From Salinisphaera sp. T31B1 (GTDB taxonomy: Bacteria > Pseudomonadota > Gammaproteobacteria > Nevskiales > Salinisphaeraceae): a stretch of DNA of 64,000 nt. The notes beneath the pieces were generated by a model. That model was not told where the DNA came from and searched no databases. It saw only the letters and a program-made list of their open reading frames with translations. Below, one piece after another: positions 1 to 64,000 of this stretch. Location: NCBI RefSeq assembly GCF_040361275.1, contig NZ_APNH01000002.1, positions 806,001-870,000 of the forward strand, given 5' to 3'. A program made the position numbers and the translations under genes. Numbering within the stretch: position 1 is the stretch's first letter; every line of letters starts with the position of its first letter.

Positions 1-1100
1 AGCCGGTCGTAGAGCGTGCAGTAACCGTCGATCATCGCCTCGACGCTGAACCGGGCACAGACATCCTCGCGCGCGGCGTCGCCGAGTTTCACCGCCAGGG
101 TCCGATCGTCGAGCAACCGTCCGACCGCCTTCGCGAGCGCGCCGGCGTCCCGGCTCGGTACCAGCAGGCCGTTACGCTCATGATCGATGAGCTCGGGATT
201 GCCACCGACTGCGGTCGCCACGATGGGGCGCGAGGCGGCCATGGCCTCGAGTACGGTCAACGCGACCCCCTCGGCGATCGATGAACAGACATAGACGTCG
301 AGATCCGCAAGAAAAGCCGGCACGTCGTCGCGACTGCCGTGCAGGAAAACGCGCTCGGAAAGACCCTCGTCGACGATCTTTTGCTCAAGACTCGTACGGG
401 CCGGCCCATCCCCAACAATATGGAGCGTGGCCAGCCGAGCGTTTCGATCGTTCAGCCGAGCGATCGCCTCGATCAGCCGGTCGAAGCCCTTGACCGGATC
501 GAGCCGACCGACGCTACCGATCCGCAGCGCCTCCGACCGCGTGCCGGCACCGCTGGCCACGGCATAGCGCGCTGTATCGATGCCGTTGTAAATGAGTTGT
601 ATACGCGAGGCAGGCAGCTTCACATCGTTACGCAACCAGCGAGCCAGATCCTGGGAAACTGGTACGTAGACACTGATCAACGGTGCCATCACGCGGCGCA
701 GCCAACGGTACTTGGCACTGCGGCCTTCGGGGTCCGACACGTCGCGACCGTGTTCGGCGTGCACCACACGCGGCACGCCTGCCAGACGTGCCCAGAACGC
801 CACATCCAGCGCGCCGATATTGTATGTATGAACGACCGCCGGCCGTAATTGCCGCAGCCGTTTACAAAGACGCGCGTAAGCGCGCGGATCCTTGCCGGGC
901 TTCTTGTCGATACTCTCGACGACCACGCCCAACGCCTCCACGCGCGGTGCGAGCTCACCCGTACCACGCAGGCACACGATGCGGTGATCATAGCGCTCGA
1001 GCGTTCGGCCGATCAGTGCCAGCGCCACCTGCTCCATGCCGCCGATGCCGAAGCGGTCGAGCACGTGAACAATACGCGGGCGGCCGTCGGCACTACTCAT
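1..1100 (-). CDS. XrtA-system glycosyltransferase (TIGR03088-like), partial at left edge
   Basis: This is a GT-B glycosyltransferase of family 4, expected to add a sugar to the lipid-linked exopolysaccharide repeat unit in the cytoplasm. I translated it from the sequence: it starts with ATG at 1100 and stays open to the window edge for 366 codons, so the C-terminus is missing. Near the N-terminus is the family motif VLDRFGIGGMEQV. A donor-binding half follows with GSVGRLDPVKGFDRL and later SSIAEGVALTVLEAMA, where the EGxxxxxLEAM pattern binds the nucleotide sugar. The start overlaps the xrtA stop by 4 bases (ATGA), so translation is probably coupled. Its place next to xrtA matches the family often called stp2. 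The sugar specificity cannot be read from sequence. Confidence 0.9.
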   Translation of the reverse strand, partial: MSSADGRPRIVHVLDRFGIGGMEQVALALIGRTLERYDHRIVCLRGTGELAPRVEALGVVVESIDKKPGKDPRAYARLCKRLRQLRPAVVHTYNIGALDVAFWARLAGVPRVVHAEHGRDVSDPEGRSAKYRWLRRVMAPLISVYVPVSQDLARWLRNDVKLPASRIQLIYNGIDTARYAVASGAGTRSEALRIGSVGRLDPVKGFDRLIEAIARLNDRNARLATLHIVGDGPARTSLEQKIVDEGLSERVFLHGSRDDVPAFLADLDVYVCSSIAEGVALTVLEAMAASRPIVATAVGGNPELIDHERNGLLVPSRDAGALAKAVGRLLDDRTLAVKLGDAAREDVCARFSVEAMIDGYCTLYDR

Positions 1101-2137
1101 CCCTCGCCATGCCCGTCGAGCCCAGGCGCCGCGTTGGCCGCGACATCGACGCTGCCCAGCGTTGAACCCAATACCGCGGGCACGACCACGATCGCGGCGG
1201 CGAACAGCGCGAGCCGCATGATATCCGAGCGCCGCGCGCATCGAGCGCTCGAAGTCGCCGCAGGCGGTCTGGCCGGCGGTTGGTGAAACGGCCAGCCCGC
1301 GAAGAAAAGCAGCACCAGCACCGTGCCGAAGAACTGCCATCCGAAGATCGCGTGATCGGTGCCCGAGGCGTACTCGATACCGAAATGCTCGCCGATCAGG
1401 ATCGTGAAGAACACACGCAGTCCGTTGGCAATGATCGGCACGATCATGGAACTGGCCACGAAGATCAGACGACGCGTCAGACTGGTGAAAAACAGGTGCG
1501 CGTAGAGCACACCGAAGGCGGTGGTGGCGACGAAGAACTTCACTCCGCTGCAGGCCTCGGCCACATGCCATTTAGCCGCCGGTGTATCGATGAAGTGCCC
1601 TTCCATGAGCACCGGCACATCGGTCAGATGAAGCACGGCAACCGACAGATGCGCGGTGATCGTCTGAAGCGGCACCACCATGAAATTGCCGAACGGAATC
1701 GCAAACAGCACGTACCCCATGGGAAACGCCAGTATCCGTGCGACGGGCCAACCGTAGAACACGTAGATCCATACCGGCCAGATGGTAACCGCGGCGATGT
1801 GCTGGAACAGGTTGATATCGGCCACCGCACCCACCAGCCACAGCATCGCCAGAGCCAGGGCCGCCCAGAGACCATGCGGTGCCGGCTCGGCATATACGCG
1901 AGCAAGCCAGTGCCGACGGCCCCAGACGAGTACCGCGCAGATAGGAAAGATAAGGAAGGCGAACTGAAACGTACCGGTTCGCGACCAGGTTTCCACCAGC
2001 GAGAGATAGGTGGGCAGATAGGCAATCAGCCAGAGCAAGCACGTCGCCACAAAGGCGAGATGCAACCCGCTCTGATTGCCCGCCGATTGCGCATCGGACG
2101 CCAGAGGCGCGGAAGAAGAGCCGGACCAGGGGTTCAT
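1097..2137 (-). CDS. xrtA: Exosortase A (XrtA/EpsH), without a full EpsI tail
   Basis: This integral inner-membrane transpeptidase is expected to recognise the PEP-CTERM signal of exported proteins, cleave it and pass the protein to the cell surface or the exopolysaccharide. The protein has 346 residues and about eight membrane segments in the core (roughly 25-45, 57-72, 89-106, 112-130, 132-150, 200-220, 223-243, 268-283). The exosortase catalytic triad is visible: Cys196 in AEACSGVKF, Arg241 in NGLRV and His262 in GTDHAIFGW. After the core come one extra membrane segment (about 308-326) and about 20 residues. Many XrtA proteins instead continue into a full periplasmic EpsI domain, which is absent here. 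The stop overlaps the next gene by 4 bases, and the start overlaps the stop of the upstream glycosyltransferase by 4. Confidence 0.95.
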   Translation of the reverse strand: MNPWSGSSSAPLASDAQSAGNQSGLHLAFVATCLLWLIAYLPTYLSLVETWSRTGTFQFAFLIFPICAVLVWGRRHWLARVYAEPAPHGLWAALALAMLWLVGAVADINLFQHIAAVTIWPVWIYVFYGWPVARILAFPMGYVLFAIPFGNFMVVPLQTITAHLSVAVLHLTDVPVLMEGHFIDTPAAKWHVAEACSGVKFFVATTAFGVLYAHLFFTSLTRRLIFVASSMIVPIIANGLRVFFTILIGEHFGIEYASGTDHAIFGWQFFGTVLVLLFFAGWPFHQPPARPPAATSSARCARRSDIMRLALFAAAIVVVPAVLGSTLGSVDVAANAAPGLDGHGEG

Positions 2138-3363
2138 GCACCCTCCTTCACAGACGACTGGGACGTGGACGACGCCCCTTCGACCAGCGACAACAATTCG
2201 TCGAAACGCGCCGGCCAGCCATAGTATCGGCTCACATAGCCCCGAGCCGCTGCGGCCGTCTGCGGATTCGATCCAAATCTCGACAGCACCGCATCGGCAA
2301 ACGCCTGGTGCGGCTCGACCACATCGGCGAACTCGGGTCCGACCGGGCGCAGCCCTGCCGCGGCCTGGGGTGTCATCACCACGGGCAGCCCCATGGCAAA
2401 GGCCTCGAGAACCTTGTTTTGAATACCGCGCGCAATTCGCATGGGTGCAACAGCGACATCCGCCGCCGCCAGGTAGGGGCGTACGTCGGCGACCGCGCCG
2501 GTCACCTCGATACCGTCCAACTCCGCCAGCGCCCGAACGCGTGCCGCCGGCCGCAGGCCGACAATCGTGAACTGTGCATCAGCGCAGGCCGCGCGTACTC
2601 CGGGCCATACCTTCTCGGCAAACCAGCACACCGCATCGACGTTGGCGCCGTAGTCCATTGCTCCGGTGAACACGACTCTCGCCCCATGGCCGGGCGCGCT
2701 CAGCCGGTCGAACCCGGCTTCGGCTGAAAAATAGTCGGCGTCGACGCCGTTGGCGATAGCGTGTATGCGTGCCCCGGCCTGTGGAGCGCGATGGCGGAAG
2801 AAGTCCGCTTCCGCGTCCGAGACGAAGACGCTGGCATCGAATTCATCCGCCAGCCGTTCCTCGGCGGCCGCTAGCTTGCGTGCCTCCCGGCCGTGCACCC
2901 AAGCCATGGGCGCTGTGCCTGTGCGCGCGTACTGCGCCCACTTGTCCGAGTCCACGTCGACGAAATCCAGTACGCGTCGTACATCGGGAACCGACAGCGC
3001 ATACGGCCCCATCGTGGAAGAAAAGGCGATCACGGCGTCGAGAGAGCGGCGCGCGGCCAGTTGTTTCACCCAGCGGCTCATCCGCGCATCCCGGTAATAC
3101 GCAAAGCTCAACGCCTCCCGGCGGCGCAGCCCGTTCAGGCTACGCAGACGTGCCCGCATTGGCACGAGCGGTCTAAAGCACGTCTGGTCGCACCATTGCT
3201 GGACCGTATCCCGTCCGCTCCAATCGGCCGGGTCGTCGACGAACGTTCCCAGGTGCACGACATACCGTGAGGCCAGCGCACGCAACCAGTGATAGGCGCG
3301 GATCTTGTCGCCCTTGTTCGGCGGATAGGGGATCCGGTGACACAGGAAAAGAACTTCGCGCAT
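2134..3363 (-). CDS. XrtA-system glycosyltransferase (TIGR03087-like, stp1)
   Basis: This 409-residue GT-B family 4 glycosyltransferase probably assembles the exopolysaccharide repeat unit. The N-terminus FLCHRIPYPPNKGDKIRAYH is characteristic of the exosortase-linked family. The C-terminal half contains VVFTGAMDYGANVDAVCWFA and a late acidic region, APMRIARGIQNKVLEAFAMG, that binds the nucleotide-sugar donor. I chose ATG 3363, four bases past the stop of the FemAB gene. A TTG 12 bases further upstream would overlap that gene and is less likely. The stop overlaps the xrtA start by 4 bases. Family assignment is firm; the donor and acceptor sugars are unknown. Confidence 0.93.
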   Translation of the reverse strand: MREVLFLCHRIPYPPNKGDKIRAYHWLRALASRYVVHLGTFVDDPADWSGRDTVQQWCDQTCFRPLVPMRARLRSLNGLRRREALSFAYYRDARMSRWVKQLAARRSLDAVIAFSSTMGPYALSVPDVRRVLDFVDVDSDKWAQYARTGTAPMAWVHGREARKLAAAEERLADEFDASVFVSDAEADFFRHRAPQAGARIHAIANGVDADYFSAEAGFDRLSAPGHGARVVFTGAMDYGANVDAVCWFAEKVWPGVRAACADAQFTIVGLRPAARVRALAELDGIEVTGAVADVRPYLAAADVAVAPMRIARGIQNKVLEAFAMGLPVVMTPQAAAGLRPVGPEFADVVEPHQAFADAVLSRFGSNPQTAAAARGYVSRYYGWPARFDELLSLVEGASSTSQSSVKEGA

Positions 3364-3367
3364 GGGC

Positions 3368-4402
3368 CTAGCCAAGATCGCGCGCCAGCCAGGGGCCGAT
3401 CATGCGTGTCAGCGGGAGCGGCAGTTTTTGCCAGGCCTTGATGAACAACGCATATTTGGGATTGTTCGGACTCAGATCCGGCATCTCGTCGATACCGGCA
3501 AGATAATATTCATAGGGCAGCGGCTCGGGTTCGAACCCCCAGTGACGCTTGAAATGATACGGCCCCGTATCGCGCTTGCTACGGCCGAAATCGAACCACT
3601 TCACGCCCCGCGCGGCGGCGTGCGACATCAGCGCCCAATACAAGTAATCATTGGCCTTGTGATCGCGCGCATTCGGCCCGGCGCCGGAATAATACGGCAG
3701 CACCTGATCGCGGAAATAAAAGCTCAACACGCTGGCCTGCGGTTCCCCGTCACCGATCACCGTCAGGATCTCGCAATCGTCACCGAACACCGATTTCAGG
3801 CAATCGAGATAATTACGCGCCACCGGCGGCGTGCCGAGGCTACGCATGTTGTACAGATACAGCGAATACAGGGTGTCCGTGGCCGTATCGAGCCGCCAGT
3901 CGAGCCCCGATTTGAGCGCCTTGCGTACCACCGCGCGCTGTTTCCGCGGTATGGCTTTCAGATTGTCCTCGTCGTTATCGGCGATTGTGCGCGCGAAGGT
4001 GTAGTACAGATCCTTGCGCGGCCAGTCCTCGTGGCGCGGGCGGCGTTCGCGCGACTCGAGATACTCCACGCCCAGGCGGTCGGCAAGCGTGCACGCATGC
4101 TGGTACAGCGCTTCGGCCGCGGCCTGTTCTTTTGCGACGGCGCCCCCGTAAACGCAGAACGGGGTGGAAATCAGCGCATTGGCAAACAGCCGGCTTTTTA
4201 CATGAACGAGCGGCAGCACGGCCTGCAGCCGGCCATCGCGCCGAGCTTGCAGAAAATAGCAGCGATGGCCAAACGATTGCTCGATCACTTGCTTCCAGCC
4301 CGCGCGATGAAAAAAAGTCGCATCGGGCGCGTCGGCGACAAAGGCCTCCCATTCGGCGGTGTTCTGCTCGAGCACCTCGATGCTGTAAGGCATATCGCTC
4401 AT
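3368..4402 (-). CDS. FemAB-like XrtA-system protein (TIGR03019-like)
   Basis: This 344-residue protein has the double GNAT-like fold of FemA/FemB peptidyltransferases. Relatives in exosortase loci are thought to transfer an aminoacyl or acyl group, perhaps onto the polysaccharide or its carrier, but the reaction has not been settled. Visible family features are FFHRAGWKQVIEQSFGHRCY near residue 30, IPRKQRAVVRKALKSGL in the middle, and WFDFGRSKRDTGPYHFKRHW towards the end, a strongly conserved block in this subfamily. There is no signal peptide or membrane segment, so it should be cytoplasmic. Its start overlaps the stop of the upstream deacetylase by 4 bases (ATGA). Confidence 0.9.
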   Translation of the reverse strand: MSDMPYSIEVLEQNTAEWEAFVADAPDATFFHRAGWKQVIEQSFGHRCYFLQARRDGRLQAVLPLVHVKSRLFANALISTPFCVYGGAVAKEQAAAEALYQHACTLADRLGVEYLESRERRPRHEDWPRKDLYYTFARTIADNDEDNLKAIPRKQRAVVRKALKSGLDWRLDTATDTLYSLYLYNMRSLGTPPVARNYLDCLKSVFGDDCEILTVIGDGEPQASVLSFYFRDQVLPYYSGAGPNARDHKANDYLYWALMSHAAARGVKWFDFGRSKRDTGPYHFKRHWGFEPEPLPYEYYLAGIDEMPDLSPNNPKYALFIKAWQKLPLPLTRMIGPWLARDLG

Positions 4403-5301
4403 TGTGCGGCCTCCGCGGCGTGGCCATCACGGTCGCCGACGGGGAAGACACGGTCCATGCGGTCCCAGCGAAAATCGGCCAGCAGACGATGCAGCCGTGG
4501 CTCCACGCGGCTGATATTCAGATAGTGACGAACCCGTGTCTTGGCGCTCAGCCCCGGCACGCGCGGTTGCTCCGGATCCACTTCCCAAGGGTGGAAATAG
4601 AACACCGCCGGCTGATGATCCCGAGCGTTGACCCGTCGCAAGGCCGCCCGCGTGAGCGTATAGGGATAAAGTCGGAAAAAGCCTCCGCCAGCACAGGGCA
4701 GTCGCCGCGACCCGACGGTGACGGTGGTTACCGGGATCTCGAGCAGGCCGCCTGCATGAAAACAAAAGCGCGGCGCCTCCGGCATACCGTAGGCATCATG
4801 TACGCCCGGATAGATACTCGAACTATAGGTAAACCCGGCCTCGGCGAGTTCCTCGAGCGCCCACAGATTGCTCGCGCCGATAGAAAAGCTGGCCGCGCGA
4901 TAGCCTTTCACGGCCGTACCGCCTGTCTGCTCAAGCACGTCCTTCGCCTGGCGGATGTCGGCGCGGAAGGCCGCGCGATCCTGATTGATCACGCGCACGT
5001 GGTTCATGCCGTGGCTGGCGAGTTCGTGACCGGCGTCCACCAATCGCCGAACCAACTGCGGATGCCTTTCGGCAATCCAGCCGAGCGTAAAGAACGTCGC
5101 ACGGATTCCCGCCAGTTCGAACAGCGCCAAAATACGATCCATGGACGCTTCGACACGGCTGGGCAGCCGATCCCACCGTTCGAAGGCCACGTGGGATTCG
5201 AACGCCGAGACCTGGAAATACTCCTCCACATCTACGCTCATCGCATTGACCGGCGGATCCGGGAGACGGCCGGTATCGGCAGCACGAAAGCTATCAGTCA
5301 T
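4399..5301 (-). CDS. XrtA-system polysaccharide deacetylase (TIGR03006/DUF3473-like)
   Basis: This 300-residue NodB-fold carbohydrate esterase is expected to remove N-acetyl groups from the exopolysaccharide or its precursor. The first metal-site motif is NAMSVDVEEYFQV, with Asp24, and the second is ELASHGMNHVRV, with the metal-binding His pair. The C-terminal region with FYFHPWEVDPEQPRVPG is typical of the exosortase-linked subfamily. I see no signal peptide. I chose ATG 5301 because AAGGGA lies about 5 bases upstream and the overlap with the ATPase gene is then only 8 bases. An in-frame start at 5358 would overlap by 65 bases. A second, unrelated deacetylase lies at 46657-47559. Confidence 0.93.
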   Translation of the reverse strand: MTDSFRAADTGRLPDPPVNAMSVDVEEYFQVSAFESHVAFERWDRLPSRVEASMDRILALFELAGIRATFFTLGWIAERHPQLVRRLVDAGHELASHGMNHVRVINQDRAAFRADIRQAKDVLEQTGGTAVKGYRAASFSIGASNLWALEELAEAGFTYSSSIYPGVHDAYGMPEAPRFCFHAGGLLEIPVTTVTVGSRRLPCAGGGFFRLYPYTLTRAALRRVNARDHQPAVFYFHPWEVDPEQPRVPGLSAKTRVRHYLNISRVEPRLHRLLADFRWDRMDRVFPVGDRDGHAAEAAQ

Positions 5302-6517
5302 AGTATCCCTTGGCCCAGCGGAAATAGCGCTTGAGCGCGGAGTCGTCGTTGCGATCATCGCGGCTCGCCGATGACCAGCTCAACTGGTTTTCGTCGACGC
5401 CGGCTGCCGCGGTGGGCGAGTCTGCCAGCGCAGGCTGTGTCGGTTCAGCGCGCTCGGCCTGCGGCGCACTCCCGCGAAGTTCGGAGAACAGACTCTCCAA
5501 CTGATCCACCCGCAGCAACGCTTCAACCAACCCTCGCTGCTCGGCACCGGCAAGATGCCGCGAAAGCAGCTGTTGTGCCTGTTCGTCGCCGTAGATGTTG
5601 CGCAATGCGCGTTCCAGCCCGGCGATCCGATCGGTCAACGCATTCAGGTTCGACGCGGCCGCGCCGCCGCTCGGCGCCGCCACCGCGGTCTCGTCGAGTG
5701 CCAATTCGTCGCCCGCGAACTCTTTTTCGAATTCCGCGATGACCGATTCCAGGTCCTCGATCGATAGCGATTGCCGCTCTTCGAGAAAACCGAACAGCAG
5801 GAATCGATCCATGATCAGATTGATTCGCCTCGGGATACCGCCTGTCCACTCATGGATACGGCCATAGACGCCCGCCCCGATGGACGGCCGACCAGGCCGC
5901 CAGCCCACCTTGCCCAATCGGTGTTCGATATAACCTTCGACCTCGTCACGCTCGAGCGGCTGCAGATGATAGGAGGCCACGATACGCTGGCGTAAATGCG
6001 CCATCGACGGCCGTGCGAGCACGCCGCGCAGCTCGGTCTGTCCGATCAGCACAATCTGCACGAGCGCGCGGCCCTGAGCCTGCAGATTAGAGATCACGCG
6101 CAGTTCCTCGAGTGCTTCGACGGTACAAGCCTGCGCCTCGTCGACAATCAGCAAAGAGCCCTGGGTCGTCGCCAGGCGTGCGACCAGTGCGTCGAGCAAT
6201 TCGTATTTCGAACGGCCCTTGTAGGCCACGCCGAATGCGCCGGCGACCGCCGGAAGCACAGCCTCGCCATCGATGTTGGCCATGGCCACGCGCGCCACGC
6301 TGCCCTGACGGTAGTTCTGCTGAGCCAGCATGGTCTGCAATAGCAACGTCTTGCCGGTACCGACATCGCCGCTGATCACAACGAACCCCTCGCGCCGTTC
6401 CATGCCGTAGATCAGATAGGACAGCGCCCGGGTGTGATTGCGGCTTTCGAAGACCAGCCGCGGATCGGGCATCAACTGGAACGGACGCGCGTTCAGCGCG
6501 TAGAAACGCTCGTACAT
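5294..6517 (-). CDS. XrtA-system ExeA-like AAA ATPase (TIGR03015-like)
   Basis: This 407-residue AAA ATPase resembles ExeA of type II secretion. In exosortase loci it presumably powers or organises part of the polysaccharide export machinery; its partner is unknown. The Walker A motif GDVGTGKT is at residues 50-57 and the Walker B LLIVDEAQ at 122-129. These are followed by the arginine-containing region GIPRRINLIMDRFLLFGFLE. The C-terminal third is acidic and low in complexity, with a short coiled-coil-like stretch around NALTDRIAGLERAL, and lacks the peptidoglycan-binding domain of true ExeA. It lies 5 bases from the barrel-protein stop upstream and overlaps the deacetylase start by 8 bases. 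Confidence 0.93.
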   Translation of the reverse strand: MYERFYALNARPFQLMPDPRLVFESRNHTRALSYLIYGMERREGFVVISGDVGTGKTLLLQTMLAQQNYRQGSVARVAMANIDGEAVLPAVAGAFGVAYKGRSKYELLDALVARLATTQGSLLIVDEAQACTVEALEELRVISNLQAQGRALVQIVLIGQTELRGVLARPSMAHLRQRIVASYHLQPLERDEVEGYIEHRLGKVGWRPGRPSIGAGVYGRIHEWTGGIPRRINLIMDRFLLFGFLEERQSLSIEDLESVIAEFEKEFAGDELALDETAVAAPSGGAAASNLNALTDRIAGLERALRNIYGDEQAQQLLSRHLAGAEQRGLVEALLRVDQLESLFSELRGSAPQAERAEPTQPALADSPTAAAGVDENQLSWSSASRDDRNDDSALKRYFRWAKGYYD

Positions 6518-6522
6518 TCGAA

Positions 6523-8325
6523 TCAGAAGCTTTTCTGGAACTGAATGGCGATACGGTTCTCGTGGTATTCGGACGTTCCATCACGCCAGCTATGGGCATA
6601 CCCGATCGCCGCCTGCGAGGAGCGGCTCAGCGCGCGCTCAAGCGCGACACCGGCATCGTAGCTGTCATAGCCACGAAAATCCCCGTTGCCGTCTCGTGTC
6701 TGCCAGCTCGCCTGAGGCGTCAGCGCCATCCGCGGGGTGAAGTCGTAGCGGGTCCGGATATCCACGCCCTGGTAGGTTTCGTTGTCGTCGTCGACCTGCT
6801 GATACTCACGTTTCTGGCGAAAACCGGTGATGGTTGTCGTCGTCAGCGCCGAATTGAAATCCACGGCTGCCGACCAGGACTTCTGGACGAACACGCCGCG
6901 GTCGAACAACGAGGTCGTTGGTCCACCCGCGCCGTTGAAGCCGCCCAGACCGCCCCCGCCACCGATCGCACCGGCGCCGTTGAGTGTGTTCAGACCTTGG
7001 GTGGTCGGCTCTTCGCGATATTCGATACGTGCATCCATCACGCGGCCAGTGCGGCGCGCGCTCAGTGAATAGGTCGAACCGTAAAACCGATGGCCGTATC
7101 GGGCTTCCAGCGAGTTGCGCGCCGAAGTCCATCGGATACCGGCGTTCCAGAACGGTTCGGAATAACGGTCAATGGAACCGTCCGGATTGCTGTAGTCGTT
7201 TTCGACCCCGCCTTCACCGAGCAAGCGGATGGATTGAGTTACCTGGTAGCCGAGTTCGAGCGATGCACGATCGAAATATGTCGTTCGAGACGGATCGCTG
7301 CCGTCGCTGGTGAACGTGTCGCCGCCATCGAGCTGGTTATCCCGGAAAAAGCGCGCCTGATTTCCGCCTGTCCGTTCCACCCGCTGGGTGACAACATTAC
7401 CCCGCCAGCTAAGCGGCTCGGCGGTGTCGGGACTCACGACATTCAGATACACCGCGTTGACAGTGGATTCCGGCACATCGGCATCGCCATAGACAGAACG
7501 GCCATAGCGGTACCGGAGCAGCGCCTGACCGACCGGACCGAGGGACTGATTGACATAAGGGCTGATATTGCTGACCCACGCAGACGTCTTGTTGCGGTTC
7601 GGGCTCAGCGAGTTCGATTGCGCATAACCGAACCCCGGGTCAACGACGGTCTGCCCGTAACGCGTATCGGCATCGAGATAGACGCGATTTTCGATCAGCG
7701 AAAGCGTGGTCTTGCCGCTGATGTCGTTATACACATCGTTGTAGCGGCTGTTGTTGGCATAGACCAGCCCCTGCAGCTGATACGACAGCTCGCCACGTAC
7801 ACGCCCGGTGCTCGAGCAGGCATCGATCCGAGGGGCCACCGACGTTACAAAGTCGCTCATCGCGCGATCGCCGGGGTCACGGTTGAGGTTGTCCGTATAG
7901 GTTTCCGACGCCGCGACCGACGCCTGTACATAGCGCCCGCGCGAGCCTACCGGCGATGGGGCATAGCGTAGCGGCGTGGCAATCGACCCGCCTCCGAACG
8001 CGTTGTAGGACAGATCGGAGGTCGCACACCCCTGGCCGAAGCCGGGTTGGAACGACAGTCCGCTCATGCCGGCGAGCGAGTCGCGAATCGCGCTGGCAAG
8101 TCCCGAAGCCTCGTCCTCGCTGTCGCCGCTCGCCGTGGCCGATCCGGTACCGGTGGACATGCTGCCCGGCGAAGCGGACTCGGCAGACGCGCCGCCGGCG
8201 GCAGAACCCACCCCACCGTCGTCCTGTGACCAGGCCGCCATGGGCATGGCCAGCACGATGACCGGCCCGGCCGTGGCCAGCCAACGGGACGGCCGGATCA
8301 AGCGACGACGCTGCAGATTACGCAT
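6523..8325 (-). CDS. XrtA-system outer-membrane beta-barrel protein (TIGR03016-like)
   Basis: This 600-residue secreted protein is predicted to form an outer-membrane barrel, plausibly the export channel or anchoring partner for the exopolysaccharide. The N-terminus MRNLQRRRLIRPSRWLATAG leads into a hydrophobic stretch ending MAAWSQ, a good Sec signal. Most of the rest is alternating aromatic and polar strands, and the last residue is Phe (IAIQFQKSF), as expected of a barrel inserted by the BAM complex. A Gly-rich loop lies about two thirds along. I chose ATG 8325, which overlaps the kinase gene by 8 bases. An in-frame start 42 bases upstream would put extra charged residues before the signal. 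Confidence 0.9.
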   Translation of the reverse strand: MRNLQRRRLIRPSRWLATAGPVIVLAMPMAAWSQDDGGVGSAAGGASAESASPGSMSTGTGSATASGDSEDEASGLASAIRDSLAGMSGLSFQPGFGQGCATSDLSYNAFGGGSIATPLRYAPSPVGSRGRYVQASVAASETYTDNLNRDPGDRAMSDFVTSVAPRIDACSSTGRVRGELSYQLQGLVYANNSRYNDVYNDISGKTTLSLIENRVYLDADTRYGQTVVDPGFGYAQSNSLSPNRNKTSAWVSNISPYVNQSLGPVGQALLRYRYGRSVYGDADVPESTVNAVYLNVVSPDTAEPLSWRGNVVTQRVERTGGNQARFFRDNQLDGGDTFTSDGSDPSRTTYFDRASLELGYQVTQSIRLLGEGGVENDYSNPDGSIDRYSEPFWNAGIRWTSARNSLEARYGHRFYGSTYSLSARRTGRVMDARIEYREEPTTQGLNTLNGAGAIGGGGGLGGFNGAGGPTTSLFDRGVFVQKSWSAAVDFNSALTTTTITGFRQKREYQQVDDDNETYQGVDIRTRYDFTPRMALTPQASWQTRDGNGDFRGYDSYDAGVALERALSRSSQAAIGYAHSWRDGTSEYHENRIAIQFQKSF

Positions 8326-9220
8326 GAGGATTGCCTTCCGTCTGATAGACACCGTAGTACCCATCATAGTCGTCGCCGAAGCCCTTGCGGCTCTGGTTGA
8401 GTACCAGACTGATTTCTGCGTTGCTCGGTTCGATGAGCGACAACGCCGCGTCCACGGCCCGGCGCTCGGTCCGCCCGGCGCGCACGACCATTACGATCTG
8501 CCCCATGTTGAGCGCAAGCGCTTGCGATTCGGCCGTGGCGAGCAACGGCGACGAATCGAACACCACGATCCGGGACGGATCGCTCGATAATTCCTTGGCG
8601 AGTCCCTCCATCCGCCGGCTGGACAGCCGCTCAGCCGACTGGCCGTCGCGGCGCCCGGCGGGCAGCACGGACAGGTGCGGTATATCGGTGGCGACGATGA
8701 AGTCTTCCGGCACGCGTTGCTCGTCGGCCAGCAGTTCCATAAGGCCCGGGCGATCGTTGAGACCCAACGCCCGACTGATACCGGGCTTGATCACGTCGCC
8801 GTCGACCAGCAAGACGCTGTGGTCCAGTTCCGCGGCCAGGCTCAAGGCGAGGTTCATGGACGTAAACGTCTTACCGTCACCCGGATGCGCACTGGTTACC
8901 ATGAGCCGGTTGAAACTCGCCTGCGACCCACGACCGGGCGCGGCCTCGCGAGTCAACGTCGCCAATATCGGGCGCTTGATACGCTGGAACTCGCGTGCGA
9001 TGGCCGCCTCCATGGATCGCGGCGCCAGCAGGCCGGCGCGCCTGAGGCGCGCCATATCGATCTGTCCATCTGATTGGGCGCGCCCGTTCCCGGCCGGAGC
9101 GGCAGGCCGATCCGGCGGGCGCGCCGCCGATGCCGGCTGACCATCATCCGCAGACATCGGCCGGGTGGGCGAACCGTCGCGGCGACGTAGGCGCTCTGCA
9201 GCTTTCTCGACCAGACTCAC
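8318..9220 (-). CDS. XrtA-system tyrosine autokinase (TIGR03018-like)
   Basis: This 300-residue cytoplasmic bacterial tyrosine kinase is expected to control polymer length together with the membrane protein encoded just upstream. The P-loop AHPGDGKT is at residues 111-118, the second Walker motif VLLVDGDV at 136-143, and the later FDSSPLL is the Walker B region. The C-terminus has a tyrosine cluster (YDGYYGVYQ), the usual autophosphorylation site. The first 60 residues are Pro/Ala-rich and probably disordered. I chose GTG 9220, which overlaps the chain-length stop by 4 bases (GTGA). The reading frame stays open upstream, but those residues lie inside the neighbouring gene and do not look like this family. 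Confidence 0.92.
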   Translation of the reverse strand: MSLVEKAAERLRRRDGSPTRPMSADDGQPASAARPPDRPAAPAGNGRAQSDGQIDMARLRRAGLLAPRSMEAAIAREFQRIKRPILATLTREAAPGRGSQASFNRLMVTSAHPGDGKTFTSMNLALSLAAELDHSVLLVDGDVIKPGISRALGLNDRPGLMELLADEQRVPEDFIVATDIPHLSVLPAGRRDGQSAERLSSRRMEGLAKELSSDPSRIVVFDSSPLLATAESQALALNMGQIVMVVRAGRTERRAVDAALSLIEPSNAEISLVLNQSRKGFGDDYDGYYGVYQTEGNPHA

Positions 9221-10782
9221 AGGAATTGACCACTGACGAAATTCGGCACGAGATTCACTCCGATCGGCGCGAACAATACCGCGCCGACATAGCCGACAAG
9301 CAACGTGCCGAAACAGATCACGAACAACACCAGACCACTGTGCCGTTGCGCACGCTGGCCCACCGACCACGCCATACTCACCGAGCCCAGCACCGGCAAA
9401 CCTGTGGCATCGGTGAGCGCCCGCCGGTTGATATACACCGGCCGGATCTGGCTGAGGAAGAACGCAAAGGCGGCACCGGCCGCGAGCGCGCCGAACAACG
9501 CCATGGTCATCAGCACGGTTCGCTGCGGGCCGGACGGCTCGGCAGGCCGTTCCGGCGGGTCGATGACGCGAAATTTCAGCGGATCATTCGCCTGACCCAC
9601 ATCCGTGGATAGGCGCGCCGAGTACAGCCGCGTCAACAGTTTCTGATACTGATCCTGCGTGGCCTGATAGTTACGCGACAATTCGGCTAGCTGGGCCTGC
9701 GCGTCGGTCATATCGTCGGCACCGGCCTTGAGTTCGTCGAGCTGGGATTTCTTACGCTCGATGGCCGACGACAATGTGCTGATCTGTGCACTGGCGTCGG
9801 CGATCTGAGCAGCAACTCCGCCGCCCGAACCACCGGTCGTGGTTTCGATCTGGCTCGGGTTGGCACGTAGATTCGCCAGCGTACTGGCTCGCTCCTGGCG
9901 AAGCCTTTCCAGGTCGCGTCGCGCACTGATCACATCGGGATGCTGGTCGGTGTATTTGCCCAGCAACTGCTGCACTTGCTGCTGGCGTTGGGCGATCTGC
10001 GAATCGATCGATCGAACCTGACTGCTGTTCTCGGCCGATACACGGGTCGGCCCGCCGGTACCACCCGCCTGCAGACTCGCCCTTCGCTGCTGGGCCATCG
10101 TCAGCTGGTCCTGGAGGCTTGCGATCTCGGCGTTGGCGTTGCGTACGCGAGTCGCGTAATCGCTGGCGCCGGGCATGAACTCTGCGTTGTCCTTCTTGAA
10201 ATCGGCCAGCTGTCGCTCGATATCCTGTAGCCGCTGCTTGTACTTGTCGACTTCGTTGGAGAGAAACGCCGTGGCCTGAGTCGAGTCCGTCGAGTTGCGC
10301 CCTTCACCGATCGCCATGTTGGTCATCACGTTGATCACCTGCTGGACGACAGCCTGGGCGGTTTGTGGATCCCGGCTCACGTAGTTGATCGTATAAAGAT
10401 CGGTCTTGCCGCCCGTCGCACGCAGGTTGATGCGCTGACGCAGGCCATCCAGCAGCGCCTGCTCCTCTTCTGGCCCGGTCGCGTTCAGGTCTAGGCCGGT
10501 GCGCCGCGCGATTTCCGACAGGTTCGGCCGACTCAGCACAGTCTGAATCAGCAGGTCGACCTGGCTGGAAGCGTTCGGCAATACCGCCATGCCGCTAAGC
10601 AACGGACCGATCGCCGACTTTGTATCGATGTGTACACGCGCCTGTGAGCGATACTCATTGGGCAGGCTGTACACGAACAGCCAGCCGACTATGGCGATCG
10701 CCCATGCCACGGCCAGCGCAACCCAGCGGAATCGCCAGACGTTGCGTATCTGATCGAGTACGAGACCTAGTAATTCCTGCAT
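9217..10782 (-). CDS. XrtA-system polysaccharide chain-length determinant (Wzz/GNVR type, TIGR03007-like)
   Basis: This 521-residue inner-membrane co-polymerase is expected to set exopolysaccharide chain length and act with the separate tyrosine kinase. A first membrane segment lies at about 20-40, followed by a Wzz-type periplasmic domain beginning YRSQARVHIDTKSAIGPLLS. Long coiled coils run from about 175 to 390, and a PxxP-rich stretch with PPERPAEPSGP precedes the second membrane segment near 430. There is a further hydrophobic segment close to the C-terminus. The kinase domain is a separate protein, unlike the fused Wzc of enteric bacteria. The gene ends with a 4-base overlap and starts 40 bases after the export lipoprotein gene. 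Confidence 0.93.
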   Translation of the reverse strand: MQELLGLVLDQIRNVWRFRWVALAVAWAIAIVGWLFVYSLPNEYRSQARVHIDTKSAIGPLLSGMAVLPNASSQVDLLIQTVLSRPNLSEIARRTGLDLNATGPEEEQALLDGLRQRINLRATGGKTDLYTINYVSRDPQTAQAVVQQVINVMTNMAIGEGRNSTDSTQATAFLSNEVDKYKQRLQDIERQLADFKKDNAEFMPGASDYATRVRNANAEIASLQDQLTMAQQRRASLQAGGTGGPTRVSAENSSQVRSIDSQIAQRQQQVQQLLGKYTDQHPDVISARRDLERLRQERASTLANLRANPSQIETTTGGSGGGVAAQIADASAQISTLSSAIERKKSQLDELKAGADDMTDAQAQLAELSRNYQATQDQYQKLLTRLYSARLSTDVGQANDPLKFRVIDPPERPAEPSGPQRTVLMTMALFGALAAGAAFAFFLSQIRPVYINRRALTDATGLPVLGSVSMAWSVGQRAQRHSGLVLFVICFGTLLVGYVGAVLFAPIGVNLVPNFVSGQFL

Positions 10783-10822
10783 GGCGTTTGCCGTTGTGAC
10801 GTGAGCCGGAAACGACCGGCGA

Positions 10823-11437
10823 TCAGAAGTAGGTCCGCGGGATGATCACGACATCACCCGGGTGCATAGGCACGTTCTGTTTGATGTCCCCGTTCAGCAG
10901 ACTCTGTAGCTCGATTCCGTAAGTATGCTCGTCCCCATCGTCCTGACGGACCAGCTTGGCCCGATTGCCGGCCGCGAACTGGGTCAGCCCGCCCACGTTG
11001 ATCATGACGTCGAGCAAGGTCATACCGTTGCGATAAGGCATCGACTGGGGACGAGCCGCTTCTCCGACGACACGAATCTGGTCGGTATAGGTGCCGACGA
11101 AATTCGTCACGATCACGGTCACATAGGGGTCGCGCACATAGGTCGATAGCGCCGACTCCAGATCATCGGCGAGCTGAGGGGGCGTCTTGCCGGCCGCGAC
11201 CATGCTCTCGACCAGCGGCATGGAAATCTCGCCATCAGGGCGAACCGGCACGGTAAGCGAAAGATCCGGATTGTCGCGAACGAAAATGCGCAGACCGTCC
11301 CCGGGACCAATTCGGTACGTACTGTCGGCGGGAGCAGAATCGACCGCGGAAGGCGGAGCGCTGGCGCACCCGGCAAGCAGCAGAACCAGAAGGAGAATAC
11401 CGCCCAGCACGACAGACCCGAAACGATTTCGATACAC
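10823..11437 (-). CDS. XrtA-system exopolysaccharide export lipoprotein (Wza-like, TIGR03027-like)
   Basis: This outer-membrane lipoprotein of the polysaccharide export family probably forms part of the exit channel. After a short basic N-terminus and a strongly hydrophobic stretch comes the lipobox LLAG-Cys. The export domain follows, beginning TYRIGPGDGLRIFVRDNPDL, then SLBB-like segments (IRVVGEAARPQSMPYRNGMT) and an ending with GDVVIIPRTYF. At 204 residues it is shorter than Wza, as usual in exosortase loci. I chose GTG 11437 because AGGGG lies about 9 bases upstream and the signal peptide then has a normal length. An upstream GTG at 11482 would add 15 residues. About 200 non-coding bases separate it from prsT, so it may have its own promoter. 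Confidence 0.92.
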   Translation of the reverse strand: MYRNRFGSVVLGGILLLVLLLAGCASAPPSAVDSAPADSTYRIGPGDGLRIFVRDNPDLSLTVPVRPDGEISMPLVESMVAAGKTPPQLADDLESALSTYVRDPYVTVIVTNFVGTYTDQIRVVGEAARPQSMPYRNGMTLLDVMINVGGLTQFAAGNRAKLVRQDDGDEHTYGIELQSLLNGDIKQNVPMHPGDVVIIPRTYF

Positions 11438-11637
11438 GACAGAACCCCTGCAAAATTTAAAAGCTAGAACGTTAAGAAACACGGGCCCCTACGCACATTG
11501 TCCGACCGCATTTCGCGACCCGTGTTCCGCCATTTTTTCTATTATCCGATGTCAAGGACAAGCCGGCGTCCGGCTCGATGCGTAACTTACATTATATCGC
11601 CAACCCAACTGAACGGCGGCCGAATTCGATATCCGCA
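11438..11637. other. Non-coding gap between prsT and the export lipoprotein gene
   Basis: This 200-base gap is AT-richer than its surroundings and probably carries a promoter for the genes from the export lipoprotein leftwards. On the minus strand there is a TATAAT at 11591-11596, but no convincing -35 box at the right distance. A short inverted repeat, TGTCAAGGACA, lies at 11550-11560. I see no -24/-12 promoter here. Confidence 0.4.
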
Positions 11638-14490
11638 CTAGCTCGACGGCTCGCCCGTAACCTCATTGAGACTCTCCAGGAGTTCGCTCGCTTGCTTTCG
11701 CTCGACAAACTCTTCATCGCCGGCCAGCAATTCCACCAGAATCTGGCGCGCCCGCGCGCGCTGGCTATCGTCGTCGCTTCGACTCAACGCTACGGCCAGG
11801 TGGTAGCGCGCCGTCTCGGAAGGGTTATCGGCCGAGACGGCCTTGTTCAACAGCTCGATACCCTCCGCTTCCTGGCCGGTATTCACCAAGATCCAACCGG
11901 CCGTATCCTGGATGTTTGCATTGTCGGGAGACAGCTTCAGCGCCCGACGCGCCAGATCGGTGGCGCGCGGATCATTCTGATCCTGATAGATGAGCGCTAG
12001 GTTATTCAGAGCGACCGCATTATCCGGAGCGCGCTCGAGCACCTGCCGATAGTCGTCGGCCGCTTGGCTTTGCTCATTCTCGGACTGGCGCCATTGGGCA
12101 CGCAGTAGACGAACACGGGTATCGTCCGGGGCCCGTTTAAGCCAATCGGACAGCGCCTCGGCCGGCGCCTCGGCATTGGCCCGACGTCTAGCATCGAACA
12201 ACGCAATGGCTAGCCCCGCATCGGGCGCGGCCGCATAAGCTTTGGCATAGCGCTCAGCCGCCTGCTGGAAGCGTTCGATCGATGCCAGCACGTCCCCGCC
12301 CAGACGATCGGCGTCGGCCTGACTCGCCGGTTCGGCCAGCCGATCGGCGGTTGCCAGTGCAGCCTCCAAATCACCCGCGCCGGCCTGCGCCATGGCCAGT
12401 AATCGTATGGCCGCACCTACGGGGGGTGTGCGGTCGACGAGCGGCTGGAGCGTTTTGACCGCATCGGCGTCGTGGCCGCTGGCCATCTGCGCCTGGGCCA
12501 GATCCAGCTGATACGACGAATCATCGCCGGCCTGCCGAGCCGCTCGCTCCAGCGTAGACAACGCCTGATCGGCCTGTCCATCAGCCAGCTGTGCCACGCC
12601 GTATAGCCTGAGCAAGGCGTGATTGTCCGGACGGTCTTCAGACAACGCGCCGGCTAGGACCGCTGCCTTGGCCGGCTCACCGAAGCTTATGTATGCACGG
12701 ACCAACGTCGTGGCGATATCCAGATCGCCCGGCCGGGCCCGGTTGGTGGCTTCGAGCAGAGAAATAGCCTGCGCTGGCTGCCCGGCCTGCGCATAGGCGG
12801 CGGCAAGCAGCCGGACCACCGTATCGTCATCGGGACGATCGTCATGAATCGGGGCCAGCAGAGCCACCGCCTGATCGGCTCGGCCGGTACGAAGCTGCAA
12901 CGCCGCCAGATCCTGTACCACATCCATATCTGAAGAATGACCACGCCGAAACGCTTCTAGACGTTGTTTGGCCGCGTCTACGCGGCCGTCGGCGGCATAG
13001 ACGCGGGCGAGCACCCGCTGCGCGTCCGAGCTGTCCGGGTAAGCCTTCGCCAGCGCCTCGGCCGACTCGACGGCCTGGTCACGATCGCCGTTGGCCAGAG
13101 CGATCTGAACGCGCAATCGGGCCACCTTCTCCTTTTGCTCGGCATCGGCCGGCTCGATCTTGTCCAATACCGCGGCCGCAGCGCCACCGTTGCCTTGCTG
13201 AAGCAGCGCTTCGACCAGATCGATCTGCAACGCCTTGTCGTCGGCAGCCGCGGGCGCACCCGACGCGTCACCTTCCGCAGCCGGCTTCAGACGGGCCTGG
13301 ACCGCGGCGATCAATGGCCGCAGGCCCGGCGCGTCTGCATTGTCCTGGTAGACGTCTTCCAACATGCTCAGTGCCTGCTGAGGCTGCTCCTGCTGGAGAT
13401 ACAGCCCCGTCTGCAATCGCAGCGCGTTGATATCAGCCGGCGACTGTGCCAGGACTCGACCCAGATACTGCTGCGCTGTTGCGGGATCGTTGCGCACGAT
13501 ATTGACCCATGCCAGCAGCGTCAGGCTTCGGACATTGTCCGGTGCAACATTGAGCACGCGCTCGAGCGACTGCGCCGCAGCGTCATAGTCGGCACGGCGG
13601 ATATGGATCAGCGCCTGAAGGTAATTGACGAATGCGCTATCCGGCGTGGCCTTGGCCAGGCGGGAGACATTGTCCTGAGCGGCATCCAGACGATCCAGTC
13701 GAATCTGGCAGTCGGACAGGAACAGACGCAGACGATACTGCTCGGCAGGGCTCAACGCGCTGCTCGCGCCCAGCGCCTTTTCGAAGCCGCCCACGGCTTG
13801 GTCGCAGCCGTTCTGTTCGTAGCTCAGCCGCGCCTGCGCGGCAACGACGCGCATATCGTCAGGCGCTGTCTGCGCCGCGCGTTCGAGCAGCCTTTGGGCC
13901 TTCTCCGGCTGCTCGTGACCGGCCGCGAGAGAGGCCTGCCCGAGTAGCGCCTCGGTCGAGTTCGGATCGGCTTCCAGCGCGGCTGCATAGGCTTGGGCCG
14001 CGTCGTCGGGCCGCTCGAGTCCCGCCAACGCCTCGCCGCGGAGCACTTGTGCAGCAGCTTGATGGCTATCCGCCATTCCGGAGAGGTCGGCCAGCAGGTC
14101 GAGCGCAGGCTGGAACTGGCCGTCGCCAACCATGGCTCTCGCGAGATTCAGCTGAGTGTCTGTCGAACCGTCGCCGGCTTGACGTGCCCGCTCGAACTGA
14201 TGGGACGCATCGGCGTATCGATAGGTCGCCAGCGATGTTTGGCCGAGCATGCGCCATGCCTCGGCGTTGTCGGGCTGTTCGCGAAGCACGCTCTTGAGCC
14301 GTATCTCGGCTTCCCGATAATTCCCCGATGCCAGACTCTGCTGTGCCAACGCCTGGCGGTCGGCGGGCGACTGGTCCGATCCACAGCCAGTTAACGCGAC
14401 CAGAACGCCCAGCATCGTCAGCCGAACGGCCAGCGACGGCGAGACGCGCACTGCACCGATAAGTCGATCGAATAATTTGAACATGCCCAT
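11638..14490 (-). CDS. prsT: XrtA-system TPR-repeat lipoprotein PrsT
   Basis: This 950-residue envelope lipoprotein is made almost entirely of tetratricopeptide-type helical repeats, a known member of exosortase A loci. Its likely role is as a periplasmic scaffold for polysaccharide export or PEP-CTERM protein handling; the mechanism is not known. The N-terminus has a hydrophobic segment ending in the lipobox VALTG-Cys, followed by repeats such as LASGNYREAEIRLKSVLREQ and LAWVNIVRNDPATAQQYLGR to the end. ATG 14490 is the first start; an ATG two codons later is an alternative. It lies 21 bases downstream of prsR and in the same direction, so the two are probably co-transcribed. Confidence 0.93.
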   Translation of the reverse strand: MGMFKLFDRLIGAVRVSPSLAVRLTMLGVLVALTGCGSDQSPADRQALAQQSLASGNYREAEIRLKSVLREQPDNAEAWRMLGQTSLATYRYADASHQFERARQAGDGSTDTQLNLARAMVGDGQFQPALDLLADLSGMADSHQAAAQVLRGEALAGLERPDDAAQAYAAALEADPNSTEALLGQASLAAGHEQPEKAQRLLERAAQTAPDDMRVVAAQARLSYEQNGCDQAVGGFEKALGASSALSPAEQYRLRLFLSDCQIRLDRLDAAQDNVSRLAKATPDSAFVNYLQALIHIRRADYDAAAQSLERVLNVAPDNVRSLTLLAWVNIVRNDPATAQQYLGRVLAQSPADINALRLQTGLYLQQEQPQQALSMLEDVYQDNADAPGLRPLIAAVQARLKPAAEGDASGAPAAADDKALQIDLVEALLQQGNGGAAAAVLDKIEPADAEQKEKVARLRVQIALANGDRDQAVESAEALAKAYPDSSDAQRVLARVYAADGRVDAAKQRLEAFRRGHSSDMDVVQDLAALQLRTGRADQAVALLAPIHDDRPDDDTVVRLLAAAYAQAGQPAQAISLLEATNRARPGDLDIATTLVRAYISFGEPAKAAVLAGALSEDRPDNHALLRLYGVAQLADGQADQALSTLERAARQAGDDSSYQLDLAQAQMASGHDADAVKTLQPLVDRTPPVGAAIRLLAMAQAGAGDLEAALATADRLAEPASQADADRLGGDVLASIERFQQAAERYAKAYAAAPDAGLAIALFDARRRANAEAPAEALSDWLKRAPDDTRVRLLRAQWRQSENEQSQAADDYRQVLERAPDNAVALNNLALIYQDQNDPRATDLARRALKLSPDNANIQDTAGWILVNTGQEAEGIELLNKAVSADNPSETARYHLAVALSRSDDDSQRARARQILVELLAGDEEFVERKQASELLESLNEVTGEPSS

Positions 14491-14511
14491 GGTTTTTCCG
14501 TGACGACTCGT

Positions 14512-15870
14512 CTAGGCCGTCTGTATTTCGTGTTTTTTCATCAGATCGTAGAGCGCTGGCCGCGAGATACCGAGCAGACGCGCCGCTTTTGATACGTTCC
14601 CCTCGGCGATCGACAAACTCTTCTCGATGGCCTGGCGTTCGGCGTTGTCGCGGACTTCCCTCAGGTTGAGTTTTAGCTCGCCGGTATCACTGGCCGGCTC
14701 GGCCAGCCCCAGATCGGACGCAGTAACGACCTTGTCGTCTGCCATAATGACAGCCCGATTGACTCGATGTTCGAGTTCGCGCACGTTTCCGGGCCATGGA
14801 TGGGCTGCGATCGCCGCCAGAGCCTCGGGTGCGAAACCGCGAAGCGCCTTCCCGTGGTCCTTTGCCGCTCGCTCGAAAAACGCTTTCGCCATGGCGATGG
14901 CATCGCCTTCGCGCTCGGCCAGCGCCGGAATATCGATGGTGATCTCAGCGATTCGATAATAAAGATCCTCGCGAAATCCACCGTCGCCGATCATTTCGCG
15001 CAGATTGCGGTGCGTGGCACAGATGACCCGGATATCTACCGGTATCTCGCTGCGCCCACCGACGCGCTCGACGACACGCTCCTGTAGGAAGCGCAGGAGC
15101 TTGGCCTGCAACGCCCCGGTCATGTCACCGATTTCGTCAAGAAAGAGCGTGCCGCCGTCGGCCACCTCGACCTTGCCCGGCGTCTGCCGATTGGCGCCGG
15201 TGAATGCGCCTTTCTCGTAGCCGAACAGCTCGCTTTCGAGCAAGTGCTCGGGAATCGCCGCACAGTTGATCGCCACGAACCGGCGGTCGGCCCGGGGACT
15301 GAGCCTGTGCAGCGCACGCGCGAGCACCTCCTTGCCGGAACCCGTATCGCCAAGCAACAGAACGCTCGCATTCGTCGGTGCGACTTTCTCTATCTGCCGT
15401 ACGACCTTGAGCATCACATCGCTGGCCGCGATCAACCCGTCCAGGGGCGCACGCCCCTTCTCGAGCGAGCGGTTGGCGGTCTCCAGGTGCCAGATATGAA
15501 ATGCGCGTGAGATGATCAGATCCAGAACGTCGGTATCGACCGGCTTCTGGTAGAAGTCGTAGGCGCCCATGGAGACCGACTTGAGCGCGTTGCTTTCGTC
15601 GCCGTTGCCAGTGACCACGATTACCTTGGTCGCGGGCGCCAGTCGCAGCGTTTCGGAAAGCGTCTTCAGCCCTTCATCCACGCCGTCTGCCGCCGGCGGC
15701 AGCCCCAGATCCAGCAGCACGACCTGTGGTTCGTGTCGACGGACATGGGCAAGCGCCTCCTCACGATCGCCGGCAAATACAAGCTCGTAGCGATCGAATG
15801 CCCAACGCAGCTGCCGCACCAGGCCCGGATCGTCTTCGACGATGAGCAGACGTTCTCGTGCCGCCTTCAC
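14512..15870 (-). CDS. prsR: Sigma-54-dependent response regulator PrsR
   Basis: This 452-residue cytoplasmic activator has a receiver, an AAA+ and a DNA-binding domain, and is the family associated with activation of PEP-CTERM genes. In the receiver the phosphoacceptor is Asp54 (VVLLDLGLP). The AAA+ domain has Walker A GDTGSGKE at 174-181, the sigma-54 contact loop GAFTGA at 221-226 and Walker B TLFLDEIGD at 241-249. The C-terminal Fis-type helix-turn-helix is AEGNVSKAARLLGISRPALY. The start is GTG 15870, overlapping the prsK stop by 4 bases. The -24/-12 promoters and shared inverted repeats at 20493-20607 and 21111-21254 are its likely targets, an inference from the family and from the promoters. 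Confidence 0.95.
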   Translation of the reverse strand: MKAARERLLIVEDDPGLVRQLRWAFDRYELVFAGDREEALAHVRRHEPQVVLLDLGLPPAADGVDEGLKTLSETLRLAPATKVIVVTGNGDESNALKSVSMGAYDFYQKPVDTDVLDLIISRAFHIWHLETANRSLEKGRAPLDGLIAASDVMLKVVRQIEKVAPTNASVLLLGDTGSGKEVLARALHRLSPRADRRFVAINCAAIPEHLLESELFGYEKGAFTGANRQTPGKVEVADGGTLFLDEIGDMTGALQAKLLRFLQERVVERVGGRSEIPVDIRVICATHRNLREMIGDGGFREDLYYRIAEITIDIPALAEREGDAIAMAKAFFERAAKDHGKALRGFAPEALAAIAAHPWPGNVRELEHRVNRAVIMADDKVVTASDLGLAEPASDTGELKLNLREVRDNAERQAIEKSLSIAEGNVSKAARLLGISRPALYDLMKKHEIQTA

Positions 15871-17951
15871 TGGTCAACCTCCATACCCGCCGCACGCGGC
15901 AGAATGAGAGAAAAGCGGGTGCCTTCGCCCGGCGCCGTCTGCACTTCGACATCGCCGCCCGCATCGCGGGCGAATTCACGGGCCTGGAATGCGCCGATCC
16001 CCATGCCACGGGCGGCACGCGTGCTGAAAAAAGGCTTGAACAGCGATTCCCGTACAAACACCTGCGTCATACCTTCCCCATCGTCAACGATATTGATTCG
16101 CACCCACTGCTCGTCCGCGACCAGGTCGATCGTGACCTCGCCCCCGGCCGACGTGGCGTCCTGGCCGTTCTTTATCAGATGCCTGAGGACCATCCGAAGC
16201 CGCTCGGGGTCGACGCAGACCACGGCATCGGCCGCCTGGCCAATTTTCGGCGCCGGCTCACTCACCGCGAGCTCGGTAATCAGCGCATCCAGAAGCGGCC
16301 GCACAACGACTCTCTGAGGCGGTCGCGCATCCGAGGATACGCGTTGCAGCTGATCCAGCAGCTGTCGCATCCGGTCGACGGAATTCTCGATCGTGAGAAT
16401 CATGTCGTCCACGAACGCGGGATTGTGTCGGTGCCGTCCGGCATTCTGCAGCATGAGCGATTGCTGGCCGGCGATGTTTTTCAAATCGTGCATCAGAAAA
16501 GCCGTCAGCCGGTTGAACGCTTCGAACTGGCGTGCCTCGGCCAGCGCGAGATTGCTCTCCTGTTGGTCGAGAAATACACCGATCTGGCGGCCCAGCGTCT
16601 TGAGCAGGTCGATCTCCTCCCAGCCAAGCCGCATCGGTACACGCGGCGCGCTGAGCACGAGAAAACCCAGCAGACGATCCTCGGTCGGCAGTGGCATGAG
16701 CAGCTGCCCTCGATCCAGTCCCACCAACCATTCCGGCAACGTGAGCGACGGCGCGTCGAGCCGCGGCTTGCCATCTGCATCTGCCAACTCGATGATCCAC
16801 TCGTGCTCGTGCAGATACGCGATCAGGTCACTATCGGCCGGGACCACGATTTCTGCAGCATCCGGCAGATTCCATGCAGCGGCACATACGTACGCCTCGT
16901 CGCGCCGGACCCATACCGCGCCTCCGGTACTTTGAAACGGCGCAGCGACTGCACGCACCGCCCGCCCGTACGCATCCACGCCCGGTTGACGCTGACTCAG
17001 CCGCCGCATCAAGGCAAGCCATTCCTCGCGGTAATCGTAGGTGTAGTGAAAAAGATGCTTGTTGATGAACACGCGCAGATACGCGCGGACCTGCCCCGAG
17101 AGCAACAGAATCATCAGCCCGAGCGTGGCAGCCGCCAGAAACAAGACCGCTGCCACATCCGCCCAATCGCCGCCGAAGTGGCGCAGGTAGTAACTGCCGG
17201 CGACCATTGCCAGGAGATAGATACCGGCGGACAGCATGACCCCAGTACTGAATACCGCGCGGTGTGACACGCCCAATCGCGCCGACCAACTCGCATTGCG
17301 CAGGGCCGACACCACGATCAACGGCGCGGCCAATGTGTTCACGGCGCCGCGTGCGTCCCAGACGCTTGCGTCGATATAACTGTTAACCAATGCGAACGAA
17401 TACATCAGAAAGTCGTAGCCCAGCACCGTCGCGATGGCCAGACAAAGATACTTCATCCCCCAGCGCGCATCGGTAGACGACACCCGCCAGGTCTGTTCGA
17501 GCAACATCAGACCCCAGAGCGTGATCAGGCAGATGCATGCAGCGAATATCGTGCTGTGCGGCGTGCTGGCGTCGGCCACGCCGTAGGTCGAAACGACGCG
17601 CCAGAGTAGATACAGGCCGCTGAGCACCGGAAGCACGACCGCTACGACCTGCAGTCGCCGTCGGCTGGCCGGCACCGCGCCCGGCGGCACGAGCCAGGCA
17701 GCCAGCGCAACCCAGAACGCGGTCCGTACGGTTTCAGCGAGGTCGAGCGCCGGCGCGGTCAGCCCGATGATCGGCGCGAGCGTGAGCAACGTGAACCAGA
17801 GCGTATTCAGCCCGCAGGCGACCAGCAACAGACGCATGGCCGCGTGCTGACGCTCGATTGCCAGCACGAGTAGCGTCGCGACCGCATACGCCACTGCGGC
17901 GGCCGTGTTCGACAACAGCCACAGGTCGGTCGGCGTCAGACTCGGAAACAT
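15867..17951 (-). CDS. prsK: XrtA-system sensor histidine kinase PrsK
   Basis: This 694-residue inner-membrane kinase is expected to phosphorylate PrsR. About eight to nine membrane segments fill the first 290 residues, followed by a GAF-like sensor region (about 300-465), the dimerisation helix with phosphoacceptor His488 in FLMHDLKNIAGQQ, and a catalytic ATPase domain with DNA-box-like LIKNGQDAT and a G-box IVDDGEGM. The multi-pass N-terminus suggests that it senses something in the membrane, but the signal is unknown. I chose ATG 17951, preceded by AGGTG; a GTG three codons upstream is possible. It follows the sugar transferase by 36 bases, placing regulators and biosynthesis in one transcription unit. 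Confidence 0.94.
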   Translation of the reverse strand: MFPSLTPTDLWLLSNTAAAVAYAVATLLVLAIERQHAAMRLLLVACGLNTLWFTLLTLAPIIGLTAPALDLAETVRTAFWVALAAWLVPPGAVPASRRRLQVVAVVLPVLSGLYLLWRVVSTYGVADASTPHSTIFAACICLITLWGLMLLEQTWRVSSTDARWGMKYLCLAIATVLGYDFLMYSFALVNSYIDASVWDARGAVNTLAAPLIVVSALRNASWSARLGVSHRAVFSTGVMLSAGIYLLAMVAGSYYLRHFGGDWADVAAVLFLAAATLGLMILLLSGQVRAYLRVFINKHLFHYTYDYREEWLALMRRLSQRQPGVDAYGRAVRAVAAPFQSTGGAVWVRRDEAYVCAAAWNLPDAAEIVVPADSDLIAYLHEHEWIIELADADGKPRLDAPSLTLPEWLVGLDRGQLLMPLPTEDRLLGFLVLSAPRVPMRLGWEEIDLLKTLGRQIGVFLDQQESNLALAEARQFEAFNRLTAFLMHDLKNIAGQQSLMLQNAGRHRHNPAFVDDMILTIENSVDRMRQLLDQLQRVSSDARPPQRVVVRPLLDALITELAVSEPAPKIGQAADAVVCVDPERLRMVLRHLIKNGQDATSAGGEVTIDLVADEQWVRINIVDDGEGMTQVFVRESLFKPFFSTRAARGMGIGAFQAREFARDAGGDVEVQTAPGEGTRFSLILPRAAGMEVDQ

Positions 17952-17987
17952 GGTCGGCACCTGGCGAACGCCCGAATCACGATAGCG

Positions 17988-19394
17988 CTACCGTCCACCC
18001 TTGCGAAACAGCACCACTTCGACGGTGTTCACCAGGATCAACATATCCAGAAAGATGCTCCGATTCTTGACGTAGTAGAGATCCAGCTGCAGTTTGCCGT
18101 TGGCATCTTCTTCCGAGGCGCCGTACGGATACCCCAACTGAGCCCAGCCCGTGATGCCCGGCTTGACGCACTCGCGTACGCGGTAATAAGGCAGGCTTTC
18201 GGCCAGCTGGGCAACGAACTCCGGTCTTTCGGGCCTCGGGCCGACCAGGCTCATGTCACCTCGCAACACGTTTAGAAACTGCGGCAATTCATCGATCCGA
18301 TATTTGCGAATCTTCTCGCCCACCCGAGTGACGCGCGTATCGTTTTCACTCGCCCATTGCGGCACGCCCGACGCCTCGGCGTCTGTTCGCATGCTGCGGA
18401 ACTTGAAGATGGTGTAGTCCTCGCCGTTCTGGCCCACCCTGCGCTGGCGAAAAAACACCGGACTGCCGAAACCGTCTTCGACGAAAATAGCGATGGCCGT
18501 TGCCAGCATGATCGGCGACAACAACACGAGCATGACCAAGGCGACGGTGAAATCCAGCACCCGCTTGAGTGCATCCTGGAAAAAGCTGCGTCGGAACCCA
18601 TGCGAGAAGATGATCCAGCTCGGTTGCAGCAGCTCCGTCTTCACCTTGCCCGTTTGGCGCTCGTAAAAACTCAGCGTGTCGACGATGTTGATGCCCGAGA
18701 TGCGACAGGTGATGAGATCGTCCGCCGGAAAATGGTTCCGGCGGTCGTCCATCGTCACCACGATTTCGTTTATGCGATGAGAACGGGCGTAATCGGCGAT
18801 ATTCTGCTCGGTCTTGATGAGCAGATGGTCTGCGACCTGCGGCTGCTCACCCGGCGCGAGCATGCACCCGACCAGCTGGAACAACGTGTGATCGCTGCGT
18901 CGACGCATATAAGCCAGAATCGAAGCCGCGTTGTCGCCCGCACCATAGAACAGCACGCGCCACGGCGTGGAACGCTGGTCGAACTGTATGTAAAAGGCCA
19001 GCTGCAACGCGCACAGCCCGAACAGCGCGAAGACCAGCGATAAAGACAACACGCCGCGACCCAGGTAAAGCCCGGGCATGGCGTAATAGGCCAGAATCGC
19101 TCCAAAGGTCGCCAGAAAAACGCCCGCGACGACACGTACGAGCACGGGCACGTGTCGGTTCTCGCGCTGAGGCCGGTACAGGCCCATCGCATAAAGGCAG
19201 ATCATGACTGCTGCGGCAAAAAAGAACGCTTTAGGCAACAGCACCCAGTAATCGCGGGTCAGCGGCGCGTCCTGACCCATAAAGCGGACTTCCGCGGCCA
19301 GATAGACCGACGCGGTGAGCCAGGCCAGATGCACGAACCCGAGGCCAATGTACTTGACGTGTACATAGTGATTAAAGATCCGCAGCGTGTTCAT
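17988..19394 (-). CDS. XrtA-system undecaprenyl-phosphate sugar phosphotransferase (TIGR03013-like)
   Basis: This 468-residue polyprenol-phosphate sugar transferase is expected to start repeat-unit synthesis by placing the first sugar phosphate on undecaprenyl phosphate. Four to five membrane segments lie in the first 140 residues, followed by a degenerate nucleotide-binding region (VLFYGAGDNAASILAYMRRR). The C-terminal catalytic domain contains a membrane hairpin, DYTIFKFRSMRTDAEASG, RKYRIDELPQFLNVLRGDMS and LVGPRPERPEF, which are the hallmarks of the WbaP/PssY family. ATG 19394 is preceded by GGGGGTAGG. It is the first gene of the minus-strand locus that runs to the left edge, so its upstream gap probably contains the main promoter. 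Confidence 0.95.
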   Translation of the reverse strand: MNTLRIFNHYVHVKYIGLGFVHLAWLTASVYLAAEVRFMGQDAPLTRDYWVLLPKAFFFAAAVMICLYAMGLYRPQRENRHVPVLVRVVAGVFLATFGAILAYYAMPGLYLGRGVLSLSLVFALFGLCALQLAFYIQFDQRSTPWRVLFYGAGDNAASILAYMRRRSDHTLFQLVGCMLAPGEQPQVADHLLIKTEQNIADYARSHRINEIVVTMDDRRNHFPADDLITCRISGINIVDTLSFYERQTGKVKTELLQPSWIIFSHGFRRSFFQDALKRVLDFTVALVMLVLLSPIMLATAIAIFVEDGFGSPVFFRQRRVGQNGEDYTIFKFRSMRTDAEASGVPQWASENDTRVTRVGEKIRKYRIDELPQFLNVLRGDMSLVGPRPERPEFVAQLAESLPYYRVRECVKPGITGWAQLGYPYGASEEDANGKLQLDLYYVKNRSIFLDMLILVNTVEVVLFRKGGR

Positions 19395-19724
19395 CCTACC
19401 CCCACCGCCATGCGAATCACGCTGACGATCACTAACGAGTTCGAGTTCCGGCGAGACTGGCGCGAAACCACCCGGGTGGCCCGTTACATCGCCCGAAACG
19501 GTTTGTTATCGGCACGGCGCACTTCAGAACCCGTAGCGCTTTAGCGGTAACGGCCACGCTTGGTGGCGTCATTCTACACGGGCAACTCTGTCTGTTGGGC
19601 AGGATTGTAATCTTTTCCGACAAAAAAAGGCGGCGCCCGAAGGCGCCGCCTTTATCCCACACCGTTCAAGTGTGAACTACGCCGCTCTGCCGCTTGGGCA
19701 GAGCGCCGGAGTTTGTTCGGCCAA
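19395..19724. other. Non-coding region between the EPS locus and the first PEP-CTERM gene
   Basis: This 330-base gap contains the terminator of the PEP-CTERM gene at 19622-19653. The remainder should hold the promoter of the exopolysaccharide operon. I could not identify a convincing -35/-10 pair or a -24/-12 element in it. Confidence 0.5.
19622..19653 (-). terminator. Rho-independent terminator of the large PEP-CTERM gene
   Basis: A 9-bp perfect stem, GGCGGCGCC with GGCGCCGCC, around a 4-base loop is followed on the minus strand by a run of seven T. It lies about 70 bases past the stop of the minus-strand PEP-CTERM gene. Confidence 0.9.
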
Positions 19725-20426
19725 TTAGCCGATCAGGTCGCTGCCACCGCTCTTGCGGCGGAAAGCCATCCCGCCGACGAGCAGCGCGATACCCAGACCG
19801 AACATGGCCAGTTCCTGCGGCTCCGGCACGTTTGTGGTCGTAGCCAGGTCGGCCGCGTCGACGTCACCATTGAAGCCGTGCGCGCCGTTGAAGGTCAGGT
19901 TACCCAGACTAAAGTTGGTGGTCAGGAACATGAACTCGGAATTCGGATCGATACCGAAATACTGAGCCAGGCCGGCGGCAACCGTGTTCGAACCACTGCC
20001 GACGAACGCGCCCGACTTGTTGCCGGCACGCGAGAACACCTGATTACCGACGAACTGCCCGGACAGCAACGAGCCGCTGGCGAGCGTCGTGCTGCCGTCG
20101 ACCACACTACCCGTCAGTTCGAAAGAACCGCCGGTGCCGAATGTCCAGGAGGAGCCGGTACCGTTGCCTTCGGTGATGTTGTTGCCGGTCGTGAAGTTCA
20201 ACAAGCAGCCACTGCAGGTGACGGTGCTGTTGCTCGGCGAGGACACGAAGCTAAACGTGATGTCCTTACCTACCAGAGCACCACCGTTGCCGTCATAGCT
20301 CAGACCGCCCGTGGCACCGCTGTCGCGCTGATCGAAGTTAATAGTTCCTGCCGAAGCAGACACGCTCACCGCGGCATAGAACACCGTGGCTGCGATCGCG
20401 CTGACAGTAATACGCCGAATGCTCAT
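19725..20426 (-). CDS. PEP-CTERM sorting-domain protein (233 aa)
   Basis: This is an exported protein and presumed substrate of XrtA. The N-terminal Sec signal runs from MSIRRITVSA to about residue 26 (SVSASA), followed by a Gly/Ser/Asn/Thr-rich mature region of about 170 residues with a TCSGC cysteine pair. The C-terminus has the complete sorting signal: VPEP at about 200, a hydrophobic stretch (FGLGIALLVGGMAF) and a basic RRK. I do not recognise the mature domain; the composition suits an extracellular, possibly glycosylated, matrix protein. ATG 20426 has GGAGA just upstream. It has its own -24/-12 promoter and terminator, so it is a single-gene unit, probably activated by PrsR. Confidence 0.93.
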   Translation of the reverse strand: MSIRRITVSAIAATVFYAAVSVSASAGTINFDQRDSGATGGLSYDGNGGALVGKDITFSFVSSPSNSTVTCSGCLLNFTTGNNITEGNGTGSSWTFGTGGSFELTGSVVDGSTTLASGSLLSGQFVGNQVFSRAGNKSGAFVGSGSNTVAAGLAQYFGIDPNSEFMFLTTNFSLGNLTFNGAHGFNGDVDAADLATTTNVPEPQELAMFGLGIALLVGGMAFRRKSGGSDLIG

Positions 20427-20492
20427 CAATCGTCTCCGTTATAAATTGGTACGCACATCGCCAATCGCCATGTGTCGTCTCAATTCAATGGG

Positions 20493-20510
20493 ATGCAAGA
20501 GCGGTGCCAA
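20493..20510 (-). promoter_or_regulatory. Sigma-54 (-24/-12) promoter of the large PEP-CTERM gene
   Basis: Read on the minus strand the site is TTGGCACCGCTCTTGCAT, matching the sigma-54 consensus TTGGCACG-N4-TTGCW at all key positions. The GG and GC pairs have the required 10-base spacing. It lies about 66 bases upstream of the ATG at 20426, leaving room for a normal leader. Confidence 0.88.
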
Positions 20511-20589
20511 CATTTTTATCTTCGCAAGAGACTGTTTAACAAAAGATTATTTTGGGCAAAAAGGTCTTCACTAGCGAGTGGGATTTATT

Positions 20590-20607
20590 TGTCAATTAAC
20601 CCGACAC
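20590..20607. promoter_or_regulatory. Proposed PrsR enhancer box, copy 1
   Basis: On the minus strand this reads GTGTCGGGTTAATTGACA, an interrupted inverted repeat TGTC-N9-GACA. It lies about 80 bases upstream of the -24 element of the PEP-CTERM promoter at 20493-20510, a typical place for a sigma-54 activator site. A closely matching copy sits upstream of the second PEP-CTERM gene (21237-21254). Assigning it to PrsR is inference. Confidence 0.65.
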
Positions 20608-20690
20608 ATTGTCGACGGATCATCAGCCCGCGCTAGCTGGCTCGCCTTTCACTTCACTCAAGGCCGACACGGTTAGAATCCCCTCGCATA

Positions 20691-20726
20691 AAAAAAGCCG
20701 CCGTACGCAGGAACGTACGGCGGCTT
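20691..20726 (-). terminator. Rho-independent terminator of the small PEP-CTERM gene
   Basis: A 13-bp perfect stem, AAGCCGCCGTACG with CGTACGGCGGCTT, around a 6-base loop ends in a T run on the minus strand. It starts about 30 bases past the stop of the minus-strand small PEP-CTERM gene. Confidence 0.92.
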
Positions 20727-20756
20727 CGATCGGCTTAGCGCCGGCGACTGGCCATA

Positions 20757-21065
20757 TCAGGCTTGGTCGCGCTCCAGCAGCTGCTGACGGCGGCGGCGAT
20801 AGACCAGGAACACCAGCGAAGCGCCGGCGAACAACATGATCAGCGAAGACGGCTCCGGCACGCCGATGGTCTGTCGATACATACCGACACCGTTGTTGCC
20901 ATTGCCTTGGTAACCGCTGGTCGAAGGTTGACCGTTATAAGTCAGGTAGTCGGCACCGACGGCCGGCGCGCTGTCCTGTGCCATCGCGATACCCGAGACA
21001 CCGAGCGACGCGAGCGCCAGCAGAACACCGGCGGCAAAACGTTTGGTGAGGCGAGCTGAAAACAT
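20757..21065 (-). CDS. Very small PEP-CTERM protein (102 aa)
   Basis: This is an exported XrtA substrate with a very short mature part. Residues 1-30 form a Sec signal ending GIAMAQ. Residues 31-68 are a Tyr/Gly/Asn-rich segment (including GYQGNGNNGVGMYR), and the sorting signal begins with VPEP at 69, followed by a hydrophobic stretch and RRRR at 90-93. About nine residues follow the arginines, more than usual. If XrtA cuts at the PEP motif, the released piece is only about 40 residues. ATG 21065 has GAGGT about 7 bases upstream. It has its own sigma-54 promoter and terminator. Function unknown. Confidence 0.88.
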   Translation of the reverse strand: MFSARLTKRFAAGVLLALASLGVSGIAMAQDSAPAVGADYLTYNGQPSTSGYQGNGNNGVGMYRQTIGVPEPSSLIMLFAGASLVFLVYRRRRQQLLERDQA

Positions 21066-21110
21066 CTGTGACCTCTGCGCATTATGTGAGCGAATCATCT
21101 GCAGACAGGG

Positions 21111-21128
21111 TAGCAAATTTCACGCCAA
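21111..21128 (-). promoter_or_regulatory. Sigma-54 (-24/-12) promoter of the small PEP-CTERM gene
   Basis: On the minus strand the site is TTGGCGTGAAATTTGCTA. It keeps the essential GG and GC pairs with correct spacing and matches TTGGC and TTGCT. The -24 box differs from TGGCACG at two weaker positions. It lies about 46 bases upstream of the ATG at 21065. Confidence 0.85.
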
Positions 21129-21236
21129 ATCTATGTTGGCGCAGCGGCCTCGATCACAATGACCGCCGGTATCAAGGATTTGCAGTTGGCCAGGAGCCCG
21201 CAGTCTACCGTGCGCGAAAAGCTCGATGATTCGTAG

Positions 21237-21254
21237 TGTCAGATTAACCGACAC
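21237..21254. promoter_or_regulatory. Proposed PrsR enhancer box, copy 2
   Basis: On the minus strand this reads GTGTCGGTTAATCTGACA, again TGTC-N9-GACA. It matches copy 1 (20590-20607) at 14 of 18 ungapped positions, including both ends. It lies about 110 bases upstream of the -24 element at 21111-21128. The same box in the same relative place before two PEP-CTERM genes suggests the binding site of their shared activator, probably PrsR. Confidence 0.65.
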
Positions 21255-21298
21255 GCGTTGAAAACGGCGGGCCAATAAGCGCTCGCTGGCGAAGCGAT

Positions 21299-22399
21299 TC
21301 AGGCGAGCGCGTGCTTTCTGAGACTATCGGCAATACGGCCTGCCGCCTGCCCGTCCCAGAGCTGCGGCCGCGGACGGTCGGCGTTCAGACCTTCTGCCAG
21401 AACAGCGTCTACCGCAGCCGACAGTTCGGTCGGCGACAACAGTCGATTCGTACCTTCTGTCAAGGTAATCGGACGTTCGGTGTTGCGCCGCAGTGTCAGA
21501 CAGGGAATGCCGAGATAGGTCGTCTCCTCCTGGATCCCGCCGGAGTCGGTGATCGCCAACGAGGCCCCGGTGACAAGATTCATGAAATCGATGTATCCCT
21601 GCGGCTCGATAAGGTGCACGCCCGGCGTGTGCTCGAGTGTTTCAAGCAGGCCGGCGGCCTCCAGGCGGGCCCGCGTACGCGGGTGCACAGCAAACACCAA
21701 TGGAAGACGCTCCGACACGTCAACCAGTTGTTCGACCAGCGAGCGCAATGTTGACGGGTCGTCGACGTTCGAGGGCCGATGCAGCGTCACGATCCCATAG
21801 CGGGACAACGACAGCCCCAGCTTGTCCTGCGTGCCGGCCCCGGCAATACGCTCGCGTACGAGCTCGAACGAATCGAGCATGATATTGCCCACGAAATCGA
21901 TCTTGTCGCGCGCCACGCCTTCGGCCAGGAGATTGTCATCGGCGTCGGAAGACGGCGTCCAGAGCAGATCCACGATCGCATCGGTAGCCAGACGGTTGAT
22001 CTCTTCCGGCATGGTCCGGTCGCGGCTGCGCAATCCCGCTTCGAGATGCGCCACGCGAATACCGAGTTTGACGGCGGCCATCGCACAGGCGAACGTCGAG
22101 TTCACATCGCCCACCACGATCGTCCAATCGGCCGGCTGCTCTTGCAGCACCTGCTCATAGGCGATCATCACGCGGCCGGTCTGCTCGGCGTGGCTTCCAC
22201 TGCCGATCTCCAAATGAATATCCGGCGTCGGAAGACTGAAATCCCGGAAAAAGGAGTCCGACATGTTGGCGTCATAGTGCTGGCCCGTGTGCACCAGCCG
22301 GACCGTGCACCAGTCCTGCTGGGACAGCACATGGAAAAGCGGCGCGACCTTCATGAAATTGGGTCGCGCCGCAGCGATCAGATCAACACGTACAGGCAT
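21299..22399 (-). CDS. wecB: UDP-N-acetylglucosamine 2-epimerase (non-hydrolysing)
   Basis: This enzyme interconverts UDP-GlcNAc and UDP-ManNAc in the cytoplasm, supplying ManNAc or its uronic acid for surface polysaccharides. The 366-residue length is right for the family. Motifs are AARPNFMKVAPL at the N-terminus, VVGDVNSTFACAMAAVKLG, AHLEAGLRSRDR with catalytic acids, VTLHRPSNVD, and DSGGIQEETTYLGIPCLTLR at the C-terminal UDP site. I chose ATG 22399; 20 further in-frame codons upstream do not resemble the family. It lies 71 bases after the lipoprotein gene in the same direction, so the two may be co-transcribed. Its place beside the exopolysaccharide locus suggests that the polymer contains ManNAc-derived sugars (inference). 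Confidence 0.93.
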   Translation of the reverse strand: MPVRVDLIAAARPNFMKVAPLFHVLSQQDWCTVRLVHTGQHYDANMSDSFFRDFSLPTPDIHLEIGSGSHAEQTGRVMIAYEQVLQEQPADWTIVVGDVNSTFACAMAAVKLGIRVAHLEAGLRSRDRTMPEEINRLATDAIVDLLWTPSSDADDNLLAEGVARDKIDFVGNIMLDSFELVRERIAGAGTQDKLGLSLSRYGIVTLHRPSNVDDPSTLRSLVEQLVDVSERLPLVFAVHPRTRARLEAAGLLETLEHTPGVHLIEPQGYIDFMNLVTGASLAITDSGGIQEETTYLGIPCLTLRRNTERPITLTEGTNRLLSPTELSAAVDAVLAEGLNADRPRPQLWDGQAAGRIADSLRKHALA

Positions 22400-22470
22400 T
22401 GGAGCACAGCGAATACGAAATATTGCGCAAGAGTCTACCTGTATCCGATTTACGCGCAATCATCCGGCGC

Positions 22471-24780
22471 CTACCGAACGCTCCGAGGGACCACCGCAAA
22501 GTTCGGATAGTCACGATAGTTTGGCTTGACGGTCCGCGTGTCGAAGACCTTCCAGGCTTCGGCGCCCCCTTCAATCCCGGAGTCGGTCGCCATGGCCAGG
22601 CCGATCTGCAGATTCGAGGGAAACCCGGTCGGAGAGTCGGCGTACCCCTGCATTTCTCCGACCTGAAAGTTTCGCGCGCTCGTGCTCATGGCGTTGACCA
22701 TTGGCTGCCCGTTGCATTTCAAGCCGCGTAGCTGCGGCAGGCTCTGCCGATACACTGTTCTCATGTCCTTGAACATGGGCGCGTTCTGGGACGCCCTGAT
22801 CTGCAGCGCGTACGCCGAGGCTTGGAGCCAGCAGAAGCCCTCTTTCGGCTCGTCCTTCCAACCGAGCATGCGACCGGTCTGGAACTTGGCCAGCCAGTGC
22901 TGCAATTCGCGGGCGCCCGATACCTGTTGCTCGGCCGCATGGCCCACCGCCCACAGGAAGAAATCCGCCTGCCATGGGCCGACGCCTACGCGCGCCTGGC
23001 CGTTGAGCGGATAGATGACGACCCCGTAGTCGTCGATCACGTGCAGCGGATTGCTGGAATCGTCGTCGACATAGGTCGCCAGATAATCGGATACGATCGA
23101 ATTGATCTGATCGACGAAGTACGCCTTCATCGGATCGTCGTCCGGGGTGGCAAAGGCCGCGTCCGAGATGCTGCGCAACGCCCATGCCTGACCGCGCATC
23201 TGGCCCTGAGCCCCGATCAACCGTCCGTTCTGGAAGTCTCGGTATTTGGCGTTGCCCCAGAGCTCGACGTACGACGCCACAAACTGCATCTCTTCAAGAA
23301 AGTAATAGTCGCCCGATACCAGATAAGCGACATAGCCGATCGACGGATGGTGAGCAATGTCGAAAGACAGCTTCGAATCACAGTCGCTGGTACAGGCGGG
23401 CAAGAGGTCGCGCCGATAATCGGCGTTGCTTGCGCTGGAGGCATGCCGATAACCGGCGATCGTCACATACGGATGATCCGTGATCTTGAGCGGCCGGCCG
23501 GTCGCCTCATCGCGATAGTGAATGCTGTAACTGGACGCGGCATCGTCGTTCGCAAGCATCCAGTTGTATGCCCGTCGATCACCTGAGACCACGTACGTCG
23601 AGGTCCAGCGTGGCAATGGCCCGATCGCCGGTTGCGCGCCGGTATTGCCCATGGTCTGCGTCTGATCACCGTGACTCATGGGCGAAACCTGCTGGCGTAC
23701 GCCGTTGAGCAACGACTCGCTGGGCGTCAGGTTCGCGTAGTTCGAAATAGCATGGCTGGACTGCAGATATTCCATGTTCTGGGTCACGAACAGCGCAGGC
23801 GCCCCGTTCGTCCAGAGCACACGGTGCCACCGCGCCTGCCGGTAATGAACGATGCCGTCAGTCGAATATTTGCTGTCACCGACTTCGATCGTGGCCTCGT
23901 AGCGTCTGTTGGCAGGGTCGGCGGCGTAGGCGAGTGCGTTCTCGATAACCGTATCGACCCGTACGTTCTCTATCGTGCCGTTGCCGTCGCCGTAGGCACG
24001 AACATGGAAATAGACCTGCAGGCCGGCTGCGCTGCGAGACCCTGCGCTAAGCGCGGCCGGCACGATCCACTCGGACACGAGCGGACCCTGGAGCCACTGT
24101 CTGCAGTCGCGCGTTCCCCAAGCCGGACAAACGCCGGTCTGGGCGATGTTGCTCAAGGCATCACGCGCGCTCGCCTGGTAGGACTTACCCCCCATTCTGA
24201 TCGTCAGGCGAGCATCGAATGCCGTGCCCAGCAAATCCGATAGAGTCACAGAAGACGAACGCGCGCTCACGTTCTCGGATTCCGACTTAGCGGCATGCAG
24301 TGTCAAGCGGGAGGCACCGTCGACGGCCACCGTCATCACGGCATGTCGTAGCGAGCCGTCCGCCCAGCGCGCCTTGACATCGACCTGCATCGGTACCCGC
24401 TCGCCGTCAGATAGCGCTACGACCGTATGGCCCTCGGGCACATCGCCTTCGGCGAAGATCTGGCCGAACGTCGCAGACGTCGGCGAGGCCGCTCGGCGAG
24501 CCTTCATGGACGCCATGGAATTCAGCGATACCGTCGTGATCGACTCGCCAACCTGGACTGGCACCGGCGCCGGGACATCGGGCCCGGTGACGCCGTCGTC
24601 GGATGGATCCGGCTCGGCCGAATCATCGCCGTTTTCGATCGAGTCGCTGGGTGCCGCGGAGGCCGTCTGGCCGCTCCCGTTGCTGCTGCTACCGCCTCCG
24701 CCGCCTCCGCCACAGCCGGCGACGACGGCGCTCAGAACGAGCACGACACACATACGTTTCAAGTCAAGCCATTTCATCAT
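22471..24780 (-). CDS. Large secreted lipoprotein, possible polysaccharide-active enzyme
   Basis: This 769-residue protein has a lipoprotein signal: MMKWLDLKRMCVVLVLSAVV, then AG-Cys followed by a run of glycines and serines and an acidic Asp/Glu/Ser/Pro linker to about residue 75. Next is a domain with FAEGDVPEGHTVVALSDGER and MQVDVKARWADGSLRHAVMT, a pattern like the N-terminal RIFT-barrel region of YetA/exo-rhamnogalacturonan-lyase-like proteins. The C-terminal half is helical and Trp/Tyr-rich (RGQAWALRSISDAAF, GPWQADFFLWAVGHAAEQ), consistent with an alpha/alpha-toroid. I therefore suspect a surface glycan lyase or hydrolase, perhaps trimming the self-made polymer. The similarity is by eye only, and catalytic residues cannot be named. 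It precedes wecB in the same direction. Confidence 0.75.
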   Translation of the reverse strand: MMKWLDLKRMCVVLVLSAVVAGCGGGGGGGSSSNGSGQTASAAPSDSIENGDDSAEPDPSDDGVTGPDVPAPVPVQVGESITTVSLNSMASMKARRAASPTSATFGQIFAEGDVPEGHTVVALSDGERVPMQVDVKARWADGSLRHAVMTVAVDGASRLTLHAAKSESENVSARSSSVTLSDLLGTAFDARLTIRMGGKSYQASARDALSNIAQTGVCPAWGTRDCRQWLQGPLVSEWIVPAALSAGSRSAAGLQVYFHVRAYGDGNGTIENVRVDTVIENALAYAADPANRRYEATIEVGDSKYSTDGIVHYRQARWHRVLWTNGAPALFVTQNMEYLQSSHAISNYANLTPSESLLNGVRQQVSPMSHGDQTQTMGNTGAQPAIGPLPRWTSTYVVSGDRRAYNWMLANDDAASSYSIHYRDEATGRPLKITDHPYVTIAGYRHASSASNADYRRDLLPACTSDCDSKLSFDIAHHPSIGYVAYLVSGDYYFLEEMQFVASYVELWGNAKYRDFQNGRLIGAQGQMRGQAWALRSISDAAFATPDDDPMKAYFVDQINSIVSDYLATYVDDDSSNPLHVIDDYGVVIYPLNGQARVGVGPWQADFFLWAVGHAAEQQVSGARELQHWLAKFQTGRMLGWKDEPKEGFCWLQASAYALQIRASQNAPMFKDMRTVYRQSLPQLRGLKCNGQPMVNAMSTSARNFQVGEMQGYADSPTGFPSNLQIGLAMATDSGIEGGAEAWKVFDTRTVKPNYRDYPNFAVVPRSVR

Positions 24781-25795
24781 CGGAACCACGTTTGGCAGGT
24801 GTTCCGATGCAGGCCGCAAGCAGGCGCCAACCACCGGAACGGGATTGCGAATGAATCTCGCCGTGTGGCTCGCGCCAACGGCAACCCGGCTGCCATGGCG
24901 CGTGACATTGCGCTTTAGGCCCGTGGCTTTGCGTCGCAGCCTTTCGACTGCTTTGCCTTTTTCGTTAACTGATGATCAATGAACTGGAACGCTCGTCGTG
25001 CCGTCTCCCGGCCGGCTACGTCCTTGCGTTACCCAACGGATTATAGGGCGACCCGTCGAATCGATATGGTATTGCAATACGCATTAATGCGGACATATCG
25101 CTGAATTGCCCCCGTGTAGTCCGTGCTATCGGCCTTCCTGGCACGGTCTTTAGCCGGAAATTCCGACCGTACGACCGATAGCGATTGGCGAAAACGGCCG
25201 AGCCGTTACTCGGGCACGAGCGACCGGCTCGAGGACTCCGGCATTGTGAGCACGACAGCAAACAATCGAACCTTCGGCCGAATTCCGCATGCAAACGGCC
25301 GTCATTCAAGCGCCGGCATCGTTATCGTCAGCGATCGCCATACAAGCACTCTCGGTCGTGTCCGCATTGTTTTCTGCATACGGCCCCAAAGGCAGCAGGT
25401 ACGGCCACAGGGCTGGCGATCAATCAGCCGGCTCTCCCTGCGCTGATGCGCGGCATCGGTCGACAACCCGCAAACACACCGCCAACGCCGCCAGCCGATC
25501 GCATACCGGATAACCGGTGCGCGCGTCTGCCTCGTGCCCGAGCGTGGCCTGGACACCGTGTAAACGAGCGGCTGGGCGGCACCGGATTCTCTACACGCCC
25601 GAGCCGTCTAAGGATTCGACGGCCAATCACTTGATCCGGCGATAGATTCATGTCGTGACAGTCGGTTGCCACTGCAATGCCGCGGGCATAGCCAGAACAC
25701 TGCGAGCACGGTCACAGCGATCGACGGACCGGACGGGTTCGACACCCACCTTGCTCGCACGCTAGATTGCCTTCGAATCCCACGATCGCTCAGCC
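24781..25795. other. Gene-poor interval upstream of putA
   Basis: About 1 kb separates the divergent lipoprotein gene (-) and putA (+). Short open frames exist on both strands but none has a convincing start, composition or recognisable motif. It must contain the promoters of both flanking genes. A near-match to a -24/-12 promoter at about 25138-25155 has the wrong spacing. I see no repeat, RNA gene or terminator. Confidence 0.5.
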
Positions 25796-28700
25796 ATGGA
25801 TTATTCCCGCCCCAGCCAGATCGACGAAGCCGCCTACCGTGGCGTGCTCGACAATTACCGCTGCGACGAGTCTACCCAGCTCGCCCGTCTGATCGAGATC
25901 GCACGCGTCGAGCGCGCGACCAGCCGGCGTATCGAAACACGCGCCGGCAAACTGGTTCAGGCCGTACGTGACAAGAATGCGCATGGCAGCGGCATCGATG
26001 CGTTCATGCACGAGTATGAGCTGTCCAGCCAGGAAGGCGTGGTGCTCATGTGCCTGGCCGAGGCGTTGCTGCGAATACCCGACGACCGGACCGTCGACCG
26101 TCTGATCGACGACAAGATCGGCGGCTCGAACTGGGAATCGCACCTCGGCGAGTCCAAATCGTGGTTCGTCAATGCATCGACCTGGGGGCTCATGCTGACT
26201 GGCCGCATCCTGCGATATGACGACGCGCCACAGCGGAATTTCCGAACGGTGCTGCAACGCATGGTCAAGCGCAGCGGTGAACCGTTCATCCGTCAGGCGG
26301 TCAGCCAGGCCATGCGGATCATGGGCAAACAGTTCGTGATGGGCCGTACCATCGAGGAGGCGATCTCCAACGCGCGGTCGCTGGAGAAACGCGGCTATAC
26401 CTATTCCTACGACATGCTCGGGGAAGCCGCGCGAACGGACAAGGACGCACAGCGATACTTCGACGATTATTACCACGCGATCGAGGAATGCGGACGCGCG
26501 AGCAAGAATCTCGGACCGGAAAAGTCACCGGGCGTATCGGTGAAGCTATCGGCCCTGCACGCGCGCTACGAACTTGCCCACCGGGAGCGTGTTCACAAAG
26601 AATTGCTCCCTAGGTTGCTGCGGCTGGCGCGCCTGGCCGCGGAAAAGAACATCAACCTGACGATCGACGCCGAAGAAGCCGGCCGGCTCGATTTATCGCT
26701 GGAGCTATTTGCCTGTGTGTCGCAGGAGGCCGATCTCGCAAACTGGCAAGGTCTGGGCCTGGCCGTGCAGGCCTACCAGAAGCGTGCGCTCGATGTGATC
26801 GAGTGGCTCGCCGACCTGGGACGCCGTCACGAGCGACGCATCATGATCCGGCTGGTCAAGGGCGCCTACTGGGATACCGAAATCAAGCGGGCTCAGGAAG
26901 CCGGCGTGGACGGCTACCCGGTGTTCACGCGCAAGACCAACACCGACGTATCGTTTTTGGCCTGTGCACGCCGAATCCTCGATCATTCGGATGTGTTCTA
27001 CGGGCAGTTCGCCACGCATAACGCACATACCCTGTCGTACATCCGAGAGATGGTCGGCGAGCGTAGCGACTACGAATTTCAGCGCCTGCACGGAATGGGC
27101 GAAGCGCTCTATGAACAGATCGTCGAAAAAGGGGAGCAGCAGGCCGCCTGCCGTATCTATGCGCCGGTTGGCGCACACGAGGATCTGCTCGCCTATCTCG
27201 TACGCCGACTGCTTGAGAACGGTGCGAACAGTTCGTTCGTGAATCGTCTGGTCGACGAAAGCGAACCCGTCGAGGATATCGTCGCCGACCCGGTCGCCTT
27301 GGCCGAGCGGCAGGAGTCGGCCACGCACCCGAAAATTCCGCTGCCACACGATCTGTACGGTGAACGGCGGCCGAATGCACGCGGCGTCGAACTGACCGAC
27401 ATCCGCGAACTCGACGCGCTGGCCAAGGGCATGCGCGAAGCCGATGCCAAGGTCTGGCGCGCCGCGCCGCTGATCAATGGCAAGACGCCCGCATCCAAAG
27501 ATCGCGACGACGACAGACGGCAGACACAGCCGGTATATTCGCCCGCCGATGGCCAACGCACCGTGGGCGACGTCAGCTGGGCCACGCCGGCCGATATCGA
27601 CGCCGCGCTGGCCGCCGCCGCCGGTGCCGCCGATCGCTGGAGCGCCACGCCCGGACGCGAGCGGGCTGCCTGTCTGCGTCGTTACGCCGATCTGCTGGAA
27701 AGCCACACCGCCGAACTCGTGGCACTTTGCGCCCGCGAAGCCGGCAAGCATATTCCCGACGGAATTGCCGAGGTTCGAGAGGCCGTCGATTTCTGTCGCT
27801 ACTACGCCTGCCAGGTCGAAGACGAATTCGATGGAGAGAAAGTGCTGCCCGGCCCGACCGGTGAACGCAATACGTATCGTCTGGACGGTCGCGGCGTATT
27901 CGTGTGCATCTGTCCGTGGAATTTCCCACTCGCCATCTTCACCGGCCAGGTCACCGCAGCCCTGGCCGCGGGCAATGCAGTGATCGCCAAACCGGCAGAG
28001 CAAACCTGTCTGATTGGCGCGCGCGCCGTCGAATTGATGCACGAAGCCGGCATCCCGACCGACGTGTTGCATCTGTTGCCGGGCGATGGCCCGAGCGTGG
28101 GCGCGAAGCTGGTCGCCGATGCCCGTGTTAGCGGCGTGGCGTTCACCGGGTCACTGGCCACCGCCAAGGCGATCAACAAGACGCTGGCCGAACGCGACGG
28201 CCCGCTGATTCCGCTGATCGCCGAAACCGGCGGTCAGAACGCCATGATCGTCGACTCCTCAGCGCTGATCGAGCAGGTGGTGGCCGATGTGATCAAATCG
28301 GGCTTCCAGAGTGCCGGGCAGCGCTGTTCTGCTCTGCGAGTGCTCTACGTACAGAACGATATCGCCGATACGCTGCTGACGATGCTATCCGGCGCGATGG
28401 CGGAACTGTCTATCGGCGATCCGTGGAATCTGGCCACCGATGTCACCCCGGTCATTGATGCCGAAGCACGCGATGGGTTGACCGCCTATGCCGAAAAAGC
28501 CGGCGAAACACTGGAAACCGTCTATTCGTGTCGGTTGGGCGAAGCGGCTCGTCGAGGCACATTCTTTGCCCCCCGTGCTCTGGCACTCGAGCGTATCGAA
28601 CAGCTTGGCGACGAGCAGTTCGGGCCGATTGTTCACGTGATTCGCTTCGAGGCCGACGAACTCGATCAGGTCGTCGAGGATATCAACGGCCTCGGCTACG

Positions 28701-29017
28701 GACTGACGTTCGGCATCCACAGCCGTATCGATACCACGGTCGAACGGGTCCTGCGTCGTATCAAGGTGGGTAATGCCTACGTCAACCGCAACATGATCGG
28801 CGCCGTGGTAGGCGTACATCCGTTTGGTGGCGAAGGGCTATCCGGTACCGGCCCGAAGGCGGGCGGGCCACACTATCTCCATCGTTTTGCCACCGAGCGT
28901 GCCGTCAGCCGAGATACCACCGCTGCCGGGGGCAACGCCTCGCTGATGTCCCTGGAAGAAGACGAGCCATCCACGCATTCGCTCGTCACCCCGGAACCGC
29001 AGCGCTACGCAGGATAA
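25796..29017 (+). CDS. putA: Bifunctional proline dehydrogenase / glutamate-semialdehyde dehydrogenase
   Basis: PutA oxidises proline to glutamate in two steps, first with FAD and then with NAD+, channelling the intermediate between active sites at the membrane face. The 1073-residue protein has a helical arm, a proline dehydrogenase barrel (INLTIDAEEAGRLDLSLE, MIRLVKGAYWDTEIKRAQ) and an aldehyde dehydrogenase domain with AETGGQNAMIVDSSALIEQV and the catalytic Cys in GQRCSALRVLYVQ. The N-terminal ribbon-helix-helix of E. coli PutA is missing, as is the long C-terminal domain of the largest PutA proteins. It therefore should not repress its own operon, and some other regulator must. The start is ATG 25796. 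putP faces it from the other side. Confidence 0.96.
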   Translation: MDYSRPSQIDEAAYRGVLDNYRCDESTQLARLIEIARVERATSRRIETRAGKLVQAVRDKNAHGSGIDAFMHEYELSSQEGVVLMCLAEALLRIPDDRTVDRLIDDKIGGSNWESHLGESKSWFVNASTWGLMLTGRILRYDDAPQRNFRTVLQRMVKRSGEPFIRQAVSQAMRIMGKQFVMGRTIEEAISNARSLEKRGYTYSYDMLGEAARTDKDAQRYFDDYYHAIEECGRASKNLGPEKSPGVSVKLSALHARYELAHRERVHKELLPRLLRLARLAAEKNINLTIDAEEAGRLDLSLELFACVSQEADLANWQGLGLAVQAYQKRALDVIEWLADLGRRHERRIMIRLVKGAYWDTEIKRAQEAGVDGYPVFTRKTNTDVSFLACARRILDHSDVFYGQFATHNAHTLSYIREMVGERSDYEFQRLHGMGEALYEQIVEKGEQQAACRIYAPVGAHEDLLAYLVRRLLENGANSSFVNRLVDESEPVEDIVADPVALAERQESATHPKIPLPHDLYGERRPNARGVELTDIRELDALAKGMREADAKVWRAAPLINGKTPASKDRDDDRRQTQPVYSPADGQRTVGDVSWATPADIDAALAAAAGAADRWSATPGRERAACLRRYADLLESHTAELVALCAREAGKHIPDGIAEVREAVDFCRYYACQVEDEFDGEKVLPGPTGERNTYRLDGRGVFVCICPWNFPLAIFTGQVTAALAAGNAVIAKPAEQTCLIGARAVELMHEAGIPTDVLHLLPGDGPSVGAKLVADARVSGVAFTGSLATAKAINKTLAERDGPLIPLIAETGGQNAMIVDSSALIEQVVADVIKSGFQSAGQRCSALRVLYVQNDIADTLLTMLSGAMAELSIGDPWNLATDVTPVIDAEARDGLTAYAEKAGETLETVYSCRLGEAARRGTFFAPRALALERIEQLGDEQFGPIVHVIRFEADELDQVVEDINGLGYGLTFGIHSRIDTTVERVLRRIKVGNAYVNRNMIGAVVGVHPFGGEGLSGTGPKAGGPHYLHRFATERAVSRDTTAAGGNASLMSLEEDEPSTHSLVTPEPQRYAG

Positions 29018-29176
29018 GACGGCTCGCTCCGCGTCGCGCCGGTCGACTCCGATCGGCGCGCGCGGCGTCGCGGATCGAGACGAACCCGCCTTGGATCGGA
29101 AATGAGCCGGACAACCGCGAACCGCGGAAGCGCACCACGCCGCTCAGCCTAGCTACCCGACGCTACGTTGCTGACA

Positions 29177-29196
29177 GCCATGCCATGCCATGCCAT
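29177..29196. repeat. Tandem repeat, four copies of GCCAT
   Basis: Four perfect copies of the 5-base unit GCCAT lie in the non-coding gap between putA and putP. A tract this short may be chance or may vary in copy number by slippage. Confidence 0.8.
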
Positions 29197-29443
29197 GTGT
29201 GCGTCATCTGGCCGTGTGCTTGAAACGCCCGCCTCAGATTCGATGAGCCCCGCCTGGATATTGCGATCCGGGCAGACTTCTGTCTAGCGCGAGGCGAAAG
29301 GGACCCGATATCACCAGGAACCGCGACCGGTAGGCGCAGCCTGCGGTAAACGCCGGTACAAGCCCGTGCGCAGCGCGCACAGCCTCTTGGCAAAATACTC
29401 TTCGAAATGAGCACTTCGACAATCGATGCCCCGGCGGGATGCG

Positions 29444-29473
29444 AGCCCCACTACGTCGGCCCGTAGCGGGGCT
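29444..29473 (-). terminator. Stem-loop after putP, possible terminator
   Basis: AGCCCC-A-CTACG pairs with CGTAG-C-GGGGCT around a 6-base loop, with one internal A/C mismatch. It starts about 19 bases after the putP stop on the minus strand. No T run follows on that strand, so it is only a possible terminator or an RNA-stabilising hairpin. Confidence 0.4.
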
Positions 29474-29491
29474 CGGCGGTCTCGCCTGCGA

Positions 29492-30985
29492 TCAGTTGGT
29501 CTCGAGCGCGCGATATTCGCCGGTCGACTGGGTCGCCAAACTCACGACATAGATCGCAAGCCAGGCCACGATAAACCCGGGAATGATCTCGTAGACCCCG
29601 GGGCCACCGAGGAAGCCGCTGTTCCAACCCAACGCGATCCAGGCGATAACGGTGACCGCTCCGGCCACCAGGCCGGCGACAGCGCCGGCACCGGACATGC
29701 GCGGCCAGACCAGCGAGAGAATGATCAACGGTCCGAACGCCGCGCCGAACCCGGCCCAGGCATTACTGACCAGGCCGAGCACCTGCGAATTCGGGTCGCT
29801 GGCGATGAACGCTGCAACGATACCCACGATGAGTACGCTGACTCGCCCGATCAGCACGCTTTCACTCTCCGAGGCGTCCTTACGCAGAAACAGACGGTAG
29901 AAATCCTCGGTCAGCGAAGAAGACGCCACCAGCAACTGGCTGGAGATCGTACTCATGACCGCTGCCAGCAGTGCCGCATAGAGAAAGCCGGTGACGAACG
30001 GATTGAACAACAGATCCGCCAGCACGATGAAGATGGTCTCGGAGTCTTCGACGTTCAGGCCGTTACGCACTGCATAGGCACGTCCGAACACACCGAGCGA
30101 CACCGCCCCGATCAGAGAAATGCCCATCCAGGTCATGCCGATATTGCGTGCGGTCGATACCTGGGACACCGAACGGATGGCCATGAACCGAACGATGATA
30201 TGCGGCTGCCCGAAATACCCCAGCCCCCAGGTCACCGCGGATAGAAACCCGATGATCGTCAGCCCGTTGGTCAATGAAAGGAAGTTCGGATCGACCTGAG
30301 CAAGCGTCTCGGAGGCCTGGGCGTAACCGCCGCCGCCGCTGCCGAACAAGACCACGGCCGGCATGATAATCAGCGCCAACATCATGATCACGCCCTGGCA
30401 GAAGTCAGTCAGGCTGACGGCCAGGAAACCGCCCACCACGGTGTAGGCCAGCACTACCGCGAGCGTGCCCCACACACCTACCGAGTAGTCGCTGAACGAA
30501 CCGATATTGACGACCTCGCCGAACGCACTCTGAACGAGCTTGCCGCCGGCCACCAAACCGGATGCGGTATATACCGAGAAGAACACCACGATGATGATCG
30601 CCGACACGGTTCGCAGCGCCATGGCCTTGCTCGGAAAGCGATTCGACAGGAACTGGGGAATCGTGAGGCTGTTGTCATAGCGTTCGGTCTGCTCGCGCAG
30701 CCGCGGAGCCACCACGATCCAGTTAACCAACGCCCCTACGAACAGGCCGATGCCGATCCAGGCCTCCACCAGGCCGGACGCATACAGCGCACCGGGCAGG
30801 CCGAGCAGTAGCCAGCCGCTCATATCGGACGCGCCGGCCGACAACGCAGCGACCGCCGGGCTGAGCTGTCGCCCGCCCAACATGTATTCCTCGGACGATG
30901 CGGTGGACTTGCGCCAGGCATAGAAGCCAATGCCGATCATCAATCCGAAATAGATCAGCAGGCTGATCCAGACACCAATAGCCAT
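29492..30985 (-). CDS. putP: Sodium/proline symporter
   Basis: This 497-residue SSS-family transporter imports proline with sodium, feeding PutA or supplying a compatible solute. About 13 membrane segments are expected. Characteristic stretches are EYMLGGRQLSPAVAALSAGA and SDMSGWLLLGLPGALYASGL near the N-terminus, with residues that form the sodium and substrate sites, and GYFGQPHIIVRFMAIRSV in the middle. ATG 30985 is preceded by AGGGGG. It converges with putA rather than forming the divergent putA-putP arrangement of E. coli, so the two have separate promoters. Confidence 0.95.
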   Translation of the reverse strand: MAIGVWISLLIYFGLMIGIGFYAWRKSTASSEEYMLGGRQLSPAVAALSAGASDMSGWLLLGLPGALYASGLVEAWIGIGLFVGALVNWIVVAPRLREQTERYDNSLTIPQFLSNRFPSKAMALRTVSAIIIVVFFSVYTASGLVAGGKLVQSAFGEVVNIGSFSDYSVGVWGTLAVVLAYTVVGGFLAVSLTDFCQGVIMMLALIIMPAVVLFGSGGGGYAQASETLAQVDPNFLSLTNGLTIIGFLSAVTWGLGYFGQPHIIVRFMAIRSVSQVSTARNIGMTWMGISLIGAVSLGVFGRAYAVRNGLNVEDSETIFIVLADLLFNPFVTGFLYAALLAAVMSTISSQLLVASSSLTEDFYRLFLRKDASESESVLIGRVSVLIVGIVAAFIASDPNSQVLGLVSNAWAGFGAAFGPLIILSLVWPRMSGAGAVAGLVAGAVTVIAWIALGWNSGFLGGPGVYEIIPGFIVAWLAIYVVSLATQSTGEYRALETN

Positions 30986-31298
30986 GAATTCCCCCTAGTC
31001 AGCAGATTGCATCGACAGCCAGCGTTTCATATTCCGATAGTGCTGTGAAGACAGAACCAAATCTGTTCCGCCACTTGCAACACGTGCGGGCGGCCTAGAT
31101 TTGAGACAAATCCCGGAACCGGGTCCGTGCTCGCGCGGGCCGCAAAGCCCCGCCGCATCGCGCTTGAAGCCTCACTGGAACGCTCGGTAGGGCACCACAG
31201 ACTCGACATGAGTCGTACCGCTGGCCGAGAATCTCCACCGGTACGCTGCGCGACTAATTGCTGACGTATCAATCAGATCTTTTCCGGTCGGACGGCCG
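30986..31298. other. Non-coding interval upstream of putP
   Basis: These 313 bases lie between the putP start and the waaA stop. They should carry the putP promoter. I see no terminator with a T run for waaA, no repeat and no small gene. Confidence 0.45.
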
Positions 31299-32582
31299 CT
31301 ACCCGACGATCAGAGGCCGCACCAGCGCCAGCGAACGCAGCAGCCCGCCGCGATGTGTGGAGGCGATCTCGGCGGCTGCCTGCCCGGCCCGTTCACGCGA
31401 GCCGCTATCGTCGATCCAGGCTCTGAGACAGGCCGCGAGCGCAGACGGGGTGTCACACACGACCGCCGCACCGGCTTCCGCCAGTGCCTCTATGACCTCG
31501 CGCCACTCTTCGATATGCGCGCCCACGCACAGCGGGCGGCCCAGGGCCGCGGCCTCGATCACATTGTGGCCGCCGACGCCGGGTAACAGACTGCCGCCGA
31601 CGAAGACCATATCCGCCGCCGCATAGAACATCGGCACCTCGCCCAGCGTGTCGGCGAACACGATATCGGTCGCCTCGTTGACAGCCTCCCCGCGGCTGCG
31701 ACGGGCCACCCGATAGCCGCTGCCGCTGAGGATCTGTGCCACGGCCTCGAAACGCTGCGGATGACGCGGCGCAATCACCAGCAGCGCATCACCGTGCGTC
31801 TGCAGCAGGCGGTCGAAGGTTTCGATGAGCAACCGCTCTTCTCCGGCATGGGTGCTGGCCGCGACCCAGACCGGCCGCTCGAGCGCGCCCCACTGCTCGC
31901 GTAGCGCCTGGCCCCGCCGGGTGATCGACTCCATGTCGGATACGTCGTATTTCAGGTTGCCGGTGACGTGGACGCTATCGGGGTTGGCTCCGAGCGATAA
32001 GAACCGTTCTGCATGCACCTCGTGTGCCGCGGCGATTACGGCAATCCGGCTGAGCATGAAGCGCATGATTGCAGCGACGCCCAGGCGCTGATAGCGCGCG
32101 GCCGAACGCCGCGACAGGCTTGCATTGAGCAACCCGAGTGGCACCCGAGCGCGCTCGGAAGCGGCCACCAGATTGGGCCATAACTCGGTTTCGGCCAACA
32201 GGCCGACTCGCGGCGCGGCGCGACGGAGAAAACGCCGAGTAGCGCCCATCGTGTCCAACGGTAGATACGCATAGCGAACGCCGTCGTCCCCGAAGCGCTC
32301 GCGTGCCTGCGCACGCCCGGTCGGCGTCATGGTCGTGATCAGGATCGGCACCCGCGGATGCTGTTCGCGCAGCGCGCGCACGAACGGCGCGATCAGCAGC
32401 ACCTCGCCGACCGAAGCGGCATGCACCCAGATCGGAGCCCCCGGCTGCTCCGCGATATAACCCAATCGTTCGCCCCAATCGCCTGCATAGCCGGGCTCAC
32501 GCCGGCTGCGCCAGTAAAAATAGGCAAAAACGAACGGCAGAACCAGCCAGGTGGCTAGACAATAGATCGCGCGCCAGACCAT
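31299..32582 (-). CDS. waaA: 3-deoxy-D-manno-octulosonic acid (Kdo) transferase
   Basis: WaaA adds Kdo from CMP-Kdo to lipid A precursor at the cytoplasmic face of the inner membrane. The protein has 427 residues: an N-terminal membrane anchor (about 5-25), then WVHAASVGEVLLIAPFVRAL with the catalytic Glu, ETELWPNLVAASERARVPLG, VTGNLKYD at the domain linker and a C-terminal CMP-Kdo half with FVGGSLLPGVGGHNVIEAAA. I chose ATG 32582, one base after the hldE stop. Upstream codons in the frame lie inside hldE. Because a Kdo kinase gene (kdkA) is nearby, this WaaA may add a single Kdo, as in other bacteria with that pair; this is inference. Confidence 0.95.
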   Translation of the reverse strand: MVWRAIYCLATWLVLPFVFAYFYWRSRREPGYAGDWGERLGYIAEQPGAPIWVHAASVGEVLLIAPFVRALREQHPRVPILITTMTPTGRAQARERFGDDGVRYAYLPLDTMGATRRFLRRAAPRVGLLAETELWPNLVAASERARVPLGLLNASLSRRSAARYQRLGVAAIMRFMLSRIAVIAAAHEVHAERFLSLGANPDSVHVTGNLKYDVSDMESITRRGQALREQWGALERPVWVAASTHAGEERLLIETFDRLLQTHGDALLVIAPRHPQRFEAVAQILSGSGYRVARRSRGEAVNEATDIVFADTLGEVPMFYAAADMVFVGGSLLPGVGGHNVIEAAALGRPLCVGAHIEEWREVIEALAEAGAAVVCDTPSALAACLRAWIDDSGSRERAGQAAAEIASTHRGGLLRSLALVRPLIVG

Positions 32583-32583
32583 A

Positions 32584-34023
32584 TCAGCCGATACGGTCCG
32601 GGCTGTTGAGCCGGTCGATGATCGCCGTGGTGGAAAAACCCTCGACGAAATCGAGAATACGGACTTCACCGCCAGCGTCGATGACACAGGCGCCGCCGGC
32701 CACCTGGTCCGGCCGGTAGTCTCCGCCCTTGACGAGAATGTCAGGACACAGCCGGCAGATCAGACGCTCCGGCGTGTCTTCCGAAAACGGGACCACCCAG
32801 TCGACCGAACTCAAGCCGCGCAGTACCTGCATGCGGTGGTCCAGATCGTTGACCGGCCGGCTCGACCCTTTGAGTCGTTTGACCGACGCATCGTCGTTGA
32901 CCGCCACGATCAGCCAGTCGCCGAGTGCGCGGGCCGCTTCCAGATAGGCGATATGGCCCGGGTGCAACAGATCGAAACAACCATTGGTCATCACCACGCG
33001 ATCACCGTGCGCGCGAGCTTCGGCCACCAGGCCGGCCAGCTGCTCCTCGTCGACCACACCGTGCCGCTGCCCGCGACCGACCCGTGCGGCGCGTTCGAGC
33101 TCGGCCGGCGAGACGGTGGCCGTACCCAGCTTGGCTACCACTATGCTCGCGGCAAGATTGGCGATTGCGGCCGCCTCGCCGACGGCCACTCCGGCCCCCA
33201 GGCCGGCAGCCAGTATCGCGATCACCGTATCGCCGGCGCCGGTGACATCGAACACCTCCTGGGCCTGGGCCGGCAGGTGCAGGTGCGACTCGGCCGAAAA
33301 CAGGCTCATGCCCTTCTCGCTACGGGTCACCAGCAGATGATCGATCTCCAGATGGGTGCGCAGCACTTCGGCGCGCCGCTCGAGTTCACCGTCGTCACCG
33401 ATCGGCCCGGCGACGCTTTCGAATTCATGAAGATTGGGCGTAATGAGCGTGGCCCCGCGGTACCGCTGCCAGTCGCCACCCTTGGGATCAACCAGTACGG
33501 GCACGCCCGCCGCGCGGGCGGCGGCGATGAATTGCTCCACGCCGGCTAACGTGCCCTTGCCGTAGTCGGAACAAATGACGACATCGGTATCGGTCAATGC
33601 GGCCTCGAAGGCCTCAGCCAATGCCGGGCCATCGAAGGCGCCGGCGTGTGCGAACGACTCTTCGAAGTCCAGCCGGATCAGCTGCTGATTGCGGCTGAGC
33701 ACCCGCAGTTTGGCGATGGTCGGATGCGCCGGACTTTCGATGAACTCGGTCGCCACACCGGCATCGGTAAGCAGACGACGCGCCGCCGCGGCCGGCTCGT
33801 CACGCCCCACTACGCCGATCAGACGCGTTCGCGCGCCCACCCGAGCCAGGTTCAGGGCCACGTTGGCCGCCCCACCCAGCCGACGCTCTTCACGACCGAT
33901 CCGCACCACCGGCACCGGCGCTTCCGGCGAGATCCGGCCAGTGTCGCCATACCAGTAGCGATCGAGCATGACGTCGCCGACCACCAGCACGCGCGCGGCT
34001 TCGAAACAGGGAATGGGCAGCAT
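32584..34023 (-). CDS. hldE: Bifunctional heptose-7-phosphate kinase / heptose-1-phosphate adenylyltransferase
   Basis: HldE makes ADP-D-glycero-D-manno-heptose for the inner lipopolysaccharide core. The N-terminal ribokinase domain starts VLVVGDVMLDRYWYGDTGRI and has the catalytic DVTGAGDTVIAILAAGLG. The C-terminal nucleotidyltransferase has VMTNGCFDLLHPGHIAYLEA. At 479 residues from ATG 34023 it matches E. coli (477). An ATG pair at 34056-34059 with AGGA upstream would add 12 residues and is a credible alternative. The next step, epimerisation, is done by HldD encoded at 36902-37858. hldE and waaA form a minus-strand pair, divergent from the lpxL-type gene. Confidence 0.95.
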   Translation of the reverse strand: MLPIPCFEAARVLVVGDVMLDRYWYGDTGRISPEAPVPVVRIGREERRLGGAANVALNLARVGARTRLIGVVGRDEPAAAARRLLTDAGVATEFIESPAHPTIAKLRVLSRNQQLIRLDFEESFAHAGAFDGPALAEAFEAALTDTDVVICSDYGKGTLAGVEQFIAAARAAGVPVLVDPKGGDWQRYRGATLITPNLHEFESVAGPIGDDGELERRAEVLRTHLEIDHLLVTRSEKGMSLFSAESHLHLPAQAQEVFDVTGAGDTVIAILAAGLGAGVAVGEAAAIANLAASIVVAKLGTATVSPAELERAARVGRGQRHGVVDEEQLAGLVAEARAHGDRVVMTNGCFDLLHPGHIAYLEAARALGDWLIVAVNDDASVKRLKGSSRPVNDLDHRMQVLRGLSSVDWVVPFSEDTPERLICRLCPDILVKGGDYRPDQVAGGACVIDAGGEVRILDFVEGFSTTAIIDRLNSPDRIG

Positions 34024-34153
34024 TCGCGGCTTTCGCAAGGAGTGCAATTGCCGCATCATACAAATCCTGTCGGCTGCTGGGTAGCGCCGACAGGCCCCAT
34101 TTGCATCAATGCCGTGCCCATGATTCCAATCCGGCCGACGCCGGCTGCGCTCC

Positions 34154-35089
34154 GTGTCTGATTCGTCCGCCAAACCAAGCTCGCTTACCGCTGCGCGCTT
34201 CTGGCCGAGCTGGTTGCTCATGGGCCTCGGCTGGCTATTGAGCCAGCTGCCCTATCGGCTTCAAATGGCACTGGGCAGTTGGCTCGGCGATATCGCCTAT
34301 CATGTGATCGGTGAGAGACGGCGCGTGGCGCGTATCAACCTGAAGCTCGCTTATCCGGAAATGGACGAAGACGAGCGTCAGAGCCTGCTTCGAGCGCATT
34401 TCCGTTCGGTGGGCAAAGGTGCACTTGAGACCGGCATCTGCTGGTGGGGTCGCCAGTCCAAGGTCGATCGACTGACGCATATTGAGGGCTTTGAACACCT
34501 GGAAGCGGCCGCTACCCGGGGCCGGGGCATCATTCTTCTGTCGGCCCATTTCACCTCGCTGGAGCTGGGCGTGCGCATGGCCAAACCGTTTCTGCGCGAA
34601 CTGGGCTATACCACCACGGCCATGTACAAAGCCCCTCACGATCCGGTCGTCGATCATGTGATGCGTACGCGCCGCGAAGCGCACATCGGCGGCGCGAGCA
34701 TTCCCGATGATGACGTGGTGTCTCTGCTGGCCGCGCTCAAACGACGCGAAGCCGTCTGGTATGCGGGCGATCAGAAGGGCGATCGGCGCTTGAGCGTGCT
34801 CGTGGATTTCTTCGGCCAGCCGGCGCGCACCCACTCGGCCATAAGCCGTCTGGCACGCATCAGTCGTGCGACTGTCGTGCCTTTCTTCACGCTGCGACGA
34901 GCCGATGGCGACGGCTATCGACTGATCGTCAAGCCGCCGCTGGACCATTTCCCAAGCGGCGACGACCGGGCCGATGCCGAGCGCATCAACGGCATCATCG
35001 AGCAGGTCGTGGCCGAGGACCCGGCCCAGTACTTCTGGCTGCATCAACGCTTCAAGCGCAAGGGACACAACCCCTACAAACGCCGTTGA
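34154..35089 (+). CDS. LpxL/HtrB-type lipid A acyltransferase
   Basis: This 311-residue inner-membrane acyltransferase is expected to add a secondary acyl chain to Kdo-lipid A. A membrane anchor lies at about 18-35. The catalytic HX4E motif is HFTSLE with His132 and Glu137, in the stretch LLSAHFTSLELG. WYAGDQKGDRRLSVLVDFFG and YFWLHQRFKRK near the C-terminus are typical of the family. The start is GTG 34154 with no clear ribosome site; the next ATG (34219) would lose the anchor's N-terminal half. It is divergent from hldE and converges with kdkA with 9 bases between. LpxL, LpxM or LpxP cannot be distinguished by eye. Confidence 0.88.
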   Translation: MSDSSAKPSSLTAARFWPSWLLMGLGWLLSQLPYRLQMALGSWLGDIAYHVIGERRRVARINLKLAYPEMDEDERQSLLRAHFRSVGKGALETGICWWGRQSKVDRLTHIEGFEHLEAAATRGRGIILLSAHFTSLELGVRMAKPFLRELGYTTTAMYKAPHDPVVDHVMRTRREAHIGGASIPDDDVVSLLAALKRREAVWYAGDQKGDRRLSVLVDFFGQPARTHSAISRLARISRATVVPFFTLRRADGDGYRLIVKPPLDHFPSGDDRADAERINGIIEQVVAEDPAQYFWLHQRFKRKGHNPYKRR

Positions 35090-35098
35090 AAACTGGCC

Positions 35099-35830
35099 TC
35101 AGTCGCGTTTTTCACCCATGCGGTGACGATAACCGCGCTCGAGCGCAGCCCAGTCGGCGCCCGAGAACGCAAAGCCTCGGGTCTTGCCGGCGAACTTGTC
35201 GAGCGAGCGGCGAAGACGGGCCAGGTTGGGTGCACACCATGATCCGGGCCGGCGCTGGCGCGCCTTGTCGAAATCGATGACGTAGAACTGCCCGGTACCA
35301 TCGAGCAGCACATTACGCGCGTTCAAATCCGCGTGATGAATGCCCGCCCGATGAAAACGCGCAATCACGCGACCCAACGCCTGCCAGCCGCTGTCGGCAA
35401 GGACTGCGACCATCAAGTGTTCGGCCAGCGGTCGACTATCCGCGATCCGCTCGGTGATCACGTCGCCGCGATAGACGAGACCCCGCCGATCCGCCAGCGC
35501 GGCCACCGGTGCCGGCACCGGCAGCCCCGCGGCACGCATATCGGCCAGGAGTGATAATTCGGTCAGCGAGCGCGCTCGCGCGGCCCCACTCCAGAGAAAA
35601 CGGTCGTGGTTGATATGGGCAATGGCGCCACCCCGGCGGTTGTGACGCAGCACCCAGGGGCGCCCGTCCAGGCCGTCCAGAAAATAGGCGGCGCCGCGCC
35701 CGGCGGCCTCGCCGGTCAAACGCCGGCGGCTGCGCCACCACTGGGCCGAGAATATGACCAGCGATGGCGGCCCGTCGAAACGGGCCGCATCCCAGAGTAC
35801 GTGGCGGCCATTCTCGTCGCCACGCGCCAG
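35099..35830 (-). CDS. kdkA: Kdo kinase, probably with a non-canonical start codon
   Basis: KdkA phosphorylates Kdo in the lipopolysaccharide core. Kinase motifs are GIHHADLNARNVLL (catalytic loop) and FYVIDFDKARQR (metal-binding Asp), and GEAAGRGAAYFLDGLDGRPW is the typical N-lobe glycine-rich region. Conserved N-terminal sequence (NGRHVLWDAARFDGPP, then FSAQWWRSRRR) continues upstream of the first ordinary start, a TTG at 35719. Between it and the in-frame stop at 35858-35860 there is no ATG, GTG or TTG. CTG at 35828-35830 would give 243 residues, about the family length, and lies 16 bases after the ilvE stop. I used it, but a sequencing error is possible. It is the last gene of its minus-strand run. 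Confidence 0.82.
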   Translation of the reverse strand: MARGDENGRHVLWDAARFDGPPSLVIFSAQWWRSRRRLTGEAAGRGAAYFLDGLDGRPWVLRHNRRGGAIAHINHDRFLWSGAARARSLTELSLLADMRAAGLPVPAPVAALADRRGLVYRGDVITERIADSRPLAEHLMVAVLADSGWQALGRVIARFHRAGIHHADLNARNVLLDGTGQFYVIDFDKARQRRPGSWCAPNLARLRRSLDKFAGKTRGFAFSGADWAALERGYRHRMGEKRD

Positions 35831-35846
35831 CGTGCTCGAGCGTGGC

Positions 35847-36770
35847 TCAGACGTAGGTCAGCCACTCCGCGTGATCGTCACGCTTTCCGGCGACCTGATC
35901 GAAATAGCGCGACTGCATGGCCTCGGTGATCGGGCCACGCGTGCCCTCGCCGATGGTTCGGTCGTCGAGTTCGCGCATGGGGGTGACTTCGGCCGCGGTG
36001 CCGGTCAGAAACGCCTCGTCGGCGATATAGACCTCGTCGCGGGTGATCGTCTTCTCCCGGCACTCGATACCCATCTCCTTGGCGTAGGTCATGATCGTGC
36101 GCCGTGTGATTCCGTCCAGTGCGCTGGTCAGATCGGGCGTGTAGAGCACGCCGTCGCGCACGATGAACAGATTCTCGCCGCTGCCTTCCGAGACGAACCC
36201 GTTAGCATCGAGCATCAACGCCTCGTCATAGCCGGCCTTGTTGGCTTCGGTGACCGCCATCATCGAATTGAAGTACGGACCGTTCGCCTTGGCCTTTGTC
36301 ATCGCGGAATTCACGTGATGACGCGTGTAGGACGACGTCTTCACGCGTATGCCACGCTTGATGTTCTCCTCGCCGAGATACGCGCCCCAGGTCCAGGCTG
36401 CGATCATCAGATGCGCGCTCAGATTGTCCGCGTGCAGCCCCATCCCTTCCGAGCCGTAGAACAGCATCGGCCGGATATACGCCGAGGCGAGATTGTTCTT
36501 GGCCACTGTTGCGACCTGCGCGGCGTTGATCTGTTCCTCGGAGAACGGCATCGGCATGCCCATGATCTTGGCCGAGCGGCACAGACGCTTGGTGTGATCG
36601 GCCAAGCGGAAGATCGCGGTGCCCTGGGCGGTCTCGTAGGCGCGTACCCCCTCGAACACACCCATGCCGTAATGCAGGGTATGGGTGAGTACGTGCACCT
36701 TGGCCTCACGCCAGTCGACGAACTCGCCGTCGATCCAGATCAGGCCATCGCGATCCGCCATCGAAGTCAT
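35847..36770 (-). CDS. ilvE: Branched-chain amino acid aminotransferase
   Basis: This PLP-dependent enzyme performs the last step of valine, leucine and isoleucine synthesis. The protein has 307 residues. The N-terminal IWIDGEFVDWREAKVHVLTH and YGMGVFEGVRAYET are family hallmarks, the PLP lysine is in VNSAMTKAKANGPYFNS, and GFVSEGSGENLFIV and GITRRTIMTYAKEMG complete the fold. I chose ATG 36770, which has AGGAG about 8 bases upstream; ATG 36761 is an alternative. Its place among core-lipopolysaccharide genes near glnE resembles the glnE-ilvE-core gene order of pseudomonads. kdkA follows directly. Confidence 0.95.
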   Translation of the reverse strand: MTSMADRDGLIWIDGEFVDWREAKVHVLTHTLHYGMGVFEGVRAYETAQGTAIFRLADHTKRLCRSAKIMGMPMPFSEEQINAAQVATVAKNNLASAYIRPMLFYGSEGMGLHADNLSAHLMIAAWTWGAYLGEENIKRGIRVKTSSYTRHHVNSAMTKAKANGPYFNSMMAVTEANKAGYDEALMLDANGFVSEGSGENLFIVRDGVLYTPDLTSALDGITRRTIMTYAKEMGIECREKTITRDEVYIADEAFLTGTAAEVTPMRELDDRTIGEGTRGPITEAMQSRYFDQVAGKRDDHAEWLTYV

Positions 36771-36901
36771 GGACTTTCTCCTGTCCGCTAGCACTGTCCG
36801 GCCGCCCGATGCGCCCGGAAAAGCCCGCTATTTGAGCACAGCCGGCCAGCCCGGCGCCAGCGCTTTTGTTGTATTTGGCAGCATTTTAGCGCGCGTAGGC
36901 T

Positions 36902-37858
36902 TCAAGCGCGCAGCGTGCTGTCGTCGAGCCAGTCCAGATAACGCCGCACGCCCTCGGCAACATCCGCGAACGGCCGGTCGTAGCCAGCGGCGCGCAGGGC
37001 GGCGGTATCGGCCTGTGTATAACTTTGATAACGGCCGACCAGCGATTCCGGGAACGGGATATATCGCTTCTCGCCGCGGCCGTGCCAGGCAATGACGGCG
37101 TCGGCGACCTCGTTGAACGTCTGGCTGGCGCCGGTGCCGCAGTTGAAGATGCCCGAGACCTCCGGATGATCCGCCAGCCACAGGTTGACCGCTACGCAAT
37201 CGTCGACATAAATGAAGTCGCGCCGCTGCTCGCCGTCGGCATAGCCCTCGGCGCCGGCAAACAGGCGGCATTCGCCGTCAGCACGGATCTGCTGGGCAAA
37301 ATGCCAGGCGACGCTCGCCATGCTGCCTTTGTGCTGCTCGCGCGGACCGTAGACGTTGAAATAACGCAGACCCGCGACCTGAGACGATACACGTGGCGCT
37401 TGGGCTCGCACGTACTGGTCGAAGGCGAATTTGGAAAAGGCGTACATGTTCAAGGGCCGTTCGGCCGCACGCGTTTCCACAAAATCGGGGCCCATGCCAT
37501 AAACCGATGCCGACGAGGCGTAGATGAACGGCACCCCGCGCGCGACACACCAGTCGTGCAAGCTCTTGGAATAACGGTAGTTGCGCGCCATGACATAGCG
37601 GCCATCCCACTCGGTGGTATCCGAGCAGGCACCTTGATGAAAGACCGCCTCGACATCGCCCAGATCGTCGCCGCGCTCGATACGCATCAGCAGATCGTCG
37701 TATTCCAGATAATCGGCAAAATCCAGATCGGCCAGATTCAGGCATTTGCGCCCGTCGGCCAGATCGTCCACGACCAAAATATCGCGAGTACCGCGCGCAT
37801 TGAGCGCGGCGACCAGATTGCTGCCGATGAAGCCGGCCGCGCCGGTAACGATGATCAC
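36902..37858 (-). CDS. hldD: ADP-L-glycero-D-manno-heptose 6-epimerase
   Basis: HldD converts ADP-D,D-heptose to the L,D form used in the lipopolysaccharide core, with NADP bound. This short-chain dehydrogenase-type protein has 318 residues. The Rossmann motif is [14 protein letters not shown], and [26 protein letters not shown] and the catalytic-type [13 protein letters not shown] follow. [20 protein letters not shown] is characteristic of HldD. The true start is GTG 37858, overlapping the glycosyltransferase stop by 4 bases (GTGA). The open frame runs about 480 bases further upstream, but that part is an out-of-frame reading of the neighbour. Together with hldE it completes ADP-heptose synthesis. 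Confidence 0.95.
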
Positions 37859-38961
37859 TGCCCTGCCCGTGTCCTGTTGCGATGTGTGGTCGCGGCCGCG
37901 CGTTCGTCCCGTGTCCAGCCGATCTCGGTATACAGCTGACGGTAGCGCTCGGCCATTGCCGCGGCAGTATACGCGAGCGATTTTTCGTATGCCCGCTCGG
38001 CCATCGCACGGGCCCGGTCGGGTCGTGCACGCAGCCGGCGCAGGGCATCCGCCAGCATGTCCGGCGCCCGGGCCGCCACCAGCAGGCCGTGGACTTCGTG
38101 GCTGACCAGCTCCGGGATACCGTCTACGCCCGCTGCGACGATCGGCAGACCCGCATGCATCGCATCGATGAGCGTGGAGCCCAGGCCTTCGTGAACAGAC
38201 GGGAACGCGAATGCATCGAATGCCGCGAGATAGTCGCCCACATTGTCGACATGGCCGGCGAAATGGATCGCCGGACAATCGCCCGCGGCCATCCGTAGCC
38301 GATCGGCATCGCGGCCGCCGCCGACCAGCACGAAGCGCCACCCGGCATCTTCTGCGTAAAGCTGACGCGCGGCAGCAATCAGGTCCATCTGCCCTTTCTG
38401 GCTATCGTCGAGCGCGCCGACATGGCCGACGACATAGTCGCCGCCGAACTCGGCCCGAATGGCCGCTGCGGCCGCACGGTCGACGGTAAAGCCGCCGGCT
38501 GCGCTCGGGATCCGCGCCGTGGCCAGTCCCGGAAGATAATCGGTCATCACGCGCTCGATCGCCTGCGACAGCACCACGACCTTGGCCGCCTGCAGATACA
38601 TCCGTCGCGTACTGCCGCTGCCGCTCGGGCGGTTGTCGACCCGGCGGGTGATCACGTACTCGCAGCCACTCAGCCGATGCGCCGCATAGGCGAAATGAGC
38701 GCCCTTGCCGTCATGCGCGTGCAGCCGCTGCCCCCGAAGACCGAGCGCATGCCAGACGAATGGTCGACCGATCGGTACGCGGGTCAGGCCCGGAACATCG
38801 GCGAGCCGCTCCACCAGAGGCTCGCCGGCGCGCAGGATCACGCGTTGGCGGATATCGTCGGCAGCCAGTTCGCGGATCAAGAGCTCGGTCTGACGCTCAC
38901 CGCCGCGAAACCCGCGGGCAAGGTTGATATGGGTCAGACGGCCGTTGTCTACCGGGCTCAT
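37855..38961 (-). CDS. Family 4 glycosyltransferase, probably lipopolysaccharide core
   Basis: This GT-B glycosyltransferase of about 368 residues starts [20 protein letters not shown], a motif seen in core-lipopolysaccharide glycosyltransferases next to hldD. In the donor-binding half are [20 protein letters not shown] and [21 protein letters not shown] chose ATG 38961; ATG 39018, three bases after the glnE stop, would add 19 unlikely residues, and neither has a strong ribosome site. The stop overlaps the hldD start by 4 bases. Donor and acceptor are unknown; position argues for the inner or outer core. Confidence 0.85.
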
Positions 38962-39021
38962 CGGCCCGTGACCGGCCGGGCGAGCGGTGTCGAGGGCGCA
39001 GCCAACCCGCCACGCCATCCG

Positions 39022-41793
39022 CTATTCGGCATGAGCTGCCACCCATTCCTGCCAGATGCGTGCGACCTCGCGTCGGAATTCAGGCCAGCGATCGGCATCA
39101 ATCATCGCCCGCTGACGCTGTAACGAATCGGCATGGATCTGCTGGCGGTACTGGCGATAGGCATGGGTCAGCGATCGAACCGAATCGTAATCGGCGATGC
39201 CGGCCGATTCCAGCGTCTCTAGAATACGGATCGCATCGGTGAACAACAGAAGTTCTTCGCATTCGTGACCGTATCGCAGTGCCATGAACTGGGCGATGAA
39301 CTCGATATCGATCAGACCGCCGGTCATCTGCTTCACGTCCAGGCGCTCGGAGGTGCTTTCGTCCTTGACCTCGCGCATGCGGCGGCGCATGTGGCAGACC
39401 TCACCAGCCAGTTGGCTGAGCTCGCGCGGATGAGCCAGCACCTCGCGTCGAATGCGCGTGAACGACTCGCCGAGCGACGCCCGCCCGGCCACGAAGCGCG
39501 CGCGCACCAACGCCTGGTGCTCCCAGGTCCAGGCCTTGTCGTGCTGATAGCGCGCGAACGCATCGATATGAGAGACCATCAGACCGGCCTTGCCGCTCGG
39601 GCGCAGGCGCATGTCGATTTCGTAGGCGCGCCCGGCGGCTGTCTGGGTGGACAACACGTGAATGAGCCGCTGGGCAAGCCGGGTGAAGAACGCCTGATGG
39701 GTCAGCTCGCGTTCGCCGTCGGTCATCTTCTCGGTCGGCCCGTCGTAGACGAACACCAGGTCCAGATCCGACGTATAACCCAGCTCCAGGCCGCCGAGTT
39801 TGCCGTAGGCGATCACCGCGAAACCCTGACGCTCGCCGTCTTCGTCGCGCGGCGTACCGTAGCGAGCGATCATCTGTTGCCAGGCCATATCCAGTGCGGC
39901 ATCGAGCACGACTTCGGCCAATTCGGTGAGGTTATCCGACACGATCATCAGCGGCATCGAACGGCTGACGTCGGCCGCGGCGATGCGCAGCGTCGCGCTC
40001 TGGGCAAAGCGGCGCAGGGCATCCATCTGGTGTTCCAGGTCGTCGGCATCGATCGCGTCGAGGTCTTCTTCCAGACTGGCCACCAGCTCGGCGCGCCGTG
40101 GCGGCTTGTACAGCTGACGCGGATCCAGAAGGCTGTCCAGCAACGCCGGCTGCTCGCGGATCCGGCTGGTGATCCATTCGCTGGCCGAGCACAGGCGCAT
40201 GAGGGTCGACAACGCTGCCGGATGCTCGACCAGCAGCGCCATGTAGGTGCTGCGCCCGACGATGGCCGAGAGGACCGACAAGGTCCGGATCAGGGCGCGA
40301 TCGGGATGACTGTTGCGTGCCGCGGCGGCGAACAGCAATGGCACCAGCCGTGCGATCCAGCGTCGACCGCGGTCCTCGAGCGTGCGATACAGGCTTTGAT
40401 CCTGCAGCGCATCGAGCGCGGCACGCACGTCCTCGGCCTGTTCGACGCCATAGTCGGCCAGCAGCTTGGCGGCCAGATCGTCGTCGAGATCACCTTCCCA
40501 GAGTGCGATCAGCTCCTGGCTGGCACGATCCGGATCGCGATCGTCAGCCTGCGGCGAGACGAATACCTGCTCGAAGGCGTCGTGCACGCCGTATCGCACA
40601 TCGCGAATGGCCTGTTCGAAGGCTTCCCAGTTGGCATAGTCCATTGATCGCGCCAGGGCGGCCCGCTCGGCCTCGGCTTCCGGCAGATCATGGGTCTGGC
40701 GATCGTCGGCCATCTGCAGCCGGTTCTCGACCCGCCTCAAGAACCGATACGACATCTCCAGTTCACGCGCGGTATGGGCCGGCAGATGACCTGCCTCGCC
40801 GAGCAGGGCGAGTGTCGGCAGCAGCCGGCTGTCCTGCAGGGTCGGCTCCTGACCGCCACGAATGAGCTGAAAGGCCTGAACGACGAACTCGATCTCCCGG
40901 ATACCGCCAAGCCCGAGCTTGACGTTGTCGTGCAACTCGGCTTGCACCACCTGGCGGTCGATCAACGCTTTCATCTCGCGGATCGATTCGAACGTGCCGT
41001 AGTCCAGATAGCGACGGTAGACGAACGGCCGCAGCGCATCGATCAGCGCATGGCCTCCCTCGATATCGCCGGCCACCGGCCGTGCCTTGACCCAGGCGTA
41101 GCGTTCCCACTCCCGCCCGTGCGATTGGTAGTAACCCTCCATTGCACCGATGCTCGCGACCAGCGCGCCGGCATCGCCGAACGGCCGCAGCCGTGTATCG
41201 ACGCGATAGACGAAGCCGTCCTTGGTGGTTTCGCTCAGACAACGCACTAGTTTCTGGGCGACGCGCTTGAGATAGCCATCGGCATCCAGGGTGCGATCGC
41301 CGTCGGACTCCCCGCCGCTGCGATAGGCAAAGATCAAGTCGATATCCGAGGAGAAATTCAGCTCACCCCCACCCAGCTTGCCCATGCCGATCACGATCAG
41401 CGAGAGCGCTCGGCCATCGTCATCGAGAAGCGTGCCGTAGCGCTCCGCGACGCCGGCATGCGCGTAGTCCAGCGCGGCCTGAATACATTGATCCGCCAGT
41501 TCGGACAGCGCGCCCAGCGTGTCCTCGAGCCGGTCCAGCCCGGCCAGATCGCGCCAGGCGATCAGCGCCATGTGCTCATCGCGGTAGCGGCGCAACGCCG
41601 CATCGAAGTCGTCGGTGTCGCTGTGCGTCGGCGGCGGTGCGATCGAGACGGGCTCGTCGGCGTTCAGGCGTCCGGTATCGGCCCATCGGGCGAGTGCGTC
41701 GGCGTTGGCCGCGCACCAGTCGTCCAGAAACCGGCTCAACCCGGCGATTTTTTCATGCGTGGCCGCGATATCGGCGGGCAGTTCCTTGGCCAT
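39022..41793 (-). CDS. glnE: Glutamine synthetase adenylyltransferase / deadenylase
   Basis: GlnE switches glutamine synthetase off by adding AMP and on again by phosphorolysis, in response to PII signals. This 923-residue protein has the expected two nucleotidyltransferase domains: VIGMGKLGGGELNFSSDIDL near 137-156 and AYGKLGGLELGYTSDLDLVF near 670, each with the catalytic GS/D-D pattern. Helical regulatory domains lie between and after them. I chose ATG 41793; the upstream 22 codons of the same frame are unlikely to be translated. The E. coli protein is 946 residues, so this is full length. Confidence 0.95.
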   Translation of the reverse strand: MAKELPADIAATHEKIAGLSRFLDDWCAANADALARWADTGRLNADEPVSIAPPPTHSDTDDFDAALRRYRDEHMALIAWRDLAGLDRLEDTLGALSELADQCIQAALDYAHAGVAERYGTLLDDDGRALSLIVIGMGKLGGGELNFSSDIDLIFAYRSGGESDGDRTLDADGYLKRVAQKLVRCLSETTKDGFVYRVDTRLRPFGDAGALVASIGAMEGYYQSHGREWERYAWVKARPVAGDIEGGHALIDALRPFVYRRYLDYGTFESIREMKALIDRQVVQAELHDNVKLGLGGIREIEFVVQAFQLIRGGQEPTLQDSRLLPTLALLGEAGHLPAHTARELEMSYRFLRRVENRLQMADDRQTHDLPEAEAERAALARSMDYANWEAFEQAIRDVRYGVHDAFEQVFVSPQADDRDPDRASQELIALWEGDLDDDLAAKLLADYGVEQAEDVRAALDALQDQSLYRTLEDRGRRWIARLVPLLFAAAARNSHPDRALIRTLSVLSAIVGRSTYMALLVEHPAALSTLMRLCSASEWITSRIREQPALLDSLLDPRQLYKPPRRAELVASLEEDLDAIDADDLEHQMDALRRFAQSATLRIAAADVSRSMPLMIVSDNLTELAEVVLDAALDMAWQQMIARYGTPRDEDGERQGFAVIAYGKLGGLELGYTSDLDLVFVYDGPTEKMTDGERELTHQAFFTRLAQRLIHVLSTQTAAGRAYEIDMRLRPSGKAGLMVSHIDAFARYQHDKAWTWEHQALVRARFVAGRASLGESFTRIRREVLAHPRELSQLAGEVCHMRRRMREVKDESTSERLDVKQMTGGLIDIEFIAQFMALRYGHECEELLLFTDAIRILETLESAGIADYDSVRSLTHAYRQYRQQIHADSLQRQRAMIDADRWPEFRREVARIWQEWVAAHAE

Positions 41794-41897
41794 GGCTTGT
41801 CTCTTTAGCCGCGGCGACGCGCGGCGTGTCTCCAATCTTGCGCGGCCGATTCTCACCAAACCGGCACACCGAAGCCAGCCCGGTGCTGCGCGCGTCG

Positions 41898-43181
41898 TTA
41901 TATAGGGGCGGGCTGTGTCAGATTCTCGATGAGTGCAGCGTACCGATCAGCACTGCGATCGGTCGAGAACGCCGCCGCGCGCTCACGCAAAGCCGCAGGC
42001 GCCGGCGGCCCGTCCAGTGTCGCTACGATCGCACCGGCCAACGCGCGCACATCGCCGACGGGTACAAGCCGCCCGTGGCGGCCGCCCGCCAGAATCTCGC
42101 GCGGACCATATGGGCAGTCGGTCGCGACGACGGGACACCCGCACGCCATGGCCTCGATCAGCACGTTGCCCAGCCCTTCCCAGACCGACGACAGCACGAA
42201 TGCCGCCGCCCGCGCCATGTAGGCATAGGGATTGTCCACCCAGCCGCCCAGCGATACGTCGTCGGCGATGCCAAGCTCACGTGCGCGTGCCGACAGCGCC
42301 TCGCGCTGGCCCCCCTCGCCCAGGATCATCAGCCGAACCGGCCGGTGCGCGCGGACCGCGGCCAAGGCCTCGAGCAGCGTATCGAACCCCTTCTGCGGCT
42401 CGAGACGCCCGACAGCCAGCAACACCGGCGGCTCAGCGCGCGCAAACCACGGGTGATCCACCGGCGCCGCGGCCAGCCCCGCCAGCTCGGTAGAAACCAC
42501 CGGGTTGTAGATGGTGGAAATCTCGTCGCGCGCCAGCCCGGCGGTGGCCGCCAGATCGTCGCCAACTCCATCCGATACGGTCACGATCGCGTCCGCGCGT
42601 GCATACACACGCCCGATCAGCGCGCCGAGATGACGCCAGCGCGGCATCTCGCCGGCGCGCTTGCACCCTTCGGCGATGCGTCGCGACAGTGCGTTGTGCT
42701 CGGTGACCACCACACGCGTGTCGGTAGCCGCAAGCGCGCGGGCCCAGACGGCCAGCAGGTTGGTATAGAACAAGGCCGATATCAGTACGGCCGGGCGCTG
42801 TTGTTCAAGGTAGTCGGCCACGCCGCCCAGATACCGTAACGACATGATCGGCGTCTTCGCCGCAAGCACCGGCCGCCAGACCACATCCAGATCGGCCGGC
42901 TCGGCTCGCCAGACATCCAGACGCGCGCGCCATTTGTTATAGCGCGACAGTTCGACGACGTTCACCTCTGCCGGAATACGCGCCACATAGGCGCCGCGAC
43001 GCCGATTCAGCAGCAGATCCACACGATAGCCGCGCTCGGCCAACGCGCCCGCCAGGCGCAGCATGGACAACTCCGCCCCACCACCGGCCAGCGTGGGGAT
43101 ATAGATCGCCAGTGCCGCGGGCTCGGTCTGATCGCGGTCAATCGGCGATAGCGACTTTTTAACGTGGCTGGGGCCGGTCAA
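41898..43181 (-). CDS. Family 4 glycosyltransferase
   Basis: This 427-residue GT-B glycosyltransferase is cytoplasmic. The N-terminal AIYIPTLAGGGAELSMLRLA is the glycine-rich acceptor-side motif. The donor-binding half has LLAVGRLEPQKGFDTLLEAL, LGGWVDNPYAYMARAAAFVL and SSVWEGLGNVLIEAMACGCP. It is similar in layout to the proteins at 44155-45408 and 48559-49836, with the shared CPYGPREIL-type motif, so the three may be related duplicates. The start is a TTG at 43181 overlapping the sulfotransferase stop by 4 bases; no better in-frame start precedes the conserved N-terminus. Specificity unknown. Confidence 0.88.
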   Translation of the reverse strand: MTGPSHVKKSLSPIDRDQTEPAALAIYIPTLAGGGAELSMLRLAGALAERGYRVDLLLNRRRGAYVARIPAEVNVVELSRYNKWRARLDVWRAEPADLDVVWRPVLAAKTPIMSLRYLGGVADYLEQQRPAVLISALFYTNLLAVWARALAATDTRVVVTEHNALSRRIAEGCKRAGEMPRWRHLGALIGRVYARADAIVTVSDGVGDDLAATAGLARDEISTIYNPVVSTELAGLAAAPVDHPWFARAEPPVLLAVGRLEPQKGFDTLLEALAAVRAHRPVRLMILGEGGQREALSARARELGIADDVSLGGWVDNPYAYMARAAAFVLSSVWEGLGNVLIEAMACGCPVVATDCPYGPREILAGGRHGRLVPVGDVRALAGAIVATLDGPPAPAALRERAAAFSTDRSADRYAALIENLTQPAPI

Positions 43182-43885
43182 AATTCGTATCCGAAACGTC
43201 GAATATCCTCAGCGTAAACAGAGGCCACGATATCGCGCGTTTTCGGCGTGAAATAATCTTCGTAGTTACCGCGTTGACTGTCGTTACGAAGCGCTAGTGT
43301 GGCTTCGACTCCGAGCCGCTCGGCAATGTAAGCGAAATCGTCTGCAAGATTCTCGAAGCGGCCGATGAAATCAAGCGCGACGCGTGGATCTTCGCTTTCG
43401 ACGAAATAGCTCTGCGGATAGAAATGTACGCCGCGCCAGACACTTTCTCGGCTCAGCCACTGTGTGACGAAGGCCTCGAAGTCCGGAAGATGGCTCAATT
43501 CCGCGGCGTACCAATTTCTGTCCGCATCATCCATGCCACCGGCGCGGAGAAAGGAATAAGCCGATACGAGCCGATCCCACGGATTACGCACGATGGTGAA
43601 CTTGAAATAGTCAAGCAGAATACGAGGCTCGAAGACGTGACGGTAGTGCGATAGCGTCTTGTGTCCGCCCGCCATATTGCCGAACAGCGCCTGGCTAACC
43701 GCGACACCCGCGCACTTCGGTATATGAATGAAGATTGCCTTACGTTCATCGAATGGGCGATAGGAGTAGTCCACATCCAGAAGCTGCCGGCGCTTGCGGA
43801 ACTTCTTGGCTATCTTGGGGTGCAGCAATCGGAACGACCACCACTGCGTTTCCAGCGGCAGACGCCGAATGAATCGACCGTGCAT
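43178..43885 (-). CDS. Sulfotransferase-family protein
   Basis: This 235-residue protein has the PAPS-binding signatures of family-2 carbohydrate sulfotransferases. The 5'-phosphosulfate loop is FIHIPKCAGVAVSQALF (residues 52-68), and the 3'-phosphate site is FTIVRNPWDRLVSAYSF (96-112). Such enzymes transfer sulfate from PAPS to a sugar hydroxyl, so this one may sulfate a lipopolysaccharide or capsule sugar. There is no signal peptide. I chose ATG 43885 with GGAAA upstream; a TTG at 43933 is an alternative. It is coupled to the glycosyltransferase downstream by a 4-base overlap. Confidence 0.85.
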   Translation of the reverse strand: MHGRFIRRLPLETQWWSFRLLHPKIAKKFRKRRQLLDVDYSYRPFDERKAIFIHIPKCAGVAVSQALFGNMAGGHKTLSHYRHVFEPRILLDYFKFTIVRNPWDRLVSAYSFLRAGGMDDADRNWYAAELSHLPDFEAFVTQWLSRESVWRGVHFYPQSYFVESEDPRVALDFIGRFENLADDFAYIAERLGVEATLALRNDSQRGNYEDYFTPKTRDIVASVYAEDIRRFGYEF

Positions 43886-44154
43886 AACATTTTCCAGTAC
43901 GGCAAGACCGCATATACTCCGATACAGTCTCAATGCGCGACAAGGGCAGGTTCAGTTCATAACACTAGCGCACGATCCCGGCCGATCGATTCGCGCGTCA
44001 GCCTCACCCACTTGCTCAGCCGCACCACGCGCCTGAGTGGTAGATAAACGGCTCCGGCTGCGCCGTAGCCGCCAAGCCGTCCACTGAGCCCGCGAAGGGA
44101 TAGCACGGCCGCCCGACCGATCCCGTAAAAATCGTCGTCGCACTCGAAACGCAA
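43886..44154. other. Divergent promoter region between sulfotransferase and glycosyltransferase
   Basis: These 269 bases separate a minus-strand operon from a plus-strand gene and must contain promoters for both. A 65-codon minus-strand frame (43957-44154) is open but begins with TTG at the neighbour's start codon and has no recognisable motif, so I left it out. Confidence 0.4.
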
Positions 44155-45408
44155 ATGCAGGAAGAACCGCTATTGACCGTGCCCAGCAAACGCAAGATCG
44201 CAATCTATCACCAGCATTTGAACGGCGGGGGCGCTGTGAAGAACGTACTCAAACTCACGGAGTTGTTCTTGGGCGACGGCTACGAAGTAGATCTGGTGGT
44301 CCACGACCGGACGGGTAGTCTGAGTTCGCGAACACCCGCAGGAGTACGTGTGATCGAGTTGCAGCGATCCACCGAAATAGTCACACGTATCTACATGCTC
44401 TACGCCGCAACGGACGATATCGACCTGTTTTCACGTTCGATGTTTAGGTCAAGAAAACAGCTCGACAAGCTGCTGTATCTGCCTGCCCTGACCCGCTACC
44501 TACGAGCCAACCGGCCAGCCATTCTGTTCTCGAACCTGTGGCAACTTGCGATCACGGCCATCACCGCCCGGGCATGCGCCGCGCCGAGCATGCCGGTAGT
44601 AGGCATCTTCCGCAGTGCATTCTTTACCCAGTGCGCCCACACGATGACGGCTTCCAAGCGACCAAGGAAGTGGCGACGTTTTCTGGAGTATTGCCAGCGC
44701 GTTTACTCTAGAGCCGATGCGATCGTGACCGTTTCCAGCGGGATCGCTCAGGACCTGTCAGCTATTGTCGGCATAGACGACAGCCGTATCCGGGTCATAC
44801 ATAATCCGGTAATCTCCGACACGTATGCTGCTGTGATCGAGTCGGAACTTTCTATAGAGCTTTGCCGCCCTACTGAAAACTTTATCGTGGCGGTGGGGCG
44901 GCTAAGCCCAGAAAAGAACTTCTCGGCACTGATTCGGGCCTTCGCGCACTTGAACGCGCACCACTCGCTGCGACTAATAATTCTTGGTGAAGGTCAACAG
45001 CGGCCCGCCTTGGAAGCACTATGCCGAGAAATGGGGCTGATCGGGCGCGTTGAATTACCGGGCTGGGTCGAAGAGCCACTGCAGCAAATTCACCGTGCTC
45101 GCCTATTTGTATCCACCTCGCTGTGGGAAGGCTTCGGCAACGCCATTGTCGAGGCGTTAAGTTGCGGATGCCCTGTCGTAGCCTTCGATTGCCCTCACGG
45201 CCCGCGCGAGATCCTGGATCACGGGCGATACGGTAAACTCGCTGCGGTTGACGATGTGCATGGCTTAGCCCAAGCCATAAACTCCACGCTTGCGCAACCG
45301 CCCGCTGCTTCTTATCTACGGCGGCGCGCGCTAGATTTCAGCGAATCGGCGAGTGCCGAAGGCTACCGGCGTTTACTTACCGAACTGTTAGAGCAAAGGC
45401 CCCGGTAA
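44155..45408 (+). CDS. Family 4 glycosyltransferase
   Basis: This 417-residue GT-B glycosyltransferase has IAIYHQHLNGGGAVKNVLKL at the N-terminus, and FIVAVGRLSPEKNFSALIRA, LPGWVEEPLQQIHRARLFV and STSLWEGFGNAIVEALSCGC in the donor-binding half. The CPHGPREILDHGRYGKL segment is shared with the proteins at 41898-43181 and 48559-49836. The start is ATG 44155. The gene looks less GC-rich, with more A/T in third positions, than the core genes on either side, which hints at recent acquisition. Sugar specificity is unknown. Confidence 0.88.
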   Translation: MQEEPLLTVPSKRKIAIYHQHLNGGGAVKNVLKLTELFLGDGYEVDLVVHDRTGSLSSRTPAGVRVIELQRSTEIVTRIYMLYAATDDIDLFSRSMFRSRKQLDKLLYLPALTRYLRANRPAILFSNLWQLAITAITARACAAPSMPVVGIFRSAFFTQCAHTMTASKRPRKWRRFLEYCQRVYSRADAIVTVSSGIAQDLSAIVGIDDSRIRVIHNPVISDTYAAVIESELSIELCRPTENFIVAVGRLSPEKNFSALIRAFAHLNAHHSLRLIILGEGQQRPALEALCREMGLIGRVELPGWVEEPLQQIHRARLFVSTSLWEGFGNAIVEALSCGCPVVAFDCPHGPREILDHGRYGKLAAVDDVHGLAQAINSTLAQPPAASYLRRRALDFSESASAEGYRRLLTELLEQRPR

Positions 45409-45579
45409 TTCGCGGTGGACCCGCAACCATGATCGATCGACTGAGCCGGCTATTGCCTCAAAGGCTCGGCGGGCCGCGCCCAATCGCTCAAACCGGGTTT
45501 TAAAACGCCCGTTCACTCTTTTCGGACGTATTATTGTGGGTCAGAGAAGTAGAAGTGAAGTACGGGATGGTTAACCAAT

Positions 45580-46560
45580 ATGGCAAGTGTAAAGCCTCGC
45601 GTCTCCGTGATACTGGCCACTTACAATCGTGCATATTGTCTTCGAAGCGCTGTCGAATCGATCTTGAACCAGACGTTCCAGGACTTCGAACTTCTGATTG
45701 TGGACGACGGCTCGACGGACGAAACGCAGGCGATAGTCGGCTCGATCGTAGACCCTAGAGTTCGCTTACTCTGCCTCAACCGAAACCGTGGACAATCGTT
45801 TGCTACTAATCACGGCGCACGAAAGGCGCGCGGCGAGTGGCTCATGCTCGCCGACAGTGACGATCGATCACTGCCTGATCGTTTGGAAAAGCAGCTGCGC
45901 GCGGTCGATCGGGATAGCGATTCCAGCGGCAGGCTCAACGGAGTATTTGGTCGAGCGGCTTTTGTCGACACGACCAATACGGTCACCCGGTATTTTCCAC
46001 CCATCGAACGATCAATCGCCGGAGATCTATCGTTGGTCGACGCGTTGACTGGCAGCACGTTTGGCAGCGGCCGAATGCTCGTCAAACGCAACGCGTTTAT
46101 AGCGGTCAAGGGTTTCGACATCGCGATACGAAAGTCCCTGGACCGTGATTTCATCATCAGGTTACTGCAGCAGTCTCGAATCGTCGGCATCGACGATGTC
46201 GTCGTAGAATGCCTGGACACATCTGACGGCTTGACCAGCACGCCCGACCCGGCGAGCCTACGCCGCACGCTGGAGAAGAACGCGCATGAATACAGACGAG
46301 TTGGACGCCGGAATTTGTCGTACCAATACCGAAGGGTTGGCGAAGAATATCTTCTATTGGGAGAGGAACGCGAGGCCGCCCAGATGTTCCTAAGAAGCCT
46401 GAAGCTACACCCGAACGCCGAACATCGCAGGCTATACACGCTCGCAACCAGAAGCCGTTGGTTTGGGCCCTACGGGTCCCTGGCGTATGCGCACTATCTG
46501 AAGTTAAAGCTAAGGCTACAGAACATGGGGCCGCGACGAGAGCACGATAATAGGATTTGA
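45580..46560 (+). CDS. Family 2 glycosyltransferase
   Basis: This 326-residue GT-A glycosyltransferase has SVILATYNRAYCLRSAVES at the N-terminus, the nucleotide-binding DDGS at residues 42-45 and the metal-binding DSDD at 92-95. The C-terminal third is helical and includes EEYLLLGEEREAAQMFLRSL, like a short TPR. No membrane segment is evident, so it should act at the inner face of the membrane. It lies 171 bases after the family 4 gene, in the same direction. Base composition is again relatively AT-rich. Specificity unknown. Confidence 0.87.
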   Translation: MASVKPRVSVILATYNRAYCLRSAVESILNQTFQDFELLIVDDGSTDETQAIVGSIVDPRVRLLCLNRNRGQSFATNHGARKARGEWLMLADSDDRSLPDRLEKQLRAVDRDSDSSGRLNGVFGRAAFVDTTNTVTRYFPPIERSIAGDLSLVDALTGSTFGSGRMLVKRNAFIAVKGFDIAIRKSLDRDFIIRLLQQSRIVGIDDVVVECLDTSDGLTSTPDPASLRRTLEKNAHEYRRVGRRNLSYQYRRVGEEYLLLGEEREAAQMFLRSLKLHPNAEHRRLYTLATRSRWFGPYGSLAYAHYLKLKLRLQNMGPRREHDNRI

Positions 46561-46656
46561 TCCGTTTTTATCACGCTTTTCACCCTCAACGATTGTTTGA
46601 GGAAATGTGCCGTTTGGTTGGCATTCCACTCGTTCGCCCGCTCACCGTGAGGCTCT

Positions 46657-47559
46657 ATGTCTCGAAACAAACTGTTTAGATCTAGCCATTTTTTTGGCCA
46701 CGGTATCGCCGACCCGATGTCTGCCCCGGAGATTAGTTCGGATCGTGTGACCCATGTGCACCCAGATGACCTGGATATGTTCGTCGCCCGCTTCGGCCGT
46801 CGCGCCATCCTGTCATTCGACGACGGTTACGCGGACAATCTGATTTCAGCATTGCCCGTGCTCGAGCGCTATCAGCAACCGGCCACCATTTTCGTCACCA
46901 CCGGCTTCGTCGAGCGACGGGCGGTTCTACTGGCCCGCGTTGCTGCGGCAGTGGCTCGTCACGGCGACTGGACTCGTACATCCCTGACACGGCTGCTCGA
47001 CACGCGAGGCCTGGATGCAAGCGGCGTCTATAAGTCTTTGCGTGATCTACTCAAGCGCATGACCGTCGCCGAGCGCGCCGCGCACCATGACGCATTGATG
47101 GCTGACTACGATATCGACACGCCGACGCTGACCGCCGATTATCTGGACCGAGAGCAACTGCACCGGCTCGCCAGGCACGATCTGGTAACCATCGGCGCGC
47201 ACACCTGCACACATCCGGATCTGCGTTACTGCAGCGATGATGAATTAGACGAGGAGCTTTCTGGCGCGCGGCGGACATTGGAATCATGGCTGGGCCAACC
47301 GGTCGACACGTTGGCCTATCCATTCGGCGATACCGACCAGCGGGTACGGCGCGCCGCGGCCCGTGCGGGATACAGGACGGCATATGTGACCGAAACCTCA
47401 AATTGGCGTAGCCGTATCCCTGGTTATGGGCGCCTCGATATACCACGATGCGATCTCAGCGGCGAAGTGCGGCGGATGCATCGGCGCGACCGAAAACGTG
47501 CTACCCGGTCCCAGCTCGAAGCTCAAAGCGCCGCCGCACGCCAGACCCGGCGCAGGTAG
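46657..47559 (+). CDS. Polysaccharide deacetylase
   Basis: This 300-residue NodB-fold protein removes acetyl groups from N-acetylated sugars in its family. Motif 1 is AILSFDDGYADN with the catalytic and metal-binding Asp pair (residues 55-56), motif 2 is TIGAHTCTHPDLR with the metal histidines, and motif 3 is LAYPFGDTD. The N-terminal 20 residues have no signal peptide. ATG 46657 has GAGG about 6 bases upstream. The last 37 bases overlap the end of the convergent glycosyltransferase gene. It differs from the exosortase-linked deacetylase at 4399-5301. Its target is probably the polysaccharide made by the neighbouring transferases. Confidence 0.87.
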   Translation: MSRNKLFRSSHFFGHGIADPMSAPEISSDRVTHVHPDDLDMFVARFGRRAILSFDDGYADNLISALPVLERYQQPATIFVTTGFVERRAVLLARVAAAVARHGDWTRTSLTRLLDTRGLDASGVYKSLRDLLKRMTVAERAAHHDALMADYDIDTPTLTADYLDREQLHRLARHDLVTIGAHTCTHPDLRYCSDDELDEELSGARRTLESWLGQPVDTLAYPFGDTDQRVRRAAARAGYRTAYVTETSNWRSRIPGYGRLDIPRCDLSGEVRRMHRRDRKRATRSQLEAQSAAARQTRRR

Positions 47560-48554
47560 TACCGCCCTGCCGTCGATCCCAGAAATCGACGCCAGACAGA
47601 CAGCTGCCCCACCGGTCGTGCGGCCTTACGACAACAATCGAACCATAGGCGCGATACCAGGCTTGAAAATGCTGGTTCCGGGTAGAAACCACTCGTGGCA
47701 TTTGCACCCATCAGCCGCTCGAACCATTGCTCGGCCCAGGCAACGAATTCCCGATCCATCGGCTTGCCGATCCGCGCCTCATAGAGCCGCCGCCCCGTGT
47801 AAAGCAGATTATGATTGACGACTTCCCGATCGCTGAATTGCATACCCAGTGAGGTCAACAGGCGAGCCTGAATTTCACACCGTCGGTCTCGAGCCTCCGC
47901 GGCGCGCGCGACAGATGCCTGCAATTCATGCTGCCTATAATGGAGCAGCACTTCCGGTATCTGCGCAAAGCGATGCCCCGCCTGCTGCATGCGTGCCCAA
48001 AGATCGTAGTCTTGGGCTACAGGAAAGCTCGAGTCGTATTCGAAACCGGTCAGCGCTACGCGCCGCGCCATCACGGTCGGGTTGTGGATAATGCCACGAA
48101 ACAGCAGAAGGCAATTCACCGTGTCCGCATCCAGTTTGCGCTGATTGCGTTTGAGCGGCATAAGCCGGCCACCGGCGTCCATCCCGCGCCACCAGCTACC
48201 GACCACATCGATATCGTAGTGCTGGTCAAGAAACGAAACTTGCCGAGCGAGCCGCTGAGGAAGACAGCAGTCGTCTGCATCCAGCATGGCCACGTATTCG
48301 CCGGTGGCTGTCGCGAACGCGGTGTTTCGAGCCGCTGGTCGGCCAAGATTGCGCTCATGGCTGACCACACGCAGCCGCCCGTCCACTGCATGGAATCTGC
48401 ACCGCTCCAGAGTCCTGTCGACAGACCCGTCGTCCACCACAATCAGCTCGAAGTCAGTGTAGGTCTGTGTCAACACGCTTTCTAGCGCGGCATCGATCGT
48501 ATCTTCTGCGTTGTAAGCGGGAATAAGCACACTCACACGAGGTTCTAAAGGCAT
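47523..48554 (-). CDS. Family 2 glycosyltransferase
   Basis: This 343-residue GT-A glycosyltransferase starts VSVLIPAYNAEDTIDAALES, with DDGS at residues 41-44 and the metal-binding DADD at 92-95. A further conserved segment is PVAQDYDLWARMQQAGHRF. The C-terminal part is basic and Arg-rich and may sit against the membrane. ATG 48554 lies 4 bases after the stop of the upstream family 4 gene, so the two are probably translated together. The C-terminal 37 bases overlap the convergent deacetylase gene. Specificity unknown. Confidence 0.88.
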   Translation of the reverse strand: MPLEPRVSVLIPAYNAEDTIDAALESVLTQTYTDFELIVVDDGSVDRTLERCRFHAVDGRLRVVSHERNLGRPAARNTAFATATGEYVAMLDADDCCLPQRLARQVSFLDQHYDIDVVGSWWRGMDAGGRLMPLKRNQRKLDADTVNCLLLFRGIIHNPTVMARRVALTGFEYDSSFPVAQDYDLWARMQQAGHRFAQIPEVLLHYRQHELQASVARAAEARDRRCEIQARLLTSLGMQFSDREVVNHNLLYTGRRLYEARIGKPMDREFVAWAEQWFERLMGANATSGFYPEPAFSSLVSRLWFDCCRKAARPVGQLSVWRRFLGSTAGRYYLRRVWRAAAL

Positions 48555-48558
48555 AGCG

Positions 48559-49836
48559 TTAACCCAGCGTTATACGGGCGTCGGGCCGCATGAGATCGTC
48601 GATCAACGTACGATACGACGCCACGGCGGGACCGGCTGCGAAATCACTGCCTCGTTCGATCAGCGCGGCTCGGGATCGATCGCGCACCAACTCGGCTGCG
48701 ATCGCCTCGGCCAGTGCGGACTCGTCGCCGACCGACACGAGTTCACCGTATCGACCGTCGTCTAGAATCTCCCGTGGGCCACTCGGGCAATCGTTGGCGA
48801 CCACCTTACAGCCACACGCGAGCGCCTCGATCAGAGCCACCGGCAGCCCTTCGAAGAGAGAACTGAGCACGAACACGCGACTGTGGCTCATCAGCGCGTA
48901 AGGGTTATCGACCCAACCCGGTAGCGCGACCCGGTCTTCCAGGCTCAGATCCGCAATCTTGGATGCCAGAACGCATCGCTCTGGGCCTTCCCCGACGATA
49001 AGTAATCGAAGCGCGGGCCGGGATTCGGCCAATCTCGCAAACGCGTCGACGAGCTGGTCGAACCCTTTCTCGGGCGCTAGACGGCCAGCCGCGAGAATTA
49101 CGTCCAAACCTGTATCGAGGCACCATGGATGCGACGGTTCGAGCTTTGCTTTTTCTCGAAGTTCGTCCGTTACTACAGGGTTATGGATTACATGAATCGA
49201 CTCACGCGGCACGTTTGCCGTCTGCGAGAGATCGTCTGCAACACCCGACGACACCGCGAGCAGCGCATCGGCGGTGGCATAGAGACGGGCGATGAGTCCT
49301 TGCCGGTAGCGCATACGCTTATAAGCGGCCGGCGCTTCGCGAGCAGCCCGCAGCCGGGCTGTAAACGTGCTGTGCTCGGCAATCACCACTCGACATCGCG
49401 TATGAGAAAGACGCTTAGCCCACAGCGCCAGAAAAGGAATGCGTCCAGCCGAGGCAAACATTACGTCGGGAGCGTAGTGGTCCAGGTAGCGACACACCGA
49501 CCCCAGCCTTGCGAGCGGCACATGCTCGGAGGGCCGCCAAAGCATGCGTGCCGCCAGCCGGAAACCTTCGGACGGCCAATGGACGATCAGCCTGAGACAA
49601 GCCTGCCACTTACTCCCCGCTTGAAGCTCCAGACAACGAACTCCCTTTGGTACCAACGCAAGGTAGCTGCCGACTCGGCGCTCAAGCAACAGATCCACCG
49701 CGTAGCCATCTGCAATGAACGCGGACATCAGTGTCAGTGTTACGCGCTCTAATCCGCCGGCCGGCAGGCTCGACAGGTAGAAAACTACCCGCGGCATGGT
49801 CGGGCGCTTTACGCGTCCGGCTCGATCACTGGCCAT
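48559..49836 (-). CDS. Family 4 glycosyltransferase
   Basis: This 425-residue GT-B glycosyltransferase has VVFYLSSLPAGGLERVTLTL at the N-terminus. The donor-binding half contains VILAAGRLAPEKGFDQLVDA, LPGWVDNPYALMSHSRVFV and SSLFEGLPVALIEALACGCK. It shares the CPSGPREILDDGRYGEL segment with the genes at 41898 and 44155. The start is ATG 49836; ATG 49797, just before the conserved motif, is a possible alternative. It is the first gene of a two-gene minus-strand unit with the family 2 gene. The next supported gene upstream is groEL, about 1 kb away. Confidence 0.88.
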   Translation of the reverse strand: MASDRAGRVKRPTMPRVVFYLSSLPAGGLERVTLTLMSAFIADGYAVDLLLERRVGSYLALVPKGVRCLELQAGSKWQACLRLIVHWPSEGFRLAARMLWRPSEHVPLARLGSVCRYLDHYAPDVMFASAGRIPFLALWAKRLSHTRCRVVIAEHSTFTARLRAAREAPAAYKRMRYRQGLIARLYATADALLAVSSGVADDLSQTANVPRESIHVIHNPVVTDELREKAKLEPSHPWCLDTGLDVILAAGRLAPEKGFDQLVDAFARLAESRPALRLLIVGEGPERCVLASKIADLSLEDRVALPGWVDNPYALMSHSRVFVLSSLFEGLPVALIEALACGCKVVANDCPSGPREILDDGRYGELVSVGDESALAEAIAAELVRDRSRAALIERGSDFAAGPAVASYRTLIDDLMRPDARITLG

Positions 49837-50760
49837 TAGCGTTCGCTCCGGTCATCGCATGCGCGACCGTAGATTTCGACGTGATGCAAGTTGAGACAGT
49901 ACAACGATTCGATTTCCAAAGGCGTATCGATTGTTAGCACACGCCATTTACACAAGCCCGTCAGGCGCCGCAAAAAAGTTCATGATAGTTCGTCGAGGAT
50001 AACCGCATATCAACCGTGGACCCCGACGGTTTGAAGCCACGTCGACGTCGGGGGCCCCGTCGCATGGGCCGCTTGGCTCGCTTAGGAGCGACCCTCGTGC
50101 TTTCAACATATGTAGGCCGAACCGAGTTACGCCAGCGTTTCTTCGAGGCGCCGCAACAACTCACTACTCACTTGCCCACCGACCTCATTGTTGAATTTGA
50201 GCCGCGCTAGCGCGTATTTCCAAGGCCAGCGATTTCAAGCAAGCCGGCGCGCCATCGCCTCGCCTCGCCGTCGCCGAGTCTCGATGCACGGGTAACACCA
50301 CTCGATTTTATGTTCCGCGACCGAAATCTCACGAGCTTGCCAGAATTCGAACCGACAGAAATAGCTCGGCGGCCCGGCTACCGCCATAGCGCTCGCGCCG
50401 GCCGCACTCCTCGAGCCACCGCGGACGCGGTGTGCTCAGTGCTTCGGGCGTGAACTGAGGCCGTTGCTCCTCGCGCTCACCGACAAGGGCGTAATTGATA
50501 CCCACTTCGTCGAGACAAAACAACAGGAGACCGTTGCCGACAGCATGGCGCAGATCGAAGCGTATCGTCACGCCTTGTCGCGCTTCGACCGGGAGGCCGG
50601 TCGCATATCTAAAACCCTCGTCCCCCGACCCGCCGCGAGTCTCAACCGACTCATACCCGATTGGCATACCATATGGTCTGAATCAAATCGTCGACGCAGA
50701 CCCGCGCCGGCTACGGCCAATGCGCGAGGGCACGAAACTTGCGCCCAGAGTCAGCATAAA
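49837..50760. other. Gene-poor interval between the polysaccharide cluster and groEL
   Basis: These 924 bases, up to the groEL terminator, have no supported intact gene. Base composition is patchy and locally AT-richer. A protein-like but start-less fragment lies on the minus strand at 50127-50234. Overlapping open frames at 50329-50667 (-) and 50464-50838 (+) are open, but neither has a family I recognise. The interval looks like decayed sequence at the edge of the polysaccharide cluster. Confidence 0.45.
50127..50234 (-). pseudogene. Possible C-terminal relic of a decayed gene
   Basis: Reading the minus strand from 50234 to a TAA at 50127-50129 gives 35 codons that look like real protein, including ALARLKFNNEVGGQVSSELL and an acidic amphipathic end (RRLEETLA). 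It is preceded directly by an in-frame TGA, and no start codon fits. A neighbouring frame just upstream also gives a short plausible segment (LLEIAGLGNTR), as expected after a frameshift. I cannot name the parent gene; the acidic helical end would suit, for example, the tail of a cation/proton antiporter. Confidence 0.3.
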
Positions 50761-50790
50761 AAAGCCCCGCACGTCGCCGTACGGGGCTTT
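50761..50790 (-). terminator. Terminator of the groES-groEL operon
   Basis: AAAGCCCCG pairs with CGGGGCTTT, with an inner ACG/CGT continuation after one mismatch. On the minus strand it ends in a run of T about 50 bases past the groEL stop. An A/T run is also present on the other side, so it could work in both directions. Confidence 0.88.
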
Positions 50791-50839
50791 TTCGTTCACA
50801 CGCGGGGATGGGTTATCCCTCGGGCGTGGACAGCGTGAT

Positions 50840-52501
<1,662 letters not shown>

Positions 52502-52548
52502 CTAAATACTGTGTTCGTTGAAGGTTGATGCGAGACGTCGCGGGCGTA

Positions 52549-52836
52549 TCAGCCCAGCACCGCCAGGATGTCGTCCTCGCGCATCACGACGACTTCGTCG
52601 CCGTCGACCTTGATTTCGGTACCCGAGAACTTGCCGAACATGACCTTGTCACCCACCTTGACTTCCGGCTTGCGCGTCTCGCCGTTGTCCAGCGGCTTGC
52701 CGTTGCCGACGGCGACGACTTCGCCGCGCTGGGGCTTTTCGGCCGCCGTATCGGGAATGACGATTCCCCCGGCCGTCTTCTGCTCTTCCTCGAGCCGTTT
52801 GATGACGACGCGGTCATGTAGAGGACGGATATTCAT
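52549..52836 (-). CDS. groES: Co-chaperonin GroES
   Basis: This 95-residue subunit forms the seven-membered lid of the GroEL folding chamber. It begins [20 protein letters not shown], has the mobile loop [17 protein letters not shown] that contacts GroEL, and ends [12 protein letters not shown] 52836 has an AGGAG/AAGGG ribosome site just upstream. It is the first gene of the groES-groEL operon; a sigma-32-like promoter lies about 110 bases upstream (52944-52970). Only one groE operon is seen in the window. Confidence 0.97.
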
Positions 52837-52943
52837 GCCACCCTTCTCCTCGAAGCTTGGTTGTTGATGAAAACGCTTGCCGGACGGCGATATGCGCGGC
52901 CGGCGTGAGACAGCCACCATTGGCTTTCTCAATCACCGCCATT

Positions 52944-52970
52944 GATGCGGGCAGGGGTGGCCCTTTCAAG
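52944..52970 (-). promoter_or_regulatory. Heat-shock (sigma-32-like) promoter of groES-groEL
   Basis: On the minus strand CTTGAAA (52970-52964) is followed after 12 bases by CCCGCATC (52951-52944). These match the sigma-32 elements CTTGAAA and CCCCATNT with near-normal spacing. No CIRCE inverted repeat is visible, so control is probably by sigma-32, not HrcA. Confidence 0.65.
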
Positions 52971-53122
52971 AGCGCGACGAAAATTTTTTACATGGAACAT
53001 GATGATCGGGCGCCTGATTCGACGGGATTTTGAAAGGATTTCTTGTCAGATTGCAGTGCAACATTTATCTTGACGACATCACTCATCGTGCGCCGAATCC
53101 GCTCGGCGATATTGGAGGTTCC

Positions 53123-54409
53123 ATGAGCCAGGACATGCCGCGCCGCGTCGCAATCGTCGGCGGTGCCCGTATTCCCTTCTGTCGATCGAATACCAAGTAT
53201 TCGCACCAGTCCAACCAGGATCTGCTGACCGCCGCCATCAAGGCCTTGTCGGAAAAATACAAGCTCGCGGGCCGGCGCATCGGCGAGGTCGCGGCCGGCG
53301 CCGTGCTCAAGCACTCGCGCGATTTCAACCTCACCCGAGAAGCGGTGCTCGGCACCGATCTGGACCCGCACACGCCGGCCTTCGATGTCCAGCAGGCCTG
53401 CGGTACCAGCCTGGAAACCACCCTGCTGCTAGCCAACAAGATCGCCATGGGTCAGATCGACTCGGCGATCGCCGGCGGCGTGGATACCACCTCCGATGCG
53501 CCGATCGCCATCAACGAGGAACTGCGAAAGATCCTGCTCGACGTCAACCGCGCCAAGACCGGCGGCGAGCGCGCGAAGCTGCTCGCCCGCATCCGGCCGC
53601 GCCACGTGGTACCGAATTTCCCCGGCGTGACCGAACCCCGCACGGGCATGTCGATGGGCGAGCACTGCGAGCTCATGGCCAAGGAATGGAAAATCTCGCG
53701 CAAGGCGCAGGACGAGCTTGCGGTGGCCAGCCACAAGAATGCGGCCCAGGCCTATGTCGATGGCTTCTACGACGACCTGGTCTTCCCCTATCTCGGCGTG
53801 GAGCGTGACAACAACCTGCGCCCGGATACCAGCGTGGAACAGATGGCCAAGCTCAAGCCGGCGTTCGACAAGGAAAACGGCACGCTGACCGCGGCCAATT
53901 CCACCCCGCTGACCGACGGTGCGTCGACGGTGCTCCTGGCCAGCGAGGAGTACGCCCGCGAACACGGTCTGCCGGTGCTGGCCTACTTCACGCCGTATTC
54001 GCGCACCGCCGCGGTGGATTTCGTCGACGGCGGTGAGGGTCTGCTGATGTCGCCGACCTATGCCGTGGCCGACATGCTCGATGCGGCCGGCCTGACGCTA
54101 CAGGACTTCGATTTCTACGAAATCCACGAAGCGTTCGCGGCACAGGTGCTGTGCACGCTCAAGGCCTGGGAGTCGAAGAAATACTGCGCCGAGAAACTGG
54201 GCCGCGACACACCGCTGGGCTCGATCGACATGGCCAAGCTCAACGTCAAAGGCTCGTCGGTTGCGCTCGGGCATCCGTTCGCGGCCACGGGCACACGTAT
54301 CGTCGCCACCCTGGCAAAGATCCTGGACGAGGCCGGCGGCGGCCGCGGGCTGATCTCCATCTGTGCGGCCGGCGGACAGGGCGTGACCGCGATCCTGGAA
54401 AAACCGTAG
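53123..54409 (+). CDS. fadI: Acetyl-CoA C-acyltransferase, FadI type
   Basis: This thiolase splits 3-ketoacyl-CoA in fatty-acid beta-oxidation, or runs in reverse to condense acetyl-CoA. The protein has 428 residues (E. coli FadI 436). The acyl-accepting Cys93 is in QQACGTSLETT, the catalytic His and Cys are in LGHPFAATGTRIV and ISICAAGGQGVT, and DFYEIHEAFAAQVL supplies the conserved Asn/His-type block. I chose ATG 53123, which has TTGGAGG 5 bases upstream. The frame is open for 31 further codons that are not part of the family. It is a single-gene unit: no fadJ partner is next to it, and a terminator follows at 54440. Confidence 0.9.
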   Translation: MSQDMPRRVAIVGGARIPFCRSNTKYSHQSNQDLLTAAIKALSEKYKLAGRRIGEVAAGAVLKHSRDFNLTREAVLGTDLDPHTPAFDVQQACGTSLETTLLLANKIAMGQIDSAIAGGVDTTSDAPIAINEELRKILLDVNRAKTGGERAKLLARIRPRHVVPNFPGVTEPRTGMSMGEHCELMAKEWKISRKAQDELAVASHKNAAQAYVDGFYDDLVFPYLGVERDNNLRPDTSVEQMAKLKPAFDKENGTLTAANSTPLTDGASTVLLASEEYAREHGLPVLAYFTPYSRTAAVDFVDGGEGLLMSPTYAVADMLDAAGLTLQDFDFYEIHEAFAAQVLCTLKAWESKKYCAEKLGRDTPLGSIDMAKLNVKGSSVALGHPFAATGTRIVATLAKILDEAGGGRGLISICAAGGQGVTAILEKP

Positions 54410-54783
54410 CGCGGCCGTAGAAAGGCGGTCAGCGTACAAGGCGGGCCGATGACGGCCCGCCTTTTTTTCCGGCCGTACGCCCATACGGCCTGCGACCGGT
54501 CACACCGGGCTCGCGCAGTCGGTCTGCGTCTACGACGAATCGCTCTTAGACGTCGGTCCGATCAGCGGTTAATCTCGGGGATTGTGACGGAGCCGCTGGT
54601 CGGGGCACGACATCTATCGACGTGCGGTAGGCCGTATTCGGCACGATACGTGCTGTGACAAGGGGGTCGTGGCGCAAAACGCGCGTCTCGGCCAGTTGAG
54701 ATGCCGGGGGCATCGCCTGTGCAGGGAGCCAGCCACATGATCGATCATCCAATCGGCCAGAACACGGCCGCGGAACGCACCCG
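54410..54783. other. Non-coding interval between thiolase and transporter
   Basis: These 374 bases contain the thiolase terminator (54440-54468) and otherwise presumably the promoter of the transporter genes. I see no further gene, repeat or RNA. Confidence 0.45.
54440..54468 (+). terminator. Rho-independent terminator of the thiolase gene
   Basis: GGCGGGCC pairs perfectly with GGCCCGCC around a 6-base loop and is followed by seven T. It begins 31 bases after the thiolase stop. Confidence 0.92.
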
Positions 54784-56124
54784 ATGAGTGCGCCGCGCGA
54801 ACACTGGGGCAGCCGCCTGGGCTTCATCATGGCCGCAGCCGGTTCGGCCGTCGGTCTGGGTAATATCTGGAAGTTTCCTTACATGACCGGCGAAAACGGC
54901 GGTGGCGCCTTCCTGATCATCTATCTCGGTTGTATCGCCGTGTTCGGTCTGTCGCTCGTACTCGCCGAGCTGCTGATCGGGCGTAGCGCACAACGCAACC
55001 CCGTGGCCGCATTTCGCCATGTTGCAGGCCGCGGGTGGCCGGCGGTAGGCGCCATGGGCATCGTTACGGCGTTCGTCATCCTGTCGTTCTATGTCGTGGT
55101 GGCCGGCTGGACCATTGCCTACATGCTGTTCTCGGTGAACGGGTCGTTATCCAACCCCGACGCCGATGCGCTGAACGCTGTTTTCGATCACCTGACGGCC
55201 GGTACTTGGGAGCCAATCGCCTACGCGGCCCTGTTCACTGCGCTGACGGCCGGCGTGGTCATCGGCGGCGTCGGCCAGGGTATCGAGCGCGCCTCGAAGA
55301 TACTCATGCCGCTTTTATTCTTGATACTGATCGCGCTGGTCGTGCGGGCGCTGACCCTGCCCGGTGCCGCCGCCGGACTCGAATTTTTCCTCATTCCAGA
55401 TTTCAGCAAGGTGACGGGGGCGACCTTCACTGCCGCCATCGGACAGGCATTCTTCTCGCTGTCACTGGGCATGGGGGCGATGCTCACCTATGGCTCCTAC
55501 ATGCCTCGTGAGCGCAATCTGCCCACCGATGCCCTTGCAGTGGTCTCGCTGGATACCCTGATCGCGGTACTTGCCGGGCTGATGGTGATACCGGCAATGT
55601 TCGCCGCCGGCATGACCCCGGGCGAAGGCGGCGCCGGCACCACGTTCAAGGTACTGCCGGCCGTGTTCGACGCCATGCCCGGCGGCATGTGGTTTGCGCT
55701 GGGTTTCTTCCTGCTCCTGGCGGTCGCCGCGCTGACGTCGTCGGTATCGCTGCTGGAGACAGTGGTCTGCTATTTCGTGGACGAACATGCCGTCAGCCGA
55801 CGCAAGGCGACCGCATATAGCGCCGTGGCGGTGTTCGCGCTGTCTCTGCCGGCGGCCCTGTCGTTCGGCCTGATGGCCGATACAAAGCTCTTCGGCATGA
55901 CGTTCTTCGCGCTAATGGACTATCTCTCGAGTTCGATCACCCTGCCGCTGGGCGGACTGCTGACCGCGCTATGCGTGGGCTGGGTCATGGGCCCGCGGGC
56001 AATCGACGCATTGTCCAATCAGGGCCGTATCCATGCGCCGTGGGCGCCCGTATGGCTGTTCATACTTCGGTTCGTGGCACCGCTGGGCATCGGCTGGATA
56101 CTGCTCCAGGGACTGTTCAGCTGA
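54784..56124 (+). CDS. Sodium-dependent transporter, NSS/SNF family
   Basis: This 446-residue inner-membrane transporter probably imports an amino acid or similar solute with sodium. It starts with the family signature GSRLGFIMAAAGSAVGLGNI followed by WKFPYMTGENGGGAFLIIYL, which forms the substrate and sodium sites of LeuT-type proteins. About 11-12 membrane segments follow, and FFSLSLGMGAMLTYGSYMPR is a conserved later block. Unlike LeuT it has a short C-terminus, as in many bacterial members. ATG 54784. It is 57 bases before the AGCS gene in the same direction, a pair of sodium-coupled amino-acid carriers. Exact substrate unknown. Confidence 0.92.
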   Translation: MSAPREHWGSRLGFIMAAAGSAVGLGNIWKFPYMTGENGGGAFLIIYLGCIAVFGLSLVLAELLIGRSAQRNPVAAFRHVAGRGWPAVGAMGIVTAFVILSFYVVVAGWTIAYMLFSVNGSLSNPDADALNAVFDHLTAGTWEPIAYAALFTALTAGVVIGGVGQGIERASKILMPLLFLILIALVVRALTLPGAAAGLEFFLIPDFSKVTGATFTAAIGQAFFSLSLGMGAMLTYGSYMPRERNLPTDALAVVSLDTLIAVLAGLMVIPAMFAAGMTPGEGGAGTTFKVLPAVFDAMPGGMWFALGFFLLLAVAALTSSVSLLETVVCYFVDEHAVSRRKATAYSAVAVFALSLPAALSFGLMADTKLFGMTFFALMDYLSSSITLPLGGLLTALCVGWVMGPRAIDALSNQGRIHAPWAPVWLFILRFVAPLGIGWILLQGLFS

Positions 56125-56181
56125 AACAACTCGCGGGTCATGGTGGCCCGCTCAATCAAGGGACTAAGGGGAACAACGCTC

Positions 56182-57522
56182 ATGGAAACGCTATCGAACG
56201 CGCTGAGCACGCTCAGCGGCTGGGTCTGGGGCCCGGTCATGCTCATCCTTCTGCTGGGCACCGGTATCTATCTGACCATCGGCCTGAAAGGTATCCCGCA
56301 GCGCAAGCTGTTCTACGGCTTCTCGATGATGTTCGCCGGGCGCAAACAGACCACCGAGCCCGGCGATATCACCCCCTTCCAGGCTCTGGCAACCGCTCTC
56401 GCGGCCACCGTCGGTACCGGCAATATCGCGGGCGTGGCCACGGCGATCCACCTGGGCGGCCCGGGCGCCATCTTCTGGATGTGGGTCACCGCCATCGTCG
56501 GCATGGCCACGAAATACGGCGAAGCCGTGCTTGCGGTCAAGTATCGCGAAACCAACCGTGACGGCGCCTATGTAGGCGGGCCGATGTACTACATCCGCAA
56601 CGGCCTCGGCGCGAACTGGAAATGGCTGGCCTTCGCGTTCGCGCTGTTCGCCACCGTGGCGGCGTTCGGTATCGGCAACACCGTACAGTCCAACTCCGTG
56701 TCGCAGGTGTTCGACGAAACTCTGTCGATACCGCGCTGGCTGACCGGGCTGGTCATGGCCGCCGCCGTGTTCGCGGTGATCATCGGCGGCGTCAAACGGC
56801 TGGCCAATGTTACCGACAAGCTCGTGCCGGTCATGGCCATCATCTATGTGCTCGGCGCCCTGCTCGTGCTGATTCTCAACGCCGGCGAAGTGCCCGGTGC
56901 CATCGCCCTGATCTTCTCCGATGCCTTCACCGGCACGGCCGCTACCGGCGGTTTCGCGGGCGCCGGCATCATCATGGCGATACGTTTCGGTGTGGCACGC
57001 GGCATTTTCTCCAACGAGGCCGGCCTGGGGAGCGCGCCCATCGCGCATGCGGCCGCTCGTACCGACAGTCCGGTACGCCAGGGCGTGGTCGCCATGCTCG
57101 GCACCTTCATCGACACGATCATCGTCTGCACCATGACCGCACTGGTCATTATCGCCACGGGTGCGTGGTCGTCGGGTACGACCGGCGCACAGCTGTCGGC
57201 CGAGGCCTTCACCACCGGCATGCCCGGGCCGGGCGGCTGGATCGTGAGCTTCGGTCTCGTGATCTTCGCCTTCTCGACCATGCTGGCCTGGAGCTACTAC
57301 GGCGAGCGCACAGCCGAGTATCTGTTCGGAACCGGTGTCGTGATGCCGTACCGGATCCTTTGGGTGATCGCCGTGTTCGTGGGCGCGATCGCCCAACTGG
57401 ATTTCGTCTGGCTGGTAGCAGACGTGATGAACGCCATGATGGCGATCCCGAACCTGGTCGCGCTGATCCTGCTGGCGCCGGTCGTGTTCAAGCTCACTCG
57501 AGCCTATTTCAACCCGTCCTGA
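56182..57522 (+). CDS. Sodium:alanine/glycine symporter, AGCS family
   Basis: This 446-residue inner-membrane carrier imports alanine or glycine with sodium in its family. The signature NIAGVATAIHLGGPGAIFWM lies near residue 90, and GIFSNEAGLGSAPIAHAAAR is the second conserved block; about 11 membrane segments are expected. I chose ATG 56182 with AAGGGGA upstream. An in-frame start 42 bases earlier is possible, but the extra residues are unlike the family. A clear hairpin at 57548-57579 follows. Substrate is inferred from the family only. Confidence 0.92.
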   Translation: METLSNALSTLSGWVWGPVMLILLLGTGIYLTIGLKGIPQRKLFYGFSMMFAGRKQTTEPGDITPFQALATALAATVGTGNIAGVATAIHLGGPGAIFWMWVTAIVGMATKYGEAVLAVKYRETNRDGAYVGGPMYYIRNGLGANWKWLAFAFALFATVAAFGIGNTVQSNSVSQVFDETLSIPRWLTGLVMAAAVFAVIIGGVKRLANVTDKLVPVMAIIYVLGALLVLILNAGEVPGAIALIFSDAFTGTAATGGFAGAGIIMAIRFGVARGIFSNEAGLGSAPIAHAAARTDSPVRQGVVAMLGTFIDTIIVCTMTALVIIATGAWSSGTTGAQLSAEAFTTGMPGPGGWIVSFGLVIFAFSTMLAWSYYGERTAEYLFGTGVVMPYRILWVIAVFVGAIAQLDFVWLVADVMNAMMAIPNLVALILLAPVVFKLTRAYFNPS

Positions 57523-57547
57523 ACCCTGTCAGGCTGGCGCGAACTCG

Positions 57548-57584
57548 GACGGGATGCAGCCCGCTGGTTGCATCCCGTCTTATT
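57548..57584 (+). terminator. Terminator after the AGCS symporter gene
   Basis: GACGGGATGCA pairs perfectly with TGCATCCCGTC (11 bp) around a 10-base loop, followed by TTATT. The T tract is short, so termination may be partial. It starts 26 bases past the stop. Confidence 0.75.
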
Positions 57585-57628
57585 GCCCCTACGTATCGCA
57601 TTCCGCGACACGATAGCGAGATGACATC

Positions 57629-58630
57629 ATGAGTTCCCGCCACGCGCCGCGCCCGATCGGGGTGCTGTTCACCAATCTCGGCACGCCCGACGACACGTCG
57701 GTATCGGCGGTACGCCGCTATCTCGCGGAATTTCTAAGTGATCGGCGCGTGGTCGATCTCAACCGCGCGTTGTGGCTGCCGATCCTCTACGGTGTGATCC
57801 TCACGTTTCGACCAAAGAATTCGGCCGAGGGCTACCGCTCGGTCTGGATGGACGAGGGCTCGCCGCTCATGGTCTATGCCCGGCGCCAGGTCGATGCGAT
57901 CCAGAAACGGCTGGACGCCGACGTTTCGACGCCGGTTCATGTGGCACTGGCGATGCGCTATGGCAACCCGTCGATTGAGGCCGGCCTGCGTGAACTGGAT
58001 GCAGCGGGCTGCAAGCAGGTGCTGGTGCTGCCGGCCTATCCGCAGTACTCGGCCACCACGGTGGCCACCACCTTCGACAAGGTCGGTGAAGTGCTGGCCG
58101 ACTGGCCGGAGCCGCCACAGCTGCGACAGATCAATCGCTATCACGATCATCCGGCCTATATCCAAGCGCTGGCCCAGTCCGTACGCGAACACTGGCAGCA
58201 GCATGGCCGCGGTGAAAAGCTGGTGATGTCGTTTCACGGCATTCCCAAGCGCTATGTCAAACAGGGCGATCCCTATCCGCGCGATTGTGGAGTGACCGCG
58301 CAGCTGCTGGCCAGCGAGCTAGGGCTGGGGCGCAACGACTACAAAGTGTGTTTTCAAAGTCGCTTCGGACGCGAGCCCTGGTTGCAGCCCTATCTCGACG
58401 AGACGATGAAGGCCTGGGGCAAGGCCGGCATGAAGCGCGTCGATGTCATGTGCCCGGGGTTTTCGGCGGACTGTCTGGAAACACTGGAAGAGATCCGCGA
58501 GGAAAACCGCGAGTATTTCGAAAACGCGGGCGGCGGAGAGCTGCGCTATATCCCGGCGCTCAACGCGCGCGAAGATCATATCGAGATGTTCACCCAGCTG
58601 ATCCAGCGCGAACTCGCCGGCTGGCTGTAA
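57629..58630 (+). CDS. hemH: Ferrochelatase
   Basis: Ferrochelatase inserts ferrous iron into protoporphyrin IX, the last step of haem synthesis. The protein has 333 residues. It begins GVLFTNLGTPDDTSVSAVRR; VMSFHGIPKRYVKQGDPYPR contains the metal-binding His, and VMCPGFSADCLETLEEIREE contains the conserved Glu pair near the C-terminus. ATG 57629. The gene lies 43 bases before sohB in the same direction and may share its transcript. Confidence 0.96.
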   Translation: MSSRHAPRPIGVLFTNLGTPDDTSVSAVRRYLAEFLSDRRVVDLNRALWLPILYGVILTFRPKNSAEGYRSVWMDEGSPLMVYARRQVDAIQKRLDADVSTPVHVALAMRYGNPSIEAGLRELDAAGCKQVLVLPAYPQYSATTVATTFDKVGEVLADWPEPPQLRQINRYHDHPAYIQALAQSVREHWQQHGRGEKLVMSFHGIPKRYVKQGDPYPRDCGVTAQLLASELGLGRNDYKVCFQSRFGREPWLQPYLDETMKAWGKAGMKRVDVMCPGFSADCLETLEEIREENREYFENAGGGELRYIPALNAREDHIEMFTQLIQRELAGWL

Positions 58631-58673
58631 GCACACACCGACCCCGCCCGCCTGAGCAACCGAGACACTGTCC

Positions 58674-59735
58674 ATGGAGCTGATCGCCGATTTCGCCGTC
58701 AACTACGGCCTGTTTCTAGCCAAGGCCGCTACGGTGGTGATTGCCATCGGGCTGTGCGTCACCTGGATCGTATCGGCCCTCGCCCAGGCGCGGGCCGCTC
58801 GCCAGGGCGAGTCGCTACAGGTCAACCACGTGAACGAGCGGCTCGATCGCATGGCCGATACGCTCAGCCATGCACTGCTCAACGACACCGAGCGCAAGGC
58901 GCGGTCCAAACGTCGAAAGGTCGAGGCGAAGCAGAAGGCCAAGGCGGAAAAACTCGGTAAACGGCATGAGTCGCGCCGATTGTTCGTACTGGATTTCGAC
59001 GGCGATATCCGCGCCAGCGCGGTGGAATCGCTACGTGAGGCGATCACCGCCGTCCTTCAGGTCGTCGAGGCCGAAGATGAAGTCCTGCTGCGGCTGGAAT
59101 CCGCGGGCGGCATGGTACATAGCTATGGTCTGGCCGCCTCGCAGCTGGCCCGCCTACGCGATGCGGGCGTACGCCTGACAATAAGCGTCGACCGGCTTGC
59201 CGCCAGTGGCGGCTACATGATGGCCTGCGTGGGCGAGCGGATCGTCGCCGCGCCCTTTGCGATCATCGGCTCGATCGGAGTGGTTGCTCAGATCCCCAAC
59301 TTCAACCGCCTGCTCAAGGACAAGCAGATCGATTTCGAACTGCATACGGCCGGCGATCACAAGCGCACCTTGACCGTCTTCGGCGAGAATACCGACGAGG
59401 GCCGGGCAAAGTTCCGCGAGGAGCTGGAGCAGACGCACGGCCTGTTCAAGGATTTCGTTCAGCGATATCGACCGACGCTGGATATCGACCGGGTGGCCAC
59501 TGGCGAACACTGGTACGGCACCCGGGCGCTCGAACTGGAGCTGGTCGACGAACTCGCCACCAGCGATGACTTGATGCTCGCTGCGGCTCGGGACGGTCGC
59601 GATGTATTCACCCTCGAGGTTCAGACCCGGCGCAGCCTGCTCAGCCGACTGACCCATCAATCTCGCCTGGCCGTGCACCGGGGGCTGGTCGACAGCGGTC
59701 TGGCGAGAGTGGTGCATCGCTCGCACGAGGCATGA
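58674..59735 (+). CDS. sohB: Inner-membrane peptidase SohB
   Basis: This 353-residue S49-family serine protease is anchored in the inner membrane with its catalytic domain in the periplasm. One membrane segment lies at about 13-37, then a basic Lys/Arg-rich linker, typical of SohB, runs to about 100. The serine nucleophile is in VDRLAASGGYMMACVGERIV, and the general-base Lys in HTAGDHKRTLTVFGEN. It is likely involved in degrading signal-peptide remnants or misfolded exported proteins. ATG 58674. hemH precedes it and a DegP/DegQ protease gene follows in the same direction. Confidence 0.93.
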   Translation: MELIADFAVNYGLFLAKAATVVIAIGLCVTWIVSALAQARAARQGESLQVNHVNERLDRMADTLSHALLNDTERKARSKRRKVEAKQKAKAEKLGKRHESRRLFVLDFDGDIRASAVESLREAITAVLQVVEAEDEVLLRLESAGGMVHSYGLAASQLARLRDAGVRLTISVDRLAASGGYMMACVGERIVAAPFAIIGSIGVVAQIPNFNRLLKDKQIDFELHTAGDHKRTLTVFGENTDEGRAKFREELEQTHGLFKDFVQRYRPTLDIDRVATGEHWYGTRALELELVDELATSDDLMLAAARDGRDVFTLEVQTRRSLLSRLTHQSRLAVHRGLVDSGLARVVHRSHEA

Positions 59736-59872
59736 GCCACATGCGCCCAGGGGCTTCATCGGGGCATAGCTGCCAGATGCAATGAAACTCGCGGCAGGGT
59801 TGACGGTCTGACACCACGGGACGACCCGGGGATTGCCGGTCGTATGGTCACCACGCCAACGAGTACGAATCT

Positions 59873-61291
59873 ATGAGGACACATGCTTCAACGCGCCTGC
59901 AGGCGTTCATTCTTCTTGTTTTTCTGATGCTGGCCGGCGCCAGCGCTCAGGCCACAGTGCCCAGCGGCATGCTGGCCGGCGACAATCCGTCGCTCGCGCC
60001 GATGCTGGACAAGGCCCTGCCCGCGGTCGTGAACGTCGTGGTCACCGGCAAGCCGCAGCAGATGCCGGATAACCCGTTGTTCAACGACCCGTTCTTTCGC
60101 CGCTTCTTCGATATGCCCGACCAGCAGAAGCGTCAACAGGCGCCGAGCCAGCCGACCGCGACCGGCTCGGGCGTGATCGTCAACGCCGACAAGGGCGTGG
60201 TGATCACCAACCACCACGTGGTCAAGGACGCCGAGAAGATCGTGGTCCGGCTCAACGACAACCGTGAATACGATGCCAAGGTCATCGGCGACGATCCGGA
60301 AACCGATATCGCCGTGCTCAAGATCGACGCGGGCAACGACAAGCTCACCCAGCTGCCGATCGCCGACTCCGACAACCTGCGCGTAGGCGATTTCGTGGTG
60401 GCCATCGGCAATCCGTTCGGGCTGCGCCAGACGGTGACCTCGGGCATCGTCAGCGGTCTGGGCCGCCATGGCCTGGGCAATCGCTACGAGGACTTCATTC
60501 AGACCGACGCCTCGATCAACCCGGGTAACTCCGGTGGCGCGCTGGTCAATCTAGACGGCGAGCTGGTCGGCATCAACAGCGCCATCCTGTCGCGCACGGG
60601 CGGCAATATCGGCATCGGCTTCGCGATTCCCAGCAATCTGGTGAACACGGTCTACAAGCAGATCTCCAAGTACGGCGAGGTCAAGCGCGGGCGGCTTGGT
60701 GTAGTCGGCCAGGACCTGACGAGCGACCTGGCCAAGGCGTTCGATCTGGATATCAATCAAGGCGTCGTCGTAGCGCAAGTCATGCCGGATTCGCCGGCCG
60801 AAAAGGCCGGGCTCAAGGAGCGCGACGTGATCACTCAGGTCAACGGCAAACCGATCAACGACTTCTCCGAGCTGGCCAATGCAATCGGGCTGAAATCGCC
60901 GGGCGAGAAAGTCAAGATCACGATTTTGCGTAACGGCAAGCAGCAACAGGTCGAGGCCACGCTCGCCAACGCCGAGGACGTCGCCTCGGCCGACTCGGCC
61001 GGCGGCAACGCGGGGGGCGATCTGGCCAAAGGGCTGGCCGGGGCGAGCTTCGGCCCCATCGGCGACGACAATCCGCTGGCCGGCGAAGTCGAAGGCATCG
61101 CCGTGACCGATATCCAGCCCGGCAGCCCGGCGGCACGTGCCGGTTTGCAGCCCGGTGATGTGATCACCTCCATCAACCGCCAGCCGATCACCGATGTATC
61201 GCAGTTATCGGAGCTGGCAGGCCCTGATACCAAGCAGCTGCTGCTGCACGTCAGACGCGGACGCGGCGCGCTGTTCCTGCTCATCCGCTGA
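59873..61291 (+). CDS. Periplasmic serine protease, DegP/DegQ type
   Basis: This 472-residue HtrA-family protease and chaperone removes misfolded envelope proteins. A Sec signal runs to about residue 27 (AGASAQA). The catalytic triad is His115 (ITNHHVV), Asp145 (ETDIAVL) and Ser220 (NPGNSGGALVN). Two PDZ domains follow, around 265-355 and 385-465, each containing a GxxxxDVIT-type loop (KERDVITQVNGK; PGDVITSINRQP). The long loop before the protease domain (PLFNDPFFRRFFDMPD) is typical of DegQ/MucD proteins. DegP and DegQ cannot be separated by eye. ATG 59873; a terminator follows at 61317. Confidence 0.94.
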   Translation: MRTHASTRLQAFILLVFLMLAGASAQATVPSGMLAGDNPSLAPMLDKALPAVVNVVVTGKPQQMPDNPLFNDPFFRRFFDMPDQQKRQQAPSQPTATGSGVIVNADKGVVITNHHVVKDAEKIVVRLNDNREYDAKVIGDDPETDIAVLKIDAGNDKLTQLPIADSDNLRVGDFVVAIGNPFGLRQTVTSGIVSGLGRHGLGNRYEDFIQTDASINPGNSGGALVNLDGELVGINSAILSRTGGNIGIGFAIPSNLVNTVYKQISKYGEVKRGRLGVVGQDLTSDLAKAFDLDINQGVVVAQVMPDSPAEKAGLKERDVITQVNGKPINDFSELANAIGLKSPGEKVKITILRNGKQQQVEATLANAEDVASADSAGGNAGGDLAKGLAGASFGPIGDDNPLAGEVEGIAVTDIQPGSPAARAGLQPGDVITSINRQPITDVSQLSELAGPDTKQLLLHVRRGRGALFLLIR

Positions 61292-61316
61292 TCGTCCGAT
61301 CTCGGGATCGGCATCG

Positions 61317-61347
61317 GGCCTGGCGTCCTCGGACGCCGGGCCTTTTT
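61317..61347 (+). terminator. Terminator of the DegP/DegQ gene
   Basis: GGCC-T-GGCGTCC pairs with GGACGCC-G-GGCC with one mismatch, around a 2-base loop, and ends in five T. It begins 25 bases after the stop. Confidence 0.88.
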
Positions 61348-61459
61348 GCTGCAATCATCCGGCATCGCGGCCGCAGGTCACGGCCTGTTTCAACCGGCCG
61401 CGACCTGCGGCTATACTCATTCAGGCGGTGCCGCAGCCAGCGGCGCCCATGGAGCGTTC

Positions 61460-61657
61460 ATGAGCCAGTTCGATATCGGGCAATTCGAAGACAGCGTCGA
61501 TACGCTGCTCAGAGCCCACCAGCGGCTGTTGGCCGACTACCGCGCCCTGCGCGAGGCACTCGAAGCCGAGCAGCAGCGCACTCGCGAGACGCGCGAACGA
61601 CTCAACGGTGTGATCGAGCGTATCAAGGCGCTCGAAACCGAAGCCGATAACGTCTGA
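61460..61657 (+). CDS. Small coiled-coil protein (TIGR02449-like)
   Basis: This 65-residue protein is almost entirely a predicted coiled coil (LLRAHQRLLADYRALREALE, then TRETRERLNGVIERIKALE). It belongs to a small family found just upstream of zapA in many gammaproteobacteria and resembles ZapB in size and shape. That suggests a role at the division ring, but this is unproven. ATG 61460 has GGAG a few bases upstream. It lies 37 bases before zapA in the same direction. Confidence 0.85.
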   Translation: MSQFDIGQFEDSVDTLLRAHQRLLADYRALREALEAEQQRTRETRERLNGVIERIKALETEADNV

Positions 61658-61694
61658 TCGGCCCCCCAATTCTTCCACGCGCGACAGAGAGACC

Positions 61695-62024
61695 ATGCCT
61701 CCAGAAAAAAAACAGACCGCGCTGACGATTCGTATTCTGGGCCGGGATTATTCGGTCGCCTGCCCGGACGGTGAACGCGAAACTCTGTTGAACTCCGCCG
61801 AGTATCTTTCGCGCCGCATGCAGGCGATCCAGCGACAGGGAAAGACATTGGGCATCGAGCGCATCGCCGTCATGGCCGCGCTCAATATGGCCCGCGACCT
61901 GATCGCCGCCGAGCGCCGGCTGGAAGCACGCAACGCGCCCGCGTCAGACTCGCCACGCGATCTCGACGAACGTCTCACCCAACTGCAACTGCGCATCGAC
62001 ACCGCGCTTGATGAGCAGCCCTGA
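61695..62024 (+). CDS. zapA: Cell division protein ZapA
   Basis: ZapA binds and bundles FtsZ filaments at mid-cell. The protein has 109 residues, normal for the family: ALTIRILGRDYSVACPDGER at the N-terminus, LLNSAEYLSRRMQAIQRQGK, then VMAALNMARDLIAAERRLEA leading into a C-terminal coiled coil. ATG 61695. The order small coiled-coil protein, zapA, 6S RNA, fau is a widely conserved gammaproteobacterial arrangement. The 6S RNA promoter overlaps the end of this gene. Confidence 0.94.
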   Translation: MPPEKKQTALTIRILGRDYSVACPDGERETLLNSAEYLSRRMQAIQRQGKTLGIERIAVMAALNMARDLIAAERRLEARNAPASDSPRDLDERLTQLQLRIDTALDEQP

Positions 62025-62037
62025 GCACGCGTATTAT
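62008..62037 (+). promoter_or_regulatory. Probable promoter of 6S RNA
   Basis: TTGATG at 62008-62013 and TATTAT at 62032-62037 are separated by 18 bases and match the sigma-70 boxes at four and five of six positions. Transcription would begin near 62043, the predicted 5' end of 6S RNA. The -35 element lies inside the end of zapA. Confidence 0.55.
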
Positions 62038-62042
62038 CGAGT

Positions 62043-62234
62043 GGCCGACACTCCTGCGGTGTTCGACGACCTCCCGGTTCCCCTTGAGCCTAATTACCTA
62101 AACCGGGGTGGAAAACGTCGCAGGTGAGTACGCCCGCCTCGCTGCGGGAAACCTAATGCGGCGTGGAACGCCCCACTTGAGCGTCTGTCTCAAGGATAGT
62201 GGACGGTCGACGGCACAGGCGGGAGTGGCGGTCC
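62043..62234 (+). ncRNA. ssrS: 6S RNA
   Basis: 6S RNA binds sigma-70 RNA polymerase by mimicking an open promoter and lowers transcription in stationary phase. The evidence is position and structure: it lies between zapA and fau, and the ends pair as a closing stem (GGCCGACACTCC with GGGAGTGGCGGTCC, allowing G-U). Inside are CCCCTTGAGCC, like the E. coli CCCCUGAGCC block, and ACTTGAGCGTCTGTCTCAAG, like the conserved 3' hairpin. The length of about 190 is right. The ends are approximate. A terminator-like hairpin follows at 62257-62278. Confidence 0.85.
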
Positions 62235-62256
62235 TTATTTGCCAGCATTTCAACGC

Positions 62257-62278
62257 ACACGCCTCGGCGTGTTTTTTT
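62257..62278 (+). terminator. Terminator after 6S RNA
   Basis: ACACGCC pairs with GGCGTGT around a 2-base turn, followed by seven T. It lies between 6S RNA and the fau start at 62293. In other gammaproteobacteria 6S precursor and fau can be co-transcribed, so read-through is possible. Confidence 0.8.
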
Positions 62279-62292
62279 ATGCGCAGGTTTAC

Positions 62293-62892
62293 GTGAGTGA
62301 TCCGGCCGATCAACGCCGCTGTGCGCTTGCCGCACGGCGCCGGCTCACCCCCGCCGTTCGACGGCGGTTCAGCCACCGTGCCTGTACCCGACTGTCCCGG
62401 CTGGCGGTATTCCGTCGTGCGCGGCGGATCGGCCTGTATTGGCCGTTGTCTAGCGAAATCGATCCTCGCCCCCTGCTGGCCGCATGCCGGGCCGAACAAC
62501 GTGTGTATCTGCCGCGCGTGCAGGCACATCACCTGCGTTTTGTAGCGATCACCGGCCCCGACTTTCCCAGTCGTAACAGCTCGTTGGGCGTACGGGAGCC
62601 GCGCGGCGGACGTAGCGTGGCCGTCCACACCCTCGACCTGCTGATCATGCCGCTGGCCGCATTCGATGCCCGAGCCCACCGGATCGGGCTGGGCGGCGGA
62701 TTCTACGACCGCACACTGTCCGGGTATCGCCAACGTCCATATGCCTGTCCACAGCTGGTGGGCTTGGCCTATGACGTGCAGCGGGTCGACGCCATACGGC
62801 CGAAGCCCTGGGACGTCAGCCTCGATATGGTCGTCAGCGAACGCGCCGTCTATCCAGGTTATCGCCGAGTTGACGGGCCTGGGCTGTATTGA
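62293..62892 (+). CDS. fau: 5-formyltetrahydrofolate cyclo-ligase
   Basis: This enzyme uses ATP to turn 5-formyl-tetrahydrofolate into 5,10-methenyl-tetrahydrofolate, returning it to the one-carbon pool. The 199-residue length is normal. Signatures are IGLYWPLSSEIDPRPLL in the middle, and the substrate and ATP loop RIGLGGGFYDRTLSGYR followed by DVQRVDAIRPKPWDVSLDMV. I chose GTG 62293 because CAGG lies upstream and the N-terminus then matches the family. An earlier ATG at 62239 would fall inside the terminator hairpin. It sits directly after 6S RNA, as in E. coli. Confidence 0.93.
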   Translation: MSDPADQRRCALAARRRLTPAVRRRFSHRACTRLSRLAVFRRARRIGLYWPLSSEIDPRPLLAACRAEQRVYLPRVQAHHLRFVAITGPDFPSRNSSLGVREPRGGRSVAVHTLDLLIMPLAAFDARAHRIGLGGGFYDRTLSGYRQRPYACPQLVGLAYDVQRVDAIRPKPWDVSLDMVVSERAVYPGYRRVDGPGLY

Positions 62893-63088
62893 AAGAACAT
62901 ATAGCGCGACCCGTCCATATGGCGTCCGGCGCTGGCCCCGGCACTCGCCATACGTGCTCGACGTCCGGCCACTCCGCGCCTTGCAAAGACCACGGCGGCG
63001 CCGTTGGGCGCAGCGTTGGACAGCTCTGGACCCGGAGCCAGTGTCGGCTAGAATGGCGGTCGTTTGAAAGCATATTAAGGATCGCCGC

Positions 63089-63565
63089 ATGCGCTACTGG
63101 CTGATGAAATCCGAGCCCGACGAGTTCAGCATTCAGGATCTGCAGGAACGCGCCGAGCAGACCGAGGGCTGGGACGGGGTGCGTAACTATCAGGCCCGCA
63201 ATTTCATGCGCGACGACATGTCGGAAGGCGATCTGGCGCTGTTCTATCATTCCAACACCAAGGTGCCGGGGGTGGCTGGAATCATGCGTATTTCGCGTGC
63301 CGGCTATCCGGACGATACGGCGTTCGACCCGAATGATCCGCACTACGATCCGAAATCGGACCCGGCCAACCCGCGCTGGTACCGCGTCGACGTTACATTC
63401 GAACGTGAACTCGATCGGCTCGTCCCGCTGGCTGAAATCAAGGATCACGCCGACGCGCTGGAGGGCTTCCCCTTGGTGCGCAAGGGCAACCGTCTGTCGG
63501 TGATGCCGGTCGACAAGCGGCACTGGGACTTCATTCTCGAGCTGGAGAAAAAACCGGCCGAGTGA
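63089..63565 (+). CDS. EVE-domain protein
   Basis: This 158-residue single-domain protein of the EVE/PUA-like superfamily probably binds modified nucleic-acid bases. It begins MRYWLMKSEPDEFSIQDLQE and contains WDGVRNYQARNFMRDDMSEG and LALFYHSNTKVPGVAGIMRI, the typical binding-pocket segments. It then ends PLVRKGNRLSVMPVDKRHW. It is probably cytoplasmic. The exact role in the cell is not established for housekeeping members like this one. ATG 63089; about 200 non-coding bases separate it from fau. Confidence 0.92.
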   Translation: MRYWLMKSEPDEFSIQDLQERAEQTEGWDGVRNYQARNFMRDDMSEGDLALFYHSNTKVPGVAGIMRISRAGYPDDTAFDPNDPHYDPKSDPANPRWYRVDVTFERELDRLVPLAEIKDHADALEGFPLVRKGNRLSVMPVDKRHWDFILELEKKPAE

Positions 63566-63705
63566 ATTCGCCTGCCCCCTCGATGCGCGCCGCTTTCCGG
63601 CGGCATATCGCCGCTGATCGACGCCCTGCCGCCCGTTAGGCGGACAATGACAACACGATGTACCGCATCAAGCCCGGCTGTTGCAGGGGGGACGCGTGGC
63701 TATAA

Positions 63706-64000
63706 TCAGCGCGTGATGCGTTCGCGGCAGACGGGCATGTCGGACGACACGCGCGCACGGGGCGGGCGCGCCATGGCCTGGTCGATACGCTCGGTGACCG
63801 CGGCGACCGGGATTAGCGCCATCACGCCGTCGTCGTCTTCGATCCGTGTCCCCCACTTCAGCGTATCCGGCGTCGCGTTTCGATAGACCCGAGCGGCCTC
63901 TGCGAAATAATCGACACATAGTTGGCGGCTGCGATAGGCACCGCTTCGTCGCGGATCGGTGGCCGCATGCAGCGAGATCGTGTCGATATTGCTGGCATTG
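63706..64000 (-). CDS. Unknown protein, partial at right edge
   Basis: A minus-strand frame is open from the window edge for 97 codons to a TGA at 63706-63708. I translated it directly. Its composition is protein-like, with IDTISLHAATDPRRSGAYRS, LCVDYFAEAARVYRNATPD and WGTRIEDDDGVMALIPVAAV, and the strand shows a normal high-GC third-position pattern. The start and most of the protein are presumably beyond the window. I do not recognise the family. The C-terminus is short and basic. It converges with the EVE gene, 140 bases away. Confidence 0.5.
   Translation of the reverse strand, partial: NASNIDTISLHAATDPRRSGAYRSRQLCVDYFAEAARVYRNATPDTLKWGTRIEDDDGVMALIPVAAVTERIDQAMARPPRARVSSDMPVCRERITR

Follow-up and report, generated by a model that had tools for sequence, protein, structure and literature searches.

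Enhancers of the NtrC class are 17-nt dyads that lie upstream of sigma-54 promoters. For the PEP-CTERM genes of proteobacteria, such an upstream element was reported by Haft et al. (2006; PMC1569441): their motif 1, 17 nt long, sometimes repeated and with the 3' end TTTACA, is separated by 32–92 nt (mean 62.8) from a sigma-54 motif 2 that follows it. That report places motif 1/motif 2 before 99 of 167 PEP-CTERM genes, notes a repeated motif in Rhodospirillum rubrum, and proposes the activator later named PrsR as the binder of motif 1. Subsequently, the PEP-CTERM gene pepA of Aquincola tertiaricarbonis was described as RpoN1-dependent, with a mapped −24/−12 promoter and a "previously predicted enhancer" upstream, and in Zoogloea resiniphila both PrsK and PrsR were reported to be needed for PEP-CTERM expression and flocs (PMC9850573, PMC9012009). 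DVUA0057 of Nitratidesulfovibrio (Desulfovibrio) vulgaris is a PrsR homologue for which DAP-chip binding has been reported, its targets being PEP-CTERM genes plus an eps operon that includes a TIGR03013 gene (PMC3333781, PMC4641369); the respective motif was assigned jointly to DVU0110 and DVUA0057 (PMC4641369). In our literature search, no publication dealt with the box in Salinisphaera, and none turned up for Salinisphaera with PEP-CTERM.

Here we describe a stretch of 64,000 nt from Salinisphaera sp. T31B1 (the window; positions 806,001 to 870,000 of contig NZ_APNH01000002.1, forward strand), in which boxes of this kind precede two PEP-CTERM genes and the array that encodes PrsR itself. It is very probable, in our judgment, that the boxes are enhancer sites by which PrsR activates the sigma-54 promoters of PEP-CTERM cargo genes.

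PrsR and the exosortase A array

The window contains a co-directional array that is led by epsB and ends with xrtA:

17988..19394, minus strand: epsB, glycosyltransferase of the XrtA/PEP-CTERM system (TIGR03013, 525 bits; cut-off 393)
15867..17960, minus strand: prsK, histidine kinase (TIGR02916, 646 bits; cut-off 300)
14512..15870, minus strand: prsR, response regulator that presumably binds the boxes (TIGR02915, 688 bits; cut-off 502.6)
11638..14490, minus strand: prsT, TPR protein (TIGR02917, 463 bits; cut-off 312)
1097..2137, minus strand: xrtA, exosortase A (TIGR03109, 293 bits; cut-off 208)

Between prsT and xrtA, there are matches to XrtA-linked export, chain-length, tyrosine-kinase, outer-membrane, ATPase, deacetylase, FemAB and glycosyltransferase families, of which the ATPase and tyrosine-kinase matches fall under the family cut-offs. 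Two PEP-CTERM genes, denoted here gene 1 and gene 2, stand upstream of epsB on the same strand.

PrsR consists of a receiver domain (PF00072), a sigma-54 AAA+ domain (PF00158) in which GAFTGA is present, and a Fis-type HTH (PF02954); with all three domains and a score over the family cut-off, it is a member of TIGR02915. Its best matches among solved structures are NtrC-family regulators; among named PrsR proteins, the one from Salinisphaera halophila is closest, at 75% identity. PrsR shares with the NtrC class the domain set (receiver, AAA+ with GAFTGA, Fis HTH) and an upstream dyad that would act on sigma-54; the half-site and the regulon differ.

Two boxes upstream of PEP-CTERM genes

The region upstream of the array comprises the following elements (bits refer to the congener matrix described below):

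21237..21253, minus strand: box 2, TGTCGGTTAATCTGACA (22.0 bits, rank 2 in the window)
21113..21127, minus strand: sigma-54 −24/−12 promoter of gene 2, TGGCGTGAAATTTGC (10 of 12 consensus positions; begins 109 nt past box 2)
20757..21065, minus strand: PEP-CTERM gene 2 (TIGR02595, 30.4 bits, cut-off 16; PF07589)
20590..20606, minus strand: box 1, TGTCGGGTTAATTGACA (16.7 bits, rank 3 in the window)
20495..20509, minus strand: sigma-54 −24/−12 promoter of gene 1, TGGCACCGCTCTTGC (11 of 12 consensus positions; begins 80 nt past box 1)
19725..20429, minus strand: PEP-CTERM gene 1, ATG at 20426 (congener tail model, E 5.3e-7)

Neither NCBIfam nor Pfam yields a match to gene 1 at E <= 0.001. The start of gene 2 is likely the ATG at 21065; its longest ORF (20757–21116) opens at a TTG at 21116, within its own promoter. 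The gene 1 product and the PEP-CTERM proteins encoded at two other loci of the genome (L024 and L158) have a common N-terminal pattern, FDQ/FDD followed by SYDG-GGAL-G, and by sequence look like a paralogous family.

A sequence-only reading of the window had singled out two 18-mers on the minus strand, at 20590–20607 and 21237–21254, as an 18-bp inverted repeat of the form TGTC-N9-GACA located about 80 and 110 nt upstream of the −24 elements. The coordinates and both distances are confirmed, and the dyad is present in both boxes, albeit with a symmetric core of 17 nt, the leading G lying outside the symmetry. Both boxes are outside every ORF of at least 60 aa, and the PEP-CTERM gene downstream of each is on the same strand as the box. 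TGTC-N9-GACA itself is a minority form: among 37 sites hand-picked from earlier analyses, a set that serves as illustration and not as a test, it is found in 8, the right half being usually TTACA, and position 14 is T in 24 and G in 10. Boxes 1 and 2 carry G at this position (ends TTGACA and CTGACA), a one-position variant of the TTACA end, and for this reason they look palindromic.

On its own, the TGTC-N9-GACA core is weak evidence, because there are four copies in the 64-kb window vs 0.62 expected under a first-order Markov model and the remaining two copies, at 7425 and 44766, are inside long ORFs; it is the context that is decisive. For the more specific TGTC[AG]G-N6-[TC]GACA, the expectation is 0.06–0.11 per 64 kb and strand. 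The sigma-54 elements, scored with the spacing GG-N10-GC, provide part of this context: only 0.1% of random window stretches reach a best score of 11 and 0.6% reach 10, the values for genes 1 and 2, respectively.

The boxes very probably represent motif 1 of Haft et al.; the class, and the proposal that PrsR binds it, go back to 2006 (PMC1569441). In both cases, a 17-nt element, sometimes repeated, is followed by a −24(GG)/−12(GC) element and stands before PEP-CTERM genes, in a genome that encodes PrsK, PrsR and PrsT, each over its cut-off in our window; the 3' end TTACA is found in most of the members that we collected, a likeness that is drawn by description and not letter by letter. The boxes depart from the published account in that position 14 is G instead of T in boxes 1 and 2, which creates the TGTC/GACA dyad; in that the spacer of gene 2 (109 nt) is longer than the published maximum of 92, whereas that of gene 1 (80 nt) is within the range; and in that a third box, discussed below, precedes the epsB-prsK-prsR array and not a PEP-CTERM gene. 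The systems reported for A. tertiaricarbonis and Z. resiniphila (PMC9850573, PMC9012009) are alike in the −24/−12 PEP-CTERM promoter and the PrsK-PrsR pair, albeit in other organisms.

The motif recovered from congeners and its distribution in the genome

A motif was derived de novo from 23 upstream regions of congener PEP-CTERM genes, with the window genome excluded, using a search for one or no site per sequence. Of 35 PEP-CTERM matches in the family, 30 had loci, and the 23 regions remained after three from the window genome itself and four from genome G011 that are near-identical to those of G012 had been dropped. The resulting 17-nt motif, TGTCGa.aaatcTTACA, has a log-likelihood ratio of 160, vs 60–73 in eight dinucleotide-shuffled sets, which were searched with fewer starts and rounds. 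When the corresponding matrix is run over both strands of the window, the top three sites are those at 19606 (22.1 bits), 21237 (22.0 bits) and 20590 (16.7 bits), all on the minus strand, that is, boxes 3, 2 and 1. The fourth, at 35266 on the plus strand (16.2 bits), is within an ORF; four of the 23 input regions (L123, L124, L141 and L146) score under this value, the best of any unassigned site in the window.

PEP-CTERM genes of the entire genome were identified with a model of congener C-terminal tails, for which 150 of 180 candidates were scored; there were 19 matches, nine of which were accepted as PEP-CTERM. Seven of these were found without reference to the boxes (E < 2e-5), and two (E 1.4 and 1.8) were accepted only because a box had led to them first. 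The ten other matches lack a C-terminal PEP motif and were rejected. Within 400 nt before the start, 8 of the 9 recognised genes, and 6 of the 7 that are box-independent, have a site that exceeds all 629 background segments taken from the window (p=0.0016 each, which is the floor for a background of this size). The ninth gene, L165, reaches p=0.0048, with weak candidate sites only (13.8 bits; 11.9 bits for a hand-picked one). At E <= 0.001, a six-frame search with TIGR02595 reports 3 of these 9 genes, missing L015, L158, L161, L167, L173 and gene 1 of the window.

The distribution of simple patterns depends on how the box is written. The string GTGTCGG-N6-TGACA, proposed in the sequence-only reading as a genome-wide search string, was rejected as a model of the regulon, being too narrow: in the entire genome it occurs only in boxes 1 and 2, that is, before 2 of the 9 PEP-CTERM genes. 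Without the leading G, TGTCGG-N6-TGACA is found at four places, three of them before PEP-CTERM genes. The refined box TGTCG-N6-YTKACA does not show the random scatter that would have spoken against a PrsR site: 7 of its 11 places are upstream of six PEP-CTERM genes (reversed control, 4); of the remaining four, three are inside ORFs of 182–427 aa and one is in a 97-aa ORF. The palindromic TGTCRG-N6-YGACA is partly scattered (21 places, 4 of them before PEP-CTERM genes), and the looser TGTCG-N6-YTDRCA shows little excess (24 vs 19 reversed). When box and promoter are combined (TGTCG-N6-YTDACA, 60–90 nt, TGGY-N9-GC), the genome contains two matches, each ahead of a PEP-CTERM gene, and the reversed control has none.

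That boxes 1 and 2 pair up by chance, or stem from other inverted repeats (terminators, for example), is scarcely credible on these results. The two additional TGTC-N9-GACA copies inside ORFs of the window, the 17 of 21 places of TGTCRG-N6-YGACA away from PEP-CTERM genes and the fact that box 3 abuts a terminator would be in line with such an origin, but the motif is recovered without the window genome, it is present before most of the recognised PEP-CTERM genes, and good sigma-54 elements follow both boxes.

Elsewhere in the genome, the spacers between box and sigma-54 element are 52, 60, 61, 64, 74, 75 and 97 nt, some of the elements, such as those of L157 and L173, being imperfect promoters. 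More than one candidate box is found before four genes (L015, L157, L158 and L167). L015 and L157 each have two candidate boxes separated by 53 nt, or roughly five turns of the helix. A rule of helical phasing for tandem boxes was weighed and abandoned, since 53 nt is seen twice but the distances elsewhere are 111 and 161 nt.

Conservation in related and distant genomes

Among 17 genomes of the family, PEP-CTERM genes detected with TIGR02595, a model that is not very sensitive in this family, and a PrsR over the cut-off are found in the same seven (Fisher p=5e-5, with relatedness ignored); these counts are not independent because the congeners are related. The pattern TGTCG-N6-YTKACA has 69 matches in the seven PrsR-positive genomes vs 33 in the ten negative ones (p=0.003 per Mb), with 23 and 22 matches, respectively, for the reversed controls; in G007 alone, the pattern and its reversed control are equal (11 each). 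Across 61 genomes, the box-plus-promoter pattern has matches in 12. The window genome, G011 and G012 contain two each, all before PEP-CTERM genes, and the matches in G005, G010, G013, G016 and five order-level genomes are in open frames of 205–891 aa, a mechanical criterion, given that an open frame also extends over some of the boxes that precede PEP-CTERM genes.

Outside the family, 2 of 14 loci of PrsR relatives (L031 and L035) have a site of at least 14.5 bits, each followed by a sigma-54-like element at 63–64 nt; the other 12 loci may or may not contain PEP-CTERM genes. In a plasmid stretch of Vibrio alfacsensis, the best match (24.0 bits) is located upstream of a PEP-CTERM gene and is followed, 72 nt on, by a sigma-54 element. 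A stretch of Photobacterium GJ3 has no site above 15.8 bits with the congener matrix. On the V. alfacsensis plasmid there is also a box with a sigma-54-like element (L195:31881-32656) before a gene for a protein that has a C-terminal hydrophobic stretch and a basic tail, without a PEP motif.

The comparison with N. vulgaris was made in strain RCH1 and for plasmid targets only, the DVUA numbers being inferred from a constant offset of protein accessions and from the family name of DVUA0089. The congener matrix marks three of the four plasmid target operons of DVUA0057 named in the target list of PMC4641369. The sites are TGTCGGATAGGTTGACA (13.2 bits) before the DVUA0032 counterpart together with TGTCGGAGAACCTTACA (21.7 bits) between the DVUA0032 and DVUA0031 counterparts; TGTCGGACAGGCTTACA (13.5 bits) and TGTCGGGTTTTCCGACA (13.1 bits) before the DVUA0036 counterpart; and, before DVUA0089, a 14.4-bit site on the strand of the gene that is overlapped on the opposite strand by TGTCGAGAAACCTTACA (22.9 bits), the best site of the 49-kb stretch. 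On the gene strand, p is 0.005–0.015 at these operons. The second-best match of the stretch (21.2 bits) is past the 3' end of DVUA0089, no site is found within 450 nt upstream of the DVUA0030 counterpart, and there is none in two more upstream regions that were scanned, which are not listed target starts. The DVUA0057 system is similar to that of the window in having a PrsR-type regulator, PEP-CTERM/eps targets and sites such as TGTCGGATAGGTTGACA, TGTCGGAGAACCTTACA and TGTCGGACAGGCTTACA. It differs in that the regulator is 46% identical, prsK is not adjacent to prsR, and the motif is shared with DVU0110 (PMC4641369).

The last point is relevant to whether the boxes belong to PrsR at all. They might be bound by a different enhancer-binding protein of the genome, with PrsR acting elsewhere, considering that seven more proteins match TIGR02915 with more than 270 bits and that a single motif was assigned to two regulators in N. 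vulgaris (PMC4641369). All seven are under the cut-off, however, whereas PrsR exceeds it in all seven PEP-CTERM-positive genomes and in none of the ten others, a tally made for PrsR alone. Furthermore, prsR is located about 5 kb from boxes 1 and 2, and the SRPxxYDL stretch of the recognition helix in the HTH is kept in the PrsR proteins of the seven family genomes and N. vulgaris, as is the box. We therefore regard binding by another regulator as improbable.

Recognition of the boxes by PrsR remains the preferred reading. Points that count against it are the 109-nt spacer of gene 2, the weak sites of L165, the imperfect promoters elsewhere in the genome, the lack of a site before the DVUA0030 counterpart, the joint assignment of the N. 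vulgaris motif, the equal counts in G007 and the small number of sites at loci of PrsR relatives outside the family. The likely course of activation can be outlined from the family to which PrsR belongs and from its published relatives. PrsK would phosphorylate PrsR, and a dimer of phosphorylated PrsR would bind the 17-nt dyad TGTCG-N6-YT(T/G)ACA through the C-terminal Fis-type HTH. The bound protein would form the active AAA+ ring and, by means of DNA looping, remodel the sigma-54 RNA polymerase at the −24/−12 promoter some 50–110 nt downstream. The PEP-CTERM cargo genes would thus be switched on, and their products would be sorted by XrtA encoded in the same cluster.

A third box upstream of epsB

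The sequence-only reading had noticed no other full copy of the repeat in the window. This holds for the exact GTGTCGG-N6-TGACA, which is confined to boxes 1 and 2; a third box of the same family, the best-scoring site of the window, had been overlooked:

19626..19653, minus strand: terminator of gene 1, the T-tail of which runs into box 3
19606..19622, minus strand: box 3, TGTCGGAAAAGATTACA (22.1 bits, rank 1 in the window), 211 nt before epsB

Box 3 ends with ATTACA. Counterparts are present before epsB in four of the five PrsR-positive congeners that are readable at this position (G005, G007, G011 and G012; L027, probably of the same genome as G011, was not counted apart from it, and G002 is not among the five since its contig breaks off close to epsB). 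In G011 and G012 the counterpart is TGTCGAAAACTCTTACA. In G005 and G007 a better box is located about 450 nt before epsB and the aligned copy is degenerate (9.9 and 13.6 bits, respectively), and G001 has no box of at least 14.5 bits before epsB.

Downstream of box 3, we found no convincing sigma-54 element (5 of 12 positions at a fitting spacing), and a consensus scan detected no sigma-70 promoter. There is a −10-like hexamer, TAGAAT, TATAAA or TAGTAT, 27–29 nt after the aligned box or box-like stretch (counted by eye).

Repression by an enhancer-binding protein is known for NtrC at glnA p1. By analogy, box 3 could be a PrsR site that acts differently from boxes 1 and 2, namely in autoregulation at a non-sigma-54 promoter, repressing or assisting. 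That it is the best site of the window, that counterparts precede epsB in four of five readable PrsR-positive genomes, and that −10-like hexamers follow where a good sigma-54 element does not, are all consistent with such a role, which we consider possible but tentative; the failure of the consensus scan to find a sigma-70 promoter, the degeneracy of the aligned copies in G005 and G007 and the result for G001 argue against it. The fuller version, in which PrsR binds box 3 and, beyond the cargo genes, controls through a non-sigma-54 promoter the kinase that acts on it and the entire epsB-prsK-prsR-prsT-eps-xrtA array, is rather unlikely. Autoregulation via box 3 is offered as a proposal only, because no good sigma-54 element follows the box.

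Implications

The principle of a PrsR-recognised enhancer dates from 2006; what is useful here is the definition of the regulon in this genome and the box before the regulator's own operon. If the proposal for box 3 is true, a single box would tie the cargo, the sorting enzyme and the machinery for polysaccharide into one feedback loop, and an NtrC-class activator would act on two kinds of promoters. With the box, the PrsR regulon can be read off the sequence, and in this genome the box pointed to PEP-CTERM genes that the standard six-frame search with TIGR02595 does not report. The presence of the same box form at in vitro targets of a distant PrsR, as listed in the N. vulgaris reports (PMC3333781, PMC4641369), supports the view that the switch of these surface proteins, which are linked to exopolysaccharide, relies on a recognition code that is old and conserved.
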